Part shown: positions 1 to 64,000 of the stretch, piece after piece
How the letters are laid out: each line of letters begins with the position of its first letter
Numbering within the stretch: the first letter of the stretch is position 1
Source of the DNA: Desulfovibrio mangrovi
Lineage (GTDB): Bacteria; Desulfobacterota; Desulfovibrionia; Desulfovibrionales; Desulfovibrionaceae
Direction: 5' to 3'
NCBI RefSeq assembly: GCF_026230175.1
Contig: NZ_CP104208.1
Span: 2,418,001 to 2,482,000 of the forward strand
DNA length: 64,000 nucleotides
The notes under the pieces: model-generated
The model's database searches: none
Seen by the model: the letters and a program-made list of their open reading frames with translations, nothing else
Told to the model about the DNA's origin: nothing
Made by a program: the position numbers and the translations under genes

Positions 1-1
1 G

Positions 2-79
2 GTGCGAGCCCGTCGCATCTTTGACAGCCTGCGGCAGAAAATGCCCATCACCGTCGCCAGGGCAAACCGGCAATGGTAG
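2..79 (+). CDS. 3' end of an unidentified gene (partial, runs off left edge)
   Basis: One plus-strand frame is open from the window edge to TAG at 77-79. It encodes 25 residues ending RANRQW, a basic tail that could be the C-terminus of a protein starting outside the window. The fragment is too short to assign. The next gene is on the opposite strand, so a convergent gene end here is reasonable, but no T-rich terminator hairpin is seen between them. An accidental open frame is the alternative. Confidence 0.35.
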   Translation: MRARRIFDSLRQKMPITVARANRQW

Positions 80-349
80 GGTTACAGACCTTACGTGGTC
101 ATCTGCTCTCTCGGATACATATTCAGGCATGACGCTTTTTCGCCTTCATAGCGGACTTCTCAAAAAATTGTTTAGCAACCAAGTGATCAAAACATATCGA
201 AACATACGGGTCAAGGCGGTCCGGCAAAACACCATATCTAGCTACTGAATATTTCAAAGGAAAACCGCAGTTCCGGTAACGGGACAAACGGCAGGGAAGA
301 ACGACCCGACCTGCGTAACGCGGCGGAAAGCGATCTGTGCTGATCAGGA
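80..349. other. intergenic region, nothing assigned
   Basis: This 270-base stretch lies downstream of two gene ends and is somewhat richer in A and T than its surroundings. I see no intrinsic terminator with a T-tract, no RNA gene and no reading frame with a ribosome binding site. Confidence 0.4.
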
Positions 350-1768
350 TCAGCCACAGTTGTCCCCTTCGGACATGCTCCTGAAAACCAGCATGTCGAA
401 CCCGGTGGCAATGCGCAGCGCCCTCTCCGAAGGCAGCACCCAGCCGAAACATGTTCCCTGAGCCAGTTCACTGTCGTATGTCTCATAGGAACATGCAGGA
501 AGAATACCAATGCAGCTCAACGGAGCATACACATCGGGGAAGAATTGACGGCCGGATATATGCTCCCCCGTCGTCATCGTCAGTTTGCGGCCGGACCCTT
601 TTTCCGTCCGCCACAGCACCCCTTCGCCGGGATACTCCAGACGAAGGTCGTAGCCGCCCTGCTCCCCTGCTTCGTTCAGGAACCAGAAGGCAAAGGCATC
701 GGCCCCGCCCGTCCTGCCCGCCCGGTCAGTCCAGTCGGCACAATCAAACTGAAAGAATCTGCCCCCTTCCATGAAGCCTTCCACAACACCGCTTCCGCCG
801 TCCCGCACCGCGCAGTCTCCTACGGGCACCAGATGCAGGCGGGCGTTGCCCATGTGGTTGCCCGCATGCAGACAGCACCTCCCGTCCGGCAGCCGGAACA
901 ACCGGAACGGAATGCTGTCGCCGCCCTTGCGGACACATGCACCGACCAGTTCGGTTCCCGTGGGGAACCGGGAAGGAGTTTCCTGCTGCAACACAGCCTC
1001 AGAAGAGACCACCAGCCGCGCCTGCTGTTCCGACTCGTATAGCCACAGACAGACGGGATCATCGGAATCGTCCCCGTTTCCTTCATACGGCAGATAGGCG
1101 ACTGTTCTGTCGGTAACGGGACTGCGCCGGTACAGAAGGGCATTTCCGCTGCCATCCCCTTCTGCGGCAACGCCCTTTGCCGCCCAGTCAAAGGGGAATG
1201 GGCGGGTCACGAACCTGCCTGCCCACATTGAAGACAAGCGCTCCAGCAAACCCGCCTCTTCCAGAACGGCCTCCCCCCTGCCGCCGGACTCGAACAGGTT
1301 CACCACGCCCGCATCGGCAATAGTGTAATACCCTTCGAGCTGGCAGGGGTTGTCGCGCACGGCGGTCACCGTAACCATGGCGGAACGGCCTGATGCTTCA
1401 TACTCGCGCAGGGCGGCGGCCATATCATCACCCGAGACGAACGGACAACGGAAGTCCGCCACCATGACGGGGGCATCCGGACGACCGGTCATTTCCTGCA
1501 CGGCCTCCAACGCGGTGCGGGTTCCCAAGGGCAGGAAGCGGGAAACCTCTCTGGCACTATCCACATCCCGCACAATGCGGCGTATTCTGCCGTCTTCGGT
1601 CGGCCATATGCCTTCCAGCGCTTCCGGATCATCCGTAACCGCCACCACCTGCTCCACACCCAGCACGCGCAGGGCCGCCTCCAGACGTGCGGCCAAAATG
1701 GCCCGACCGACATCACTGCACCACAAGGCCTTCTGACTGCCCATGAACAACGGGAGCACGAGGATCAT
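350..1768 (-). CDS. nucleotidyltransferase-like protein with unknown C-terminal half
   Basis: This 472-residue protein has an N-terminal half of about 190 residues resembling a CMP-sugar synthetase/NTP-transferase fold: a start of the form LPLFMGSQKA, then VVAVTDDPE, then a PVMVADFRCPF block where cytidylyltransferases have their substrate-binding region. The signature IPARGGSKG loop is replaced by MGSQKA, so it may not transfer nucleotides in the usual way. The C-terminal half (about 200-472) is unrecognised. The start codon overlaps the end of the upstream cytidylyltransferase gene by 4 bases (ATGA type), so the two are almost certainly cotranslated and probably act on the same surface sugar. 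A role as partner or regulator of the real synthetase is inference. Confidence 0.7.
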   Translation of the reverse strand: MILVLPLFMGSQKALWCSDVGRAILAARLEAALRVLGVEQVVAVTDDPEALEGIWPTEDGRIRRIVRDVDSAREVSRFLPLGTRTALEAVQEMTGRPDAPVMVADFRCPFVSGDDMAAALREYEASGRSAMVTVTAVRDNPCQLEGYYTIADAGVVNLFESGGRGEAVLEEAGLLERLSSMWAGRFVTRPFPFDWAAKGVAAEGDGSGNALLYRRSPVTDRTVAYLPYEGNGDDSDDPVCLWLYESEQQARLVVSSEAVLQQETPSRFPTGTELVGACVRKGGDSIPFRLFRLPDGRCCLHAGNHMGNARLHLVPVGDCAVRDGGSGVVEGFMEGGRFFQFDCADWTDRAGRTGGADAFAFWFLNEAGEQGGYDLRLEYPGEGVLWRTEKGSGRKLTMTTGEHISGRQFFPDVYAPLSCIGILPACSYETYDSELAQGTCFGWVLPSERALRIATGFDMLVFRSMSEGDNCG

Positions 1769-2472
1769 GCGACCTCCTGATCAAACTGAAAATCAAACAA
1801 CCCGTTGGCAATCACGTGTTCGGCAAGGCGGAAATCGTTGATGGTGTCTATGTCGATAAGGGAGACAGGATCGTTGACGACCTTGAAATAGGGATTGTCC
1901 GCAGAGGTGCGGTTGCGGCCGGAAAACAGCCCGTACTTTCTGAAATAGCTCCGCTGAGCGTCCTCCGCACCTGCCCCGGAACGGGCGGTACACACGGGAT
2001 ACACCGTGCCGTCCGGACGCCGCTGCATCACGGAGAACGGGTCGTGCACAATACGGCGCACGGTGTTGACCGGCGAAAACCCTTCGCACAGCTTTCCCGC
2101 CAGTTCATCCACGAGAGAGACGGTTCTGAACGGATGCGTTGGATACAGCTCCACAACAGCATCAGGGTGGTAGCCCTCTTCCCGCAGAACCTCCAGAGCG
2201 TGAAACACCGCCTCTCCGATGAGGGACGTATCACCCGCGAGGAGACGGGGACGCAGGAACGGCACATCTGCCCCAAGGCTGCGCGCCACCTCGGCAATCT
2301 CCTCGCTGTCCGTGGAAACGATGACGCGGTCGATATGTTGCGCACTCAGCGCGACACGGATGGAGTAGCCAATGAGGGGCATCCCGCACAGTTCCATGAT
2401 GTTCTTGCCGGGCAAGCCCTTGGAACCGCCGCGGGCCGGTATGATGGCAAGTACCTTGGCCTTCTGCTGCAT
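1765..2472 (-). CDS. CMP-sugar synthetase (acylneuraminate cytidylyltransferase family)
   Basis: Predicted to activate a nonulosonic acid (sialic, legionaminic or related acid) as its CMP derivative for surface glycan or flagellin glycosylation; acts in the cytosol. The family signature IPARGGSKGLPGKN is at residues 11-24, followed by GYSIRVAL, VIVSTDSEEIAEVA and the YPTHPFRT block, which corresponds to the usual QPTSPLR. The chosen ATG at 2472 gives 235 residues, normal for the family, with the signature close to the N-terminus and a GAGAG-like site about 9 bases upstream. An in-frame start at 2559 would add 29 basic residues without similarity. The last bases overlap the next gene. Which sugar is activated cannot be read from the sequence, since no sialic or legionaminic acid synthase gene is in the window. 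Confidence 0.85.
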   Translation of the reverse strand: MQQKAKVLAIIPARGGSKGLPGKNIMELCGMPLIGYSIRVALSAQHIDRVIVSTDSEEIAEVARSLGADVPFLRPRLLAGDTSLIGEAVFHALEVLREEGYHPDAVVELYPTHPFRTVSLVDELAGKLCEGFSPVNTVRRIVHDPFSVMQRRPDGTVYPVCTARSGAGAEDAQRSYFRKYGLFSGRNRTSADNPYFKVVNDPVSLIDIDTINDFRLAEHVIANGLFDFQFDQEVA

Positions 2473-2778
2473 TACACGTCTCTCAGTTCTGGATTCGTCA
2501 TCACTTGCCGTCCGAATGCTCCGCACAACTGCCGCATATCTCTTCAAGCCTCTGCGCATAGTGGCGGCCTATTGGCAACCCTCCGGACGTAGTAGCAAAT
2601 TACGCAGCAAGAGGATAGAACCATGCGAAGCCCTATTCAGTCCCAGTTTGTTCCGGCACGCATGCCACCATCGCCATGCTGCCTGCCAGAAGGCATTTCA
2701 GCCGGATTGCAACAGCAACCGCGCAAACAGGCCGCGTTGCGGCCACAAAACACCTGCACGTATCAGGGAGCATCCGCC

Positions 2779-3948
2779 ATGCACACAGCCTGCTCTGTCT
2801 GCGGCAGCACGGCCGTTGAAGAACTCGGCACCATACAACGCCGGTCCGTGACCAAAAGAGGCATAATGACCTTTGACATGCCCGTTGCCATATGCAGGGA
2901 CTGCGGCTTCTCCTTTCTGCACCCGACACCTTCGGACGAAGAGTTCATCGAGATTCACCGGAACGTCTATTATCCGAACTGGGGCGACAACCAGAACGTC
3001 ATCGCCCACGCGCGGCAGGTCTTCTCCAAGGTCACACAGGCCCTGCCCCTGCCGCAGGACTATGCCGTTCTGGACATCGGCTGCGGCGAAGGCAACCTGC
3101 TCGAGGTGTTCCACGAACACGGGGCGGACTGCACGGGCGTTGAGATCAGGGACGAAATCGACATCAGCAGGCTCAAGGCGCAGGGAATCGCCATCCTGCA
3201 GCAACCTTTTCAGGAAATCCGCTTTGATCGCACGTTCGACCTCATCATCATGGACAACGTTATGGAGCACGTCCCCTCGCCTTCTGCCTTTCTCATGAGC
3301 GCGAGAGAGATTCTTGCTCCACACGGGCATCTGGTCATTCTTGTTCCCTATGTATCCGCCACGTCGGATGAGGCGTTCATTCCTGAACACGTCAATTTCT
3401 TCACGCCCGCCACGCTGAAGAACCTGTGCAAGGCTTCCGGCTTTGAAGCCGTCGAACCCCCGCATCCGCAGAAAGCCCTGAGCATCTACCGCAAAAGCAC
3501 TGATGCCGCACGAAAGGAGCTCTCCAACGAATACAGGGCAGCAGCAGCCCTGATCCGCGAGTACATGTCCCGCAAGGATGAACGGGACGCCCTCATCCGG
3601 AACGGCGTCCAGCAGGCCATTGACGCATATTTCGCACAGGGCGACTCCGTCATCTTCTATGGCGCAGGCTCGTATGCACTCTACATGATGGAGCATCTGG
3701 ACCTGAGCCATGAAGGTTTTCTGGGCTTTGTGGAAAGCAACCCGCTGAAAGTGGGCAAGCCCTTTCTCGGCCATACCGTGCACGGCATTGCCGACCTGTC
3801 CCGCCTGCAACCGGATGCCGTGTTCATCTGCACGGAGAACGCCCACTTCATCAACGAGATCAAAGGGCTCATCCGGCAGACCATGCCTGCTGCACACTGC
3901 CGGGTCTTCACCATGCACGACATCCGCGCCGGAGCTGCACCGGACTAG
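2779..3948 (+). CDS. SAM-dependent sugar C-methyltransferase-like protein
   Basis: A three-part protein of 389 residues. An N-terminal zinc-binding region has Cys5, Cys8, Cys39 and Cys42. A class I methyltransferase domain carries motif I, VLDIGCGEGN, near residue 97 and DLIIMDNVMEHV further on. A C-terminal Rossmann-like domain starts near residue 291 with VIFYGAGSYA. This order (Methyltransf_13, a class I core, Methyltransf_14) is that of NDP-hexose C-methyltransferases. ATG 2779 is preceded by GGGAG at a good distance and puts the first Cys pair at the start; an in-frame ATG at 2623 would add 52 unconvincing residues. It is divergent from the CMP-sugar genes and probably decorates a surface sugar. 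The substrate is unknown. Confidence 0.85.
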   Translation: MHTACSVCGSTAVEELGTIQRRSVTKRGIMTFDMPVAICRDCGFSFLHPTPSDEEFIEIHRNVYYPNWGDNQNVIAHARQVFSKVTQALPLPQDYAVLDIGCGEGNLLEVFHEHGADCTGVEIRDEIDISRLKAQGIAILQQPFQEIRFDRTFDLIIMDNVMEHVPSPSAFLMSAREILAPHGHLVILVPYVSATSDEAFIPEHVNFFTPATLKNLCKASGFEAVEPPHPQKALSIYRKSTDAARKELSNEYRAAAALIREYMSRKDERDALIRNGVQQAIDAYFAQGDSVIFYGAGSYALYMMEHLDLSHEGFLGFVESNPLKVGKPFLGHTVHGIADLSRLQPDAVFICTENAHFINEIKGLIRQTMPAAHCRVFTMHDIRAGAAPD

Positions 3949-4000
3949 TCAACTTGTGTCCGGCACTGCCACGACACGGCAAGCTCCCCATCCCTGAAAA

Positions 4001-4032
4001 ACAAAAAGCCCCCCGTCTTCCGACGGGAGGCT
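4001..4032 (-). terminator. intrinsic terminator of icd
   Basis: An 11-bp inverted repeat with one wobble pair, arms 4008-4018 and 4022-4032, has a three-base loop. On the minus strand it is followed by five Ts. It lies 25 bases after the icd stop codon. Confidence 0.85.
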
Positions 4033-4056
4033 CTCATTATCTCAAAGCAGACCGGA

Positions 4057-5205
4057 TTACAGTGCCGCGCCCAGCAGTTCGCCGAACTCGGTGGTGCCCA
4101 CGGTCCTTGCGCCTTCCATCTGGGACGCAAGGTCCACAGTCACGGTCTTGGCAGCAATGACCTTGTTCATGGCATTGTGGATAAGCTCGGCGGCCTCGTG
4201 CCAGCCGATGTGATCCAGCAGCATGGCGCCGCAGAGGATAAGGCTGCCGGGGTTGGCCTTGTCCTGTCCGGCAATGGTGGGTGCCGTGCCGTGCGTGGCT
4301 TCGTAGAAAGCCAGCGTATCGGACATGTTCACGCCCGGAGCAAGACCGAGTCCGCCCACCTGTGCGGCAAGTGCATCGGAAATGTAGTCGCCGTTCAGGT
4401 TGGTGGTGGCAATAACGCTGTACTGTTCGGGACGGATAAGCACTTCCTGGAACATGGCGTCCGCGATGCGGTCCTTCACCACGATCTTGCCGGTCACACC
4501 GGCGGCGTCCTTTTCCATCACGATCTGATCGGCAAACTCGTCACGGGCAAGCTCGTAGCCCCACTCGCGGAAGCCGCCTTCGGTGTACTTCATGATGTTG
4601 CCCTTGTGCACCAGCGTAACGTTGGGCTTGCCCTGCGCCACGGCATGCTGCAGCGCCTTGCGCACGAGACGCTTGGAACCGGCAGGAGTCATGGGCTTGA
4701 GGCCCACGCCTGCAGTCAGGTCCACATTCACGCCCAGCTGGTCACGGAAAAATTCGATGATGCGCTTGGCCTCGGGAGTGCCGGAGGCATATTCAATGCC
4801 GGCGTATACGTCTTCGGTGTTCTCGCGGAACACGATCATATCCACAAGGTCGGGGCGCTTGACGGGCGACATGATGCCGTCAAAGTAGCGGATGGGGCGG
4901 ATGCAGGCATACAGGTCCAGCGTCTGACGCATGGTCACGTTCAGGCTGCGGAAGCCTTTGCCCACGGGAGTGGTCAGCGGGCCCTTCATGGCAAGCTCTG
5001 CACCGCGCAGAGCCTCGAGCGTGCTCTGGGGCAGATATTCGCCAGTTTCCTTGAACGCCTTTTCACCGGCGAGGAGTTCTTTCCATTCGAGGGAACGCTC
5101 CTTCCCGTAGGCCTTTTCCACGGCCTTGTTGATGATCGGCTGCGCAGCCTTGGTGACTTCTGCGCCGATACCGTCGCCTTCGATAAACAATACAGTCTTC
5201 TGCAT
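4057..5205 (-). CDS. icd: isocitrate dehydrogenase
   Basis: Oxidative decarboxylation of isocitrate to 2-oxoglutarate in the cytosolic TCA pathway. The 382-residue protein shows the isopropylmalate/isocitrate dehydrogenase fold throughout: GDGIGAEVT near the N-terminus, RQTLDLYACIRPIRY, VFRENTEDVYAGIEY, TLVHKGNIMK, TTNLNGDYISD and ATHGTAPTIAGQDKANPGS. The start at 5205 is chosen over the in-frame ATG at 5220 because that upstream ATG is part of the GGAGG site, 8 bases before the chosen ATG. At the two positions that set cofactor choice in the E. coli enzyme (Lys344, Tyr345, from memory) this protein has Thr and Ile in GTAPTIAGQ, so NADP or NAD use cannot be assumed. It is a single gene ended by its own terminator. 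Confidence 0.95.
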   Translation of the reverse strand: MQKTVLFIEGDGIGAEVTKAAQPIINKAVEKAYGKERSLEWKELLAGEKAFKETGEYLPQSTLEALRGAELAMKGPLTTPVGKGFRSLNVTMRQTLDLYACIRPIRYFDGIMSPVKRPDLVDMIVFRENTEDVYAGIEYASGTPEAKRIIEFFRDQLGVNVDLTAGVGLKPMTPAGSKRLVRKALQHAVAQGKPNVTLVHKGNIMKYTEGGFREWGYELARDEFADQIVMEKDAAGVTGKIVVKDRIADAMFQEVLIRPEQYSVIATTNLNGDYISDALAAQVGGLGLAPGVNMSDTLAFYEATHGTAPTIAGQDKANPGSLILCGAMLLDHIGWHEAAELIHNAMNKVIAAKTVTVDLASQMEGARTVGTTEFGELLGAAL

Positions 5206-5643
5206 GAGAGCGTCCTCCATTCAATATATCCGGAACCGTCAGGTCATACGGGTAAACACCGGCTGCCCGGCTGCCGATCAAGCCGGAGCCGGAAACAGAC
5301 CGCACAGAAGGCGTCCCACACCCTCGCCCGATGAAACTGCCATGAACCGGGTCACGGAACCTAGCAAAGGTTGCCTTTTTTGTAAAATACAGAGATGCCA
5401 ATTCGGCAGTTTTGCCCTGTAAAATATGGCGTAAAAGACCATCTCCCCCGCAAGGACATCATTGCCTTTTTCACGGCAAAGGAGTAATCAGCAAAACACA
5501 TGTGACCGCGCCATCAGCGCGGTTTTTTTCCGACCCGGAGCGAGGTGCGACAAAGGTTGCACCAATCGGTTTCATCCGGCCGGAAAAGCACAGGTGCTTG
5601 CACTACTAAACCGCCTCTGCGACGGTTCTTACGGAATAAAACC
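5206..5643. promoter_or_regulatory. divergent intergenic region between icd and the glycan operon
   Basis: This 438-base region must hold the icd promoter and the leader of the glycan operon. Near its middle TTGCC followed by TGTAAAATA occurs twice (TGTAAAATA at 5381-5389 and 5418-5426), 37 bases apart, which could be a tandem regulator site. A small TTGCC/GGCAA hairpin at about 5462-5478 and a full intrinsic terminator at 5505-5529 follow. No protein-coding frame is convincing. Confidence 0.4.
5505..5529 (+). terminator. intrinsic terminator in the leader of the glycan operon
   Basis: A perfect 7-bp stem (ACCGCGC at 5505-5511 with its complement at 5517-5523) and 5-base loop run into seven Ts. 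It sits on the same strand as, and 115 bases before, the glycosyltransferase start. It either ends a short untranslated RNA or acts as an attenuator. Confidence 0.75.
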
Positions 5644-7518
5644 ATGCATGTGGTACTTACGGGCCAATGTGCCCTCTCCATCTTGACGGAACAGGGTCCC
5701 CTCCTCCGCGCCATCAGGGAAGCCGGACATGAGGCGACCGTTGTTGCGCCCTTCTTTGACGATGAGACCCGCTTTGCCCTTCATTCGGAAAATGTGCGCG
5801 CCGTGGAATCAGGCAATCCCGCAACGGGGATTTCCTCTCTCCGTACTATCGCCTCGTTCTTCTCGCTCTGGCGAATCCTGCGTGCCCTGCAGCCGGACAT
5901 AGTGCTCAGCTTCGGGCTCAAGCAGTCCACCATCGGCTCGCTTGCAGCATGGCTGGCACGGGTAAACCGCATCTACGCCCTCCCCTGCGGCACTACCGCC
6001 CTGCAGGAGAAAGGGGCACTGCGCAGACGCCTGCGCGCCCGACTGTGCGGCACGCTGTGCAAGCTCGCCCTTTCCGCATGCCGCAGCGTCTTCTTTCAGA
6101 CTCCCGAAGAGAGAGCTTTCTTCCGCGACAAGGGCATTCTGCCGTCGGGCACAGCCAACCGCCTTCTCAACGGCACCGGCGTGGACCTTACCGACTACCC
6201 GTTCTCCCCGCTGCCGGATTCGGCGAGCGAGGCAGCAGGTTCGGGAGAGATGGTCTTTACATGCATTGCGCCTCTGGACCGGGAAGGAGGCCTTGAAGAA
6301 TTTGTCGAAGCCGCCCGGCTGATCAGTCATGAATATCCGGAAGCACGCTTCCGCCTTGCCGGCACTTCCGCAACCGGCAACCCCATCTCCGACAGCGACC
6401 TCAGCCTCTGGAAGACATGGATGGAGATAGAGCCGCAGGTCATGACCCCACGGGAACTGCTGGCAGAATCAACCGTGTTCGTACTCCCCGGCTGTCGCAA
6501 CGGCCTCCCCCACGCCGCCCTTGCGGCGCTCGCAACCGGCAGGCCCATCATTGCCACGGACGCTGCCGCATGCCGCGAAATTGTGCTGGACGGAGCCAAC
6601 GGTTTTATCGTGCCTGCGGGCAATGCCTCCGCCATGGCGGAAGCCATGCGCCGCTGCATGCGTGAACGCGATTCACTTGCCGCCATGGGCGAAGCCTCCC
6701 GCCGCTACGCAGAAGAGCGATTTGATGCCCGACAGGTTTGCCGTGCCCAACTGAAGGAAATGCATCTGGCCCATACGGGGCCGGAAACGCCGCTCCCCCA
6801 GACCGTGCTTGGTGATCGTCTCAAGAGGGCTTTCGATCTTGCGGTCACCATCCCTGCCCTTGTGGTCTTTCTTCCGGTTATCGGCCTGCTGGCCCTGCGG
6901 GTCCGCTCCGGCATCTCCAGAGATATTTTCTTCCGTCAGCCCAGACCGGGAAGAAACGCCAAGGAATTCCGCATCCTCAAGTTCAAGACCATGAGCGATG
7001 CTACGGACGCGGACGGCAACCTGCTGCCCGATGCGGATCGTCTTACCCCGCTGGGCAAACGCCTGCGCGCCGCCTCGCTGGACGAGCTGCCGGAACTCTG
7101 GAACGTCATTACCGGCGACATGAGCCTTGTGGGCCCACGCCCCCTGCTCCCACAGTACCTTGAGCGCTATTCTCCGCGTCAGGCCCGCAGACATGAAGTG
7201 CGCCCGGGCATCACCGGCTGGGCGCAGGTGAACGGGCGGAACATCACCTCGTGGGAAGAACGCTTCGAAAAAGACGTGTGGTATGTTGAGAATCACGGTA
7301 TCCTTCTGGATATCAAGATCCTGTTCCTCACCGTCTGGACCGTTCTGCGCAGGGAAGGAGTTACCGCCCCGGGCCACCCCACATGTCCGGAATTCATGGG
7401 TTCACCGACGGAAGCAACAAACGCCGAGGCAAGCGAATGCCGCCCCGCCGCGACTTCCGTTGAAAAAACGGAAGCTCCCTCATCCGATACCGGGAACGCT
7501 GCCTCCGGCAACGATTGA
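5644..7518 (+). CDS. fusion: GT4-type glycosyltransferase + phosphoglycosyl transferase
   Basis: A 624-residue fusion of two glycan enzymes. Residues 1-370 are a GT-B glycosyltransferase of the PglA/GT4 type (MHVVLTGQCALS, LLNGTGVDL, FIVPAGNASAMAEA). Residues from about 388 form a monotopic phosphoglycosyl transferase of the PglC/WcaJ type: a membrane hairpin (FDLAVTIPALVVFLPVIGLL), FRQPRPGRNAKEF, LKFKTM, the Asp480-Glu481 dyad in LDELPELWNVI, VGPRPLLP and the RPGITGWAQVNGRN block. The second half should move a sugar phosphate from a UDP-sugar to undecaprenyl phosphate and the first half add the next sugar. In the glycosyltransferase half the EX7E motif reads RNGLPHAALAA, so both glutamates are gone (Asn286, Ala294). 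Start 5644 places the glycosyltransferase motif at residue 1. It is the first gene of the 5.6-10.7 kb cluster. Confidence 0.88.
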   Translation: MHVVLTGQCALSILTEQGPLLRAIREAGHEATVVAPFFDDETRFALHSENVRAVESGNPATGISSLRTIASFFSLWRILRALQPDIVLSFGLKQSTIGSLAAWLARVNRIYALPCGTTALQEKGALRRRLRARLCGTLCKLALSACRSVFFQTPEERAFFRDKGILPSGTANRLLNGTGVDLTDYPFSPLPDSASEAAGSGEMVFTCIAPLDREGGLEEFVEAARLISHEYPEARFRLAGTSATGNPISDSDLSLWKTWMEIEPQVMTPRELLAESTVFVLPGCRNGLPHAALAALATGRPIIATDAAACREIVLDGANGFIVPAGNASAMAEAMRRCMRERDSLAAMGEASRRYAEERFDARQVCRAQLKEMHLAHTGPETPLPQTVLGDRLKRAFDLAVTIPALVVFLPVIGLLALRVRSGISRDIFFRQPRPGRNAKEFRILKFKTMSDATDADGNLLPDADRLTPLGKRLRAASLDELPELWNVITGDMSLVGPRPLLPQYLERYSPRQARRHEVRPGITGWAQVNGRNITSWEERFEKDVWYVENHGILLDIKILFLTVWTVLRREGVTAPGHPTCPEFMGSPTEATNAEASECRPAATSVEKTEAPSSDTGNAASGND

Positions 7519-7617
7519 GATATTCCCTCAAGCAATATAGAATATCATCTCGCCCCATCGGGGGCATCGCCGGAACTCCGGCACCCCACCCAAACAATTC
7601 AACGCGGATTACACACC

Positions 7618-8759
<1,142 letters not shown>

Positions 8760-8760
<1 letters not shown>

Positions 8761-10658
8761 TGACCAGACACATTTCTCGTTCGAAGAACCTTTACACCAT
8801 GGCGGCCATCGATCTGGCCTGCTTTGCCGCCGCCCTGCTGTTCTCGTATTGCATCCGCTTCGATTTCAAGATTCCGTCCAGCTACGGGGTGCAATATGCC
8901 GAGCTGTTGCTGCCCGTACTTGCGATCAAGTTCAGCGTCTTCATGACCATGGGCCTTTATCGCGGCATGTGGCGATACACCAGCCTGCATGACGGCTGGA
9001 CGCTGCTGCAGGCCGTGGCCATCCAGTCGTGCATTGTGCTCTTTTTCATTGTCTACGCATACGGGGCGCAGGGATTCCCGCGCTCCGTATTCATTCTCGA
9101 CCCGCTCGTAACCTTTGCCCTGACCGGTGGCATCCGCATGGGCATACGGGCCTATTACAGCATCTTCGCAGACGGCTCCACTCCCTTTGCCACCACCAGA
9201 AGCCTCTTCAAAGCCAGCAGCCGCAAACGTGCCATCATCATCGGCGCGGGGCGGGCAGGCGAGCGCCTTGTCCGAGAACTGCAAGCCGAAACCACGCTCG
9301 GCTATGAAATTCTCGGCTTCATAGACAAGGAGGGCACCCTGCACGGCAGAACCATCCACGGCAAACCGGTGTTCGGCTCGCTGGATGTTCTTGAAGGCAT
9401 TGTGAAGAGTATGCGTGCGGATGAGGCCATCATTGCCCTTACCGAAGCAAGCGGTGAATCCATTCTGGAAATTGCCAACGCATGTAACGAGATTGGCCTT
9501 GCCCACAAGATTCTGCCGTCCATGCACGAAGTGCTGGACTGGAAACGCGGCGTCAAAGCCCTGCGTGAAGTGAACTACCTTGACCTGCTGGGCCGCTCGC
9601 AGATCAATCTGGATACCAGAGCCATTGCCGCCTATCTCGAAGGCCGCACCGTTCTTGTGACCGGATGCGGCGGTTCCATCGGCTCGGAGCTTGTGCGGCA
9701 GATCGTTCGTTTCAATCCGGCCAAGCTCATTCTGGTGGATGCCGGAGAGCATAACCTCTACCAGATTGAAATGGAGCTGCTGCACCGCATCGGCTTCAAA
9801 AATTACGTGACCGTGCTGGGCAACATCCGCGACGGAGAACTCATGAAGGCGGTATTCGAGACGAACAAGCCGCATGCCGTGTTCCATGCCGCCGCGTACA
9901 AGCACGTGCCCATGCTTGAAAGGAACCCGTGGCAGGCCATTCACAACAATATCTTCGGCACCCGCACCATCATGCAGGCAGCCGTGGACGCCGGAGTTGA
10001 ACGCTTTGTCGTGGTTTCCACCGACAAGGCAGTGCGCCCCACCAACGTCATGGGAACCACCAAGCGCATTACCGAACTGCTCATGCAGACCTTCTCAGAT
10101 TCCTCCACGCGCTTCATGGCGGTGCGCTTCGGCAACGTGCTGGGCTCTTCCGGCTCCGTCATTCCGCTGTTCCTGGACCAGATCAGCAAGGGCGGCCCGG
10201 TCACGGTCACCCATCCCGAAGTCACACGCTACTTCATGTCCATTCCCGAAGCAGCACAGCTCATCCTGCAGTGCGGCACCATGGCCCACGGCGGGGAGAC
10301 CTTTGTTCTTGATATGGGCGTCCCCGTCCGCATTGCCGACATGGCCGCAGACCTCATCCGCCTTGCGGGATTTGAACCCGGCAAGGACATAGAGATTACC
10401 TTCACCGGCCTGCGGGAAGGCGAAAAGCTCTATGAAGAATTGATCACCGACGGAGAAGGCATTCTCCGCACGGAACATGACAAGATCATGGTGCTGGGCT
10501 GCTGCGACCTGAAGAACATGGAAACGGGCCGCGAACAGTTCAAGAAGGATCTGGTAGCGCTGGGCAAGGCCGCAGATGCCTATGATCACGAAGGAATCAG
10601 AGCGATACTGCGCCGCATGGTACCGGAATACATACCCGCTGAGCACTCCAGCAATTAA
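8760..10658 (+). CDS. membrane UDP-sugar 4,6-dehydratase (PglF/CapD/FlaA1 family)
   Basis: Predicted inner-membrane enzyme converting UDP-GlcNAc to the 4-keto-6-deoxy sugar. The N-terminal 130 residues contain about four hydrophobic segments. A first Rossmann motif, IIIGAGRAGERL, is near residue 160. The catalytic NAD-binding domain begins with VLVTGCGGSIGSELV near residue 299, followed by HAAAYKHVPMLE, VVVSTDKAVRPTNVMGTTK (the family's TTK in place of YxxxK) and VRFGNVLGSSGSVIP. The start is GTG 8760, which shares its G with the upstream TAG and has GGGAG about 10 bases before it; a start at 8673 would run deep into the aminotransferase gene. Length of 632 residues is normal. No acetyltransferase of the PglD type follows in this window. 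Confidence 0.9.
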
Positions 10659-10697
10659 ACGCAAGCAAGCCTCTCTATCGTGAGTGTGCGCCCGCTC

Positions 10698-10710
10698 AAC
10701 TCATTGAGTT
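10698..10710. promoter_or_regulatory. palindrome and weak promoter upstream of the XRE-cupin gene
   Basis: AACTCA and TGAGTT flank a central T (10698-10710), a possible operator. Downstream, TTGAAC at 10733-10738 and TATACC at 10754-10759 form a weak promoter-like pair with 15-base spacing. Evidence is sequence pattern only. Confidence 0.3.
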
Positions 10711-10801
10711 TTCTGACTTATAGTCTTTGGACTTGAACATTTGGGCATCCTTGTATACCTGTTTTCTACGTTTTCACAACTTTGTCCAATCAGGAGGCGT
10801 C

Positions 10802-11368
10802 ATGTCTGTAGAGAAGCTTGGAGTCCGAGTACGTAAATATCGTGAAGAGCGCAAAATGAGCCGCGAAGAACTGGCTGCCACAGCCGATGTTCAGCTGGCA
10901 GTCATCACCGCGCTTGAAGAGGAAGACCTCTGCCCCTCCATAGCCCCCCTACAGAAGCTGGCCCGCGCCCTTAACGTTCGCCTCGGCACCTTCATGGACG
11001 ATCAGGTTTCCACTGATCCCCTTGTTGTCCGCAAGTCCTCCCGCGAGGCCGACCTGACCATGCAGAAAGCCGGCGACAAGCGCCCTGCCTTCCGTTTCCA
11101 TTCTCTCGGCAAGGGCAAGACCGACCGGAACATGGAGCCCTTCTTCGTGGAAATTTCTCCCGAGCCGGAAGAAGACCGCAAGCTTTCCTCCCATCAGGGC
11201 GAAGAGTTCATCGTGGTGGTTTCCGGTAAGCTGCAGGTCATCTACGGCAAGGAAGAATACATTCTGGAGCCTGGCGACAGCATCTACTACAACTCCATTG
11301 TCCCGCATTACGCCGGTGCCGCCGGAGATGCCCCCGCCGAGATTTACGCCGTCATCTACTATCCCTAG
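10802..11368 (+). CDS. XRE-family transcriptional regulator with cupin sensor domain
   Basis: A 188-residue regulator. Residues 5-60 are a Cro/CI-type helix-turn-helix (KLGVRVRKYREERKMSREEL, then a recognition helix region with VITALEEED). Residues 95-188 form a cupin with HQGEEFIVVVSGKL and LEPGDSIYYNSIVPH, including the histidines expected to hold a metal or ligand. A perfect GGAGG lies 5 bases before the ATG at 10802. The gene is followed after 9 bases by an AMP-forming acyl ligase, so the pair is probably one transcript, with the cupin sensing the ligase substrate or product; that is inference from context. Confidence 0.9.
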   Translation: MSVEKLGVRVRKYREERKMSREELAATADVQLAVITALEEEDLCPSIAPLQKLARALNVRLGTFMDDQVSTDPLVVRKSSREADLTMQKAGDKRPAFRFHSLGKGKTDRNMEPFFVEISPEPEEDRKLSSHQGEEFIVVVSGKLQVIYGKEEYILEPGDSIYYNSIVPHYAGAAGDAPAEIYAVIYYP

Positions 11369-11377
11369 GAACGACCG

Positions 11378-13030
11378 ATGGAACAGTTTGAGATTCGAGA
11401 AAAGACCCTTGGCCAGATTCTTGACGATACCATCGCGAAGTATCCCGACAACGACGCCGTTATCTATGTAGACCGCGACTACCGCCTCACCTACCGCCAG
11501 TTCGGTGCCGTAGTTGACGATCTGGCGCGCGGCCTCATGGCCCTTGGCGTACAGCAGGGGGAAAAGGTGGCTGTATGGTCCACCAACGTTCCCTATTGGG
11601 TGGCGCTGCAGTTCGCCACCGCAAAGATCGGCGCGGTATTGCTCACCATCAACACCAACTACCGCAAGAGCGAACTGCAATACCTGCTTACCCAGTCCGA
11701 GTGCGAAAACCTGTTCATCATGGACGGCTTCCGCGACCACGACTACCTGCAGACAATTTACGACATCATTCCCGAGCTCAAGACCCAGACCCGCGGCAAA
11801 CTGCAGTGCGCAGAACTGCCCAATCTGAAGCGGGTCATGTTCCTTGGCGTGGAAAAGCACCGCGGCATGTATTCCGTGCCCGAGATCATGTCCATGAAGG
11901 CCATGACCTCACAGCAGGAATACCTTGACCGCCAGAAGAGCCTCTCCCCGCATGACGTGGTGAACATGCAATACACCTCCGGCACCACCGGATTCCCCAA
12001 GGGGGTCATGCTCACCCACCTCAGCATCGGCCTGAACGGATACTGGATCGGCAAAAACCAGAACTTCACCAGCAAGGACCGCCTCTGCCTGCCGGTGCCG
12101 CTCTTCCACTGCTTCGGCTGCGTGCTGGGCGTGCTGGCCGCCATCAACCACGGGGCCGCACTGGTTATTCTGGAAAGCTTCAATCCCGTTCACGTCATGG
12201 CCTCTGTGGATCAGGAAAAATGCACCGCCCTCTACGGCGTGCCCACCATGTTCCTTGCCGTGCTTGAGCACAAACTCTTCGACAAGTTTGACTACAGCTC
12301 GCTGCGCACCGGCATCATGGCCGGTTCCGTCTGTCCCGCCCCGCTCATGCGCCGCGTCATCGAAAAGATGAACATGACGGAAATCACCATCTGCTACGGC
12401 CTTACCGAAGCCTCCCCGGTTATGACGCAGACCCTGCCGGACGACAGCTTTGAACGCCGTACCCAGAGCGTGGGCAAGCACATGCCCGGCATTGAGGTGA
12501 AGATCCTCGACCCCGACACCGGCGAGGAATGCCCCAACGGTGTGCAGGGCGAAGTGGTCTGCCGCGGCTACAATGCCATGAAGGGCTACTACAACATGCC
12601 CGAAGCCACGGAAAAGACCATCGACGCAGAAGGCTGGCTCCATTCCGGTGACCTCGGCACCATGGACAAAGACGGCTACGTGGTCATCACCGGCCGCATC
12701 AAGGACATGATCATCCGCGGCGGCGAGAACATCTATCCCCGCGAAATCGAGGAATTCCTCTACGGCATGCCTGCCGTGCAGGATGTACAGGTGGTGGGCG
12801 TGCCCAGCCGCAAGTACGGCGAAGAGGTGGGGGCCTTCATCATCGCGAAACCCGGCTGCGAAGTGTCGCCCGAAGACGTGCGCGACTACTGCCGCGGACA
12901 GATTGCATGGCACAAGGTGCCGCGCTACATCGCATTCGTGAACGAATACCCCATGACCGCCAGCGGCAAGATTCAGAAGTTCAAGCTGCGCGAAATGGCG
13001 GGAGAGCAGTTCCCTGAAGCCATGAAGTAA
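11378..13030 (+). CDS. AMP-forming acyl-CoA synthetase
   Basis: Activates a carboxylic acid as acyl-AMP and then acyl-CoA in the cytosol. The 550-residue protein has the ATP-binding P-loop YTSGTTGFPKGVML near residue 200, CYGLTEASPV, the GWLHSGDLGTMDKDGYVVITGR hinge region and a C-terminal lysine context ASGKIQKFKLRE, all typical of medium/long-chain fatty acid ligases. AGGA lies 6 bases before the ATG. It follows the XRE-cupin gene after 9 bases. Substrate length cannot be told from the sequence. A second ligase of this superfamily is at 21929-23692 and a phenylacetate-ligase-like one at 33425-34717. Confidence 0.93.
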   Translation: MEQFEIREKTLGQILDDTIAKYPDNDAVIYVDRDYRLTYRQFGAVVDDLARGLMALGVQQGEKVAVWSTNVPYWVALQFATAKIGAVLLTINTNYRKSELQYLLTQSECENLFIMDGFRDHDYLQTIYDIIPELKTQTRGKLQCAELPNLKRVMFLGVEKHRGMYSVPEIMSMKAMTSQQEYLDRQKSLSPHDVVNMQYTSGTTGFPKGVMLTHLSIGLNGYWIGKNQNFTSKDRLCLPVPLFHCFGCVLGVLAAINHGAALVILESFNPVHVMASVDQEKCTALYGVPTMFLAVLEHKLFDKFDYSSLRTGIMAGSVCPAPLMRRVIEKMNMTEITICYGLTEASPVMTQTLPDDSFERRTQSVGKHMPGIEVKILDPDTGEECPNGVQGEVVCRGYNAMKGYYNMPEATEKTIDAEGWLHSGDLGTMDKDGYVVITGRIKDMIIRGGENIYPREIEEFLYGMPAVQDVQVVGVPSRKYGEEVGAFIIAKPGCEVSPEDVRDYCRGQIAWHKVPRYIAFVNEYPMTASGKIQKFKLREMAGEQFPEAMK

Positions 13031-13050
13031 TGGCTTGTTGCCTATAATAA

Positions 13051-13084
13051 AAAAGGCGGCCTCGAAAGAGGCCGCCTTTTTTTT
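13051..13084. terminator. bidirectional intrinsic terminator
   Basis: A perfect 13-bp stem (arms 13051-13063 and 13068-13080) with a GAAA tetraloop ends in eight Ts on the plus strand and starts with a run of As, so it serves both convergent genes that flank it. Confidence 0.95.
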
Positions 13085-13117
13085 ATTATCTCCGGGAAAC
13101 CATCAACAGCCCGAAAG

Positions 13118-15424
13118 CTACTTGCTCTCCAGCGGGAGCTGGATGGTGAACGTGGTGCCTCGCCCCACTTCCGCATCCACAGTAAACTGACCGTCATGGT
13201 TGGTGGTAATGATGAAGTAGGACACGGAAAGTCCGAGCCCGGTCCCCTCTCCCACAGCCTTGGTGGTGAAGAAAGGCTCGAACACGCGCTTTCGGGTCTC
13301 TTCATCCATGCCCGGACCGTTATCGGCCACATCAATGCGGGCACGCCCACGCTCGTAGCTGGTGGAAATGACAATCTGAGGCGGGTCTTCCCGCTCTCCG
13401 CGTTCCGCCATGGCCTGCGCGGCATTCTTGAGCAGGTTGAGCAGCACCTGTTCGATTTCCTGCGGCGAACAGACCACCTGCGGCAGCGAGGGCTCATAAT
13501 TCCGTACGATATCTATATGACGGAAGTCATACTTCTTCTTCAAATCATAGTCGTTGGCGGCAAGATCGATGGTTTTGTCTATAAGTTCGCCAAGATGCAC
13601 TGACGTACGTCTTGCCTCGCTGCGGCGGCTGAATTCAAGCATGTTGCTCACGATGTTCGCAGCGCGCCTACCCGACTCATTGATGCCGTCAAGGAAACGG
13701 ATGATGCCGCGATTCTCAAGATAGGTGCGGATGCTTTCAAGAGAGCATCCGGCCTCTTCCGCCGCCTTGTGGTTGGCGGGGAAATCCAGCGAAACTCGGC
13801 GACGGATGTTCTGGGCCCCCTGCAGAATGCCGCCCAGAGGGTTGTTGATTTCGTGTGCCATGCCCGCTGCAAGACCGCCGACAGAGAGCATTTTTTCGGT
13901 CTGCACCATCATTTCCTCAATGCGGAAGCGGTCGGTCACATCATCAAGACGGACAACCGCAGAAAATTCACCGCGGGTCACGACAGGGTAAATGATGATG
14001 TCAAAATATCTGGTCCGCTCGCCTTCGGTAACGGGCTCCTTCTCCATGGCAATGTTGGTGCCGGTGGCAATGGATTCCTTGATGTGCGTAAGCAGCATCT
14101 TGTATCCGGGCAGCACCTCGGCGAAGGAACGGGAATAGGCTTCCGCCGCCAGAATGCCGGTGGCCTCTTCGGCGGTTTTGTTCCACTGGGTGATACGGGC
14201 ATCCTTGTCCACGCTCACGATGATGGAGGGCATGGAGTTGAGGATGTTGTCGAGGGTGTTCTTGGTTTCCCAGAGCTCCCGCTCAGCCAGCTTACGCTGC
14301 GTGATGTCAGTATGGGTACCGGCCATTCGGTAGGGCTCACCGGAGTCATCCCGAACGCAAATGCCGCGGCCCAGAATCCAGCGATATTCGCCGTCCTTGT
14401 GGCGCAGGCGGTATTCAACCTCAAACTGGTCCGTAACGCCGGAAAGATAGTCCTCGTGCGCTCGCAGCACCCTGTCGAGGTCGGCGGGATGCATGCGGCC
14501 TTGCCATTCATCCAGATCGTTGACGATTTCGTTGTCCTGATACCCGATGATGGATTTCCATCTTGGGGAGAAATAGACCTCGTCGGTATTCAGATCCCAG
14601 TCCCAGATGCCGTCGTTGGTCGCTGTAACAACCAGAGAATAACGCTCTTCACTCAGGCGCAGGGCAGCCTCTACCCGTTCACGCTCCCGGATCTGCCCCT
14701 GAAGCTGCCGGTTGATTTCCACCAGCTGCTTTTCGCGCGCCGCCACTTCCTTGGCCATGACGGAAAAATTCTCCGCAATCATGCCCAGTTCGGCATTCTG
14801 GATCACACTGAAATCAAAGCTGAAGTCGCCTCTGGCAACCTGATTCACACCTTCAAGCAGCACTTCCAGCGGACGCCGGAGATAGATGCGCAACAGAATG
14901 CCTGTTGCCACCAGAATAACGCAGAGCACGCCGCCAAGGGCGAGCATGTTCGTGGTGACCAGACGGCCGAGATCACGCTTGTATTCAGAAAGAGAAAGCA
15001 CCACCGTGGCATGCCCGATAATCTCGCCCTCGTACATGACGTCGCGTTCACGGAATACACGCGCGTCCGGGTCATCCTTCTTCACGGAAGAAAAAAGCAC
15101 CTTGCCGAGTGGGTCGAGAATACGCACTTCGTTCACCAGGTCATACTGGGCGAACACGGTGCCGATCTGATCTATGGTACGGGTATCGAAATTCCAGATG
15201 GGAACGGAAAGGATGTCGGAAAGACGTGTGATGTATTCATCAGCCTTTCCTTCAACTTCATTAAGCATTTCCTGCGAGTTGCGCATGTATTGCCACGAAA
15301 GTGTCGAGGCAACAACGAGCAGGATCATGACCATGAGGCTGACGGTCAGGTCTCGCGAAATGGATTTACCTTTGAAGATACTCACGGGAGAGTATGCACT
15401 TTTGGAAATAGCCTTTTCCTGCAT
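13118..15424 (-). CDS. membrane PAS sensor histidine kinase
   Basis: A 768-residue inner-membrane sensor kinase. One membrane segment (LTVSLMVMILLVVASTL) near residue 30, a periplasmic region of about 120 residues, a second segment (LALGGVLCVILVATGILL), a HAMP-like linker, two PAS domains (the first with WDLNTDEVYFSPRW and a PAC tail ending GTHTDITQRK), then a dimerisation domain with His524 in MAHEINNPLGG and an ATPase domain with NLLKNAAQA, DNGPGMDEE and GTGLGLSVSYFI. No receiver domain is attached and no response regulator gene is adjacent, so the partner is unknown. ATG 15424 is preferred because the upstream extension starts at TTG and adds unstructured sequence. It is divergent from ftsY. 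Confidence 0.9.
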   Translation of the reverse strand: MQEKAISKSAYSPVSIFKGKSISRDLTVSLMVMILLVVASTLSWQYMRNSQEMLNEVEGKADEYITRLSDILSVPIWNFDTRTIDQIGTVFAQYDLVNEVRILDPLGKVLFSSVKKDDPDARVFRERDVMYEGEIIGHATVVLSLSEYKRDLGRLVTTNMLALGGVLCVILVATGILLRIYLRRPLEVLLEGVNQVARGDFSFDFSVIQNAELGMIAENFSVMAKEVAAREKQLVEINRQLQGQIRERERVEAALRLSEERYSLVVTATNDGIWDWDLNTDEVYFSPRWKSIIGYQDNEIVNDLDEWQGRMHPADLDRVLRAHEDYLSGVTDQFEVEYRLRHKDGEYRWILGRGICVRDDSGEPYRMAGTHTDITQRKLAERELWETKNTLDNILNSMPSIIVSVDKDARITQWNKTAEEATGILAAEAYSRSFAEVLPGYKMLLTHIKESIATGTNIAMEKEPVTEGERTRYFDIIIYPVVTRGEFSAVVRLDDVTDRFRIEEMMVQTEKMLSVGGLAAGMAHEINNPLGGILQGAQNIRRRVSLDFPANHKAAEEAGCSLESIRTYLENRGIIRFLDGINESGRRAANIVSNMLEFSRRSEARRTSVHLGELIDKTIDLAANDYDLKKKYDFRHIDIVRNYEPSLPQVVCSPQEIEQVLLNLLKNAAQAMAERGEREDPPQIVISTSYERGRARIDVADNGPGMDEETRKRVFEPFFTTKAVGEGTGLGLSVSYFIITTNHDGQFTVDAEVGRGTTFTIQLPLESK

Positions 15425-15742
15425 CGTCCATCCGTTCTGATATAAAACCACACCAAGCGGAGACTCTTCCAATTCCGCGTTGCCTTCCCCAAGTATGCTG
15501 TTGATACCATACAATTGTATAGACTTAAATACTTCAACAGTATTTTTTCCCCGTACGCCGCTGCGTACCTGCTCCCCCCCTAATATGCTCTCCCCGACAG
15601 GAGTTTCCTTTTCCCTCAAGCCGCAACACTTGACTCCGCTGCTGTTCTGGGCAAAAAAACGGGGTTCTTACGCGCACAACGCGCGTGCCATCCTTTCTCT
15701 AACAAGCTGCGTTCCGGCAGCCAGATATACTCGGGAGCACGT

Positions 15743-17221
15743 ATGGGCTTTTTCTCCAAGATCAAGCGGTTATGGTCCGGCGGCAAGGAAGAACCGGTTG
15801 CAACCATTCCGGCGGAAACGCCGGAACAACAGGCTGAGCAAGCCCCGTCTCAGGAGCCTGAACAACCGGCGTCTCAACCTGTCGCACCTGCCGAACCTGT
15901 GGCGCAGGCCCCCGAGCAACCAGAAACTCCCGTTGCCGCCGAGCCCAAGCCCGCCCAGGTCGAACAGCCTGCTGAGCAGGTTGCCGCCCCGGCTGCTGCA
16001 GCTTCCGCAGGCGAAGACAAGCCCCAATGGCAGAAAGATCTGACCGTTGCCCTGCGCAGCGCGGAACCCCGTCTTTCCGTGTGGCTGGAGCACGTGCTCA
16101 AGGGTGTTGAAAAAGCCGACGACTCCCTCTGGGAACGCCTGCGCTTCTTCTTCTCCGCGCTGGACGCTCCTGCAGACGAAGCAGAAAAGTTCATAAGCGC
16201 CTTCATGCGCTGGCTGGACAACATGGAGTACGAATACGTCAACGACTTCCGCTCCGAACTCCAGTACCGCCTTGCGCTTGCTCTGGAGCTGGAAGACGAG
16301 GAAGACGAACGCTCCCGCCTGTTCCTCAAGCTTTCCGAAGGCCTTTCCAAAACCAAGGAACAGATCACCAAGCAGATCGACGGCCTGCTGTCCTCGCACA
16401 GCACCATCAATGAACAGTTCTGGGAAGAGCTGGAAGAAATTCTCATCATGGCCGACGTGGGCTTCGAGCCCACCGTGAAACTGGTGAACCGCCTGCGCGA
16501 ACGCGTGCGCAAATCCGGCTCCAACGATCCCGAACAGTTCAAGTCGCTCATGCGTGAAGAGCTGGAAGACATCTTCAAGATGCCGCCCCGCATCAAGGCC
16601 GTGAACCTGCCCGAAGTGGTGCTCATGGTCGGCGTGAACGGCGTGGGCAAGACCACGACCATTGCCAAGCTGGCCTACCGCGCCCAGATGCAGGGCAAGA
16701 AGGTGCTCATTGCCGCTGGCGACACCTTCCGCGCCGCCGCCATTGAGCAGTTGCAGGTGTGGGCCACCCGCGTGGGCGCCGGTTTCTATGCCAAGGCTCC
16801 CAACTCCGACCCCGCCGCCGTGGCCTATGAAGCCGTGGAACTGGCCGTGAAAGAAGGCTACGACATCCTCTTCGTGGATACTGCGGGCCGCCTGCAGACC
16901 AAGGTGGACCTGATGGCCGAACTGCAGAAGATTCGCAATGTGCTCGGCAAGAAGCACGAAGGCGCTCCGCACCGCACCATTCTGACCATCGACGCCACCA
17001 CCGGCCAGAACGCCCTGTCGCAGACCAAGATCTTCAACGAAGCCTGCAAGCTGGATGAGATCATCCTCACCAAGCTGGACGGCACCGCCAAGGGCGGTAT
17101 CGTGGTTGCCGTGGCCATGGAGTTCGGCATTCCCATCTCCTACATCGGACTCGGCGAAAAAATGGAAGACCTTCGCCCCTTCAACGGCACGGACTTCGCT
17201 TCCGCCCTGCTCGGCAGCTAA
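15743..17221 (+). CDS. ftsY: signal recognition particle receptor FtsY
   Basis: GTPase that docks the SRP-ribosome complex at the inner membrane for cotranslational insertion. The 492-residue protein has an acidic, Pro/Glu/Ala-rich A domain (residues 14-95) after a short amphipathic start MGFFSKIKRLW, then an N domain and the G domain: GVNGVGKTTT near residue 298, DTAGRLQTK near 379, TKLDGTAKGG near 443, and the GLGEKMEDLRPF C-terminus. About 90 extra residues between A and N domains (100-200) form a charged helical stretch. A terminator follows directly, so this is a single gene. Confidence 0.97.
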   Translation: MGFFSKIKRLWSGGKEEPVATIPAETPEQQAEQAPSQEPEQPASQPVAPAEPVAQAPEQPETPVAAEPKPAQVEQPAEQVAAPAAAASAGEDKPQWQKDLTVALRSAEPRLSVWLEHVLKGVEKADDSLWERLRFFFSALDAPADEAEKFISAFMRWLDNMEYEYVNDFRSELQYRLALALELEDEEDERSRLFLKLSEGLSKTKEQITKQIDGLLSSHSTINEQFWEELEEILIMADVGFEPTVKLVNRLRERVRKSGSNDPEQFKSLMREELEDIFKMPPRIKAVNLPEVVLMVGVNGVGKTTTIAKLAYRAQMQGKKVLIAAGDTFRAAAIEQLQVWATRVGAGFYAKAPNSDPAAVAYEAVELAVKEGYDILFVDTAGRLQTKVDLMAELQKIRNVLGKKHEGAPHRTILTIDATTGQNALSQTKIFNEACKLDEIILTKLDGTAKGGIVVAVAMEFGIPISYIGLGEKMEDLRPFNGTDFASALLGS

Positions 17222-17245
17222 GGCTGCGTTACTCTGGAAACACGA

Positions 17246-17274
17246 AAGCCGCGTCATCCCGACGCGGCTTTTTT
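17246..17274 (+). terminator. intrinsic terminator of ftsY
   Basis: Ten-base-pair stem (17246-17255 with 17261-17270), loop ATCCC, then six Ts starting in the stem end. Confidence 0.9.
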
Positions 17275-17300
17275 CTTTCATGAAGATACGGCCAACGCTG

Positions 17301-17762
17301 CTACCGGGCCAGATACAGCGCCCACAGCACTGCGGGCACTGCGATATCCGCAAAAAACACCGGTCCCGCATTACCGGGCTGGGTGTTGCCCCGCGACTTG
17401 ATGTCCGCTGTATGCACAAGGAAGGCCCCTCCCAGAAAAACTGTGGCGAACACGATGGTCGCCAGCCAGAAGCCATCCCTCAACGGGCTGTCACGAAGCT
17501 GAAAACTCAGGAGACCGCACGCGGCTAGAGCCAGATTAGCGAAGGCAATCTCCTTCTGAAAGGGATTGCCTGCAGGCCAGCCGATATATCCGGCGACCTC
17601 ATCGGACTTGAAATAGTGCCCCATGAAGGACCAAAGAGCCCCCAGCCCCACCTTGACACCCAGCAGCCACGCCAGCAGCGTGGCAACGACTGGTACGTCC
17701 GAAGACAGTATATGGACCACGGCCCCCAGAACCGCCGCGACAGCCAGATAGATGACGTACAT
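17301..17762 (-). CDS. small membrane protein, DUF6790-like
   Basis: A 153-residue protein with about four hydrophobic segments (residues 2-20, 28-46, 75-90, 95-115, with another at the C-terminus). The conserved-looking block GYIGWPAGNPFQKEIAFANLA near the middle matches, from memory, the DUF6790 family of unknown function. No signal peptide other than the first membrane helix is seen. Nothing in the neighbourhood indicates a role. Confidence 0.75.
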   Translation of the reverse strand: MYVIYLAVAAVLGAVVHILSSDVPVVATLLAWLLGVKVGLGALWSFMGHYFKSDEVAGYIGWPAGNPFQKEIAFANLALAACGLLSFQLRDSPLRDGFWLATIVFATVFLGGAFLVHTADIKSRGNTQPGNAGPVFFADIAVPAVLWALYLAR

Positions 17763-17827
17763 TGACCAACCTCTTTGCCGTTTTGTTATGACTCCTGTGG
17801 ACCATTATTCATTAAATGGGGGGGGAA

Positions 17828-18466
17828 CTACCCCTTCTCCACAAAGGCAAGATTCCAAACCAGCAATTCCCACTGAGCCAAGGAAAGCCCCAGCCTATCT
17901 GCTACTCTTTTGCAACCTGAAATCACTTCCATATATTTATCTGGATGATCAACCTTGCTCCACGCAACATCTTTCACGCCTGAGTATTCAACTATCAAGC
18001 GATCAACCGGCAAGTGAATAGGCTCTTCTATCGTCTCACTCAGCCAAAGAAACTTCAAGCCGACATTGAAAATCTTCTGTGCAATCCCAAATGTTATACT
18101 ACCATCGATCATACCTGAATGACTCTGCAGAGCTCTTTGCAACAATAAAATTCGATCGATATGCTCTTTATGGCAACCCTTTGGCCCCTCATAAGCGATA
18201 AAATGACTTCGAATAATCTCACAGACATCTTCTTTAGTCTGATTGTATTCTTTTGTGCTTAGATCTTTTTCATATCTTGGCCTATGGACCATGGACGCCC
18301 ACCATCCATTTCGAGCAGCAATCACATAGGGATCGTTTACACTGCTATCCTCGGAAGCTTTCCATTCATTTTCCGATCCCATAAATCGCATAGCAAAATA
18401 GTCATAGTTTAGTAATATATTACTGCTCCCCAAGTACTTAACAGGCAATGCTCTTTTCTGAGTCAT
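17828..18466 (-). CDS. hypothetical protein in AT-rich DNA
   Basis: A 212-residue soluble protein of unknown function. The DNA is clearly richer in A and T than its neighbours and uses AT-ending codons, suggesting recent transfer. A strong site (AGGAGG) lies 5 bases before the ATG, so translation is likely. A central block, FGIAQKIFNVGLKFLWL followed by HLPVDRLIVE, resembles a motif I remember from a scattered family of uncharacterised proteins (G-x-x-Q-K-x-x-N then P-x-D-R); this is not a confirmed match. No mobile-element gene adjoins it. Confidence 0.7.
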   Translation of the reverse strand: MTQKRALPVKYLGSSNILLNYDYFAMRFMGSENEWKASEDSSVNDPYVIAARNGWWASMVHRPRYEKDLSTKEYNQTKEDVCEIIRSHFIAYEGPKGCHKEHIDRILLLQRALQSHSGMIDGSITFGIAQKIFNVGLKFLWLSETIEEPIHLPVDRLIVEYSGVKDVAWSKVDHPDKYMEVISGCKRVADRLGLSLAQWELLVWNLAFVEKG

Positions 18467-18541
18467 AGCGCCCTCCTTTCATCCCATATATTGAATGGAG
18501 GATACTTATACACAGATACAAACAAACACAATAATCATCTG

Positions 18542-19429
18542 TCATCCCTTAACCTTCACAAAACTCCCGTTCCGATACTCCTCAAAGGCAAGGCGGATCT
18601 CCTCGTCCGTATTCATGACAATGGGACCGCGCCACGCAACCGGTTCCTTGAGCGGCGCACCGGAGATGAGAAGAAAGCGGAGATCTTCGCTGCCGGCATC
18701 CAGACTGATGGAATCGCCATCGCCAAACAGCACCAGCATACGATCCTTCACCAGCAAGGAAGGTGCGCCAGTTTCCCCGCCCAACACCACTCCGCTGCCC
18801 CCGATGACATAGACAAATACGGTGTGCCCGCGCACAGTACGGTGTTCGTAGTTCACGCCCGCAGGCACGGTTACATCCAGATATTCCGGCGCAATGACAA
18901 CATCGCGCACAGGCCCCGTCACCGTTCCCACATGAGCACGCGCATCGTGCACGCTGCCTGCGATGACCTTGACGCGGACACCGTCCGGAAGTTCTGCTAC
19001 GGGAATCTCCGCCGCCTGCACGCCGCGGTAACGCGGGTCCATCATCTTGTCCCGCGCAGGCAGATTCGCCCACAACTGGAAACCGTGCATACAGCCCTGC
19101 GCATCGCCCTTGGGCATTTCCTGATGCACAATTCCGCTGCCCGCCGTCATCCACTGCACATCGCCGGAGGAGATGACGCCTGCATTACCAAGACTGTCAC
19201 CATGCTCCACATCCCCCTTCAGCACGTACGTAATGGTCTCGATGCCACGGTGAGGATGCCATGGAAACCCCTGCACGAAGTCTTCCGGCGAATCAGACCG
19301 GAAATCGTCCAACAACAGGAAGGGATCGAACATGGGCACCTCGTAATACCCGAAGACCCTGCGCAGGCGCACACCTGCTCCTTCCGTTACGGGCTCTCCC
19401 TGAAACACATGTTGTATGGATCGTCGCAT
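18542..19429 (-). CDS. pirin family protein
   Basis: A 295-residue bicupin. The metal-binding pair of motifs is intact: HPHRGIETITYV and, about 45 residues later, GSGIVHQEMP, corresponding to the His-His-His-Glu set of pirins. Bacterial pirins are reported as quercetin 2,3-dioxygenases or redox-linked regulators, and the actual substrate here is unknown. The ATG at 19429 is favoured over the one at 19459 because GGAGG lies just before it. It stands alone, divergent from the DksA-type gene. Confidence 0.9.
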   Translation of the reverse strand: MRRSIQHVFQGEPVTEGAGVRLRRVFGYYEVPMFDPFLLLDDFRSDSPEDFVQGFPWHPHRGIETITYVLKGDVEHGDSLGNAGVISSGDVQWMTAGSGIVHQEMPKGDAQGCMHGFQLWANLPARDKMMDPRYRGVQAAEIPVAELPDGVRVKVIAGSVHDARAHVGTVTGPVRDVVIAPEYLDVTVPAGVNYEHRTVRGHTVFVYVIGGSGVVLGGETGAPSLLVKDRMLVLFGDGDSISLDAGSEDLRFLLISGAPLKEPVAWRGPIVMNTDEEIRLAFEEYRNGSFVKVKG

Positions 19430-19701
19430 ATTGCCTCCGCAGACGGGGATAATCGTCATAACTTTACACCATCCGCCATACCGTGCCTATTCATTTTCCT
19501 TTCAGAGGCACTATGCGCCTCCCCAAGAACCATCTGGCATATGCCATGGAGCCAGAAAAGAAGGAGAATCTGCCCTGCAACGGTTGGCGGAAGCGGTTTT
19601 TTCCTGTAGTGAGCAGAACTTCGTTCCAGATTCCTCCCGCCACAACAGAACATTTACACACCGTTGAAACAGACGCTGTGCCTGACAGACAAGGTATCCC
19701 C

Positions 19702-20034
19702 ATGACGGAAGCTGAAAGAGACATCATCCGCCAGAAGATTCTCCATGAAATTGAAAGATTGAAGCCAGAGATAGAAAGGCTGAAAGAAATCACCAAGCCC
19801 GTTCCTCCGGACGACGCCATTGGCCGCATTTCGCGCATGGACAACATCGTGAACAACAGCGTGAACAAGGCGGCGCTCAGCAAGGCCGCATCTCGTCTTG
19901 CCGGACTTGAGTATGCACTGGGGCAGACAGGGCATCCCGACTTCGGCACCTGCGTGGAGTGCGGCACGACCATTCCCACAGCACGCCTGCTCGCCATGCC
20001 GGAATCCGCCATGTGCGTAGCCTGCGCGGAGTAG
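19702..20034 (+). CDS. TraR/DksA-type zinc finger protein
   Basis: A 110-residue protein: an N-terminal helical part (residues 1-75, with KILHEIERLKPEIERLKEI suggesting a coiled coil) and a C-terminal four-cysteine zinc finger, CVECG then 17 residues later CVAC. This is the DksA/TraR C4 layout, in which the coiled coil enters the RNA polymerase secondary channel. The two acidic residues at the DksA coiled-coil tip are not clearly present, so a polymerase role is family inference. ATG 19702 is chosen because AAGGT precedes it; the in-frame upstream extension has no similarity to the family. Confidence 0.82.
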   Translation: MTEAERDIIRQKILHEIERLKPEIERLKEITKPVPPDDAIGRISRMDNIVNNSVNKAALSKAASRLAGLEYALGQTGHPDFGTCVECGTTIPTARLLAMPESAMCVACAE

Positions 20035-20099
20035 AACCTGCTTGCCTCTCTTCTGGCCCATAGATAATATCTATGGATACCACCTCGGAGGATAGACAG

Positions 20100-20420
20100 A
20101 TGCAGGTGTTAATCACTATTTCCAGCCCCGATCCGGAAATCAAATGGAACGCTGTTCGCTTCGGCAACTTTCTGCTTGAGCAGGGCGATGACGTCACAAT
20201 TTTTCTAAACGGTCCCGGCGTGGATCTTCTGCAAGGGGATTGCGAGCAGTATCCCATCGCCGAACAAGCCAAGGTCTTTACGCTGAATGAGGGCGTGCTG
20301 CATGGCTGAGGCAAATGCATTACCACCCACGGTGTGGGTGAAAATCCCTTCGTCACTTTCTCCAACATGCCCTTCCTTTACAAGGCCATGGGAGAAGCCG
20401 ACAAGATAATGAACTTCTAG
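20100..20420 (+). CDS. DsrE-family protein with in-frame TGA, probable selenoprotein
   Basis: A small DsrE/DsrF-like protein of 106 residues if the TGA at 20307-20309 is read as selenocysteine (residue 70). The frame is open on both sides: before the TGA it gives MQVLITISSPDPEIKWNAV and FGNFLLEQGDDVTIFL, after it GKCITTHGVG and FSNMPFLYKAMGEADKIMNF, ending at TAG 20418-20420. Family members carry CxxC at this place, so the codon replaces the first Cys to give UGKC. Fourteen bases after the TGA a perfect 7-bp hairpin (20324-20340) with a GGT loop has the form of a bacterial SECIS element. GGAGG lies 8 bases before ATG 20100. Likely role: thiol/selenol sulfur transfer or redox. Ordinary gene callers will stop at 20309. 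A broken gene is the alternative. Confidence 0.85.
20324..20340 (+). promoter_or_regulatory. SECIS-like hairpin
   Basis: Stem CACCCAC (20324-20330) pairs with GTGGGTG (20334-20340), closing a GGT loop. The loop begins 22 bases after the in-frame TGA, matching the spacing and the GU at the loop start of bacterial SECIS elements bound by SelB. The hairpin also encodes T-H-G-V-G in frame, as bacterial SECIS elements must. Confidence 0.8.
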
Positions 20421-20444
20421 TCCATCGGGCTTACACAACAAGAA

Positions 20445-20507
20445 AGGGGCCGCACCGGTACGTATCCGGTTGCGGCCCCTCCATTGCCTACGGGGATTAG
20501 GCAATGG
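20445..20507. terminator. two consecutive hairpins between convergent genes
   Basis: A long hairpin (20445-20458 with 20466-20480, one bulged base) is followed by a perfect 10-bp hairpin (CCATTGCCTA at 20481-20490 with its complement at 20498-20507). Neither has a clear T-tract, but they separate the selenoprotein gene from the convergent acetate-carrier gene. Confidence 0.5.
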
Positions 20508-20513
20508 AAATAA

Positions 20514-21068
20514 CTAGCCGATAGGCAGCACGGTCTTGCCGTACACGTCGTTCAGCACATCCGCCATGGCGAGATAGAATGCGGAAGCGCCGCAAACAAT
20601 ACCTTCCCAGCCCGCCAGCGTACCGATGAGCTCACTGCCGGTAAAATCGCGTGCAGCCAGCAGGAAGAACAGCACCGTCAGAGACAGGAAGATGAATTTG
20701 AGCACGGTGTTGCTCTTGAGCGTGCCAAGGAACATGAAGAAGGTGAAAACGCCCCACATGGCCAGGTACCAGCCCATGTAGGCCACGGGCGTAGGATCGC
20801 TCAGCCCCATCTTGGGCATGACGATCAGGGCCACCAGCGTAAGCCAGAAAAGGCCGTACGAGGTGAAGGCAGTCAGGCCGAACGTGTTGCCCTTCTTAAA
20901 TTCCATGATACCCGCAATGATCTGCGCGATACCGCCGTAAAAGAATCCCATAGCCAGAATCATCGAGCTGATGGGGAAGAATCCGGCGTTGTGAATGTTC
21001 AGCAGAATCGTCGTCATACCGAACCCCATCAACCCCAGCGGTGCCGGATTGGCCAGCTTCTGTTCCAT
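20514..21068 (-). CDS. satP: acetate/succinate carrier, GPR1/FUN34/YaaH family
   Basis: A 184-residue inner-membrane protein with six hydrophobic segments and the family signature NPAPLGLMGFGMTT at the N-terminus. Family members (SatP/YaaH) carry acetate and succinate with protons. GGAGG is 9 bases before ATG 21068; the GTG two codons earlier is too close to that site. An intrinsic terminator lies on the same strand about 100 bases upstream (21163-21190), so expression may be attenuated. Acetate is an end product of incomplete oxidisers, which fits, but the direction of transport is not shown by the sequence. Confidence 0.9.
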   Translation of the reverse strand: MEQKLANPAPLGLMGFGMTTILLNIHNAGFFPISSMILAMGFFYGGIAQIIAGIMEFKKGNTFGLTAFTSYGLFWLTLVALIVMPKMGLSDPTPVAYMGWYLAMWGVFTFFMFLGTLKSNTVLKFIFLSLTVLFFLLAARDFTGSELIGTLAGWEGIVCGASAFYLAMADVLNDVYGKTVLPIG

Positions 21069-21162
21069 TGCCACACTCCTCCCGTTACTGTCCTGCCATC
21101 TGCCATCACAACGGGGTAGATTTCAGGAACTGTGCACCCTCCGCCTCCGGAGACTGCCGTTG

Positions 21163-21190
21163 AAAAAATGGGCGAGGCGTGCCCGTACGC
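21163..21190 (-). terminator. terminator-like hairpin upstream of satP
   Basis: On the minus strand a perfect 9-10 bp stem (arms 21171-21180 and 21187-21196 read on plus) is followed after two bases by six Ts (complement of 21163-21168). It points toward satP and precedes its start by about 100 bases, so it could be an attenuator or the end of a small RNA made from 21200-21600. Confidence 0.65.
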
Positions 21191-21196
21191 CTCGCC

Positions 21197-21865
21197 GCCC
21201 CACATATGGTTCGGCCATAAGCCGTATGCGCCGTAAGACGAATGCACGACCGTATCCCAGTAAACAGCCGCGCAGGAAGAAAGCCATCTGCCAGCGCATG
21301 GAAGGCACACTATCCACGTCTGCAGTATTGCGACAGCGCTTTTCGGTGAATGGACAGCTTCCATCGGCAAACGGTGAACGGTAGCAAAGGGTAAGGTGAA
21401 GGGAAAAATATGGAAGAACGGCGCAAGGCTGGAGCATGCGACATAGCCTGACGTGCATGCCAGACGCTCAGACATTCACCCCGAATGAAACCGGGGAAAC
21501 CTGAAACAGAACGCACGTACAGACGTCACATCACAATCTCAGGCCCATAAACGCAGAAAAGGCTCAGGTGCCACCCTGAGCCTTTCTGGAAATTTGGTTA
21601 AAGAAAGAAGGTAAAAAGGTTATAGCAACTGGCATGCCAAAGTTCGAAACGTCCACACAAAAGATAATACTCACATAAAATCAATAAGTTACAGAAACGG
21701 CGAAGAAAACCGTTCCACCGCGACAGGTACAATTATTTGCACATACTCCCGCCAAATACTCCGGCAGGCGCGGTGCGGTTCAAAATTCTGCACATCGACA
21801 ATCAATACATATATTACTAATTTTAATCACATTATTTGCTCTTTGTGCAATTCTTGTCTGCAAAT
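21197..21865. other. long intergenic region, mostly unexplained
   Basis: About 670 bases lie between the satP leader hairpin and the terminator of the second acyl-CoA ligase. The part from about 21590 to 21865 is AT-rich. A perfect 11-bp hairpin (21558-21568 with 21575-21585) flanked by As and Ts lies in the middle and could terminate transcription in either direction. No frame has both a good ribosome binding site and convincing composition. On the minus strand TTGCAC and a TAAAAT about 19 bases later (region 21800-21850) are a weak promoter candidate. Confidence 0.4.
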
Positions 21866-21903
21866 CAAAACGGGCCGGAAAGAGGTTTCCCCTTTCCGGC
21901 CCG
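21866..21903 (-). terminator. intrinsic terminator of the second acyl-CoA ligase
   Basis: A perfect 12-bp stem (21871-21882 with 21892-21903) is followed on the minus strand by TTTTGATTT. It lies 26 bases after the ligase stop codon. Confidence 0.85.
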
Positions 21904-21928
21904 TCTGGTCCAAGATTTTTAACCCGCG

Positions 21929-23692
21929 CTAATCCACGTAGAGATAGCGTTTGATCTTGTGGGTCGGCGTCTTTTCGAAAGGTTCGGTCTGCTCAATGAC
22001 CTTCTGCAGCTTGGAGAAGGCGGAAACCTTGCCGTTCACTTCCTGTCGCAACGCTTCCAGCACCTCACTCACCTTGGCCTGCATCTTGGCCGCAGGCAGG
22101 CTGCCGAACTCTTCGTCAGCCTTGGCGTAATCTATGTGCACGCGGGCCACCAGCTTGCCGTCCATCTGATAGACGATGCATTCCAGCACCCATGGCGACT
22201 GCATGATTACGCCTTCGATTTCTTCAGGATAGATATTCTCACCGCTGGGGCCGACAATCACGTTCTTGAGACGCCCCTTGATGGTAAGGTGCCCGTCGGC
22301 ATCCAGCTTGCCAAGGTCACCGGTGAGGAACCAGCCGTCTGCAGTGAAAGTGGCCTTGGTTATCTCCGGCGCCTTGTAGTATTCGCGCATCACGTTGGGG
22401 CCCTTTACGGCGATTTCACCCTCGCCGGTGGCAGGGTCCTTGTCCATGATGCGTATCTCAACGCCGTGCAACGGCTTGCCGATGGAATAGAGCTTGGCCT
22501 TGCCCGGAGCATCGCCCGCGCACAAGGGGCTGGTTTCGGTCAGTCCGTAGCCGAGCCCGTAGGGGAATCCTGCCTCGCGCAGGAACAATTCCACATCCGG
22601 AGCAAGGGCCGCACCGCCGATACAGAACATGCGCAGACAACCGCCGAAGGTGGTCAGCAGCTTCTTGCCTGCAATGGCGTTCAGCTTCTTGCGTACGGCG
22701 GGAATGCGATAGAGATTGCGCTTGAGCCACGTTCCCGTGAGCTTGGGCAGGATGGCGGTCTTGAAAATCTTTTCGATAACCAGCGGCACGGAGAGCATGA
22801 TTGTGGGTCGCACCTGTGACAGCGCGGGCAGCAGCGCACGGGCCGTGGGCGGCTTGTCCATGTAGTAGATATGTGCGCCGTGGGCCAGCGGCAACAACAT
22901 GCCCAGCGTGCACTCGTAGGTGTGGGAAAGCGGCAGAATGGAAAGCAGTCTGTCTCCGGGGCCGACCTTGATGATCGTTTCCACCACGCTCACGGCGTTG
23001 GAAACGATATTACTGTGCGTAAGCACTACCCCCTTGGAATGGCCGGTGGTGCCGGAGGTGTAGATGATGGCAGCCACATCGTCGGGTTTCGCCTCGTAGC
23101 GTCTTTCTTCCAAAGACTTCTCCGGAACGCCGGCGCCGGCCTCGTCCCCCAGCTTGCTGTTCACTCGCTCGGAGAAGCGCTCCGCCATGCGCAGGGCCTT
23201 GTCCTTCCACTTGCGGAATTCACGCAGGCCGGTCTTCTTGATTTCCTTGAGTTTGTCCTTGCCTGCGTCCAGCCCGACCAGAGAAAAGGTCTCCATGAGA
23301 ATGCACTGAGGCTGCTCATCGAACTGACCGTCCTCCAGCTTCGGATACAGCTTTTCCGAAACAAAAACGATGCGAGATTCCGAATGGCGCAGAATATGGT
23401 GGATGGCGTCGGGGTGGAAATCCGGCAGAATGGGTACCGCCACAGCCCCCATGCAGGTGATGGCGAAATAGGCCATGGACCAATGCGGGCAGCTCTCGCT
23501 AAGAATGGCAACCTTGTCGCCGTGCACAACACCATATTCTCCCAGCATCCGGCTCAGGCTGGCTACGGTTTCAGCGAATTCAACGTAAGTTATGACCTCT
23601 CCGCCCACATACGAAACTGCCGGTTCGTTCGCAAACTTCGCTGCGCTTCGATCCAGCACAGCCTGAAGCGTCTGCTTCTCCAGTGACTGCAT
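21929..23692 (-). CDS. long-chain acyl-CoA synthetase-like AMP-binding protein
   Basis: A 587-residue AMP-forming ligase: P-loop YTSGTTGHSKGVVLTHSN, then GYGLTETSPLCAG, GWFLTGDLGKLDADGHLTIKGR, VGPSGENIYPEEIE and a C-terminal TPTHKIKRYLY. The layout is that of long-chain fatty-acid CoA ligases (FadD15/FAA type) rather than of the shorter ligase at 11378. GGGAG lies 6 bases before ATG 23692. The frame continues open upstream to 24013 but that stretch has no similarity to the family and lacks a start signal. It ends with its own terminator and is divergent from the Dabb gene. Confidence 0.9.
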   Translation of the reverse strand: MQSLEKQTLQAVLDRSAAKFANEPAVSYVGGEVITYVEFAETVASLSRMLGEYGVVHGDKVAILSESCPHWSMAYFAITCMGAVAVPILPDFHPDAIHHILRHSESRIVFVSEKLYPKLEDGQFDEQPQCILMETFSLVGLDAGKDKLKEIKKTGLREFRKWKDKALRMAERFSERVNSKLGDEAGAGVPEKSLEERRYEAKPDDVAAIIYTSGTTGHSKGVVLTHSNIVSNAVSVVETIIKVGPGDRLLSILPLSHTYECTLGMLLPLAHGAHIYYMDKPPTARALLPALSQVRPTIMLSVPLVIEKIFKTAILPKLTGTWLKRNLYRIPAVRKKLNAIAGKKLLTTFGGCLRMFCIGGAALAPDVELFLREAGFPYGLGYGLTETSPLCAGDAPGKAKLYSIGKPLHGVEIRIMDKDPATGEGEIAVKGPNVMREYYKAPEITKATFTADGWFLTGDLGKLDADGHLTIKGRLKNVIVGPSGENIYPEEIEGVIMQSPWVLECIVYQMDGKLVARVHIDYAKADEEFGSLPAAKMQAKVSEVLEALRQEVNGKVSAFSKLQKVIEQTEPFEKTPTHKIKRYLYVD

Positions 23693-24074
23693 GCTTAACT
23701 CCCTGAAATTGATCAGCCGCGAGCCCCCGCCGCAGCCCCTTGGGTTTACGGCAATATGCGCAATCGCGCAATATCGCGGGAGCACCTTGCGCCAACCGGC
23801 GCAAGACTCTTTCCGGCAGTCCGAAAAGCCCCATGCGTTGCCGCCCAACCCGGTCAATTTACGAAATGTCCTCTTCATGCACGCCAGATCGGCATCGTAT
23901 TTCTCGCGCACAGACGACGGCGGAAAATGAGTGCGCGCCTCTGCCGTGCGGTATGCACGGCCATGGTTTGAGCCGCCAATCATCCCCTTGACCACATCCT
24001 GCAGATGCCGCATACCTTCTGTTCAGGCACAGACCCGTACCCGTCACACAGTATAACCTTACAAGGGAAAAGCC
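23693..24074. promoter_or_regulatory. divergent promoter region with a palindrome
   Basis: This 380-base region separates the ligase gene from the divergent Dabb gene. A perfect palindrome, TTGCGCC (23787-23793) and GGCGCAA (23798-23804) around AACC, lies about 100 bases upstream of the ligase start and may be a repressor site. No RNA gene or coding frame is convincing. Confidence 0.4.
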
Positions 24075-24383
24075 ATGATTAAGCATATTGTCTGGTGGTC
24101 GCTGAAGGAAGAAGCAGCAGGCGCAACCGCCGCCGAAAACTGCGAAAAGATGGTTGCCATGCTCCGCAATCTGGAAGGGAAGATTCCGACTCTGGACAGC
24201 ATTGAGGTTTCCACCCAGTTCCTCGGCTCCACCACGGAAGAACCCATTCAGGTGATTCTGCAGTCCACCCACAACGACGAAGACGGCCTGAAAGCCTATG
24301 CCGTGCACCCCGAGCACATGAAGTGCGTGGAGTTCATCAAGCAGATCGTCGCCACCCGCAAGGCTATCGACTACGTGATCTAA
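24075..24383 (+). CDS. Dabb (stress-responsive alpha/beta barrel) family protein
   Basis: A 102-residue ferredoxin-fold protein of the Dabb family. It has the typical start MIKHIVWWSLKEEA, an internal IEVSTQFLGSTTEE strand and the AVHPEHMKCVEFIKQIVATRKAIDY C-terminal pattern with the conserved YxxHPxH-type motif (here YAVHPEH). Dabb proteins form dimeric barrels; in plants they are stress proteins and some bacterial relatives are cyclases, but the function here is unknown. It has a GGGA site before the ATG and a strong terminator directly after it. Confidence 0.9.
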   Translation: MIKHIVWWSLKEEAAGATAAENCEKMVAMLRNLEGKIPTLDSIEVSTQFLGSTTEEPIQVILQSTHNDEDGLKAYAVHPEHMKCVEFIKQIVATRKAIDYVI

Positions 24384-24404
24384 GCGCACTGTTTTTTGAA
24401 AATG

Positions 24405-24440
24405 AAAAGCCCCCGCCGGAAATTCCGGCGGGGGCTTTTT
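24405..24440 (+). terminator. terminator of the Dabb gene (left copy of a duplicated hairpin)
   Basis: A 15-bp stem (24405-24419 with 24425-24439) with core GCCCCCGCCGG and a T-tract on plus. Nearly the same hairpin recurs at 25202-25235. Confidence 0.9.
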
Positions 24441-24511
24441 ATCTTTTCGGCCTAAGCAACCTCTACGTGTTACCCAACTGCTACAACCGCTCCAGTCCTC
24501 AGGCGGCCTTG

Positions 24512-24706
24512 ATGAGAGAAGTCAAGTGGGGAGAAGAAAGCGAGAGAGTTTCCAACGTTGGAGGGGACTATGGAGGAACAATCGGTACAGCGCCCCCCTC
24601 ACTTCCAAAGCGAGAAGAAATAAACCTTGAAAAACAGCAGATTATCGATAATAAAACAGCAGAAACGGATTATTCGCAACACATTAGAATTCCCACAGAT
24701 TATTAA
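24512..24706 (+). CDS. possible small ORF in the AT-rich island
   Basis: A 64-codon frame starting at ATG 24512 and ending at TAA 24706, only 15 bases before the next ORF. The product would be hydrophilic and has no recognisable motif. No clear ribosome binding site is seen. It may be real because it lies in the same strand and island as the membrane protein that follows, but it could be chance. Confidence 0.25.
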   Translation: MREVKWGEESERVSNVGGDYGGTIGTAPPSLPKREEINLEKQQIIDNKTAETDYSQHIRIPTDY

Positions 24707-24733
24707 ATTCAACACACTAAAATGGTAGACTAT

Positions 24734-25183
24734 ATGATAGAAGACTTTTTCCACATACATCAAGCTCATAATTCTGAAATATCTTCACCTCACATCTGGA
24801 TAAAACACCAGAATTACAATTCAAGCAATCTCTTAAAAATAACAAACTCAGAAAATAAGAAGGAGATATTTGTCTTTGCAAGAAAATACGATGACAATTA
24901 TTCAAAGCTGAGAGACAATCACCATTGTCAAGAAACAAAATGCATCTATCTTTCACAACATTATAGAGACAAGTTAGGAATAGACTGGCGTAAAGATATG
25001 TCAAAATCTCTAAAAATAGAGCTTCCAAGCCACATACTAGCAAAAACTATTATCTATCCTTTCATTGCTTCTACAGACCACCCAGAGGCTTACGCACGGC
25101 TCTCTGCACAAACAGCCTTCATATCACTATTTCTTGGCGTCATATCTTTTATTCTTGGAATAATATCACTACTGATCGCTTAA
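24734..25183 (+). CDS. hypothetical protein with C-terminal membrane anchor
   Basis: About 149 residues encoded in AT-rich DNA unlike the surrounding genes. Residues 1-120 are polar and charged, with many His, Asn, Lys and Ser; the last 22 residues (FISLFLGVISFILGIISLLIA) form one membrane segment, preceded by STDHPEAYARLSAQ. The layout is a cytosolic domain with a C-terminal tail anchor. An in-frame ATG at 24722 is possible; neither start has a strong site. I do not recognise a family. It is the only substantial gene between two copies of one terminator, so it looks like recently inserted cargo. Confidence 0.6.
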   Translation: MIEDFFHIHQAHNSEISSPHIWIKHQNYNSSNLLKITNSENKKEIFVFARKYDDNYSKLRDNHHCQETKCIYLSQHYRDKLGIDWRKDMSKSLKIELPSHILAKTIIYPFIASTDHPEAYARLSAQTAFISLFLGVISFILGIISLLIA

Positions 25184-25200
25184 GCTCAAATTACTTTACT

Positions 25201-25236
25201 AAAAAGCCCCCGCCGGAATTTCCGGCGGGGGCTTTC
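25201..25236 (-). terminator. terminator of ahcY (right copy of the duplicated hairpin)
   Basis: A 14-bp stem (about 25203-25216 with 25222-25235) with the same GCCCCCGCCGG core as the hairpin at 24405-24440; on the minus strand it ends in five Ts, 44 bases after the ahcY stop. Confidence 0.88.
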
Positions 25237-25279
25237 ATATTTCCCATCACCCAAACCGAGCCGTGCGGCTCAGCGGTGA

Positions 25280-26719
25280 TTAGTAGCGGTAGTGGTCGGG
25301 CTTGAAGGGGCCGTCCACGGCAACGTCGAGGTAATCGGCCTGTTCCTTGGTCAGCTTGGTCAGCTTCACGCCCAGACGGCCGAGGTGCAGACGGGCCACT
25401 TCTTCGTCCAGCTTCTTGGGCAGGGTGTACACCTTCTTCTCCAGAGACTTGTTGGTGGCCAGTTCGATCTGGGCCAGAGCCTGGTTGGTGAAGGAGTTGG
25501 ACATAACGAAGGAGGGGTGGCCGGTGGCGCAGCCAAGGTTCACAAGGCGGCCTTCTGCCAGCACGATGATGGAACGGCCGGATTCCAGCGTCCACTTGTC
25601 CACCTGCGGCTTGATGTTCAGGCAGCTGCACTTGGGGTTGCGCTCAAGGTAGGCCATGTCGATTTCGTTGTCGAAGTGGCCGATGTTGCAGACGATGGCT
25701 TCGTTCTTCATCAGCTCCATATGCGCACCGGTGATAACGTTGAAGTTACCGGTGGCGGTGACGAAGATATCGGCCTCTGCCACGCAGTCGTCCATGGTGG
25801 TTACTTCATAGCCTTCCATGGCGGCCTGCAGTGCGCAGATGGGGTCGATTTCGGTGATCAGCACGCGGGCACCCATGCCGCGCATGGACTGGGCGCAGCC
25901 CTTGCCCACGTCGCCGTAACCCAGAACAACAACCTTCTTGCCGGCAACCATCACGTCGGTGGCGCGCTTGATGCCGTCCACGAGGGATTCGCGGCAGCCG
26001 TACAGGTTGTCGAACTTGGACTTGGTCACGGAGTCGTTCACGTTGATAGCGGGGAAGAGCAGCTTGCCTTCCTTTTCCATGTGGTAGAGACGATGCACGC
26101 CGGTGGTGGTTTCTTCGGAAACGCCCTGCACCTTGGCGGCAATGCGGGTCCACTTGGTGGAATCGGTCTTGTAGGACAGCGCAAGGCGGTCCATGAAGAT
26201 GCTGAATTCCTTGTTGTCGTAAGACTTTTCCAGCAGGGAGGGATCCTTTTCCACTTCCAGACCCTTGTGGATCATCATGGTGGCGTCGCCGCCGTCGTCC
26301 ACGATGAGGTCGGGGCCGGAACCGTCAGGCCAGGTCAGGGCCATCTCGGTGCACCACCAGTATTCTTCGAGGGTCTCACCCTTCCATGCAAACACCTTGG
26401 CCATGCCGGAATCGGCGATGGCGGCGGCTGCGTGATCCTGCGTGGAGAAGATGTTGCAGGATGCCCAACGGATATCCGCGCCCAGTTCGTACAGGGTCTT
26501 GATGAGCATGGCGGTCTGAATGGTCATGTGCAGGGAGCCCATGACCTTGAGGCCCTTGAGGGGCTTCTGGGGACCGTACTTTTCAATGGTTGCCATCAGG
26601 CCGGGCATTTCCAGCTCGGAAAGCTGCATTTCCTTGTAGCCGAGTTCAGCGTCCTGAATATTGCGAACCTTGTTCTCAACGCTCAGGTCGAGCGGAATGG
26701 CGCGGGTTGCGTCAGTCAT
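25280..26719 (-). CDS. ahcY: S-adenosylhomocysteine hydrolase
   Basis: NAD-dependent reversible cleavage of SAH to homocysteine and adenosine, removing the inhibitor of methyltransferases. The 479-residue protein is the long form of the family: [44 protein letters not shown] with the catalytic Lys and Asp, the NAD site [15 protein letters not shown] near residue 266, [10 protein letters not shown] and the C-terminal FKPDHYRY that caps the NAD of the neighbouring subunit. GGAGG precedes the ATG by 9 bases. It lies 18 bases after the SahR-type regulator gene, so the two form one operon controlled by the operator at 27692-27723. Confidence 0.97.
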
Positions 26720-26737
26720 GGTGGTTTGCCTCCAAAT

Positions 26738-27661
26738 CTATTGTTGTGAATTTTCTGCCACTATCAGGTGAATGGCCAGCCCGCGCTCAACAGGATGGGA
26801 CTTGCTGGATTTCAGCGAAAAGCCTGCCTCCGTGAGCTTGAGCGCCAGTGTCGTCATATCGAATCCGAGCCAGCGGTCCCCGTATTCGGACCGCATCTTC
26901 TCGTTCTCGTGCTTATCAAAATCGGCCAGTGCCAGCAGGCCGCCGGGGCGCAGTACGCGGCGAATTTCCTTGAGCGCCTCGCCGGGATGCGAAAGATGGT
27001 GCAGCACCATGTTGATGGCCGCAAAATCCGCCTCGCCATCGCGCAGGGGCAAATGCTCCAGTTCTCCGATACGCAGGGACACGCGGTCCGCATCTTCCGC
27101 AAGACGACGCTTCGCAAGCTCGAGCATACGCGGGGAACCGTCCACGCCGATGACGGAAAGCGCCTTCTCCAGCATGCGTTCCAGCAGCGTGCCGGTGCCG
27201 CAGCCGAGATCCAGCGCCACCTTGCAGCGGGGCATATGGCCGATGATGGCCCCGGGCAGGTCGAAATTGCCTATGATATCGCGGTTCAGCTGATCCCAGT
27301 CTTCGGCAATGGAGTTGAAGAACTGTTTGGTCTTTCTGGCGCGTTCCTCAATGATTTTTGCCGCCATGTCCGCATCCGCCTCAAGGGTCGGATCGGTGAC
27401 GATAAACGGCATGAGCGCATCTATGAACTCGCGGCCCGGCCCCTCCTCCGGTGCGGAATAGAAAACCCACAGGCCGTCGCGACGCGAATCGAGCAGGCCC
27501 GCTCCGGTCAAAATTTTTAAATGGCGTGACACACGGGACTGGCCCATCTCCAGAATGGAAACCAGTTCGTTCACGCTCAGCTCAAACCTGTTCAACACAT
27601 GCATGAGCCGCAAGCGGGTCTCGTCCGCCAAGGCTTTGATAAGGGGAAGTGCCGTTGTCAT
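26738..27661 (-). CDS. sahR: ArsR-type regulator fused to a methyltransferase domain (SahR)
   Basis: A 307-residue protein: residues 1-90 are an ArsR winged helix (ALADETRLRLMHVLNRFELSV, SRVSRHLKILTGAGLL) and residues 115-307 a class I SAM-dependent methyltransferase fold with DLGCGTGT at 151-158 and IGVDGSPRMLELAKRRLA. This domain pair next to ahcY matches SahR, the SAH-responsive repressor of methionine-cycle genes described in Desulfovibrio and other Proteobacteria; the methyltransferase fold is thought to bind SAH rather than to catalyse. Repeated TTGAT half-sites lie over its own promoter (27692-27723), supporting autoregulation. Assignment is by domain order, neighbour and site. Confidence 0.85.
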   Translation of the reverse strand: MTTALPLIKALADETRLRLMHVLNRFELSVNELVSILEMGQSRVSRHLKILTGAGLLDSRRDGLWVFYSAPEEGPGREFIDALMPFIVTDPTLEADADMAAKIIEERARKTKQFFNSIAEDWDQLNRDIIGNFDLPGAIIGHMPRCKVALDLGCGTGTLLERMLEKALSVIGVDGSPRMLELAKRRLAEDADRVSLRIGELEHLPLRDGEADFAAINMVLHHLSHPGEALKEIRRVLRPGGLLALADFDKHENEKMRSEYGDRWLGFDMTTLALKLTEAGFSLKSSKSHPVERGLAIHLIVAENSQQ

Positions 27662-27691
27662 ACTCAGAGCTCCTGCGCTATTTCCGACTGG

Positions 27692-27753
27692 CTTGATATT
27701 TCTGCATCAAGAAAAGTTGATATGGGCTTATCCCCATTCTCGGATATAGTCAA
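27692..27753 (-). promoter_or_regulatory. sahR-ahcY promoter with SahR-like operator
   Basis: On the minus strand TTGACT (complement of 27748-27753) and ATAAGC (complement of 27726-27731) form a promoter with a 16-base spacer. Directly downstream, three half-sites alternate in orientation: CTTGAT at 27692-27697, ATCAAG at 27706-27711 and TTGATAT at 27717-27723. A fourth TTGATAA is at about 27763. The repeats cover the probable transcription start, as expected for a repressor. Confidence 0.6.
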
Positions 27754-27881
27754 CACTCACCCTTGATAATTACGGCAGCAGTACAGGCTGGCATACCGCC
27801 GATTACGTTGAAATATAATACACGCGACGTGCTCCCTTGTTATCATGACACTAAGCATGAACAACAACGGAAGGGATGCAC

Positions 27882-29471
27882 ATGGGCGATGACGATCTCC
27901 TCTTCGCAGAAAGCTCTCCAGAGTCCCCGGATACCGCCGAAGCCGAAAAAATACATCGCGGCGGCCTGCGCCCATGGAAGATTCTTATCGTGGACGACGA
28001 AATAGAGGTGCACAACACCACCAAGCTCGTGCTGACCGATTTCGAATTCGAAGGCGCGGGGCTGGAATTATATTCTGCATTCACGGCAAAGGAAGCGCTG
28101 GACCTGTTGCAACAGCACGACGACATTGCCGTGATTCTGCTGGACGTGGTCATGGAGACGCCCCATGCCGGTCTTGATTGCGCGCGGACCATCCGGCAGG
28201 AGATGAAAAACAAGCTGGTGCGCATCATTCTTCGCACAGGGCAACCGGGCCAGGCACCGGAACGAAAGGTCATCGTCGAATACGACATCAACGACTACAA
28301 GCACAAAACCGAACTAACCTCGCAGCGCCTGTTCACCACGATCTATACGGCCATCCGTTCTTACCGGGACATGCGGGCCATTGAAAAGCAGCGGGTCGGC
28401 CTCAAGTACATCATAGACGCCTCGGCAAGCTTCTTTCAGGAGCGCTCTCTCCACACGCTTTCAAAGGGCGTGCTCACCCAGATAGAGGCTCTCTTCCGCC
28501 TGCAGAACTCCCTGTACATGAGCGGTACCGGCTTCACCGCACTCACGGAATCCCTGAACGACCCCAGCTGGAACATCATCTCGGCCACCGGCAAGTTCGA
28601 GGAATGCGAAATAACGAACAGCTGCCAGATACTGGACCAGAGCACGCTCGATCAGATCAACAAGGCCATCGTCGACAAGGTCAGCTCGGTTGTCGACGAC
28701 ACCTACATCGCCTACCTGCCCACCCAGAACAGGAAGCATCACATCCTCTACATGGAAAAGAGTTCACCGGACAACTGGGAGGAACTGAAAGAACTGCTTG
28801 AAATATTTACGACAAACGTAGGCATAGCCATGGACAACATCTACCTGAACGACGAGATCATCAAGACGCAGAGCGAAGTGCTCTTCAGGCTGGGCGAAGT
28901 GGTGGAAACCCGTTCCAAGGAAACCGCGTATCACGTGGTACGCGTGGCTGAATACACCCGCATACTGGCCCTTGCCCACGGGATATCCGAGCTGGACGCC
29001 AACCTGTTCAAACAGGCTTCGCCCATGCACGATATCGGCAAGATAGGCATTCCGGACAGCATTCTGCTGAAGCCGGGCAAGCTCACCGAAGAGGAATTCG
29101 CCGTGATGAAGCAGCACACCAGCATCGGCTACATGCTGCTCAAGGCATCCGACAGGCGCATGCTGACCACGGCGGCGGACATAGCCCACACGCACCATGA
29201 GCACTGGGACGGCAACGGCTATCCGCGCGGCCTCAAAGGAGAGGAAATCCCCATTGAAGGAAGAATAACCGCTGTTGCCGACGTTTTTGACGCCCTGAGC
29301 CATGAGCGGGTCTACAAGAATCCATGGCCTACGGATGAGGTTATCGAATTCTTCCGGCAGGAGAAGGGAAAGATGTTCGACCCCGTTCTCGTCGACCTGC
29401 TTCTGGAGAATCTGGACGCACTGCTCAGGGTTCACGAAGCCTACACCGACAGCATTCCGAGAACGCTATGA
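27882..29471 (+). CDS. response regulator with DUF3369 and HD-GYP domains
   Basis: A 529-residue output protein for a phosphorelay. Residues 33-155 are a receiver domain with phospho-acceptor Asp88 in VILLDVVME. Residues 160-310 match the DUF3369 linker of HD-GYP regulators. Residues 330-520 are an HD-GYP domain with the catalytic set HDIGKIGIPD (His383-Asp384), HHEHWDGNGYPRGLKGEEIP and VADVFDALSHER, so c-di-GMP hydrolysis is expected. ATG 27882 is chosen because the AGGG site is 7 bases before it but only one base before the ATG at 27876. Its stop overlaps the start of the next kinase gene by 4 bases, so the two are probably a cognate pair. Confidence 0.93.
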   Translation: MGDDDLLFAESSPESPDTAEAEKIHRGGLRPWKILIVDDEIEVHNTTKLVLTDFEFEGAGLELYSAFTAKEALDLLQQHDDIAVILLDVVMETPHAGLDCARTIRQEMKNKLVRIILRTGQPGQAPERKVIVEYDINDYKHKTELTSQRLFTTIYTAIRSYRDMRAIEKQRVGLKYIIDASASFFQERSLHTLSKGVLTQIEALFRLQNSLYMSGTGFTALTESLNDPSWNIISATGKFEECEITNSCQILDQSTLDQINKAIVDKVSSVVDDTYIAYLPTQNRKHHILYMEKSSPDNWEELKELLEIFTTNVGIAMDNIYLNDEIIKTQSEVLFRLGEVVETRSKETAYHVVRVAEYTRILALAHGISELDANLFKQASPMHDIGKIGIPDSILLKPGKLTEEEFAVMKQHTSIGYMLLKASDRRMLTTAADIAHTHHEHWDGNGYPRGLKGEEIPIEGRITAVADVFDALSHERVYKNPWPTDEVIEFFRQEKGKMFDPVLVDLLLENLDALLRVHEAYTDSIPRTL

Positions 29472-31414
29472 GTCCGTCCGGCAAACTGCGCGCATTGCTA
29501 CAGACAACATGGGTGAAGATTGCCTTGCCCATCGTCATTTCGGTTGTCCTCATTTTCGGCATCATCTTCGCCATACAAATTCCCAACACCTACAATGCCC
29601 TGCTGGAAAGAAAGAAGGTTTCGCTCAAAGACAATGTCATGATTGCGTGGAATATCATCCAGTTCTGCTACACCCTTGAACTGCAGGGGAAAATTCCTGA
29701 AGGCAAAGGACAGGAAATGGCCATTCAAAGCCTTGCCCGCATGCGCTTCGGGCCGGAATTGAAAGACTATTTCTGGATCAACGACACCCGCCCCTACATG
29801 ATCATGCACCCCTACCTGCCGGAACTGGAGGGCATGAACCTTTCAGATTACATGGACGCCACGGGCAAAAGGCTCTTTGTGGAAATGGTTCAGACCAGCA
29901 GCCAGACAGGCAGCAGTTTTGTCTCCTACCAGTGGCAGTGGCAGGACAAAGCCAACCTCATCCTCCCCAAGATCTCCTTCGTCAAACGGTTTGAACCCTG
30001 GCAGTGGATTATCGGCACCGGCGCATACCTTGAAGACATTCGGCAGGAGACCATGCGCCAGACCAGAGAAATGGTCATTGCCAGCACCGTGGCGCTTTGT
30101 ATCATCATCTCCCTCTCGCTCTTCTCCATCGCACAGGCGCGCAAGGCATCACAGCGCATTACGGAAAACGAGGCCAAGATGCGCAAGGTCTTCAGTCAGG
30201 CTGAAGAAGCCCTCTTCATACTCGCCACTGACGGAACCATTCTCCAGAGCAACCAGGCGGCAACGGAGGTCATCGGCTTCGCTCCCATACAATCCGCACG
30301 CTTTGAAGACATTCCATGGGTCATCAAGGACAGCGACGGGACGGAGGAACGCCAATCCATGCTCGAAAAGGCCAGATCTGGCATTCTCCCCCACTTTGAA
30401 GCCGAGTTCACGCGGCAGGACGGTGAGAACAGGTATCTGGACGGTACAGTCGTCCCCATCACGGACGAAGAGGACACCGTTCTGTACCTTCTTGTCAGCG
30501 CCATGGACATTACCGAACGCATTGAATCCCAGAACCGGCTTGAAGAGCTGAACGCAACCCTTGAAGAGCGCGTTCGGGAACGGACGGAAGAGTTGGCAAA
30601 CTCGCTGGATACGCTGAAAAAGGCACAAGACCAGCTCGTCGTCACCGAAAAGATGGCGGCGCTCGGACGGCTCGTGGCAGGCGTGGCGCACGAGATAAAC
30701 ACGCCGCTGGGCCTTGGCGTGACCAACGCCACCTACCTGCAAGAGCGGCTTGCCGCCATCCGTGAATCCTATGAGGCGGGCAAGTTCACCAAGGGAGAGT
30801 TCGAGGCGTTTCTCAAGACGGCGGACAGCGCTGCCGAGTCCATGCTTCTCAACCTCACACGCGGGGCCGAGATCATACGCAGCTTCAAGCAGGTGGCCGT
30901 TGATCAGGAGCTGGAGCAGACCCGCGCCTTCAACCTGCACGATTATTTCAGGGAAGTGCAGCTCAGCGTGCAGCCCAAATTCAAACATTCGCCGCACAAG
31001 CTGGAAGTCGAATGTCCCGAGGACATCATCCTCAAGACCTACCCCGGAGCGCTCACGCAGGTACTCACGAATCTGATCATGAACGCCCTGATACACGCGT
31101 TTGACGAAGACATGGCAGGACTCGCCAGACTGTCGGCACGTATTGTACCGGCAGGGGTGGAGATCACCTTCTCAGACAACGGCAAGGGCATGAATGACGA
31201 ACAGAAGACAAAGATTTTCGACCCGTTCTTCACCACCAGGCAGGGACAGGGCGGCACAGGGCTTGGCATGCACATCACCTACAACCTTGTCACCCAGAAG
31301 CTGTGCGGCGTCATTCAGCTGGAATCCGCCCTCGGCAAAGGCACCACCTTCCGCATCACCATTCCTCTGGAGCATCAGGACATGGCCTGCCCGCCGGTGC
31401 TGGAGAATGTCTAA
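29468..31414 (+). CDS. Cache/PAS sensor histidine kinase
   Basis: A 648-residue membrane kinase. A first membrane segment (residues 18-36) is followed by a periplasmic single Cache domain (sCache_2 type) with KDYFWINDTRPYMIMHPY and WIIGTGAYLEDI, a second membrane segment near residue 205, a PAS domain (about 238-360), a coiled-coil linker, then His408 in GVAHEINTPLGLG and an ATPase domain with NLIMNALIHAF, DNGKGMND and GGTGLGMHITYNLV. Cache domains of this type bind small organic acids, which would suit a sulfate reducer. It overlaps the HD-GYP response regulator gene by ATGA, so the likely chain is ligand, kinase, HD-GYP, c-di-GMP. Confidence 0.92.
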   Translation: MSPSGKLRALLQTTWVKIALPIVISVVLIFGIIFAIQIPNTYNALLERKKVSLKDNVMIAWNIIQFCYTLELQGKIPEGKGQEMAIQSLARMRFGPELKDYFWINDTRPYMIMHPYLPELEGMNLSDYMDATGKRLFVEMVQTSSQTGSSFVSYQWQWQDKANLILPKISFVKRFEPWQWIIGTGAYLEDIRQETMRQTREMVIASTVALCIIISLSLFSIAQARKASQRITENEAKMRKVFSQAEEALFILATDGTILQSNQAATEVIGFAPIQSARFEDIPWVIKDSDGTEERQSMLEKARSGILPHFEAEFTRQDGENRYLDGTVVPITDEEDTVLYLLVSAMDITERIESQNRLEELNATLEERVRERTEELANSLDTLKKAQDQLVVTEKMAALGRLVAGVAHEINTPLGLGVTNATYLQERLAAIRESYEAGKFTKGEFEAFLKTADSAAESMLLNLTRGAEIIRSFKQVAVDQELEQTRAFNLHDYFREVQLSVQPKFKHSPHKLEVECPEDIILKTYPGALTQVLTNLIMNALIHAFDEDMAGLARLSARIVPAGVEITFSDNGKGMNDEQKTKIFDPFFTTRQGQGGTGLGMHITYNLVTQKLCGVIQLESALGKGTTFRITIPLEHQDMACPPVLENV

Positions 31415-31518
31415 CGCCCCTCTCGCTCGCATCAGCGACTGACACTGACACTCTCTGGCTTTCATTCATTTAAAACAGATCCTAATACGACCCATTACTA
31501 ATAATCAGGAATATACTC

Positions 31519-32064
31519 ATGGACCCTCGCATATCAAATGAAGATGTTGCCCTACTCAGAAACGCCGGGATGACCGAAGAGGATCTGAGCCACTCAATCG
31601 CTGTGGCTGAACGCGCTCTCGACATTGCCGACCGTAGCGGAGCAGAGCTCGACTATAGCCTGCTCATAAGAGGAGCTTTGTTTCACGACCTTGGCAAGGT
31701 GCGCACCCACGCCATAGAGCACGGAGAAGAAGGCGCACGCCTTGGTGCGGAACTGGGACTGTCCGAGGAGCTTCAGGCCATCATGAAGAAGCACATCCGC
31801 GGTGGCATGACCCGTGAAGAAGCCCGTGAACTGGGACTTCCCGACATGGACTATACCTTGCACAAACTGGAGGAGCGCATCATCATCTACGCCGACCGCC
31901 TGACTGACATCATCGGCGACGGCGTAGAACCAGACCCGCTACGCGCTGAGGAGCGTTTCGAGGAAATCCTCACCAGTATTATACGATACGGAAAGAATGA
32001 TGCGACACGGACACGTTACCTCCGCTATCATGAAGAGATTCAGGGACTGATTCGCAGGGAGTAA
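31519..32064 (+). CDS. HD-domain phosphohydrolase
   Basis: A 181-residue soluble HD/HDIG protein with RGALFHDLGKVRTHAIEHGEEGA, a later KKHIRGGM and YADRLTDII, giving the H...HD...D metal ligands of the superfamily. Short proteins of this type act on nucleotides or small phosphate esters, and the substrate cannot be read here. It follows the kinase gene after about 100 bases without a terminator and precedes an MFS gene by 2 bases, so it is probably translated with that transporter. Confidence 0.85.
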   Translation: MDPRISNEDVALLRNAGMTEEDLSHSIAVAERALDIADRSGAELDYSLLIRGALFHDLGKVRTHAIEHGEEGARLGAELGLSEELQAIMKKHIRGGMTREEARELGLPDMDYTLHKLEERIIIYADRLTDIIGDGVEPDPLRAEERFEEILTSIIRYGKNDATRTRYLRYHEEIQGLIRRE

Positions 32065-32066
32065 TA

Positions 32067-33248
32067 ATGTCCCCTTTCTTGCTGCTCTGCCTGACGGGAT
32101 TTCTGGCCATCTTCAGCACAACCATGGCCAAGAATCCCGTTTTGCCATTTTTTGCCGAACATCTCGGGGCGAACCCTGTAGCCATAGGCATTGTAGCCTC
32201 CCTTTCACCGCTGGCCGGAGTGCTTGTCAGTCTTCCCGCAGGGATTTTTTCAGACTATTTCGGACGAATGCGCCTGCTGAAAATATCCGCTCTCTTTTTC
32301 GCCCTGACTCCTCTGGGCTACCTTTTCATTTCGGAGATATGGCAGCTGGCACTCGTCCGCTTCCTACACGGGCTTGCCACAGGCATTTTCGTACCGGTTG
32401 CCATGGCGCTGGTCACAGACACCTTCCTTGCAGGACGGGGCGAACGGCTGGGCTTCATGTCGTCCGCCAGTCAGCTTGGCCGATTCCTCGCTCCGCTGGC
32501 AGGGGGAATCCTGCTCACACTACCTGACAACGAAGCCGAAGGAAGCGGTTTTACACTGGTGTATCTGACGTGCCTTCTGCTCGGTGTTCTTACCGCATTG
32601 CTCGTATTCAGACTTCCCCAAGCACAGCCCCCCCCGACCACGACAAACCGCTCTTTCCGACATTCCGTCAGAGCGGTGCTTCAAAACCGACTGGTACTGC
32701 AAGGCTGTATCATGGAGTCCGCAGCCCTGTTCGCTTTCGGGGCCTTTGAAGCATTCTTCCCGCAGCATGTACGCACGGCCGGACTGGGCACGGAATGGGC
32801 GGGCGGTCTTATGTCCGTACAAGTGCTCGCCGTGGCGCTCAGCAAGCCTCTTTTCGGCAAACTCTCCGACTCGCACGGAAGGGTTCGCCAAATTGTGCTC
32901 GGCGCCTTGCTTCTGGGCTGCATAATGTTGCTCATGGGGCAAACCGGCAGCATCGTCACGCTTGCTGCCGCAAGCCTGGGCCTCGGCCTTGCCCTCTCGC
33001 TGACGCTTGCCGCAAGCTCGGCGTTCATCGCAGACACAAGCGATGCCGACATGCGGGGAGCCTCAATGGGGCTGCTGGGAGCCATCATGGACATAGGCCA
33101 CTCAACGGGCCCGGTGGTGGCCGGAGCGGTAACTGCCAGTCTTGGAGCCTCCGCAGGATTCGCATCTGCAGGAACCGTCGTTCTTGGAACCACCCTGTTA
33201 TTTGCCTTCATGACACGCAACTACACACCGAAAACAATCTCCCCTTAA
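32067..33248 (+). CDS. major facilitator superfamily transporter
   Basis: A 393-residue inner-membrane carrier with about 12 hydrophobic segments and the MFS signature between helices 2 and 3 (GIFSDYFGRMRLL), repeated in weaker form in the second half (GKLSDSHGRVRQI). It looks like a drug/metabolite exporter of the DHA1 type. The start follows the HD gene stop by two bases, with a GGGAG site inside that gene. The substrate is unknown. Confidence 0.88.
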   Translation: MSPFLLLCLTGFLAIFSTTMAKNPVLPFFAEHLGANPVAIGIVASLSPLAGVLVSLPAGIFSDYFGRMRLLKISALFFALTPLGYLFISEIWQLALVRFLHGLATGIFVPVAMALVTDTFLAGRGERLGFMSSASQLGRFLAPLAGGILLTLPDNEAEGSGFTLVYLTCLLLGVLTALLVFRLPQAQPPPTTTNRSFRHSVRAVLQNRLVLQGCIMESAALFAFGAFEAFFPQHVRTAGLGTEWAGGLMSVQVLAVALSKPLFGKLSDSHGRVRQIVLGALLLGCIMLLMGQTGSIVTLAAASLGLGLALSLTLAASSAFIADTSDADMRGASMGLLGAIMDIGHSTGPVVAGAVTASLGASAGFASAGTVVLGTTLLFAFMTRNYTPKTISP

Positions 33249-33252
33249 GAAT

Positions 33253-33284
33253 AAAAAAAACGCCGCCGGAAATTTCCGGCGGCG
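33253..33284 (-). terminator. intrinsic terminator
   Basis: A perfect 24-base palindrome (33261-33284, core GCCGGAAATTTCCGGC) is followed by eight Ts on the minus strand. It probably ends the ligase transcript coming from 33425 and also insulates the convergent MFS gene. Confidence 0.8.
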
Positions 33285-33424
33285 GTTGAACTTTCTGGTT
33301 GAAATCAGCGGATGCTGAAAAATCAGTAATGCAATGATGGGGGACGCAATACGCCCATTCCCCACGATCCGGTGTCACCCGTTGCCCACAGCCTGAAACG
33401 CTGCAGGCCGATTGTTACCGCACG

Positions 33425-34717
33425 CTAATCCTGATCGCGCAGATCAACCACACGCTTGGACTTGCCGAAGGAACGCGGCAGCGCGCCCGGGTCCACGATC
33501 TCCATTTCCACGCGGGCCATGAGCTTCTTGTGCAGCTCGGCTCCCACGACCTTGGCGAGCGCAGCATCGTTGCCAGCCTGGGCTTCGGCATTGCGCTCCA
33601 GCCGCAGGGTCAGGTTGTCCTTGCCTTCCTTGCGGGTAAGCATGATCTGGTACTCTGCCCCCACTTCGGGGAACTTCTGCAGCACGTCCGCAATCTGACC
33701 GGGATAGATGTTCACGCCACGGAAGATGATCATGTCGTCCGAACGGCCGAGAATATGGTCGTGACGGGGAATCTCCACCCCGCAGGAACACTTGCCGGGA
33801 AGCATGCGCGAAAGGTCACGGGTGCGGTAGCGGATGAGGGGGCTGGCCTCCTTGCGCAGGCTGGTCACCACCATTTCGCCCACCTCGCCTTCCGGCACGG
33901 GCTGCAGGGTCTCCGGATCAAGAATCTCGATGATGAACAGGTCGGCCCAGTAATGCAGGCCTTCGTGGGCATCGCATTCCAGCGCGGTGCCGGGGCCGTA
34001 CATCTCGGTCATGCCCGCGATGTCATAACTGCCCTCAAGACCCAGCTTTTCCTCAAAGGTCTTGCGCATCTTGGCGCTGTGTGTTTCCGCGCCGAAAATC
34101 ACCTTACGCAGTTTGCACTGATCGCGCAGGCCGTTGCGCTCCACTTCCTCCGCCATGAGCAGCGCCATGGACGCCGTGGAGCACAGGCAGGTGGTGCCCA
34201 TGTCCGCCATGAGCTGCAGCTGCATTTCGAGGTTGCCCGGCCCCACAGGAACCGTGAGCGCCCCGAACTTTTCGCTTCCCAGCTGGAAACCCGCGCCCGC
34301 CGTCCACAGGCCGTAGCCCACGGCAATCTGCACACGATCCAGCGTGGTCAGCCCGGCAATCTCGTAACAGCGGGCCATCTGCAGGGCAAAGGTATCGATA
34401 TCCTTCTGCGAATACGCCAGAATCTTGCGCTTGCCCGTAGTGCCGGAAGAGGCATGAATGCGAACCACCTGCTCTTCGGGTACGGAGAGCAAAGGCAGGG
34501 GATAGCCTTCACGCAGGTCCGTAACGGTGGTAAAAGGAAGGAGCCTTATATCATCAAGGCTGGTAATGTCGTCAGGATGCACCCCCGCCGCCTCAAACTT
34601 GGCCCGATATGCGGGGCTGTTCTCATAGGCATGGCGTACCGTCCATCGCAGTCCGTCAAGCTGAAGTGCCGCCAACTTTTCCGCAGGCAGGTGCGGCAAA
34701 AAACGATGAGTCACCAT
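33425..34717 (-). CDS. phenylacetate-CoA ligase-like enzyme
   Basis: A 430-residue AMP-forming ligase of the PaaK family: HASSGTTGKRKILAYSQKD as the P-loop, VGYGLWTAGAGFQLGSEK, GAETHSAKMRKTFEE, IAGMTEMYGPGTALEC and RYRTRDLSRMLPG, then the small C-terminal domain with GRSDDMIIFRGVNIYP. PaaK-type enzymes activate phenylacetate or other aryl acids; several copies are common in Desulfovibrio and act in indole-acetate or amino-acid-derived aryl acid metabolism (family knowledge). GGGAG lies 5 bases before ATG 34717, preferred to the GTG at 34732. No phenylacetate-degradation gene is nearby, so the substrate is open. Divergent from purD. Confidence 0.92.
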   Translation of the reverse strand: MVTHRFLPHLPAEKLAALQLDGLRWTVRHAYENSPAYRAKFEAAGVHPDDITSLDDIRLLPFTTVTDLREGYPLPLLSVPEEQVVRIHASSGTTGKRKILAYSQKDIDTFALQMARCYEIAGLTTLDRVQIAVGYGLWTAGAGFQLGSEKFGALTVPVGPGNLEMQLQLMADMGTTCLCSTASMALLMAEEVERNGLRDQCKLRKVIFGAETHSAKMRKTFEEKLGLEGSYDIAGMTEMYGPGTALECDAHEGLHYWADLFIIEILDPETLQPVPEGEVGEMVVTSLRKEASPLIRYRTRDLSRMLPGKCSCGVEIPRHDHILGRSDDMIIFRGVNIYPGQIADVLQKFPEVGAEYQIMLTRKEGKDNLTLRLERNAEAQAGNDAALAKVVGAELHKKLMARVEMEIVDPGALPRSFGKSKRVVDLRDQD

Positions 34718-34881
34718 ACACGCTCCCAACACACTGAAATGGTAATATAAATATCATCCTTGAACCAAACGGCAAAAGCATGTATCAGGCGCACACCACA
34801 ACACGCAAGCCACGTGACTGAACGTGCTATCACGAAACAGGACGGGGGAAAACCCTGTCCCAAGCCATACGGAGGCCAGAC

Positions 34882-36150
34882 GTGCGGATTCTGATCGTCG
34901 GGAACGGCGGACGCGAACATGCCCTTGCATGGAAGTTGCGCCAGAGCCCAAAAGTTGACGAGATTTTCATCGCCCCCGGCAACGGCGGCACCGCCCTTGA
35001 AGGCACCAACGTGCCCATCGCGGTTGACGACCTTCCCGCACTGGTTGCCTTTGCCAAGGAACAGAAGATCGACCTCGTGGTTCCGGGTCCGGAACTGCCC
35101 CTCGTGCTCGGCATCAAGGACGCCCTTGATCTTGCCGGAATCCCCTGCTTCGGCCCCAATGCCTTTGCCGCCCAGCTGGAAGGCTCCAAGGCGTTCGCCA
35201 AGAACATCATGGAAGAAGCAGGCGTCCCCACTGCCGCCTTCGGCGTTTTCAACGAATTTGACGATGCCAAGGAATACGTTCTCAAAGTCGGCGCTCCCAT
35301 CGTGGTCAAGGCAGACGGCCTTGCTGCGGGCAAGGGCGTAGTGGTCGCCCAGACCACCGACGAAGCCATTGCCGCACTGGAAGAAATCATGGTGCAGCAG
35401 GCTTTCGGCTCATCCGGCGAGCACGTGGTCATCGAAGAATGCCTCATCGGCGAAGAAGCATCCTTCATCTGCTTCTGCGACGGCAATACCGTAAAGCCCC
35501 TGCCCTCTTCGCAGGACCACAAGGCCGTATTCGACGGCGACACCGGCCCCAACACCGGCGGCATGGGTGCTTACAGCCCCGCGCCCGTTCTGCCCGCAGA
35601 ACGCTACGACGAGATCATCGAACTGGTCATGAAGCCCGTGTGTGAAACGCTGGGCAAAAAGGACAAGCCTTTCATCGGCATTCTCTATGCCGGACTCATG
35701 ATGACCGCCAAGGGCCCCTACGTGCTGGAGTTCAACGTACGTTTCGGCGACCCTGAATGCCAGCCCCTGCTCATGCGCATGGACAGCGACATCGTGGATG
35801 TCATGATGGCCTGCGTGGAAGGCCGCCTTGCCGAAACCCCGCTGAACATCAAGAAGGAAACCACCCTCGGCGTTGTCATCGCCGCGGAGGGCTACCCCGA
35901 CAGCTACCCCAAGGGCATGGAGATCAACGGCATCGAAGAGGCGGAAGCCATCGGCGATCTGAAGGTCTTTCAGGCCGGAACCACCCTTGAAAACGGCGTC
36001 ACCCGCGCCAACGGCGGCCGCGTGCTGTGCGTGACCGCGCTGGGCGAGACCCTTGCCGATGCCCAGAAGCGCGCTTACGAAGGCGTTGCCAAGCTGCGCA
36101 TGGACAAGGCCTACTACCGCCGCGACATTGGCTTCAAGGGTCTGAGATAG
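34882..36150 (+). CDS. purD: phosphoribosylamine-glycine ligase
   Basis: Second step of purine synthesis: phosphoribosylamine plus glycine plus ATP gives GAR. The 422-residue protein has the ATP-grasp layout with MRILIVGNGGREHALAWKL, VPGPELPLVLGI, GSKAFAKNIM, VVKADGLAAGKGVVVA, DHKAVFDGDTGPNTGGMGAYSPAP and EFNVRFGDPECQ. Translation starts at GTG 34882 with GGAGG 6 bases before it. It is separated from purE by 318 bases that contain a strong hairpin, but no terminator with a T-tract is seen between them. Confidence 0.97.
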   Translation: MRILIVGNGGREHALAWKLRQSPKVDEIFIAPGNGGTALEGTNVPIAVDDLPALVAFAKEQKIDLVVPGPELPLVLGIKDALDLAGIPCFGPNAFAAQLEGSKAFAKNIMEEAGVPTAAFGVFNEFDDAKEYVLKVGAPIVVKADGLAAGKGVVVAQTTDEAIAALEEIMVQQAFGSSGEHVVIEECLIGEEASFICFCDGNTVKPLPSSQDHKAVFDGDTGPNTGGMGAYSPAPVLPAERYDEIIELVMKPVCETLGKKDKPFIGILYAGLMMTAKGPYVLEFNVRFGDPECQPLLMRMDSDIVDVMMACVEGRLAETPLNIKKETTLGVVIAAEGYPDSYPKGMEINGIEEAEAIGDLKVFQAGTTLENGVTRANGGRVLCVTALGETLADAQKRAYEGVAKLRMDKAYYRRDIGFKGLR

Positions 36151-36468
36151 AAAACTAAATTTCGAACTGTTTTCAGCTTTGGCGGGGAAGGTTTCGACCT
36201 TCTCCGCAACAGCAGGCGCTTGCCACAGGTCAGCTGTTTCGCGCCTCTCCCTCCCGAGCACTCAAGGGCAGGGAAGGCCGGAAATCACACCTGCGGAATA
36301 TGTAGCGCACCTGCCGAACGGGTCTACGAAGCCCCCGCACAACACGGGGACTCCGGTCCGGGAGAAGCGGAGCATATGTCATCCGGGCCCGCAAAGCCAA
36401 AAACAGACGAATACCCATAACGACGGCTCTGGCAACAACCACCCGAACCCCTTTCAGGAGTAATGAAC
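36151..36468 (+). other. intergenic region between purD and purE with a UUCG hairpin
   Basis: This 318-base region holds an 11-bp hairpin with a TTCG tetraloop (36182-36192 with 36197-36207) and a smaller CCCCG/CGGGG hairpin near 36334. No T-tract follows either, and no convincing coding frame is seen. It may be a structured leader for purE or a small RNA; I do not recognise a purine riboswitch. Confidence 0.4.
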
Positions 36469-36969
36469 ATGCCTCAAGTTGGTATATTCATGGGCAGTCT
36501 TTCCGACGAAGAAACCATGCGCCCCTGCACCGAAGTGCTGGAGCAACTGGGCATCAGCTACCTTTTCACGGTCAGCTCCGCCCACCGTACGCCGGAACGC
36601 ACCGAGCATCTGGTGGACAAGCTGGAGAAAGAAGGCTGTCAGGTCTTCATTTGCGCCGCCGGCATGGCCGCGCACCTTGCTGGCGCGGTAGCCGCACGCA
36701 CCCTCAAGCCCGTTCTTGGCGTGCCGATCACGGCTTCCAAGCTGGGCGGCATGGATGCGCTGCTGGCCACCGTCATGATGCCTCCCGGATACCCCGTGGG
36801 CACCGTGGCGCTGGACAAGGCAGGCGCCAAGAACGCCGCATGGCTTGCCGCGCAGATCATCGCACTGCAGGATGCCGCCGTTGCCACCAAGCTCTCCGCC
36901 GCACGCGAAGAGTTCAAGGCACAGGTCATCAAGAGCGCGGAAGATCTGGAATCCCGCATGGCAAAGTAG
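36469..36969 (+). CDS. purE: 5-(carboxyamino)imidazole ribonucleotide mutase
   Basis: Purine synthesis step forming CAIR. The 166-residue protein is a class Pur[57 protein letters not shown] and [23 protein letters not shown], the last with the usual active-site loop. The SDEETM in place of SDxxVM and the short spacing resemble the type II (AIR carboxylase) branch as well, so which carbon donor is used is not certain. GGAG is 8 bases before ATG 36469 and only 2 bases before the ATG at 36463, so the later start is chosen. A terminator follows. Confidence 0.93.
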
Positions 36970-36994
36970 CACCCGCTGCTCTGCGCCCGTACAC

Positions 36995-37027
36995 AAAGGC
37001 CGCATCCGGAAGGATGCGGCCTTTCAT
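36995..37027. terminator. intrinsic terminator of purE
   Basis: A perfect 13-bp stem (36995-37007 with 37012-37024) with GGAA loop and a T-rich tail on plus lies between the convergent purE and lipoprotein genes. Confidence 0.85.
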
Positions 37028-37064
37028 TCATTTATGTGTTGGAAAGAAGGGCGGACAAGGGCCG

Positions 37065-39008
37065 CTATTCCTCGTGATACATCTCAAGCACGGCGTCCAG
37101 ATTCTTCATGGCCTCGTCCGTGCGCCTGCTGATCTTCTTCAGACGCTCCACAAACACCGCGTTGGCGAACTGCTCCGCAGCCTTGTCCGCCTGACGCCGC
37201 TTCATGTAGGTTTCACCCTTCTCCATGTAAAAATCTTCCATGTTGTTCAGCAGAGAGAGAAGATCGTCCGCCATCTTCTGCACGGCGGTGTCTGTCAGTT
37301 CCAGCAGCACGGTCAGTTCATCCGGCAGTTCCATGGGGTCTTCCGGAAGATTGGCAATGGGCACGGCCCCGTGGCTTTCATCCTCCATCACCCTGCTTTC
37401 GTTCACCGTGGCCGACTTCAGATGCCGCCCCGTTTCCACGTCCACCACGCGATAGCTGAACTGCACGTTGGTGCGCAGCTTGTTGTAGTTCACGGTGTAC
37501 GGAGCTGTGTATTCCCGTGAGACCGGAATGGAATAGGAGCCGTACTGCCCAAGGCTCAACTGCTGCAGTTCAAGCCGCGAGTAGCTGACCTGCTTGGAAC
37601 TCTGCACCACCGTGTTTTCCGAACGGTAGGCCAGCGTGTTCCCCATGACAGCAAGATCAACGCCGTAAAGATTGCCCATCTCCTTGGAGGTTTCGGCATT
37701 GAGCGCCCCCACCTGTCCAAGCTGCATTTCCTCCAGAATCCGGTTCAGGCTTGACCGCTCCATGATGACCACATCAGTCCCTGCGTGTTCGAACATGTAT
37801 GCGCTCAGCCGGTTGGTGATGGTAGCTCCGGCATCGGTTCCGGTCACATTGAGCGGGCTGGAAAAATCGAATATGGCAATGTAGGTCTGCGCGCGCTGCA
37901 GGAGCTTGTCTTCCACCTCAAAGGACAGCATGTCGTAGTCGCCCGTGGGATCCAGACGCTTGAGCTGCTCCAGACAGTACCAGGCAATGCCGTAGTTCCT
38001 TTCGTCCATGGCCGTTTCCACACTGTCGCCCAAGGCTCTGCGCAACTGCTTCCCAAGCTTCCCGATCGTGGCGTCAGGCTGCACGGAAAGAAATTCGTCC
38101 GCCTCGGCCAGCGAGTGCGCGGCCGCGACGACAAACCCGTTGGAAAGGTAACGGTAGGTTTTCTGCGCGATCACATCATAGGTTCTGGTCAGCACGTTGT
38201 GCATGTGCTGCGTGAGACGGGCATCGGCAGGATCAAGGGCATGAGCCGCCATATAGGCACGGGCGGCAGCGGAATAATCGCCCGCCCCCAAGGCCCCGTC
38301 ACCCTTTCTGACCAGATCCATCTTGTTCACCATGCGCGTGGCATTGGCGAGCATGGTGGAAACTTGCATGTTGGCGGGGTCCATCTCGTTGGCAAGGGCA
38401 ATCATCCGCTTTGCCTCGCCGAACTGGCCTGAGACATAGAAGGCATCGGCGGCTTGTGCCAACGCAACGGCACCGCGCCGTCCGAAGACGGTTTTGGCCA
38501 CCTGGACGACCTTGCTTTCAGGATCGCGGCGCTCCACGGCCAGCATGGCCTGCCAGCCGTCTTCCCACCGACCTGCGGCGGCAAGCTGTTCGGCTGCGCC
38601 GATATCCGCATTCACCTGCCGGGCCAGTTCAATTTCCTTCGAGCTGATGAAACGCAGCAGTTCTCCCGCTCTGGCGTTGCCCTCGTCCAGCCCCTGCGCC
38701 TCGTCATACACGGCACGGGCAGCGTCCATGCTTGCGCGGCTGGGTTCGGCAGCTTCCAGATCCGCCTGCGCCTGCAGGCATATCCGTGACGCCAACGCCC
38801 CCTTCGCCCTCCGAAGAGCATCAAGGTACTTCTGCTTGGTCGGCTCCAGCGCGACTGCCCGCGTCAACTCCTCAACCGCAGCCCGCAGGTCGCCCTGCGC
38901 ATACAGGGACATGCCCGCATCATAGTTCTTCTTTCCCGCGCAGGCGGCAAGAAGCAGCATCACAAGAACACATGCAAACCGAAGCACCCTGCGAATGACG
39001 TATCTCAT
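37065..39008 (-). CDS. CsgG-like lipoprotein with N-terminal TPR-like repeats
   Basis: A 647-residue lipoprotein: signal peptide with lipobox LLAAC (Cys near residue 23), a helical TPR-rich part (residues 30-350, with YDAGMSLYAQGDLRAAVEELTRA and later similar helices), then a CsgG/curli-assembly-like domain from about 365 with YIAIFDFSSPL, VVIMERSSLNRILEEMQLGQ and MGNLYGVDLAVMGN. The C-terminal 100 residues are again helical. In curli systems CsgG forms the outer-membrane secretion pore, but no csg gene is nearby and the domain here is embedded in a larger protein. More likely it is an outer-membrane or periplasmic lipoprotein of the FlgO/LPP20-like group. The start has only a weak binding site. 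Confidence 0.75.
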   Translation of the reverse strand: MRYVIRRVLRFACVLVMLLLAACAGKKNYDAGMSLYAQGDLRAAVEELTRAVALEPTKQKYLDALRRAKGALASRICLQAQADLEAAEPSRASMDAARAVYDEAQGLDEGNARAGELLRFISSKEIELARQVNADIGAAEQLAAAGRWEDGWQAMLAVERRDPESKVVQVAKTVFGRRGAVALAQAADAFYVSGQFGEAKRMIALANEMDPANMQVSTMLANATRMVNKMDLVRKGDGALGAGDYSAAARAYMAAHALDPADARLTQHMHNVLTRTYDVIAQKTYRYLSNGFVVAAAHSLAEADEFLSVQPDATIGKLGKQLRRALGDSVETAMDERNYGIAWYCLEQLKRLDPTGDYDMLSFEVEDKLLQRAQTYIAIFDFSSPLNVTGTDAGATITNRLSAYMFEHAGTDVVIMERSSLNRILEEMQLGQVGALNAETSKEMGNLYGVDLAVMGNTLAYRSENTVVQSSKQVSYSRLELQQLSLGQYGSYSIPVSREYTAPYTVNYNKLRTNVQFSYRVVDVETGRHLKSATVNESRVMEDESHGAVPIANLPEDPMELPDELTVLLELTDTAVQKMADDLLSLLNNMEDFYMEKGETYMKRRQADKAAEQFANAVFVERLKKISRRTDEAMKNLDAVLEMYHEE

Positions 39009-39142
39009 GCCGATTATCCCCGATAAAGGTGGGTCATGCCAACGCTACCCGCAAATGTGCAAGTCGGCAATAACATGGGTATTATTCTTTACCCTTCGCC
39101 ATCAATCAAACCATGAGACACCGCATAATAATGGCAAGTTCA

Positions 39143-39169
39143 TTGCTAGGGCGCAAGGGTTGCGATAAT
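39143..39169 (+). promoter_or_regulatory. possible promoter of the decarboxylase gene
   Basis: TTGCTA at 39143-39148 and GATAAT at 39164-39169 are separated by 15 bases. They lie about 95 bases before the chosen start of the STAS-decarboxylase gene. Confidence 0.35.
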
Positions 39170-39264
39170 GTGACCCAAGCCTCCGCCAATCGCCGCACGG
39201 AGCGAGCCTGCCCACTCAAATGAAGCATGGGCATCACATTTTCAAACAGGCAACCGAGGTCACC

Positions 39265-41289
39265 ATGCACATGAGAATCATGCATCTCAGCAGTCGCATC
39301 ATATTGAGGCTTTCCGGCAATCTGGATCTGGAAGCAGGTAACAGCCTGCAGGCCACCGTTGAGCCCCTGCTGCACAATGCCTCCGGCTGCATATTTATCC
39401 CCGTTGTGCTGGATATGGCAGAAGTTACCGGCATTACGGCAGACGGCATCCGCACCCTTGACCAACTCAAGCAGCGCGCTGCGGCCTGCCTGGGAGCCGC
39501 CCCTTCACCGCGCGATCTGCTCCGCATTGCCAATCCCCCGCTGGCCGTTCGCAACGCTCTTGAAGAAGCCGGCCTGCTGAAAGCCTTTACCGGCTGGCAA
39601 GAGCACATCTGCAGGTTGCCTGCCGAACTGCCTGCGGATGACAGCTTTCACAACCTCATCGGCACAATACGCCGCGCGTTTCCTTCTCCCGTTTCCGACA
39701 GCTTTCATGATGCCTATCTCGGCCAGTCGCTTTTGCATGGTCTGCAGGCCGTAAACGCCCGCAAGGGCTGCACGCCGATGCTGCAGGGCGGGAACAGCGA
39801 CATAGATTACACCAAGGCCCGCACAGGCGTGTTGCATGAAAACATGCAGACTGTTGAACAAACAGTGGAACAACTCGCTGCCTACTTTGACGGTCATCCC
39901 ATATGGGGTCACGCACTGGTGCAGCCCAACGTCATACCGCCATCCAGTATCCCTGCCGTTATCGGCAGCCTGATGGCCTCGCTCTACAACCCCAACATGA
40001 TCTGGGACGGATATTCCCGCAAAGTCTCTGAGGCAGAAGTAGAGGCCAGTGCCATCTGCGCCCACCTGCTGGGCTTGCCACCGGAAACCGCTGCGGGCCT
40101 GTTCACCTGGGGCGGCACGGGCACCACCTTCTACGGCGTACGGCTGGGCATCGAAAAAGCCCAACCCGGAGCCTTTGCCCACGGGGTGCAGCCCGGCATG
40201 AAAATGATCGCCTCCAGCGCAAGCCATTACTGCAAACTTAATGCATTGGGTTGGCAGGGGCTGGGCACGGACAATCTCGTAACCATCCCAGTGGATGCGG
40301 ACAACGCCATGCGCATGGATAAACTGGAAGAAGCCATGCGCCGCATTCTGGACAAGGGCGAACACATAGCCTGCCTGCTGGCGACCATGGGCACTACAGA
40401 CGCCTTCGGTCTTGATCCCTTGACCGCCATGGCCGACCTGCGCGACCGCCTGACGCAGGAATATCAGCTCGAGTATACCCCGCACCTGCATGCCGATGCC
40501 GTTATCGGCTGGGCATGGAGCGTATTCAACGACTACGACTTCAACACCAACTCCATGCGTTTTCCGGAACGTACCCTGCGCTCACTGTGGGATGTCCGCA
40601 ACATCCTTGCCGGTCTGCCCAGAGCGGATTCCGTAGGACTGGATTTCCACAAGACCGGCTACACGCCATACCTCTCCAGCCTTTTCCTCGTGCGCGAAAA
40701 AAAGGATCTGACCCTCATTACGCGGGACAAGGCGCTCATGCCCTACCTGTTCCAGTTCGGGAACTACCACCCCGGCATGTTCACCATGGAATCGTCACGC
40801 GGCGGAGGTGGCGTGCTTTCCGCGCTGGCCAATCTGAAAATGCTAGGCAAGCAGGGATACAGGGCTCTGCTGGGATACATTGTAACCATTGCGGAATCCT
40901 TGCGCATGCGGCTGGAGCAGGCACCGCATGCCGTGGTGGTGAACAACGGCAACCATGGTCCCGTTACCCTGTTCCGCGTTTACCCCGACGGCACCGACCC
41001 GAACCTGCAGTATCAGAAGGAAGTGGCCGACCCGTCCCATGATGCGGATCTGGAAAAGCACAACCGCTACAACCGCGCCGTATTTGATGCCCTGCACCAA
41101 AAAATGCTCGCCGGAGAATGCCTGGAAATTTCGCTGACGGAACAATATTGCGTCAGCGCGGGCGGGCGTCCGGTGCTGGCGCTCAAGTCCTATGTCATGA
41201 CCCCCTTTGTGGAAGAGGAATCCATGACCCGCCTCATGCTCTGCATTGAAGAGGTTCGCAAAGAGCTGGCGCGCACTCGATCTTACTAG
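39265..41289 (+). CDS. STAS domain fused to a group II PLP-dependent decarboxylase
   Basis: A 674-residue fusion. Residues 1-110 look like a STAS/anti-sigma-antagonist domain: IILRLSGNLDLEAG, VVLDMAEVTGITADGIRTL, NPPLAVRNALEEAGLLKAF. The Ser that is phosphorylated in antagonists of the SpoIIAA type is replaced (ITADG). Residues about 150-674 are a group II (glutamate/DABA/aromatic-type) decarboxylase with TWGGTGTTFYGVRLG, the HADA motif in PHLHADAVIGWAW and the PLP lysine Lys463 in DFHKTGYTPYLSS. Amino-acid decarboxylation is expected; the substrate is not clear. ATG 39265 follows GAGGT closely; ATG 39220 is in frame but has no good site. It stands alone. Confidence 0.82.
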   Translation: MHMRIMHLSSRIILRLSGNLDLEAGNSLQATVEPLLHNASGCIFIPVVLDMAEVTGITADGIRTLDQLKQRAAACLGAAPSPRDLLRIANPPLAVRNALEEAGLLKAFTGWQEHICRLPAELPADDSFHNLIGTIRRAFPSPVSDSFHDAYLGQSLLHGLQAVNARKGCTPMLQGGNSDIDYTKARTGVLHENMQTVEQTVEQLAAYFDGHPIWGHALVQPNVIPPSSIPAVIGSLMASLYNPNMIWDGYSRKVSEAEVEASAICAHLLGLPPETAAGLFTWGGTGTTFYGVRLGIEKAQPGAFAHGVQPGMKMIASSASHYCKLNALGWQGLGTDNLVTIPVDADNAMRMDKLEEAMRRILDKGEHIACLLATMGTTDAFGLDPLTAMADLRDRLTQEYQLEYTPHLHADAVIGWAWSVFNDYDFNTNSMRFPERTLRSLWDVRNILAGLPRADSVGLDFHKTGYTPYLSSLFLVREKKDLTLITRDKALMPYLFQFGNYHPGMFTMESSRGGGGVLSALANLKMLGKQGYRALLGYIVTIAESLRMRLEQAPHAVVVNNGNHGPVTLFRVYPDGTDPNLQYQKEVADPSHDADLEKHNRYNRAVFDALHQKMLAGECLEISLTEQYCVSAGGRPVLALKSYVMTPFVEEESMTRLMLCIEEVRKELARTRSY

Positions 41290-41376
41290 CCGGACTGAGC
41301 AGGCGCTCCGGGCTACCGGCCTGCGCTACGCCACATTCAGACTGACAGCACGCCGCTGTTCTGATACCAGAAGGCC

Positions 41377-44154
41377 ATGTTCCAGCCCCTGATGCATCCT
41401 GTCCGGGACATTGCCTTTCTCTTTGTCCACATGGCCGCCCCGCCCGCCGGAGCGGTCGCGCCATATGCCGTTGCCGCCATCCGCATCACGCCCGACGGCA
41501 AACGCACGGCCTATCACTCGCTCATCCGCACCAAGGCCACCCGCGCCCGCGACTTCATGCATTCGCACATCAGCCGCAAGGCGCTGGCAAACGCACCGGA
41601 TCATGCCACCGTGCAGAACGCCCTGTGCGACTTTCTGGCCGGACTGGAATTCGTGCTCTGCTACGATCCCTACGAGGCTCTGCCCACCCTGCAGGAACTG
41701 CTGCGAGGCCTGCGCATCTTCGATCTGGGCTTCGCCGCCGACTACTTCATGCCGTGGGCTTCCACCGCCTCGCCGCGCCAGCTGTGGGAGACCATTCACG
41801 GTCAACCGCGCGACAAGGTCAGCTTTTCGGCAGAAGAGGGAGCGGAACTGAGCCTTGCCTTCACCAGACATCTTTTCGGCAACGTGCTCGCAGACTCCCG
41901 ATTCCCCGGAGCCCGAGCCCTGCGGCACTATCTGGCACACAGCGACTCTTTGTTCGGCGACGCCTGCTGCCACCTGCTGACCCGGTTTTCCGACTATTTC
42001 GACGGCGGACTGGTCTCGCCGGTTACAGCGGAAGACACGCCGGACTGGCGGCATTTTCTGGAAAAAGCCCCTGCCATCGAGGCGAGGGACAACCAAAGCA
42101 CGGGCTTCACGGAAGTACCGGAACGGGACATCCGCCAGCTTTATGAACAGCTCGCGCACCGCCGCAAGGGCTACCGCATCCGGGAACCTCAGGTCACCTA
42201 TGCCGGACACGTGGCTCACGCCTTGAACACCAATGCCGTCGCCTGCATCGAGGCAGGCACGGGCACGGGCAAGACGCTGGGCTATCTGCTGCCGGTCATG
42301 GAATTTCTCAAGCGCAATCCGCAGCAGCGCGTGGCCATTGCCACCTACACAAAGAGCCTGCAAAACCAGTTGTACGGCAACGAGCTGGAAGCCTGCCGCG
42401 AACTCTTCGGCCAGTATCGGGACATCGACGCCGCGCTCATCAAGGGCAAGAGCAACTACGTGTGCGCGCACAAGCTGGACGACGTGCTCTCGCCGGACAT
42501 GGAAGGCGAGGAACTGCTCGCGTGGCTCTTCTTCGTGAACATCTGCTACCGCTACCGCCTTGCGGACTGCGAAGACATTTCTCCGCGCCTGCGCCGCAGG
42601 CTGGATACCAATCGCCTGCTCTCCGGCCTCATGCTGGAAGTGAGCGCGGGCAGCGGCTGCCACGCATCCCACACGGACTGCCCCGCGCAGGTGGTGACAG
42701 CGGAGGCGGCCAACGCGCGCCTCATCATCACCAACCACAACAAGCTCATCCTCATGGAAAAGGACGGCAAGCTGAACGGCCTGTTCCGACACTGCGTCAT
42801 TGACGAAGCCAACCACTTCGAGGACGCGGTACGTAGCGCCATGAGTCCGGAAATTGCCACATCCGATGTGCAGGGACATGCGCGCTACCTGCGCGAACAG
42901 TGCCGCAAGCTCGTTGCCTCCCCTTCCACGCCACCGCTGGACAAGGACAGGGCCGGACGCGCTGTGGACGCCATTGGCGTTCTGCTGCGGGCGCTGGATG
43001 CCATGCGCGACCGTTTCCTCGCCATGGACAGAGGCTCGCTGGGCGGCGCCACGGCCGTCACCCCCTCGCACAAGGCCTTTACCAACGGTCACATCGCCAA
43101 CGACCTCAAGCATCTGCACGGGCTCATGGAGGCGGTGCACGAAAACACCGCCCTCTTCAACGGCAAGGAGGTGGGCAGGCTGCCCCTGCCCTACAAGACG
43201 CTCTCACGCTGCCGCACCATGCGCATGCTGGTGCACGAGACCATGTTCAATCTGGCCCAGCTGCGCACGGGCCTGGAGTCCGAAGGTACATGGCAGTCCG
43301 TGCAGGTCTTTCCCCGCAACTGGATTCTCGGTGGCGGCCATGTCTACGTGGGCCCGCTGGTGCGCAATCACATTCTCGCCCGCCGCGACACCGTGGTCTT
43401 CACCTCTGCCACGCTCACGCATCAGGCCAGCTTTGTGCCCTTCCGCCGCAGCATCGGCCTCGGCAAGGGGCAACACATTCTCTTTGACGACACGGAAGCC
43501 CCGCCAAAGCCCTGTTTCGTCACCCGCGTCGCCCCGCCGTTCGAGCCGGATTTCGCCCTTGTGGTGCCCTCCGGCACCCCCACGGCCATGTTCGAGCACA
43601 AGGCCACGTGGCTGAACTACGTTTCCAAGGTCATTCCGGAACTCATCGAGACGAACCACGGGGCCACGCTGGTGCTCTGCGCCAGCTACGAAGATCTTGA
43701 AGCCCTGCGGGAGCGGCTGGAACGCGAATACGACGGGGAATATCCCATGCTGTTCCAGAAAAAGGGCGAACCGCCCGCCGCGCTCTGCGACGAGTTCCGT
43801 GCCGCCAAGGAGAGCGTGCTCTTCGGCGTGGAGACCTTCTGGCACGGCGTGGACTTTCCCGGCGATACGCTCACGCAGGTCATCATCACCCGCCTGCCCT
43901 TCCCCTCCCCCGCCTCGCCGCTCATGGACGCCCGCAAGCGTTGCCTGCCGGATGCGGCCTACTGGGACCGCTACCGCTACGAAACCGCCATCAAGTTCCG
44001 GCAGGGTGTGGGCCGCCTCATCCGCCGCGAAACCGACAAGGGCATCGTGGTGGTACTGGATAACCGCCTGCTCAAGAACCGCAACATCGCCCCCTGCCCT
44101 GTCATCGAGGGTATGCAGAACCTGCCCGAGCACCTGCGCCGGGGCAGGCGTTAA
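41377..44154 (+). CDS. DinG-like superfamily 2 helicase with degenerate exonuclease domain
   Basis: A 925-residue helicase of the XPD/DinG family. A Q-like motif YRIREPQ precedes Walker A EAGTGTGKTLGYLLP near residue 294; the DEAH box is IDEANHFEDA near 476, and C-terminal motifs include VFTSATLTHQ, FGVETFWHGVDFPGDTLTQV and RQGVGRLIRRETDKG. Between the Walker motifs a Cys-rich stretch (YVCAHK, then CHASHTDC) may hold the family's iron-sulfur cluster. The N-terminal 170 residues have the pattern of a DnaQ-type 3'-5' exonuclease (as in B. subtilis DinG) but the DxE residues are lost (FLFVHMAAPP), so it should not be a nuclease. It probably works in DNA repair or damage tolerance. Confidence 0.88.
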   Translation: MFQPLMHPVRDIAFLFVHMAAPPAGAVAPYAVAAIRITPDGKRTAYHSLIRTKATRARDFMHSHISRKALANAPDHATVQNALCDFLAGLEFVLCYDPYEALPTLQELLRGLRIFDLGFAADYFMPWASTASPRQLWETIHGQPRDKVSFSAEEGAELSLAFTRHLFGNVLADSRFPGARALRHYLAHSDSLFGDACCHLLTRFSDYFDGGLVSPVTAEDTPDWRHFLEKAPAIEARDNQSTGFTEVPERDIRQLYEQLAHRRKGYRIREPQVTYAGHVAHALNTNAVACIEAGTGTGKTLGYLLPVMEFLKRNPQQRVAIATYTKSLQNQLYGNELEACRELFGQYRDIDAALIKGKSNYVCAHKLDDVLSPDMEGEELLAWLFFVNICYRYRLADCEDISPRLRRRLDTNRLLSGLMLEVSAGSGCHASHTDCPAQVVTAEAANARLIITNHNKLILMEKDGKLNGLFRHCVIDEANHFEDAVRSAMSPEIATSDVQGHARYLREQCRKLVASPSTPPLDKDRAGRAVDAIGVLLRALDAMRDRFLAMDRGSLGGATAVTPSHKAFTNGHIANDLKHLHGLMEAVHENTALFNGKEVGRLPLPYKTLSRCRTMRMLVHETMFNLAQLRTGLESEGTWQSVQVFPRNWILGGGHVYVGPLVRNHILARRDTVVFTSATLTHQASFVPFRRSIGLGKGQHILFDDTEAPPKPCFVTRVAPPFEPDFALVVPSGTPTAMFEHKATWLNYVSKVIPELIETNHGATLVLCASYEDLEALRERLEREYDGEYPMLFQKKGEPPAALCDEFRAAKESVLFGVETFWHGVDFPGDTLTQVIITRLPFPSPASPLMDARKRCLPDAAYWDRYRYETAIKFRQGVGRLIRRETDKGIVVVLDNRLLKNRNIAPCPVIEGMQNLPEHLRRGRR

Positions 44155-44556
44155 CGCACACCTCCCCCAAATAATCCACCTGACTTCCCCTGCGAAAACG
44201 TGCTAAGGTTCGTACAAACTGTACGAACCGGCATCTGTTCAAAAATCATACACTCACCCCACCCTCCCGCTGCAAAATCGTACAATTTTTATACGAACTG
44301 AAACGTTTTGAACGCACTGCGCACCCTATTCGGACTAAATTAGTCCGAAATAACTTGTTTTTCGCATGGTGGTACGTATCTTGATTCATGAAGCCGCATT
44401 GCACGGCAACGCAGTACGGCCGCATCTTCAACACGACAGGTAACCCCAATGCAGCGCACCACAAACGAAATACGACATGCCAATGCCAGCCTCCGCCGAA
44501 CCGACCACACACGGACGCGCGCCATAGCCATTGCCGATGACAGACGGCAGGCCACC
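44155..44556 (+). promoter_or_regulatory. control region of the metal efflux operon with palindromes
   Basis: This region carries a perfect 10-bp inverted repeat (GGTTCGTACA at 44207-44216 with its complement at 44220-44229), a weaker TCGTA/TACGA pair near 44277-44296, and a perfect 9-bp repeat (TTCGGACTA at 44329-44337 with its complement at 44341-44349). TTGTTT at 44355-44360 and TATCTT at 44377-44382 with a 16-base spacer form a probable promoter next to the last repeat. The shapes suggest two different repressors. Confidence 0.6.
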
Positions 44557-45903
44557 ATGCGCCTGTGGCTATGGCTTTTGCCGCTGCTGGCGTTCCTCAT
44601 GCTGGCCCTGCCCGACATGGCCCGCGCGCAGGAACCGGTTTCCCTCGACCCGCTGCCCAGTTACCTGAAGACAGCCGCCGAGAATAACGGAGAACTGCAA
44701 GCCGCCTTTGCCAGATGGCGTGCCGCTGTGCAGAAGGCTCCGCAGGCTTCCGTGATGCCCGACCCCGAACTGCGGTTCGGCTACTTCATTGAGCCCGTCG
44801 AAACACGCACCGGCCCCCAGCGTTGGCGCTACGGCATTTCCCAGAAGTTTCCGTGGCCGGGCAAGCTGGACGACAAGGAACAAATCGCCCTGCATGAGGC
44901 GGATACCCTGCGGGCACAGGCAGAAGGCATAAAGCTGGCACTCTTCAGGGACGTGAAGAGCGCCTTCCATGAATACGCCTATCTGGAACGCGCCATCGCC
45001 ATTACCCGTGAAAACGAGGAGCTGCTGCGCTATCTGGAAGACGTGGCCCGAGCACGCTACGCCGCCGGCGGTACCCCGTATTCGGACGTACTGCGCACGC
45101 AGATGGAACTGGACAAACTGGGCGAACGCCTCCGCTCACTGCAGGACCTGCGCACCCCGCTTGCGGCCCGGCTGAACGCGGCCATGGGCAGGGCTACGGA
45201 TGAGCCCGTGCAGGTGCCCGACGCGGTACCCGTCATGGAAATTTCCATGGATGACGGGACACTGCGCACCGCCCTCAAGGAAAACAATCCGGCCCTTCAC
45301 GGATACGATGCGCAGGCGGAAAAAGCCAAGTCAGCCGCCTCGCTGGCAGAACGAAACTATTTTCCGGACGTTACGCTTGGACTGGAATCCATATACACGG
45401 ACAGACCCCGTGGCGGTGGAAACACAGTAAACAAAGGGGACGACCCGCTCATCGCAACGGTCGGCATCAACCTGCCCATCTGGCGTTCCGCCCGCGACGC
45501 GGCGGTAACGGAAAGCAAGGAGATGCTCCTCGCCGCCCACCGTGGCAGACAGGGCAAACAGGATGTGTTGCTGGCCGATCTTGAACTGGCCCTGTTCCGC
45601 TACCGCGATGCCGGACGACGCATCGAACTGTACAAGGACACGCTGCTCCCCCGTGCGGAGCAGGCCATAGAAGTTTCGCTGCAGGCCTATCAGAGCGGCA
45701 AGGCATCGTTCAACGATATTACCGAGGCGCAGAAGAGTTATCTTGAACTGCACCTCGCCTACGCCCGCGCCCTGACCGATCAGGCCCAGCGCATCGCCGA
45801 TATGGAAGCCCTTACCGGTGGAGAAATTCCCTGCAAGTACCACGGTTCCGTCATGACCAAGCATTCCCTGCCGGAATCGGAACTCAAAACTACAATACAG
45901 TAA
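44557..45903 (+). CDS. TolC/CzcC-like outer membrane efflux protein
   Basis: Outer-membrane channel for the tripartite metal pump encoded downstream. After a signal peptide (MRLWLWLLPLLAFLMLALPD, cleavage near ARAQ) the mature protein shows two OEP repeats of long helices (for example RARYAAGGTPYSDVLRTQMEL and later AYQSGKASFNDITEAQKSYLEL). ATG 44557 gives a standard signal sequence; the in-frame ATG at 44449 would add 36 charged residues before the hydrophobic stretch, which would be odd for a Sec substrate. It lies 44 bases before the methionine-rich gene in the same orientation. Confidence 0.88.
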   Translation: MRLWLWLLPLLAFLMLALPDMARAQEPVSLDPLPSYLKTAAENNGELQAAFARWRAAVQKAPQASVMPDPELRFGYFIEPVETRTGPQRWRYGISQKFPWPGKLDDKEQIALHEADTLRAQAEGIKLALFRDVKSAFHEYAYLERAIAITRENEELLRYLEDVARARYAAGGTPYSDVLRTQMELDKLGERLRSLQDLRTPLAARLNAAMGRATDEPVQVPDAVPVMEISMDDGTLRTALKENNPALHGYDAQAEKAKSAASLAERNYFPDVTLGLESIYTDRPRGGGNTVNKGDDPLIATVGINLPIWRSARDAAVTESKEMLLAAHRGRQGKQDVLLADLELALFRYRDAGRRIELYKDTLLPRAEQAIEVSLQAYQSGKASFNDITEAQKSYLELHLAYARALTDQAQRIADMEALTGGEIPCKYHGSVMTKHSLPESELKTTIQ

Positions 45904-45947
45904 CTGAAGCTGCCCTGTCGGCTTCAATAAACACAGGAGTTACAATC

Positions 45948-46370
45948 ATGACACATAACACTTTTTCCAAAGCATCGTTTTTTGCTATCGCACTCGCTCT
46001 GTTTATAGCTGCATCTCCTTTGGCAGTATCCGCAGCAGACACCTCTGCCCACGACAGCCACTCCTCCCATGAAGCGGCTACGCCCCCCTCTGCAGCTACC
46101 GATGAGACCTCCCACAATATGATGCATGGCAACCAGATGATGATGGATGGAGCCCACATGATGATGGACATGAAAAAAATGTCCGAGGGCGAATCCATGA
46201 TGATGATGGGCAAAGAAAAAATGAAGGCCCACGGCAACATGACCAAAGGCGAAATGATGATGATGGAAGGTCATGACATGATGATGAATGGGAAGAACAT
46301 GATGATGGAAGGCCACAATATGATGATGAAAGGCAAACAAATGCATGATGCCGAAATGCCCAAACAATAA
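45948..46370 (+). CDS. periplasmic methionine-rich metal-binding protein
   Basis: A 140-residue exported protein. After a signal peptide (residues 1-28, cleavage near VSA) and a Ser/His/Thr-rich spacer comes an 84-residue tail in which 31 residues are methionine. Many occur as MMM or MMMM blocks at a seven-residue spacing of the form MMMxGxx (for example EGHDMMMNGKNMMM), with Lys, His and Glu between. Clustered Met plus His binds soft metals such as Cu(I) and Ag(I), so the protein probably buffers metal or hands it to the pump, like SilE, CopK or CusF by role but not by sequence. It sits between the outer-membrane channel and the YHS gene. Confidence 0.8.
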   Translation: MTHNTFSKASFFAIALALFIAASPLAVSAADTSAHDSHSSHEAATPPSAATDETSHNMMHGNQMMMDGAHMMMDMKKMSEGESMMMMGKEKMKAHGNMTKGEMMMMEGHDMMMNGKNMMMEGHNMMMKGKQMHDAEMPKQ

Positions 46371-46403
46371 AGATATCAAAACAATATAGTTGGAGACACA
46401 GTC

Positions 46404-46673
46404 ATGAACACGTTCTTTAAATCCCTCGTCCTTGTGGCCATGCTCGCCATCGGCTCCGGCCTTGTCGTGGGCAATGCCTTTGCCGCCGAACCGCAGACCA
46501 AGTGCCCCGTCATGGGCTACGGCATCAACAAGAAGCTGTATGCCGACCACAACGGCAAGCGCGTCTATTTCTGCTGCCCGTCCTGCGAAGGCGAGTTCAA
46601 GAAGGATCCTGAAAAGTACATCAAGAAACTGGAAGAACAGGGCGTGGAAGTCGAAAAGACCCCCGCTCAGTAA
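46404..46673 (+). CDS. secreted YHS-domain protein
   Basis: An 89-residue protein with signal peptide (residues 1-27, AFAAEP) followed by one YHS/TRASH-type metal-binding domain: CPVMGYGINKKLYADHNGKRVYFCCPSCEG, with Cys in CPVMG and CCPSC as likely ligands, then a lysine-rich helix. YHS proteins in copper and silver clusters are taken to bind or sense the metal in the periplasm. It is the third gene of the efflux operon and is followed by about 105 bases before the adaptor gene. Confidence 0.9.
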   Translation: MNTFFKSLVLVAMLAIGSGLVVGNAFAAEPQTKCPVMGYGINKKLYADHNGKRVYFCCPSCEGEFKKDPEKYIKKLEEQGVEVEKTPAQ

Positions 46674-46778
46674 CAGAACGGAACGCGCCGGAACTGGAGT
46701 TCCGGCGCGTTTTCCCCTCTTCGCGATAGACAGCCATCCGGCTGTATCATTTTTTGACACCACCGGCAGGAGCCCGTC

Positions 46779-48995
46779 ATGCCTTTGCTCTCCACCATCA
46801 GACGTTTCAAATGGATTGCCCCCCTTCTCGGCGGCCTGATCATCATCGTTGCCGTTGCGCTCTACTTTAAGGACCAGAAGCAACGCCACTCGGATGAAAC
46901 AACGCTTTCCGAGCACAAGGACCACGGACTTGAGCGCAGCACCGACGCTGCCGGAAAGGTGGTGTGGACCTGCTCCATGCACCCGCAGATCCAGTTGCCG
47001 GAACCCGGCAAGTGCCCCATCTGCTTCATGGACCTGATCAAGCTGGAGCTGGACGCCAACAAGGCAGCCGCCCAGAGTCTGCGGCAGGTGGAAATGAACG
47101 CGGATTCGCGCAAGCTGGCGGAAATCGTGGTCACGCCCGTACGCAAACAATCCGTTGCGCTGGACGTGCGCATGGTGGGCAAGGTGGAATACGACGAAAC
47201 CCGCGTGGGTTCCATCACCGCATGGATGGGCGGGCGCATCGACAGGCTGTACGTGGACTCCACGGGCAGCGTGGTGCAACGCGGACAGGCCATGGCTTCC
47301 ATCTACAGCCCCGAACTGCTCACCGCGCAGGCGGAGCTGCTGCAGGCCGTCAAAGCCATAAACGACGCCAAATCCAGCAACCTTGACCTTGTGCGCAGAA
47401 CCGCACAGCGCACACTGGAAGCCTCGCGCGAGAAACTGCGCCTTCTCGGTCTTTCAAAGGCACAGATTGATGCCGTCATCGCCAACGGCAAACCTTCCGA
47501 CCACATCACCCTGCACGCCCCGCAGGGCGGCATCGTCATCAAGAAGGACGTGGTGGAAGGCATGTACGTGCAGACAGGCATGCCCATCTACACCATTGCC
47601 GACCTGAGCCACGTATGGGTTGTGCTGGAAGCCTACGAATCCGACCTGCCGTGGATCAAGACCGGCCTCGACGTGGCCTTTGCCGCGGAAGCCTACCCCG
47701 GCCGCAACTACAAGGGGCGCATTGTCTACATAGACCCCGTGGTCAACCCCAAGACCCGCACGGTGGACGTTCGCCTTGAAGTGCCCAACGGCGACGCCAG
47801 CCTCAAGCCCGGCATGTTCGTGCAGGCCGTTCAACGCATAGGCGGCAGACAGGCTGAATCCGCATCCGGCAAGGGCGACCCGCTGGTCATCCCCGTCTCC
47901 GCGCCGCTCATTACCGGCAAACGCGCCGTGGTCTACGTGCAGCCCAAAGACAAGCCCGGAACCTACATCGGCCGCGAAGTGGTACTCGGCCCTCGTGCCG
48001 GAGAAACCTACATCGTGCGCAGCGGACTTGATGAAGGCGAACTTGTCGTCAGCAAGGGAGCCTTCAAGATCGACAGCGCCCTGCAGATTCAGGCCAAACC
48101 CAGCATGATGAATCCCGGCAGCGCCGAAGCGCCCATATCCCATGTCCATGGTCAACCTCAGGATTCCATGACGCAAGGCACCGCAGCCAGATATGAGGCC
48201 CCGCCTCTGCTGCTTTCCAAACTTTCCTTCCTCGGCAAGCACGTCGGCGTGATCGATGACGCCCTGCGGGCATCCGACGTGGACCGCGCCAAGGCCCTGT
48301 ATGCCCAAATGAACAGCGATCTGAATGCGCTGGCTGACTCCGTGGACCAGAATGCCATGCTGGAAGGCGAGGCCAAACTGGCATGGAAGGAATTTGCCAT
48401 GCTGCTCATGAACGATGCCGTACTGGGCAGCGAAGCCAAGGATTTCAAACGACTGCACGAAGTGCATGCCCTGACGCACACCCACTTCGGCAACCTTGCC
48501 GCTGCATTCGGCGTACCCGCCGCTGCAGAAGGCCAGTCGCCGCAGGCCTTCCGCCAACAGGTCGGAACCGTCTTTGGCGCCTACACACCAATTTCCGAAG
48601 CCCTCGGCAACGATGATCCCGAAACGGCCCGCAAGGCCATTCCCGCACTGGTCAAGGCTCTTGCCACAGTAGACACATCCCTGCTGGATCAAGAAGGACT
48701 GGCCGTATGGAACAGCTCCCTCTCCCGGATGCAGGAAGGCATTGACGGCATGTCCAAGGCGGACAGCATCGAGGCCCTGCGAGCCGGATTCGAGCACCTG
48801 TCCATCGGTCTCACCGCGGCAGTCATGCGGCTCGGCGTCTTTACCGACGGCCCCGTGTACGAACTGCACTGCCCCATGGCCTTTGACAACAAGGGAGCCA
48901 ACTGGCTGCAGACGGACGAAGACATCCGCAACCCCTACTTTGGTGCGGCCATGTACAAGTGCGGCGAAGTGACCCGCCAGCTCAAGGACAAGTAG
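46779..48995 (+). CDS. periplasmic adaptor of a heavy-metal RND pump (CusB-like)
   Basis: Membrane-fusion subunit linking the inner-membrane pump to the outer channel. The 738-residue protein has an N-terminal membrane anchor (residues 14-29), a heavy-metal-binding domain WTCSMHPQIQLPEPGKCPICFMDL near 65-90, then the barrel-sandwich and hairpin regions (RVGSITAWMGGRIDRLYV, LHAPQGGIVIKKDVVEGMYV, VVLEAYESDLPWI). The C-terminal 250 residues form a DUF3347-type helical domain ending LHCPMAFDNKGANWLQ and AAMYKCGEV, with Cys and Met that can bind metal. AGGAG lies 6 bases before the ATG. Several Met-rich stretches suit copper or silver. Confidence 0.93.
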   Translation: MPLLSTIRRFKWIAPLLGGLIIIVAVALYFKDQKQRHSDETTLSEHKDHGLERSTDAAGKVVWTCSMHPQIQLPEPGKCPICFMDLIKLELDANKAAAQSLRQVEMNADSRKLAEIVVTPVRKQSVALDVRMVGKVEYDETRVGSITAWMGGRIDRLYVDSTGSVVQRGQAMASIYSPELLTAQAELLQAVKAINDAKSSNLDLVRRTAQRTLEASREKLRLLGLSKAQIDAVIANGKPSDHITLHAPQGGIVIKKDVVEGMYVQTGMPIYTIADLSHVWVVLEAYESDLPWIKTGLDVAFAAEAYPGRNYKGRIVYIDPVVNPKTRTVDVRLEVPNGDASLKPGMFVQAVQRIGGRQAESASGKGDPLVIPVSAPLITGKRAVVYVQPKDKPGTYIGREVVLGPRAGETYIVRSGLDEGELVVSKGAFKIDSALQIQAKPSMMNPGSAEAPISHVHGQPQDSMTQGTAARYEAPPLLLSKLSFLGKHVGVIDDALRASDVDRAKALYAQMNSDLNALADSVDQNAMLEGEAKLAWKEFAMLLMNDAVLGSEAKDFKRLHEVHALTHTHFGNLAAAFGVPAAAEGQSPQAFRQQVGTVFGAYTPISEALGNDDPETARKAIPALVKALATVDTSLLDQEGLAVWNSSLSRMQEGIDGMSKADSIEALRAGFEHLSIGLTAAVMRLGVFTDGPVYELHCPMAFDNKGANWLQTDEDIRNPYFGAAMYKCGEVTRQLKDK

Positions 48996-49013
48996 ACGCA
49001 GGCGGAACAATTC

Positions 49014-52000
49014 ATGAATGAACAGCACAACCAGCCCGTTTCCGAAGCCGCCTGCACCGTAACCGAAATGACAGAGCAGGAAGTCCGGCCCGTAAGCCTC
49101 ACTGACAAGATCATCCACTTCTGCCTCAAGCGGAAGCTGGTGGTCTTCCTGCTGGCGACCATGGTCATCGGCTGGGGCATCATGGTGGCCCCCTTCGACT
49201 GGGACGTGGCAGGGCTGCATCGCAACCCCGTTCCCGTGGACGCCATTCCCGACATCGGCGAGAACCAGCAGATCGTCTTCACCCAGTGGACAGGACGCTC
49301 GCCGCAGGACGTGGAAGACCAGATCACCTATCCGCTCACCGTCTCGCTGCTGGGCATTCCCGGCGTGAAGACCGTGCGCAGCTATTCCATGTTCGGCTTC
49401 TCGTCCATCTACGTCATCTTTGAGGAAGACGTGGAGTTCTATTGGTCGCGCTCACGCCTGCTTGAAAAACTCAACTCCCTGCCTCCGGGCACCCTGCCGG
49501 AAGGCGTGCAGGCCACGTTGGGCCCTGACGCCACGGCGCTGGGCCAGGTCTTCTGGTATACCATCGAAGGCCGTGATCCTGACGGCAACCCCACAGGTGG
49601 ATGGGATCTTGACGAACTGCGCAGCGTGCAGGACTGGTACGTGCGCTACGCCCTGCTCGCCGCAGAAGGCGTCTCCGAGGTGGCCTCCGCAGGCGGCTTC
49701 ATCAAGGAGTATCAGATCGACGTGAACCCCGATGCCATGCGCGCTCACGGCGTGACACTGGAACAGGTGGTGAACGCTGTGCGCATGTCCAACCTTGATG
49801 TCGGCGCACGCACCATAGAAGTGAACAGCGTGGAATATCTCATCCGCGGTGTGGGTTTCATCAAGACCCTCGGCGACATTGAAAAAGCCGTGGTACGCGT
49901 GGCGGCCAACGTGCCCATCACCGTACGCGACGTGGCCTCCGTCACCCTCGGCCCCGCCACGCGGCGAGGGCTGCTGGACAAGGACGGCGTCGAGGTGGCC
50001 GGTGGTGTGGTCGTGGTTCGCTACGGCGAAAACCCCCTGCAGGTCATTCAGAACATCAAGGACAAGATCAGCGACATCGCCCCCGGCATGCCCTCCAAGC
50101 AACTGGCGGACGGCACTCTCTCCAAGCTGACCATCGTCCCCTTCTATGACCGCGCGGGACTGATTCAGGAAACCCTCGGCACACTGGACACGGCGCTGAC
50201 CGAAGAAATTCTGATCACCATCATCGTGGTACTGATTGCCGTCATGCATTTCCGCAGTTCGCTGCTCATTTCCGTACTGCTGCCCACCGCCGTGCTCATG
50301 TGCTTCATCGGCATGAAGGCCTTCAAGGTGGATGCAAACATCGTGGCCCTTTCCGGCATTGCCATCGCCATAGGCACCATGGTGGACATGGGCATCATCA
50401 TCTGTGAGAACATCCTCAAAAAACTGGAAGAAGCGCCACCCGGTGCCAACGCCTTCAACCTCATATTCTCCGGCGTGTCCGAGGTGGGCAGTGCCGTGCT
50501 CACGGCCGTGGCCACCACCGTGGTCAGCTTCCTGCCTGTGTTCGTCATGGAAGGGGCGGAGGGCAAGCTCTTCAAACCGCTGGCCTACACCAAGACATTC
50601 GCTCTGGCGGCATCCATCATCGTGGCCCTGACCATTCTGCCGGCGCTGGCCCATGTGCTGTTCAAGACCAGACGCATGGACTTTGGCAAGGGATTGCGCC
50701 GATTCATGCTGCCCGCAGCCATGGCCCTGACCGGCCTTTGGGCGGGAGCCGTCTTCTCATGGTGGATCGGCCTGCTCATTGCCTATCTGGGTATGCACCG
50801 CCTGCTCGTGGCCTCTCTGCCGCCCAGATGGCAGCTTGGTATAGCACGGCTGGAAAACTGGGGGGTGATCATCGGCGTCACGATCATTCTTTCCAACCAC
50901 TGGCTGCCGCTGGGGCCGGAAAAAGGAGAACTGAAAAACCTCCTCTTCGTGGTCCTGCTCATAGGCGGTCTGATGGGCTTTTTCCAGCTCTTCCAGCGCT
51001 TCTACCCGCTGACGCTCGGCTGGTGCCTGCGCCACAAGGGGCTGTTCATCCTCCTGCCAGCAACGGTCACCGCCTTCGGCATGACCATATGGCTCGGCTT
51101 CGGCAACATCATGGCCTGGGCACCGGAATATGTACGCACCTCACCGCCGGTTGCCGCACTCAGCCATGCCTTCCCCGGCCTCGGCAAGGAATTCATGCCG
51201 CCGCTGGATGAAGGTTCCTTCCTCTACATGCCCACCACCATGCCGCACGCATCCATTGGCGAAGTGGGAGACATACTCGCCAAGCAGGATCATGCCATCA
51301 ACGCCATACCGGAAGTGCAGACGGCCGTGGGCAAACTGGGAAGAGCCGATACGCCGCTGGACCCAGCGCCGGTTTCCATGATCGAAACCGTCATCAACTA
51401 TCGCTCCGAATACCTGCTGGATACGGGTGGCAAACGTATGCGCTTCCGCTTTGACCCCGACCAGAAGGACTACATGCGTTCGCCTTCCGGCGAATTGCTG
51501 CCCGCACCGGACGGCATCCCCTATCTGGTGCAGGGGCTCTTTGAACGCGATGCCGCAGGCGCGCTCATTCCGGACGACAACGGCCAACCATTCCGGCTCT
51601 GGCGGCTCCCGCTTGATCCCGAAATCAATCCCCGAAGGGACCCATGGCACGGCGTGCGTAATGCAAACGACATCTGGGATGCCATCGTCATGGCTGCGGA
51701 TGTCCCCGGCGTGACCAGCGCCCCCAAGCTGCAGCCCATTGCCGCGCGCATCGTCATGCTGCAATCGGGCATGCGTGCCCCCATGGGCATCAAGGTAAAG
51801 GGGCCGGACCTCAAGACCATAGAGTCCTTCGGCCTGCAGCTTGAGCGTTACCTGAAGGAAGTGCCCTCCGTCATGCCCGCGGCGGTCATTGCCGACCGCA
51901 TCGTCGGCAAGCCCTATCTGGAAATCGTGGTGGACCGTGACGCCATCGCCCGCTACGGCATCCAGCTCAACAAGGTGCAGCAGGTCATAGAAGTCGCCGT

Positions 52001-53000
52001 GGGCGGCATGATGACCACGACCACCGTGGAAGGCCGTGAACGCTATCCCGTGCGCGTGCGCTATCAACGTGAACGCCGCGACACCATGGAGGATCTCGAA
52101 AGCATACTGGTGGCGGCGCCATCCGGTGAACAGATTCCCCTGACGCAGCTTGCGGATATCCGCTACGTGCGCGGACCGCAGGTCATCAAGAGTGAAGACA
52201 CCTTCCTCGTCGGTTACGTGCTGTTCGACAAACGCGCGGGCTTTGCCGAGGTGGACGTGGTAGAAGAGGCGCAGGCCTATCTGCAGGCCAAGATGGAATC
52301 CGGCGAACTTATGGTGCCTGCGGGCGTCAGCTACGAGTTTGCGGGCAGCTATGAAAACCAGATCCGTGCCCAGAAGAAGCTGGCCATCATCCTGCCTCTG
52401 GCTCTGCTGGTCATCGTGCTCATCCTGTACCTGCAGTTCAACGCCGTCTCCACCACGCTCATGGTCTTCTCGGGCATTCTGGTGGCCTGGTCGGGCGGGT
52501 TCATCATGCTCTGGCTCTACGGGCAGGACTGGTTCCTGAACTTCGACCTGTTCGGCACAAGCATGCGCACCCTGTTTCAGGTGCAGCCCATCAACCTTTC
52601 CGTGGCGGTCTGGGTGGGGTTCCTTGCCCTCTTCGGCATAGCCTCGGATGACGGGGTGCTCATGGCCACCTATCTGGATGAATCGAAACGCCAGCAGACC
52701 ATAAACAGCAGGGAGGCCATTCGCGCATTCGTGGTGCAGGGGGCGCAAAGGCGCATACGTCCTGCACTCATGACGTCCGCCACCACCATTCTTGCCCTTA
52801 TCCCCGTGCTCACGTCCACGGGACGCGGCTCCGACATCATGGTGCCCATGGCCATCCCCTCCTTCGGCGGCATGACCATCGCCCTGCTCACGGTATTCGT
52901 CGTACCCGTGCTGTATTGCTGGGTAGAGGAAGGCAGACTCCTGCTGAACAGGCATAAAGACGAGGCACCGCCCGCTCTGACTCAACAACACACGCCCTAA
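49014..53000 (+). CDS. heavy-metal efflux RND transporter (CusA/CzcA-like)
   Basis: Inner-membrane proton-driven pump of the HAE1/HME class. The 1328-residue protein has the family order: DAIPDIGENQQIVFTQW, the two large periplasmic loops, the fourth-helix proton-relay motif with GTMVDMGIIICEN (Asp and Glu present), VSGFLPVF-like and FGIASDDGVLMATYLDE. It is about 280 residues longer than CusA; an inserted stretch of about 120 residues with extra membrane segments follows the fifth-sixth helix region (LFKTRRMDFGKGLRRFMLP to GWCLRHKGLF), and a second insert lies in the periplasmic loop near 51400-51660. It is the last gene of the operon, with a terminator after it. Metal choice (Cu/Ag rather than Zn/Co/Cd) is inferred from the neighbours. 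Confidence 0.95.
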   Translation: MNEQHNQPVSEAACTVTEMTEQEVRPVSLTDKIIHFCLKRKLVVFLLATMVIGWGIMVAPFDWDVAGLHRNPVPVDAIPDIGENQQIVFTQWTGRSPQDVEDQITYPLTVSLLGIPGVKTVRSYSMFGFSSIYVIFEEDVEFYWSRSRLLEKLNSLPPGTLPEGVQATLGPDATALGQVFWYTIEGRDPDGNPTGGWDLDELRSVQDWYVRYALLAAEGVSEVASAGGFIKEYQIDVNPDAMRAHGVTLEQVVNAVRMSNLDVGARTIEVNSVEYLIRGVGFIKTLGDIEKAVVRVAANVPITVRDVASVTLGPATRRGLLDKDGVEVAGGVVVVRYGENPLQVIQNIKDKISDIAPGMPSKQLADGTLSKLTIVPFYDRAGLIQETLGTLDTALTEEILITIIVVLIAVMHFRSSLLISVLLPTAVLMCFIGMKAFKVDANIVALSGIAIAIGTMVDMGIIICENILKKLEEAPPGANAFNLIFSGVSEVGSAVLTAVATTVVSFLPVFVMEGAEGKLFKPLAYTKTFALAASIIVALTILPALAHVLFKTRRMDFGKGLRRFMLPAAMALTGLWAGAVFSWWIGLLIAYLGMHRLLVASLPPRWQLGIARLENWGVIIGVTIILSNHWLPLGPEKGELKNLLFVVLLIGGLMGFFQLFQRFYPLTLGWCLRHKGLFILLPATVTAFGMTIWLGFGNIMAWAPEYVRTSPPVAALSHAFPGLGKEFMPPLDEGSFLYMPTTMPHASIGEVGDILAKQDHAINAIPEVQTAVGKLGRADTPLDPAPVSMIETVINYRSEYLLDTGGKRMRFRFDPDQKDYMRSPSGELLPAPDGIPYLVQGLFERDAAGALIPDDNGQPFRLWRLPLDPEINPRRDPWHGVRNANDIWDAIVMAADVPGVTSAPKLQPIAARIVMLQSGMRAPMGIKVKGPDLKTIESFGLQLERYLKEVPSVMPAAVIADRIVGKPYLEIVVDRDAIARYGIQLNKVQQVIEVAVGGMMTTTTVEGRERYPVRVRYQRERRDTMEDLESILVAAPSGEQIPLTQLADIRYVRGPQVIKSEDTFLVGYVLFDKRAGFAEVDVVEEAQAYLQAKMESGELMVPAGVSYEFAGSYENQIRAQKKLAIILPLALLVIVLILYLQFNAVSTTLMVFSGILVAWSGGFIMLWLYGQDWFLNFDLFGTSMRTLFQVQPINLSVAVWVGFLALFGIASDDGVLMATYLDESKRQQTINSREAIRAFVVQGAQRRIRPALMTSATTILALIPVLTSTGRGSDIMVPMAIPSFGGMTIALLTVFVVPVLYCWVEEGRLLLNRHKDEAPPALTQQHTP

Positions 53001-53006
53001 GAATCA

Positions 53007-53042
53007 GACAGGCGGCACACAACGTGCCGCCTGTCTTGTTTT
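53007..53042 (+). terminator. intrinsic terminator of the metal efflux operon
   Basis: A perfect 12-bp stem (53007-53018 with 53024-53035), loop ACAAC, then TTGTTTT. Confidence 0.9.
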
Positions 53043-53225
53043 CCCTGCCCCCCCGAACTTCCGCATCTGGTTATTCTTCCTGTTCCAGAAAAAGAGCATG
53101 ACAACCCCGTAACTCCAATGCAAACTATGGAACAGGCAAAACCCGCAATCCATTTCTGCTAACATCAGGCGGCGCTACCCGCCGCCTCTGCCGACACTGC
53201 GCAATCACGGACAGGAGAGGACGCC

Positions 53226-55370
53226 ATGATACCATTCAACAAGCTGGACAAGCGCCTCTCACTTGCAGCCGTCACCCTGCTTCTTGTCGTTGTGTTCCTT
53301 GACGTGGTCACGCAACGCTACCTCTACGACAAGCACCTTTCCGAACAGCATGAATACGTTTTTCTGAAGCTGGGCGCCCTGCGGCACCAGATAGAAAAAG
53401 AACTGACTGCCAACCTGCTGCTCATACAGGGAACCGCCAACTTCATCTCCGTAACCGACAACCTTACGGACGATCTTTTCCGGCAGTTTGCGCAGGAAAC
53501 GCTCAAAGGCGAGAACCTTCTCAGAAACATAGCCGCAGCCCCTGACTTTACCATGCGCTTCGTCTACCCGCTCAAGGGAAACGAGGCCGTGCTCGGCGTC
53601 CATTACAAGGACCTGACGGCACAATGGCCACTTGTACAAAAAGCCTATGAAAGCCGAAGCCTTGTCATCGCCGGTCCGATCAAACTCCTGCAGGGAGGAA
53701 CGGGGCTCATCGGCCGGGCCCCTGTGTTTATCCAAAATGGCAATGTCAGTGTCTTCTGGGGGATGATTTCAGCCGTCATCGACATGGATACCCTGTTTGC
53801 CTCCATTTCTGCCGCCACCCAACAGAACAACATGATCCTGGCCATACGGGGCAAGGACGGCATGGGACCTGAAGGAGCCGTCTTTCTGGGAGATGAGCAG
53901 CTGTTCTCCAGGAAAAGACAGGCCGTGCTCATGCCTGTCATCTTTCCTTCCGGCTCATGGGTCATGGCGGCCACCCCTAAAGAAGGATGGAACGAGACCC
54001 CCCCGTTGTCATTGACCTTCCACGGCCTTTACCTGCTCATGGGGCTGGGCCTCATGTTCAGCGCTGTAATGGCGTTACGCCGCAACCTGCTGCTGCAAAG
54101 AACAAAGGAACTGCTCAGCGAGGCACAGCGAATCGCCCAACTGGGCAACTGGAAACTGGATCCCAAAAGCGGTACGTTCTGGTGGTCTGATGAGGTTTAC
54201 GCCATTCTGGGAATCCAGAAAAAGATCATTGCTCCCACCGTAAAAGACTTCATCAATCACGTTCATCCCGATGATCAGGAAGCCGTTCGCAATGCATACA
54301 TCAGCTTCATCGCAAGCGGCGAATCACGCGGGTTCGACTGCAGAATAATACGGCCGGACGGAACAGTCAGGCATATTCATGGAACAGCCGGTTCGCGCAT
54401 CGTCGGCGATGGTGACAAACGCACCGCTTTTGGCACCATACAGGACATCACGGATCGCAAGCGCATGGAAGAGGCGCTTCTTGCTGAACAGAACAAGCTC
54501 AAGGCCATGGCCGACGCTTCCTATGACGCCTTCATCATGATCGACAGTAAGGACACCATCCTGTTCTGGAGCACTGCGGCAGAACACCTCTTCGGCTGGA
54601 CCACAGAAGAGGTACTCGGAAAGAAGATGCACCAGCTCATTGCCCCGCCCCACTACCACACGCAGGCCGTCGAGGGCCTCAGGCATTTCAGCCGCACGGG
54701 CACCGGCAAGGTAATGGGAACCCTGCTGGAGTTTCAGGCCCTGCGCAAGGATGGCAGCACCTTCCCGGTGGAACGATCAGTCAGTGCTTTCAAGATAGGT
54801 AATGAATATTTCGCCGTCGGGAACCTGCGCGATATCACCGACCGCAAGATTGCCGAAGAAAAACTTGAGCGCATGGCCACCACGGACAGCCTTACCGGAC
54901 TGACCAACCGGGCTCGCTTCCTCGAACTGGCCGCAAAGGAAATAGAACGCTGCAGGCGTTACGGCCATCACCTTTCCCTCATCATGCTGGACGCGGACAA
55001 ATTCAAGAGCGTCAACGATACGTTCGGCCACGATGCGGGAGATGCCGTGCTTGTGAACATTGGAGAAACTTCGCGAAATATCTTGCGCGATGCTGACATC
55101 ATAGCTCGCATAGGCGGCGAGGAATTCGTCGCCCTCATGCCGGAAACGACACCGGACACGGCCATGCAGGTTGCAGAGCGCCTACGAGTAGCCATGGAAA
55201 ATCAGAAGGTTATCACGTCTGAAAACAAGGTAGTACGATATACTGTCAGCCTTGGCGTGACCGGCCTTCATGCAGATGACACGTCCATAGAACCGGTACT
55301 CAAACGTGCGGACACCGCGCTTTACATAGCCAAGCATAAAGGCCGCAACCGAGTGCAACTGGAGCTATAA
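53226..55370 (+). CDS. membrane diguanylate cyclase with CHASE and PAS domains
   Basis: A 714-residue signalling protein. Two membrane segments (residues 12-30 and about 261-281) enclose a periplasmic CHASE-type domain (EHEYVFLKLGALRHQIEKEL, FVYPLKGNEAVLG). In the cytosol follow two PAS domains (HPDDQEAVRNAY with a GTIQDITDRKR tail, then FGWTTEEVLGKKM) and a GGDEF domain with GGEEF at 630-634 and the product-inhibition site RxxD (Arg621, Asp624) five residues before it. An active, feedback-inhibited diguanylate cyclase is expected; with the HD-GYP protein at 27882 the window encodes both synthesis and breakdown of c-di-GMP. AGGAG precedes the ATG. Its ligand is unknown. Confidence 0.93.
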   Translation: MIPFNKLDKRLSLAAVTLLLVVVFLDVVTQRYLYDKHLSEQHEYVFLKLGALRHQIEKELTANLLLIQGTANFISVTDNLTDDLFRQFAQETLKGENLLRNIAAAPDFTMRFVYPLKGNEAVLGVHYKDLTAQWPLVQKAYESRSLVIAGPIKLLQGGTGLIGRAPVFIQNGNVSVFWGMISAVIDMDTLFASISAATQQNNMILAIRGKDGMGPEGAVFLGDEQLFSRKRQAVLMPVIFPSGSWVMAATPKEGWNETPPLSLTFHGLYLLMGLGLMFSAVMALRRNLLLQRTKELLSEAQRIAQLGNWKLDPKSGTFWWSDEVYAILGIQKKIIAPTVKDFINHVHPDDQEAVRNAYISFIASGESRGFDCRIIRPDGTVRHIHGTAGSRIVGDGDKRTAFGTIQDITDRKRMEEALLAEQNKLKAMADASYDAFIMIDSKDTILFWSTAAEHLFGWTTEEVLGKKMHQLIAPPHYHTQAVEGLRHFSRTGTGKVMGTLLEFQALRKDGSTFPVERSVSAFKIGNEYFAVGNLRDITDRKIAEEKLERMATTDSLTGLTNRARFLELAAKEIERCRRYGHHLSLIMLDADKFKSVNDTFGHDAGDAVLVNIGETSRNILRDADIIARIGGEEFVALMPETTPDTAMQVAERLRVAMENQKVITSENKVVRYTVSLGVTGLHADDTSIEPVLKRADTALYIAKHKGRNRVQLEL

Positions 55371-55379
55371 ACGCGACGG

Positions 55380-56657
55380 TCATCGCAGCAGGGAAAAATA
55401 CACTCCGCCACTGCCGATCAACAGCAGACAGGGCAGCACCAGCCTGCGCCACGCGCCGCCGATATCCGTCTTGAAGTACTGACAGGAAAGCACAAAGCAT
55501 ATGTGCATGGGGGACGACATGATCCCCGTAAAACCGGAAAAGATGGAGAGCACGACATATGCCGCCATCTGGTCCTGCAATCCCGCCTGCGCCAGCAGGC
55601 CTGTCAGCAACGGAAAGGTGGCCCCGACATAGGCAAGCGTGATGCCGGAAACCAGCCCCACCAGATAAGGCAGCAACGTTGCCGCCGCAATAATGGCCGC
55701 AGGACCGCCGGCCAATGCGGAGAGCTCGCGTATGACGCCCGCAGCCTGCATGGTATCCTTGAAAATGAAGATGGATGCCACCACCCCCAGCATCACCCAG
55801 AGATGGGGACGGGTCAGCGAACGGGCCACAATGCCCAAACTGCCCGGGTTCTGCCACACAGCCACCAGAATGGCTGAGGCCAACGCCAGCATCACGCCGA
55901 ATTCAAAGGGAATACCGGGCATGAACAGACTTATGCCCACCTCCATGCCCACCGCTCCGAGAATGGCCACCAGAAGAGGCAGGCCGAAACGCAGCACCTT
56001 GCCCCCATCCCGTTCATGCGTCTCGCCCGCTGCAGCCTCATCCAGCTTCAGTACGCCGGGACGCAGGATGAAGAACCAGCCCAGCGCCACCATCACGGCC
56101 ATACCGGGCAGGCCGTACAGCGCAATGTGTCCTATGGAAACGCCGGAGATGGAAGCGGCAAGAATGATGCCGGGATACAGCGGCCACCAGGTCTCCCAGA
56201 TATGACGGAACCAGTAGTTGAGCAGCACGCGCTCCCGTGCGGGCACCTTGAGCTTTTCTGAAACGCTGCCAAGCATGGGCGCGGAAAAAACCGCACCGCC
56301 CGGCATGGGCAGCAGCCCGATGAGCACGGGAAAGAAGACCAGCCGCAGACGCGGATGACGCAGATAGCCTGCAAGGCTGTCCATGAGTCGTCCCGCCTGA
56401 CCTGTCTTGTCCAGCACGTCGCTGAGCAGAAGGATCAGGGCGACAATCAGGGCAAGATACAGGGTCTGAGGCTGCAAGAGAGCCGTCACCACGGTCTCCG
56501 GCCACTGGGCCGCAGGGAGTTTGAACAGCAGCGCCATAACTATGCTGCCAAGACAGATGGAAAGCATAAGCCCCAGCTTGCAGCGAATGGCGGTGAGCAT
56601 GATGATGAAGACGGCGGCGAGCTTGAACAACGGCATGAACGTGACAAAGGCAGACAT
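55380..56657 (-). CDS. DUF401 family membrane transporter
   Basis: A 425-residue inner-membrane protein with about eleven or twelve hydrophobic segments and DUF401/ion-transporter-like blocks (LPMPGGAVFSAPML, RHIWETWWPLYPG, GASATFPLL-like YVGATFPLLTG and SGFTGIMSSPMHIC). DUF401 is related to the anion/gluconate-permease superfamilies, and the substrate is unknown. It probably forms an operon with the small membrane protein 107 bases upstream (56765-56953) and is divergent from the LysR gene, which is the obvious candidate regulator. Confidence 0.85.
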   Translation of the reverse strand: MSAFVTFMPLFKLAAVFIIMLTAIRCKLGLMLSICLGSIVMALLFKLPAAQWPETVVTALLQPQTLYLALIVALILLLSDVLDKTGQAGRLMDSLAGYLRHPRLRLVFFPVLIGLLPMPGGAVFSAPMLGSVSEKLKVPARERVLLNYWFRHIWETWWPLYPGIILAASISGVSIGHIALYGLPGMAVMVALGWFFILRPGVLKLDEAAAGETHERDGGKVLRFGLPLLVAILGAVGMEVGISLFMPGIPFEFGVMLALASAILVAVWQNPGSLGIVARSLTRPHLWVMLGVVASIFIFKDTMQAAGVIRELSALAGGPAAIIAAATLLPYLVGLVSGITLAYVGATFPLLTGLLAQAGLQDQMAAYVVLSIFSGFTGIMSSPMHICFVLSCQYFKTDIGGAWRRLVLPCLLLIGSGGVYFSLLR

Positions 56658-56764
56658 GGAATTCCCTCAGTATAATAAAAGCAAGCAACCACTCACCCAT
56701 CTACCCTTTCAGACCGTTTGTAAATAGTGTTTGTTCAGCATTCCGGTTTGACCTTGCACCTGCT

Positions 56765-56953
56765 TCACGCACAGCGCGTTAACCCCCCTGCGATCAGAAC
56801 GGCAAACAGCAACCACACCCCCGCCTTCAACCGGCAGCCCCACGCTGTCATGGAAGGACTCACATCGGGAAGCAGGCCACAGTCTTCCGAAAGACTGTCT
56901 TCCGGCTGTACCAGAAACCGGAGCACAGCAGACTTCTTCACACCATTTTCCAT
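56765..56953 (-). CDS. small membrane protein upstream of the DUF401 transporter
   Basis: A 62-residue frame whose ATG (56953) is preceded by GAGGAGG at 6-7 bases, one of the best ribosome binding sites in the window. The first 40 residues are polar and the last 20 (LKAGVWLLFAVLIAGGLTRCA) form one membrane segment. No family is recognised. Its position, same strand and just before the transporter gene, suggests an accessory or regulatory subunit. Confidence 0.55.
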   Translation of the reverse strand: MENGVKKSAVLRFLVQPEDSLSEDCGLLPDVSPSMTAWGCRLKAGVWLLFAVLIAGGLTRCA

Positions 56954-57119
56954 GACTATCCTCCTCACACTTGGCGGTTGCATGTCATGGCTGTGTAGCA
57001 CTGCGCCCTGAATCCGATCCAACGCATTATCGTGATGGGAGCATTCGCCATTTCCGATTGGCCTTGGCGGGTAATGCGCGCTACATGGAAAGCACCACGT
57101 CGCTGCAAAGGAGCCCTTC

Positions 57120-58022
57120 ATGGAACTGCATCAACTACGCTCATTCATCGCCATTGCAGAAGAAAAGAACCTTACCCGCGCGTCCGAGCGCCTCTTTCTC
57201 AGCCAATCCGCAGTCAGCGCACATCTCAAGAGCCTTGAAGACGCGCTGGGGGTAACCCTGTTCACACGGACGGCAAAGGGAATGCAGCTGACTCCGGAGG
57301 GCATGACGCTGCTGGAGCGGGCACGCTCCCTGCTGGATTCGGCCAACGCCATGCTACAGGAGGCCAAAAACCTGAGCGGCGAACTGCGTGGCATTCTGAA
57401 AATCGGCTTCAACACCGACCCCAATTTTCTCCGCGTTACCGACCTTTCCGCGAATATGCGGCAGACATATCCGGAAGTTGAACTGCGCCTTGTGCAGGCC
57501 ATGACGCCGGAAGTGATCGAAGCTGTGCAGAAAGGAGAAATGGACGGCGGGTTCATCTTCGGCAGAACGGACAATCCGGCACTGACTGTACTGGAACTGG
57601 CCAGCGTGCCGCTGCACATTGTCGGACCCGCCAAATGGAAGTCCGTGCTGGCCTCAGCCGACATGCGCACGCTGGCAGGCATGCCCTGGGTGTGGGTACC
57701 GCCAAGCTGTCCTTTTCATGACCTGCTGGACGAGAACTTTGCGGAACACGGCCTTGCCCTGAAACGGGTGGTGGAAACCGACCACGAAGACATCCTGCGC
57801 GCTCTGGTCATTGCAGGGGAAGGCTTGAGCATCCTGCGCACCACCGAGGCAGAGGAGCTGGAGCGGCTGGGAAGAATAGCCATATGGCGCGGCATGACCA
57901 TCACCACTCCCCTCAGCTTCGTGCACAAAGCTGCCCGCGATGACGACCCGCTCATACGCGCCACTGTGCAGACGGTACTGGGCATCTGGAAGGCATCAGC
58001 CTTCGGTGGCGAAGACAGCTAG
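57120..58022 (+). CDS. LysR-family transcriptional regulator
   Basis: A 300-residue LysR regulator: residues 1-60 contain the winged helix (LRSFIAIAEEKNLTRASERLF, then SQSAVSAHLKSLEDALGV), residues 90-300 the periplasmic-binding-protein-like ligand domain. A GGAG site precedes the ATG. LysR genes are usually divergent from a target, and here the divergent gene is the small membrane protein plus DUF401 transporter, so transport of its inducer is the likely theme. No clear T-N11-A site was identified by eye in the 166-base gap. Confidence 0.9.
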   Translation: MELHQLRSFIAIAEEKNLTRASERLFLSQSAVSAHLKSLEDALGVTLFTRTAKGMQLTPEGMTLLERARSLLDSANAMLQEAKNLSGELRGILKIGFNTDPNFLRVTDLSANMRQTYPEVELRLVQAMTPEVIEAVQKGEMDGGFIFGRTDNPALTVLELASVPLHIVGPAKWKSVLASADMRTLAGMPWVWVPPSCPFHDLLDENFAEHGLALKRVVETDHEDILRALVIAGEGLSILRTTEAEELERLGRIAIWRGMTITTPLSFVHKAARDDDPLIRATVQTVLGIWKASAFGGEDS

Positions 58023-58076
58023 CGGCAGAAAACGTCGGGCCACGAGGAACACGTTCAGGCTGGCCCGAACTGGCTG

Positions 58077-59219
58077 TTACTCCTCCCGCAGCAGCGGGAC
58101 AGCAGCCTCCAGAACGGAACAGTCCGCCGAAGCCATGACGGGCTGCAGCAAGGCAGCAAAATCCAGCATCGGCATGGTATTTCGCGTGGCCCCGCTGTCG
58201 GGACAGGTTACGGACAAACACCCGAGGTCCTCGCACAGCAGACCGCGCAGTGCCGGACAATCCTCCAACAGGACCAGAGCGGCAGCAAGAGGAGCATTCG
58301 TATATGCGCCTGCTTCCGGTCGTGTCTGCGCTGCATGGCGAAACAAATCCGTCATGCCGTAAACCAGATACAGCAGGTCGAAATACAGAAACAACCTGTC
58401 GGCAGCTACCGAGCGGGCCATCCGTTCCCGCATCGTATGCAGCAGCACATTGCAGGCCTCGTCGAGGGGATGCCCGGCATCCAGTGCCACCTTGATATGA
58501 TAGCCGTGCCAACGCCACCCGCGCTTTACGATCACATGACGGGGCAGCAGGCGCACTTCACACGCTTCCGTCTCCGTGGTCAGTACAAGACGATATCCGG
58601 CTGCCCGCAACCGCTCGCAGAATCTGGCGTCTTCGCCATACTGCTCCTGATAATCACCGAACCCTCCCACATTTCGCCATATTTCGCTTCTCAGCAGCCA
58701 CACCCCGCCGGAGACAAAGGAAACATCACCGGAAACGCCCAGCTGCAGGCTGTAGGCATGCGCCGTGTACCGCGCTGCCGGAGAATCGCCGGAAGCATGG
58801 CGCAGAGGCGTGGAGGCAATGCCCACCTCGGGTCTGGCCGCCATGGGCAGGCAGGTGCGCAGCCAGTCGGGCGACAGGCGCACGTCGTTATCCATGGATA
58901 GAATGAATCGGGATTCAGCCGCGCTCAGCCCGGTGCGTTTGGCCTCGGTACGCCCTCTGTTTTCAGGGTGACGCAGAATGGTCACAGGCAGCAGGTTCCA
59001 ATCCGTGACAAAAGGCACGTCAGAACCGTCATCCACCACGATGACCCGACGCGGCCATACCGTCCACGTGGCAACGGATTCCAGCAGCGCACGGGTGTGC
59101 GAGGCATCGTTGCAGGTGTAGGTCACCAGCGTGACATCGGGGCGGTGTGCGGCGGCGGGGGCAGACCTGAGTGCGGAATGTTCAGATGCAGACAAGGGGG
59201 TACTCCGAATCCGGTTCAT
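58077..59219 (-). CDS. glycosyltransferase family 2 protein
   Basis: A 380-residue GT-A glycosyltransferase: DVTLVTYTCNDASHTRALLES, VIVVDDGSDVPF, a DxD-type motif DNDVRLS and GGVWLLRSEIWRNVGGF with the ED of YGEDARFCERLR. The C-terminal 150 residues are helical and unrecognised. It acts on the cytosolic side, adding a sugar to an unknown acceptor. It is single, facing the end of the LysR gene; a TCGGGCCA hairpin (58035-58068) lies between. It is far from the glycan cluster at the left end. Confidence 0.88.
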   Translation of the reverse strand: MNRIRSTPLSASEHSALRSAPAAAHRPDVTLVTYTCNDASHTRALLESVATWTVWPRRVIVVDDGSDVPFVTDWNLLPVTILRHPENRGRTEAKRTGLSAAESRFILSMDNDVRLSPDWLRTCLPMAARPEVGIASTPLRHASGDSPAARYTAHAYSLQLGVSGDVSFVSGGVWLLRSEIWRNVGGFGDYQEQYGEDARFCERLRAAGYRLVLTTETEACEVRLLPRHVIVKRGWRWHGYHIKVALDAGHPLDEACNVLLHTMRERMARSVAADRLFLYFDLLYLVYGMTDLFRHAAQTRPEAGAYTNAPLAAALVLLEDCPALRGLLCEDLGCLSVTCPDSGATRNTMPMLDFAALLQPVMASADCSVLEAAVPLLREE

Positions 59220-59318
59220 ACGAATGGAAAGCTTTTTGCGGCCTCACGGCTGGACACAAGGGGCCTCAGCCTGTAGATACTGAAATATTCAGGACTACAT
59301 ACCCGTTAGGAGGTCTTC

Positions 59319-60740
59319 ATGACTGCTAATGAACATACATCAGCCCGATTCGCAACCCGTAGCGAACAGGACAGCATGGGCTCCATCGAGGTGCCTGCCG
59401 ACCGTTATTGGGGCGCACAGACGCAACGCTCGCTCAAGTACTTCGCCATCGGACGAGACATCATGCCCGAAGAGATAATCCACGCCTTCGGTCTGCTCAA
59501 GAAGGCAGCGGCACAAGCCAACAGGGAACTCGGCAAATTGCCTGCGGACAAGGCCGAACTGATCATCGCAGCCGCGCAGGAAGTGCAGGACGGCAAACTT
59601 TCCGATCACTTTCCGCTCCACGTCTGGCAGACAGGCAGCGGCACACAGACCAACATGAATGCCAACGAGGTCATCGCCAACCGCGCCATAGAAATGGCCG
59701 GTGGGACTATGGGCAGCAAACAGCCCATCCATCCCAACGACCACGTGAACATGTCGCAGTCTTCCAACGACACGTTCCCCGCAGCCATGCACATTGCCGC
59801 AGCACTCACCCTGACACATGACCTGATTCCCGCCGTGCGCTATCTGCGGCTCGGGCTGCAGGACAAGGCCGCGCGCTGGGATCACATCGTCAAGATAGGC
59901 CGCACCCACCTGCAGGATGCAGTTCCCATGACGCTTGGACAGGAATTTTCCGGCTACGTGGCCATGCTTGACGAGAATCTGGAGCGCCTTGAATCCATGC
60001 TGCCGCATCTGTTCAAACTCGCACTGGGCGGCACGGCCGTGGGCACGGGCCTGAACACTCCCCCGCTGTTCGCAAAAACCGCCATCGACAACATAGCGGA
60101 GGAAACCGGCCTGCCCTTTGTGCCCGCCAGCAACTTCTTCGCTTCCCTTGCCGCGCACGATGCCATCGTCATGACCAGTGGCGCGCTGAAGACACTGGCC
60201 TGCTCTCTCATGAAGATCGCCAACGACATCCGCTGGCTGGCATCAGGCCCGCGCAGCGGGATTGGCGAACTGGAACTGCCCGCCAACGAACCCGGTTCGT
60301 CCATCATGCCGGGCAAGGTCAATCCCACCCAGAGCGAGGCCATGACCATGGTGGCAACACAGGTCATGGGGCTGGACACGGCCATAGGCATCGCCGGTTC
60401 ACAGGGCAACTTCGAGCTGAACGTCTTCAAGCCTGTCATGATATTCAACCTGCTCACCGCCATGCGTCTGCTCGCGGACACCTGCCACTCCTTCACCGAC
60501 CACGCCGTGAAAGGACTGCTTGCCAATGAGCAGGCCATTGCCCGCCATGTGGCGGCATCGCTCATGCTGGTTACGGCTCTGACACCGGAAATCGGCTACG
60601 ACAAGGCCGCGGAAGTGGCGCACAAGGCGCACGTGGAAGGCGGAACGCTCAAAGACACCTGCCTCAGGCTCGGCTACCTGACGGCGGAACGCTTTGACGA
60701 GATCGTGCAGCCGCTGAAGATGGCAAAACCGCACGGGTAG
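59319..60740 (+). CDS. fumC: class II fumarate hydratase
   Basis: Iron-independent reversible hydration of fumarate to malate. The 473-residue protein has [70 protein letters not shown] and the superfamily signature [11 protein letters not shown] at residues 326-336. AGGAGG lies before ATG 59319. Together with icd this covers part of the TCA pathway; a sulfate reducer would use it in reductive or oxidative fumarate steps. Terminator follows. Confidence 0.97.
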
Positions 60741-60752
60741 GATTGCAAACCA

Positions 60753-60789
60753 AAAGCCGGAGGCATGCGCCTCCGGCTTTCTTCTTTTC
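60753..60789 (+). terminator. intrinsic terminator of fumC
   Basis: A perfect 12-bp stem (60753-60764 with 60769-60780) with ATGC loop is followed by CTTCTTTTCTTCTTT. It lies between the convergent fumC and rlpA genes. Confidence 0.88.
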
Positions 60790-60809
60790 TTCTTTGTGAA
60801 ACAAACTCG

Positions 60810-61685
60810 CTAGTCAGCGAACACAAAGCTCCGGTCGTTGATGGAGGCCAGTTCATCCTTGGCCTGCTCAGCGCCTTCCACCTTGGAATAAGGACCGACC
60901 TGTACGCGCCACAGGTTGCGCGAGTCGTCAAACACCACGCGGCAGGGCTTGCCCTGATGCGTCATGCGGTCCTTCAGCCCCTCGGCGTTGCTCTGTTTGC
61001 CAAAGGCACCGATCTGCACAAAGTAGCGCCCTTCGGGCAGGAAGGCCTCCGGCTTGGCAACAGGTCTGGGTTCGGCAGCCACAGCCTGAGAGACCATCGA
61101 AAAAGACTTGGGCTGCTGCGGTTCTTCCTGCAAGGTCGCTTCGGCAATGGCGGTGTCGCTGGGCGTATTCAGCGCTTCCACACGGACGCGGGCGGTACCG
61201 GTCTCTGCCATGCCGATTTCCTGCGCGGCGGTATAGGTCAGGTCAATGATGCGATCCTTGATGAAGGGCCCGCGGTCGTTAACGCGCAGCACGGTGGACT
61301 TGCCGGTCTCAAGGTTGGTGACGCGAACCGGCGTATTGAAAGGCAACAGCTTGTGCGCAGCCGTCATGCCGTACATGTCGTAGACTTCGCCGTTGGCAGT
61401 CTTGCGGCCATGAAAATCCTTGCCGTACCACGAGGCATAGCCTTCTTCCACAAAGCCTGCGGCTGAGGACATGGTCGTGTAAGAACGGCCATTGATGGTG
61501 TACGTCTTGGGCTTCTGCCACTTGGATGGCGGCTGCAGCGGCGTGGGACCGGCAGGTTCGGCCACGGCGGGCTTTTCCTTATAGGGAACCGGCGGCGATA
61601 CGGTCTTCTTGGCACAGCCCGTGGACAACGCCAAGGCGGCCAGCATGATGCACATACATATGAACGGCAGATACTTCTGTCGCAT
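60810..61685 (-). CDS. rlpA: septal ring lipoprotein RlpA with SPOR domain
   Basis: A 291-residue outer-membrane lipoprotein: signal peptide with lipobox LSTGC, a proline-rich linker, a double-psi barrel RlpA domain (about 82-165) with EGYASWYGKDFHGRKTANGE, MTAAHKLLPFNTPVRVTNL and VLRVNDRGPF including the catalytic-type Asp, and a C-terminal SPOR domain (about 218-290) with RYFVQIGAFGKQ and WRVQVGPYSK. Family members are lytic transglycosylases of naked septal glycan strands. It is single between fumC and the Tim44-like gene. Confidence 0.95.
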   Translation of the reverse strand: MRQKYLPFICMCIMLAALALSTGCAKKTVSPPVPYKEKPAVAEPAGPTPLQPPSKWQKPKTYTINGRSYTTMSSAAGFVEEGYASWYGKDFHGRKTANGEVYDMYGMTAAHKLLPFNTPVRVTNLETGKSTVLRVNDRGPFIKDRIIDLTYTAAQEIGMAETGTARVRVEALNTPSDTAIAEATLQEEPQQPKSFSMVSQAVAAEPRPVAKPEAFLPEGRYFVQIGAFGKQSNAEGLKDRMTHQGKPCRVVFDDSRNLWRVQVGPYSKVEGAEQAKDELASINDRSFVFAD

Positions 61686-61858
61686 GTTTCCTCCGTAAGG
61701 TGTCAGCGTAAAACAATACCGTCTCTATATATACTCTAGAATCCAACGCTGCAAGCTTCGCATGCAGGCACGGTAAGACTGCGTCTTCCGTGCCTGCCGC
61801 TATAAAGCCCGAGGCATCAGGCACCGGTCATTGAACCCGACCGGTCCGTATGAACATC
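61686..61858. other. intergenic hairpin between rlpA and the Tim44-like gene
   Basis: A near-perfect stem (61765-61779 with 61783-61796, loop TGC, one bulged T) lies here, downstream of the Tim44-like gene on the minus strand. It has no T-tract, so termination is uncertain. Confidence 0.45.
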
Positions 61859-62755
61859 TTAGCGTTCTATTTGCTGAATACCTTCCAGGAGCCAGAAGTC
61901 TTCGGGGCGGTTACGGTCGCGGCTGAAGTGCCACAGTTCGCGATCCTGTCTGGAATGCGTGTCGCCGTCCTCGCGTAACATGACATCATACATCACAGAG
62001 GCGATAATCTGATGGCCCATCTCGCGCGCTTCGATAAGCTGCGGGGCAACGAGCAACAGTTCGGTCCTGCCGGAAGCGGGATATTCCTCGGCCTGCCGCG
62101 CTATTTCTTCATACACTTCGTCCGAAGTAAACTGACGGATATCCTTGAGATCACGCTTGTCCCAAGAGGACTGTAGACGCACATACATGGTTTTCGCGCC
62201 ATGCAAGAATTCATCAGGATCGAACCCGGCAGGCAGGTCCGGACCGGAAGTCTGCTCCGCAGCCCCGGCAAGGTTGCCCCATCCATTGGTGGAACGCTCA
62301 TGCATCTGCACACCCCCCGCCTGCGGACCAGCACCTTCGGCAGCCATGCGTCGCGCGCGCAGAAAGCGGAACAGCAGGAACAGGCCACCGCCAATAAGCA
62401 GCATATCCAACAGGCCCGGACCTCCACCACCTGCTCCACCGCCAAACAGCATGGAACCTATCAACCCGCCCATAAGCAAACCGCCCATCATGCCGCCAAA
62501 ACCGCTTCTGGCTCCCATGGGCTGCGCAGTGGCACCCTGATTTGCCTGCTGTCCCTGCTTTGCCTGCTCGCTCTGCGTACGCGAAGGATTGGTCGGGCTC
62601 TGTGCCGGAGTCTGCACGCTTCGCTGATAGCTGGGCTTACTGCCAAACGACTTGCCGCCGCCCATTTTCCGAGCATCCGCCGTATCATGCATGAGTGCAA
62701 ACGCACCTAATGTCATGCAACATATTACAATTACTGATAACAACCTTCTGTTCAT
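61859..62755 (-). CDS. Tim44-like domain membrane protein
   Basis: A 298-residue protein: signal-like first helix (residues 4-24), a Gln/Pro/Ser-rich linker, a glycine-rich hydrophobic pair of segments (GFGGMMGGLLMGGLIGSMLFGG and GLLDMLLIGGGLFLLFRF) near 85-130, and a C-terminal Tim44-like domain (about 175-298) with FLHGAKTMYVRLQSSWDKRDL and DVMLREDGDTHSRQDRELWHF. This layout is common in bacteria and its role is not settled. GGAGA is 8 bases before the ATG. Confidence 0.85.
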   Translation of the reverse strand: MNRRLLSVIVICCMTLGAFALMHDTADARKMGGGKSFGSKPSYQRSVQTPAQSPTNPSRTQSEQAKQGQQANQGATAQPMGARSGFGGMMGGLLMGGLIGSMLFGGGAGGGGPGLLDMLLIGGGLFLLFRFLRARRMAAEGAGPQAGGVQMHERSTNGWGNLAGAAEQTSGPDLPAGFDPDEFLHGAKTMYVRLQSSWDKRDLKDIRQFTSDEVYEEIARQAEEYPASGRTELLLVAPQLIEAREMGHQIIASVMYDVMLREDGDTHSRQDRELWHFSRDRNRPEDFWLLEGIQQIER

Positions 62756-62865
62756 AGTTCGATTCTCCAGTGTTCCTTGTTGGTTAACGGTTTATTTTGA
62801 AGAGGAGACATGGGCCTCCGGCAAATGCCCTTGTGCCGGAGCCACCAAGCCCGGACTCCACATGT

Positions 62866-62917
62866 AAAAAACGGCCCCCCGTTCCGTATGCCGCAGGGCA
62901 TACAGAGCGGAAGGCCG
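62866..62917 (-). terminator. intrinsic terminator of the Claisen-enzyme gene
   Basis: On the minus strand a long hairpin (inner stem GTATGCC at 62886-62892 with GGCATAC at 62897-62903, outer arms around it) is followed by six Ts (complement of 62866-62871). It lies 23-74 bases after the stop at 62940. Confidence 0.85.
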
Positions 62918-62939
62918 CAGAGTTTCGTCGAAAGTACTG

Positions 62940-64000
62940 CTAGTACAGTTCCCCGGGGTGCAGGTCGTCGTCCAGTTCTCCCTGACGCTTGAGCAGCTGT
63001 TCGAGCTGGATGTCCGCACCGATGACGCCGGTGATGTTGTCGTTCTCGTCGGTCACGGCCGCAGATACGGTCAGGATCAGCTTGCTGGTGAACACGGAGG
63101 AATACAGGTCCGTGATATGCAGCTGCCCCGTTGCCATGGGCTGGATGAACCAGGAACGATTGGAGAAATCGTAACCCGGTGCCAGTTCGGCATACTTGTG
63201 CTTGTTGGTTTCGTCCGTGATTTCCGCAGCAATGAGCTTGCCCTTGGCATCCGTGAGATAGAGGTACTGGATGAAGGGGTACTCTTCGGCGAATTCCTTG
63301 AGGCAGACCTGGTTGTCCTTGCCCAGATGGATTTCGCAGTCTTCGGCCAGACGCACGATGAGGTGCGCGGCAAGGTCGTTGGCCACGTTCTTCAGATGGT
63401 CGAAGTCGGAAGCGAACAGTTCAGGCAGGTAACGCTTCACCAGCTTGATCATTTCCTTGTTGGAGAATGAGGTGTTACGGCCCTGCTCGTACGCCAGCAT
63501 GATGCGATCGTAGATCTTGCCCACGGCGGGATGCTTCTTGGAAACCGCCTTGTCCGCGGGCACCTTGAGGTAATGGTTGATCCAGTAGGCCACACCGGCG
63601 CGTCCCGACTTGTCGGTGATGATGATGGGCACGGCGCGGTTGAGGATCTTCTTGGTGTCGAAGATGTTGTAAATCTCTTCGTTCTTGGCCAGACCGTCCA
63701 CGTGAATGCCCGCGCTGGTGGCGTTGAAGTCCTTGCCGACAAAGGGATAGTTGTCGGGAATGGAGTAGGCCAACTCGGTTTCAAAGTATTCACCGATCTG
63801 CGAGATGATCTGGGTATTGGCCATATCGTCTTCGCCGGTCAGCGAGATGTATTCGATGATGAGCGCTTCGATGGGCGTGTTGCCGGTGCGCTCGCCAAAA
63901 CCGAGCAAGGTGCCGTTCACGCCGCCGCAGCCGTACAGCCATGCGGTAACGCCGTTGACCAGCGTCTTGTGGAAATCGTTATGGCCGTGCCATTCCAGCC
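62940..64000 (-). CDS. isopropylmalate/homocitrate-synthase-like enzyme with C-terminal Cache domain (partial)
   Basis: The gene runs off the right edge; the last 353 residues are present. The visible N-terminal part belongs to the HMGL-like TIM barrel: a WHGHNDFHKTLVNGV metal-binding motif (HxHND), VNGTLLGFGERTGNTPIEALI and later FVGKDFNATSAGIHVDG. After residue ~220 of the fragment comes a Cache-like sensor domain: LAAHLIVRLAEDCEIHLGKD, FIQYLYLTDAKGKLIAAEI, YDFSNRSWFIQPMATGQLHI, VFTSKLILTVSAAVTDENDNITGVIGADI, which is the pattern of ligand-binding Cache modules in receptors. A Claisen-condensing enzyme with such a domain in place of the usual LeuA regulatory domain suggests allosteric control by an unknown small acid. 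A terminator follows the stop. Confidence 0.8.
   Translation of the reverse strand, partial: LEWHGHNDFHKTLVNGVTAWLYGCGGVNGTLLGFGERTGNTPIEALIIEYISLTGEDDMANTQIISQIGEYFETELAYSIPDNYPFVGKDFNATSAGIHVDGLAKNEEIYNIFDTKKILNRAVPIIITDKSGRAGVAYWINHYLKVPADKAVSKKHPAVGKIYDRIMLAYEQGRNTSFSNKEMIKLVKRYLPELFASDFDHLKNVANDLAAHLIVRLAEDCEIHLGKDNQVCLKEFAEEYPFIQYLYLTDAKGKLIAAEITDETNKHKYAELAPGYDFSNRSWFIQPMATGQLHITDLYSSVFTSKLILTVSAAVTDENDNITGVIGADIQLEQLLKRQGELDDDLHPGELY

Follow-up and report, generated by a model that had tools for sequence, protein, structure and literature searches.

The window, a stretch of 64,000 nucleotides from Desulfovibrio mangrovi, carries a DsrE-family gene of 106 residues on its + strand (20100-20420) in which an in-frame TGA codon (20307-20309) almost certainly encodes selenocysteine (Sec70). 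Reading the frame from the ATG at 20100, we found 69 codons, the TGA, 36 more sense codons and a TAG stop codon at 20418-20420 (+ strand). A GGAGG at 20087-20091 (+), 8 nt before the ATG, was picked out by eye as the likely ribosome-binding site. The read-through product has a UxxC motif, in the form UGKC, whose last residue is Cys73 (TGC, 20316-20318, +). An earlier note on this DNA had claimed that the TGA lies between the coding halves of a DsrE-family protein, and this was confirmed by the reading and by Pfam: the DsrE family (PF02635) matched the read-through product along its whole profile (1-116 of 116) with an E of 3e-8 and 34.3 bits, against a cut-off of 22.7, the scanned product starting at an upstream ATG and so being nine residues longer at its N-terminus. 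Sec was treated as Cys by the programs.

DsrE-like UxxC selenoproteins are an already known family, to which the window gene adds a member. They appear in passages of the Sargasso Sea paper of 2005 (PMC1088965), of a 2006 paper for Desulfovibrio vulgaris (PMC1794560) and of the Global Ocean Sampling paper, as DsrE 1 and DsrE 2 (PMC2398784). The window selenoprotein is therefore less surprising than the earlier note supposed. In the passages seen from reviews of 2022 (PMC9312934) and 2026 (PMC13188914), such selenoproteins are described as mostly bioinformatic predictions of unclear function. The published proteins, as these excerpts portray them, resemble ours in having a DsrE domain, a UxxC motif that begins with Sec, a bacterial SECIS and a sulfate-reducing host. 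The window protein is likely to be the same as the D. vulgaris protein.

Read-through gene and decoding machinery

Under the standard code the open reading frame comprises 78 residues from an ATG at 20073, or 69 from the ATG at 20100, and stops 37 codons short of the read-through product. No NCBIfam family, the TusD model included, matched the read-through protein at E 0.1. Because of this early stop and the missing NCBIfam match, the gene is probably mis-annotated in many sulfate reducers. The Pfam scan found no SirA/TusA domain in the window protein and no signal peptide was seen in it by eye; the protein is probably cytoplasmic. When it was searched against its own genome at E up to 1, the sole match was the gene itself. 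Beyond the gene, 25 nt past the stop codon, a GC-rich inverted repeat (GGGGCCGCACCGG / CCGGTTGCGGCCCC) was noticed by eye at 20446-20479; a scan for intrinsic terminators called none on the + strand.

The genome, a single contig of 3.95 Mb, was searched for selA, selB, selD and tRNA-Sec, as the earlier note had proposed, and all were present above their cut-offs: a tRNA-Sec with anticodon TCA (78.6 bits), SelA (615.9 bits), SelB (364.2 bits) and SelD (343.6 bits). Among 14 control genomes, the same cut-offs were exceeded for tRNA-Sec in 5, for SelA in 1, and for SelB and SelD in 2 each. Within the order, 47 of 199 genomes had a protein match at E 1e-5 and 184 of the 199 had tRNA-Sec. The match held an in-frame TGA in 46 of the 47 (the codon itself was read in 37, the other 9 being taken from the search table), and the remaining genome, G052, had a Cys form. 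Of these 46 genomes, 45 possessed tRNA-Sec; the exception (G038) is an assembly of about 280 contigs, 89% complete and 6% contaminated. Since tRNA-Sec is almost universal in the order, its presence alongside the protein counts for little when taken alone. In the genus of the window, the protein was found in 2 of the 8 genomes drawn.

The hairpin 3' of the TGA

A hairpin begins 14 nt 3' of the TGA with a 7-bp stem and a GGT loop, at the coordinates that had been claimed for it: the 5' arm CACCCAC occupies 20324-20330, the apical loop 20331-20333, 21 nt from the TGA, and the 3' arm GTGGGTG 20334-20340, all on the + strand and with both arms resting on sequence reading, fold and covariation. In 71 of 72 Sec loci the loop begins with GG. 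The bacterial SECIS model quoted in a passage of PMC13188914 has an apical loop of 3-9 nt, an upper stem of 4-16 bp, a distance of 16-37 nt from the UGA and a G within the first two loop positions, and the window hairpin (GGT loop, 7 bp, 21 nt) agrees with the model as quoted there. A search of the window for a SECIS family of Rfam found no match above the gathering score, and the two hits close to the gene at E up to 5 were of chance level.

By itself, the hairpin of the window gene is weak evidence, barely beyond chance at most. The 50-nt fold of the single gene had a z of -0.5, with 48 of 200 shuffles equally good. In synonymous resampling of the gene, with codon usage taken from six window ORFs, 5.1% of draws produced a 7/7 stem at the hairpin site and 35% produced a stem of at least 7 somewhere nearby. 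A lone hairpin that is statistically ordinary, like the meaning of TGA in the standard code, is what would be expected if the codon were a true stop, a pseudogene lesion or a sequencing error. As the fold statistic of the lone hairpin was not significant, the assessment was based instead on covariation and on a null of synonymous codons.

In a gap-free alignment of 63 distinct sequences (A2), 98.2% of the stem cells pair and 36 cells are compensatory, versus 14.0 in shuffles (sd 2.2), none of the 500 shuffles being as high. When the partner was displaced by 1 to 3 columns, pairing fell to at most 54.4% and compensatory cells to at most 4. Further pair types, one of five measures, carried no signal (9 versus 7.9 in shuffles; 105 of 500 as high). 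A2 consists of distinct 45-nt rows and omits L025, L086, L088 and L092 out of 73 loci, L025, L086 and L092 being Sec loci. All 7 pairs are kept in 55 of the 66 distinct genes, whereas 300 redraws of synonymous codons gave 5.4 such genes on average and never more than 13; both this 66-row null and the 63-row covariation count include related sequences, so that the shuffle counts are not probabilities. Over the 72 Sec loci, with L025, L086 and L092 included, the stem has 7 of 7 pairs in 60, 6 pairs in nine, and 5, 4 and 3 pairs in one each.

A comparable element was seen in the selD gene of the same genome (L082, G000:C1:1381215-1382147), which has its own in-frame TGA, a Sec codon recognised by eye within the SelD frame, followed by a SECIS-like hairpin. 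With an 8-bp stem and a GGA loop, 20 nt after the TGA, its geometry is nearly the same as that of the Sec-DsrE element. As judged from these sequence comparisons, the family hairpin is far from chance, and its covariation, together with the similar element in selD, supports the predicted reading as a bacterial SECIS that the earlier note had put forward. With the TGA conserved, the downstream protein conserved and the hairpin changes compensatory, it is scarcely credible that the window gene is no selenoprotein gene. A pseudogene or sequencing error was ruled out by conservation; the recurrence of the TGA in dozens of other genomes makes a sequencing error, in particular, very unlikely.

The stem couples the residues at Sec+6 and Sec+10. 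In the 63 sequences, these are Leu-Glu in 25, Ile-Asp in 21 and Ile-Glu, Val-Asp and Leu-Lys in 4 each, the rarer pairs being Val-Glu (2), Thr-Gly (1), Ile-Asn (1) and Ala-Gly (1). The Thr-Gly pair belongs to the window gene and the Ala-Gly pair to its sister L052, and each of these genes has the full stem. A stem pair is broken in four Ile-Glu cases, two Val-Glu cases and one Leu-Glu case. The SECIS is here a case of RNA pairing that couples amino-acid choices. The 17 Cys genes examined have between 1 and 6 of the 7 stem pairs. One of the Cys forms, L116 (CGKC), is basal to the main Sec clade; where the SECIS would be, it keeps a GGC loop and 6 of 7 pairs, which may be what is left of a SECIS once Sec had changed to Cys.

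Selenocysteine and cysteine forms among the relatives

A search of contigs yielded 34 loci, all 34 with TGA at the aligned codon; its patterns derived from the window protein, so close relatives are favoured. Together with the order-level loci, 73 were read, of which 72 were Sec (TGA) and one was Cys (CGTC), these being loci and not independent genomes, with some genomes present in both collections. The identification of the TGA as a Sec codon, made in the earlier note, is upheld by this recurrence, by the decoding machinery in the genome and by the covariation of the family hairpin. The motif was UGKC in 53 of the 73 loci, UGKL in 11, UGKS, UQKS and UGVC in 2 each, and UGRC, UGKR and CGTC in 1 each. 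The second Cys of UxxC is thereby present in 56 of the 72 Sec loci; the other 16 have Leu, Ser or Arg there, and in two further Sec forms (UKKA) Ala takes its place. Whereas the published descriptions, in the passages seen, list UxxC only, the set read here also holds UGKL, UGKS, UGKR, UQKS and UKKA. Those same passages contained no mention of loss of the second Cys, of an alignment of Sec to the DsrE persulfide Cys or of Sec/Cys tandems.

At the level of the phylum, a search at E 1e-8 gave matches in 86 of 395 genomes. Counted from the search table, an in-frame TGA was present in 69 of 96 places and absent from 27. Eighteen of these 27 were read: Cys occupies the site in 17 of them, and the remaining one (L134) breaks off before reaching it. 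The Cys-form motifs are CGTC, CGKC, CRAC, CKVC, CGLC, CGTA, CGSC and CLTC. In an alignment of 32 Sec and Cys rows (A4), Arg20 and Cys/Sec70 alone are invariant. Aligning homologues at position 70, a check that had been suggested, returned Cys in all 14 Cys rows of A4 and also in L116. Both Cys are kept in 13 of the 14 Cys rows, CGTA being the exception.

The earlier note had Sec replacing the first Cys of a family CxxC. The Cys at the aligned column bears out the first part of that statement; the motif itself is not family-wide, as the 16 Sec loci lacking the second Cys and the DsrE of A. vinosum illustrate. Given these losses, the replaced residue is best described as a single conserved, chalcogen-carrying Cys.

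Three Sec/Cys changes were needed on a careful tree of 56 rows and five on a quick tree of 60 rows. The state has thus switched more than once, on trees that rest on 106 columns and do not separate gain from loss; the careful tree omits L127, L136, L141 and L142 and adds L116. Three loci (L123, L124 and L125) have a DsrE paralogue with Cys (CGTC) near one with Sec (UGVC or UKKA). In L124 the match to the Cys copy is partial only, and the Sec copies of L124 and L125 have, by eye, a hydrophobic, signal-peptide-like N-terminus. With Sec and Cys forms, some of them side by side as in these three loci, and natural variants without the second Cys, the family offers a natural experiment on the reasons for which a bacterium invests selenium in a site that handles sulfur. 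A Cys-form relative (CGTC, 32% identity) was also seen on a viral-labelled contig, IMGVR_UViG_3300004209_000001 (L143); as the sole viral contig match is a Cys form, it gives no evidence of a viral Sec form.

Fold, neighbouring genes and proposed function

An AlphaFold2 model built from alignment A1, with Cys for Sec, had a mean pLDDT of 97.6. Its best Foldseek match was E. coli YchN (PDB 1jx7; TM 0.84 on the query), other DsrE/DsrF-like structures coming next. In the model, residue 70 ends the strand 66-70 and precedes the helix 71-76. By hmmsearch, position 70 was aligned with Cys78 of YchN (profile A4, E 3.1e-17) and, in a weak match (E 0.011), with Cys78 of A. vinosum DsrE (2hy5_A), the residue numbers being counted by hand from the printed alignments. 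YchN has the same fold and matches over the full length, but its identity in the structural alignment is 24% and it has Cys where the window protein has Sec. With DsrE of DsrEFH and TusD of TusBCD, the likeness lies in the alignment of position 70 with the sulfur-binding DsrE Cys78, whereas the NCBIfam TusD model found no match in the window protein at the E of 0.1 used; A. vinosum DsrE has no second Cys, while the window protein has Cys73. According to passages of PMC3397948, DsrE-Cys78 of A. vinosum binds sulfane sulfur and hands it to DsrC, and the authors postulate that the entire superfamily has its active site at position 78.

We lean towards the window protein being a one-selenol carrier of sulfane sulfur (chalcogen), a reading favoured because the residue kept in all Sec and Cys rows sits at the persulfide position and its partner Cys varies. 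SelB and the SECIS hairpin would decode the UGA at 20307-20309 as Sec70 of a small selenoprotein of the DsrE/YchN fold, as comparison strongly supports, and Sec70 stands at a strand end before a helix, where alignment and model place Cys78 of DsrE and YchN. A donor such as a cysteine desulfurase may load the selenol with sulfane sulfur (R-Se-SH), to be handed on to an acceptor thiol, possibly of a DsrC-type protein. Where there is a Cys73, it could bond to the selenium (Se-S) and so resolve or protect the site. Since Cys73 is, by sequence, not essential to the family, the chemistry should need one selenol only. As a whole, a sulfur relay on selenium, in which a selenopersulfide at the DsrE Cys78 position is fed by a desulfurase and delivers to DsrC-type acceptors without need of the second Cys, is put forward tentatively. 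No such reading of a DsrE-like selenoprotein was found in the literature among the matches listed (titles, abstract starts and passages). If it were true, selenium would speed sulfur trafficking in sulfate reducers and would not serve a conventional UxxC redox reaction.

Neighbouring ORFs within 600 nt were chosen with a GC-frame score; 120 were listed and 88 scanned, 32 that were short, near-duplicate or doubtful having been dropped. No shared neighbourhood or gene order was found among these 88 ORFs, no Pfam family occurring more than 4 times among the matches listed (25 of 113 families). In the window, a gene for a DksA/TraR-like zinc-finger protein (19483-20034) lies directly upstream of the Sec gene, and a homologue (64% identity) also precedes the sister Sec gene in L052; an acetate uptake transporter gene follows on the opposite strand. 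These window neighbours say nothing about sulfur.

A few hand-picked neighbourhoods elsewhere agree with the carrier role and are suggestive, carrying little statistical weight as they were picked out of many. In L091, a NifS/IscS-like cysteine desulfurase gene overlaps the start of the Sec gene (UGKL), scoring 467.9 bits, below the NifS cut-off of 530.75, and a thioredoxin reductase gene comes third in the row. DsrC matched 2 of the 88 scanned ORFs: by Pfam, a DsrC-like gene lies 109 nt upstream of the Sec gene in L038 and 62 nt upstream in L040. A regular-expression hunt for DsrC tails among the neighbours returned only ORFs unlike DsrC. A nitrite/sulfite-reductase-like gene is upstream of the Sec gene in L018, and the tandem Cys and Sec forms of L123 adjoin a gene matching the type III sulfide:quinone reductase model far below its cut-off. 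An acetolactate synthase small subunit gene is upstream in L009.

The main rival of the carrier reading is a Sec-UxxC oxidoreductase, in which Sec70 and Cys73 would form a thioredoxin-like selenylsulfide pair reducing disulfides or sulfur species; it holds that place because the window gene and most of its relatives retain Cys73. The UGKC of the window gene, the Cys that 56 of 72 Sec loci have at +3 and the two Cys kept in 13 of 14 Cys rows of A4 all suit it, as do the classification, in the published passages, of the family as homologous to thiol-based oxidoreductases with UxxC and, in L091, a thioredoxin reductase gene (above its cut-off) 153 nt downstream of the Sec gene. However, in 16 of 72 loci Leu, Ser or Arg stands in for the second Cys, as Ala does in the two UKKA forms, while Sec stays, and the fold found by Foldseek is that of DsrE/YchN and not of thioredoxin. 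We regard this alternative as rather unlikely.

Handling of selenium or metalloids is improbable as the function. Here the protein would carry or scavenge selenide-level selenium and be tied to selenoprotein supply. The requirement of Sec for making a selenium-handling protein would be circular, except as feedback; no sel gene occurred among the neighbour families in the matches listed, and the tRNA-Sec of 184 of 199 order genomes contrasts with a protein match in only 47. On the other side stands YedF (SirA-like plus DsrE-like), which passages of PMC5322559 associate with selenium metabolism: it has CGXC in its DsrE-like domain and its gene is linked to selenium genes, although the window protein differs in having no SirA/TusA domain. 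Genes for the selenoprotein TsoY, which would also fit selenium handling, lie close to the Sec gene in L028 (17 nt downstream of it) and in L092 (326 nt upstream). The TsoY ORFs of both loci stop at position 321 of the 366 in the model, which is the effect that an in-frame Sec codon would have.
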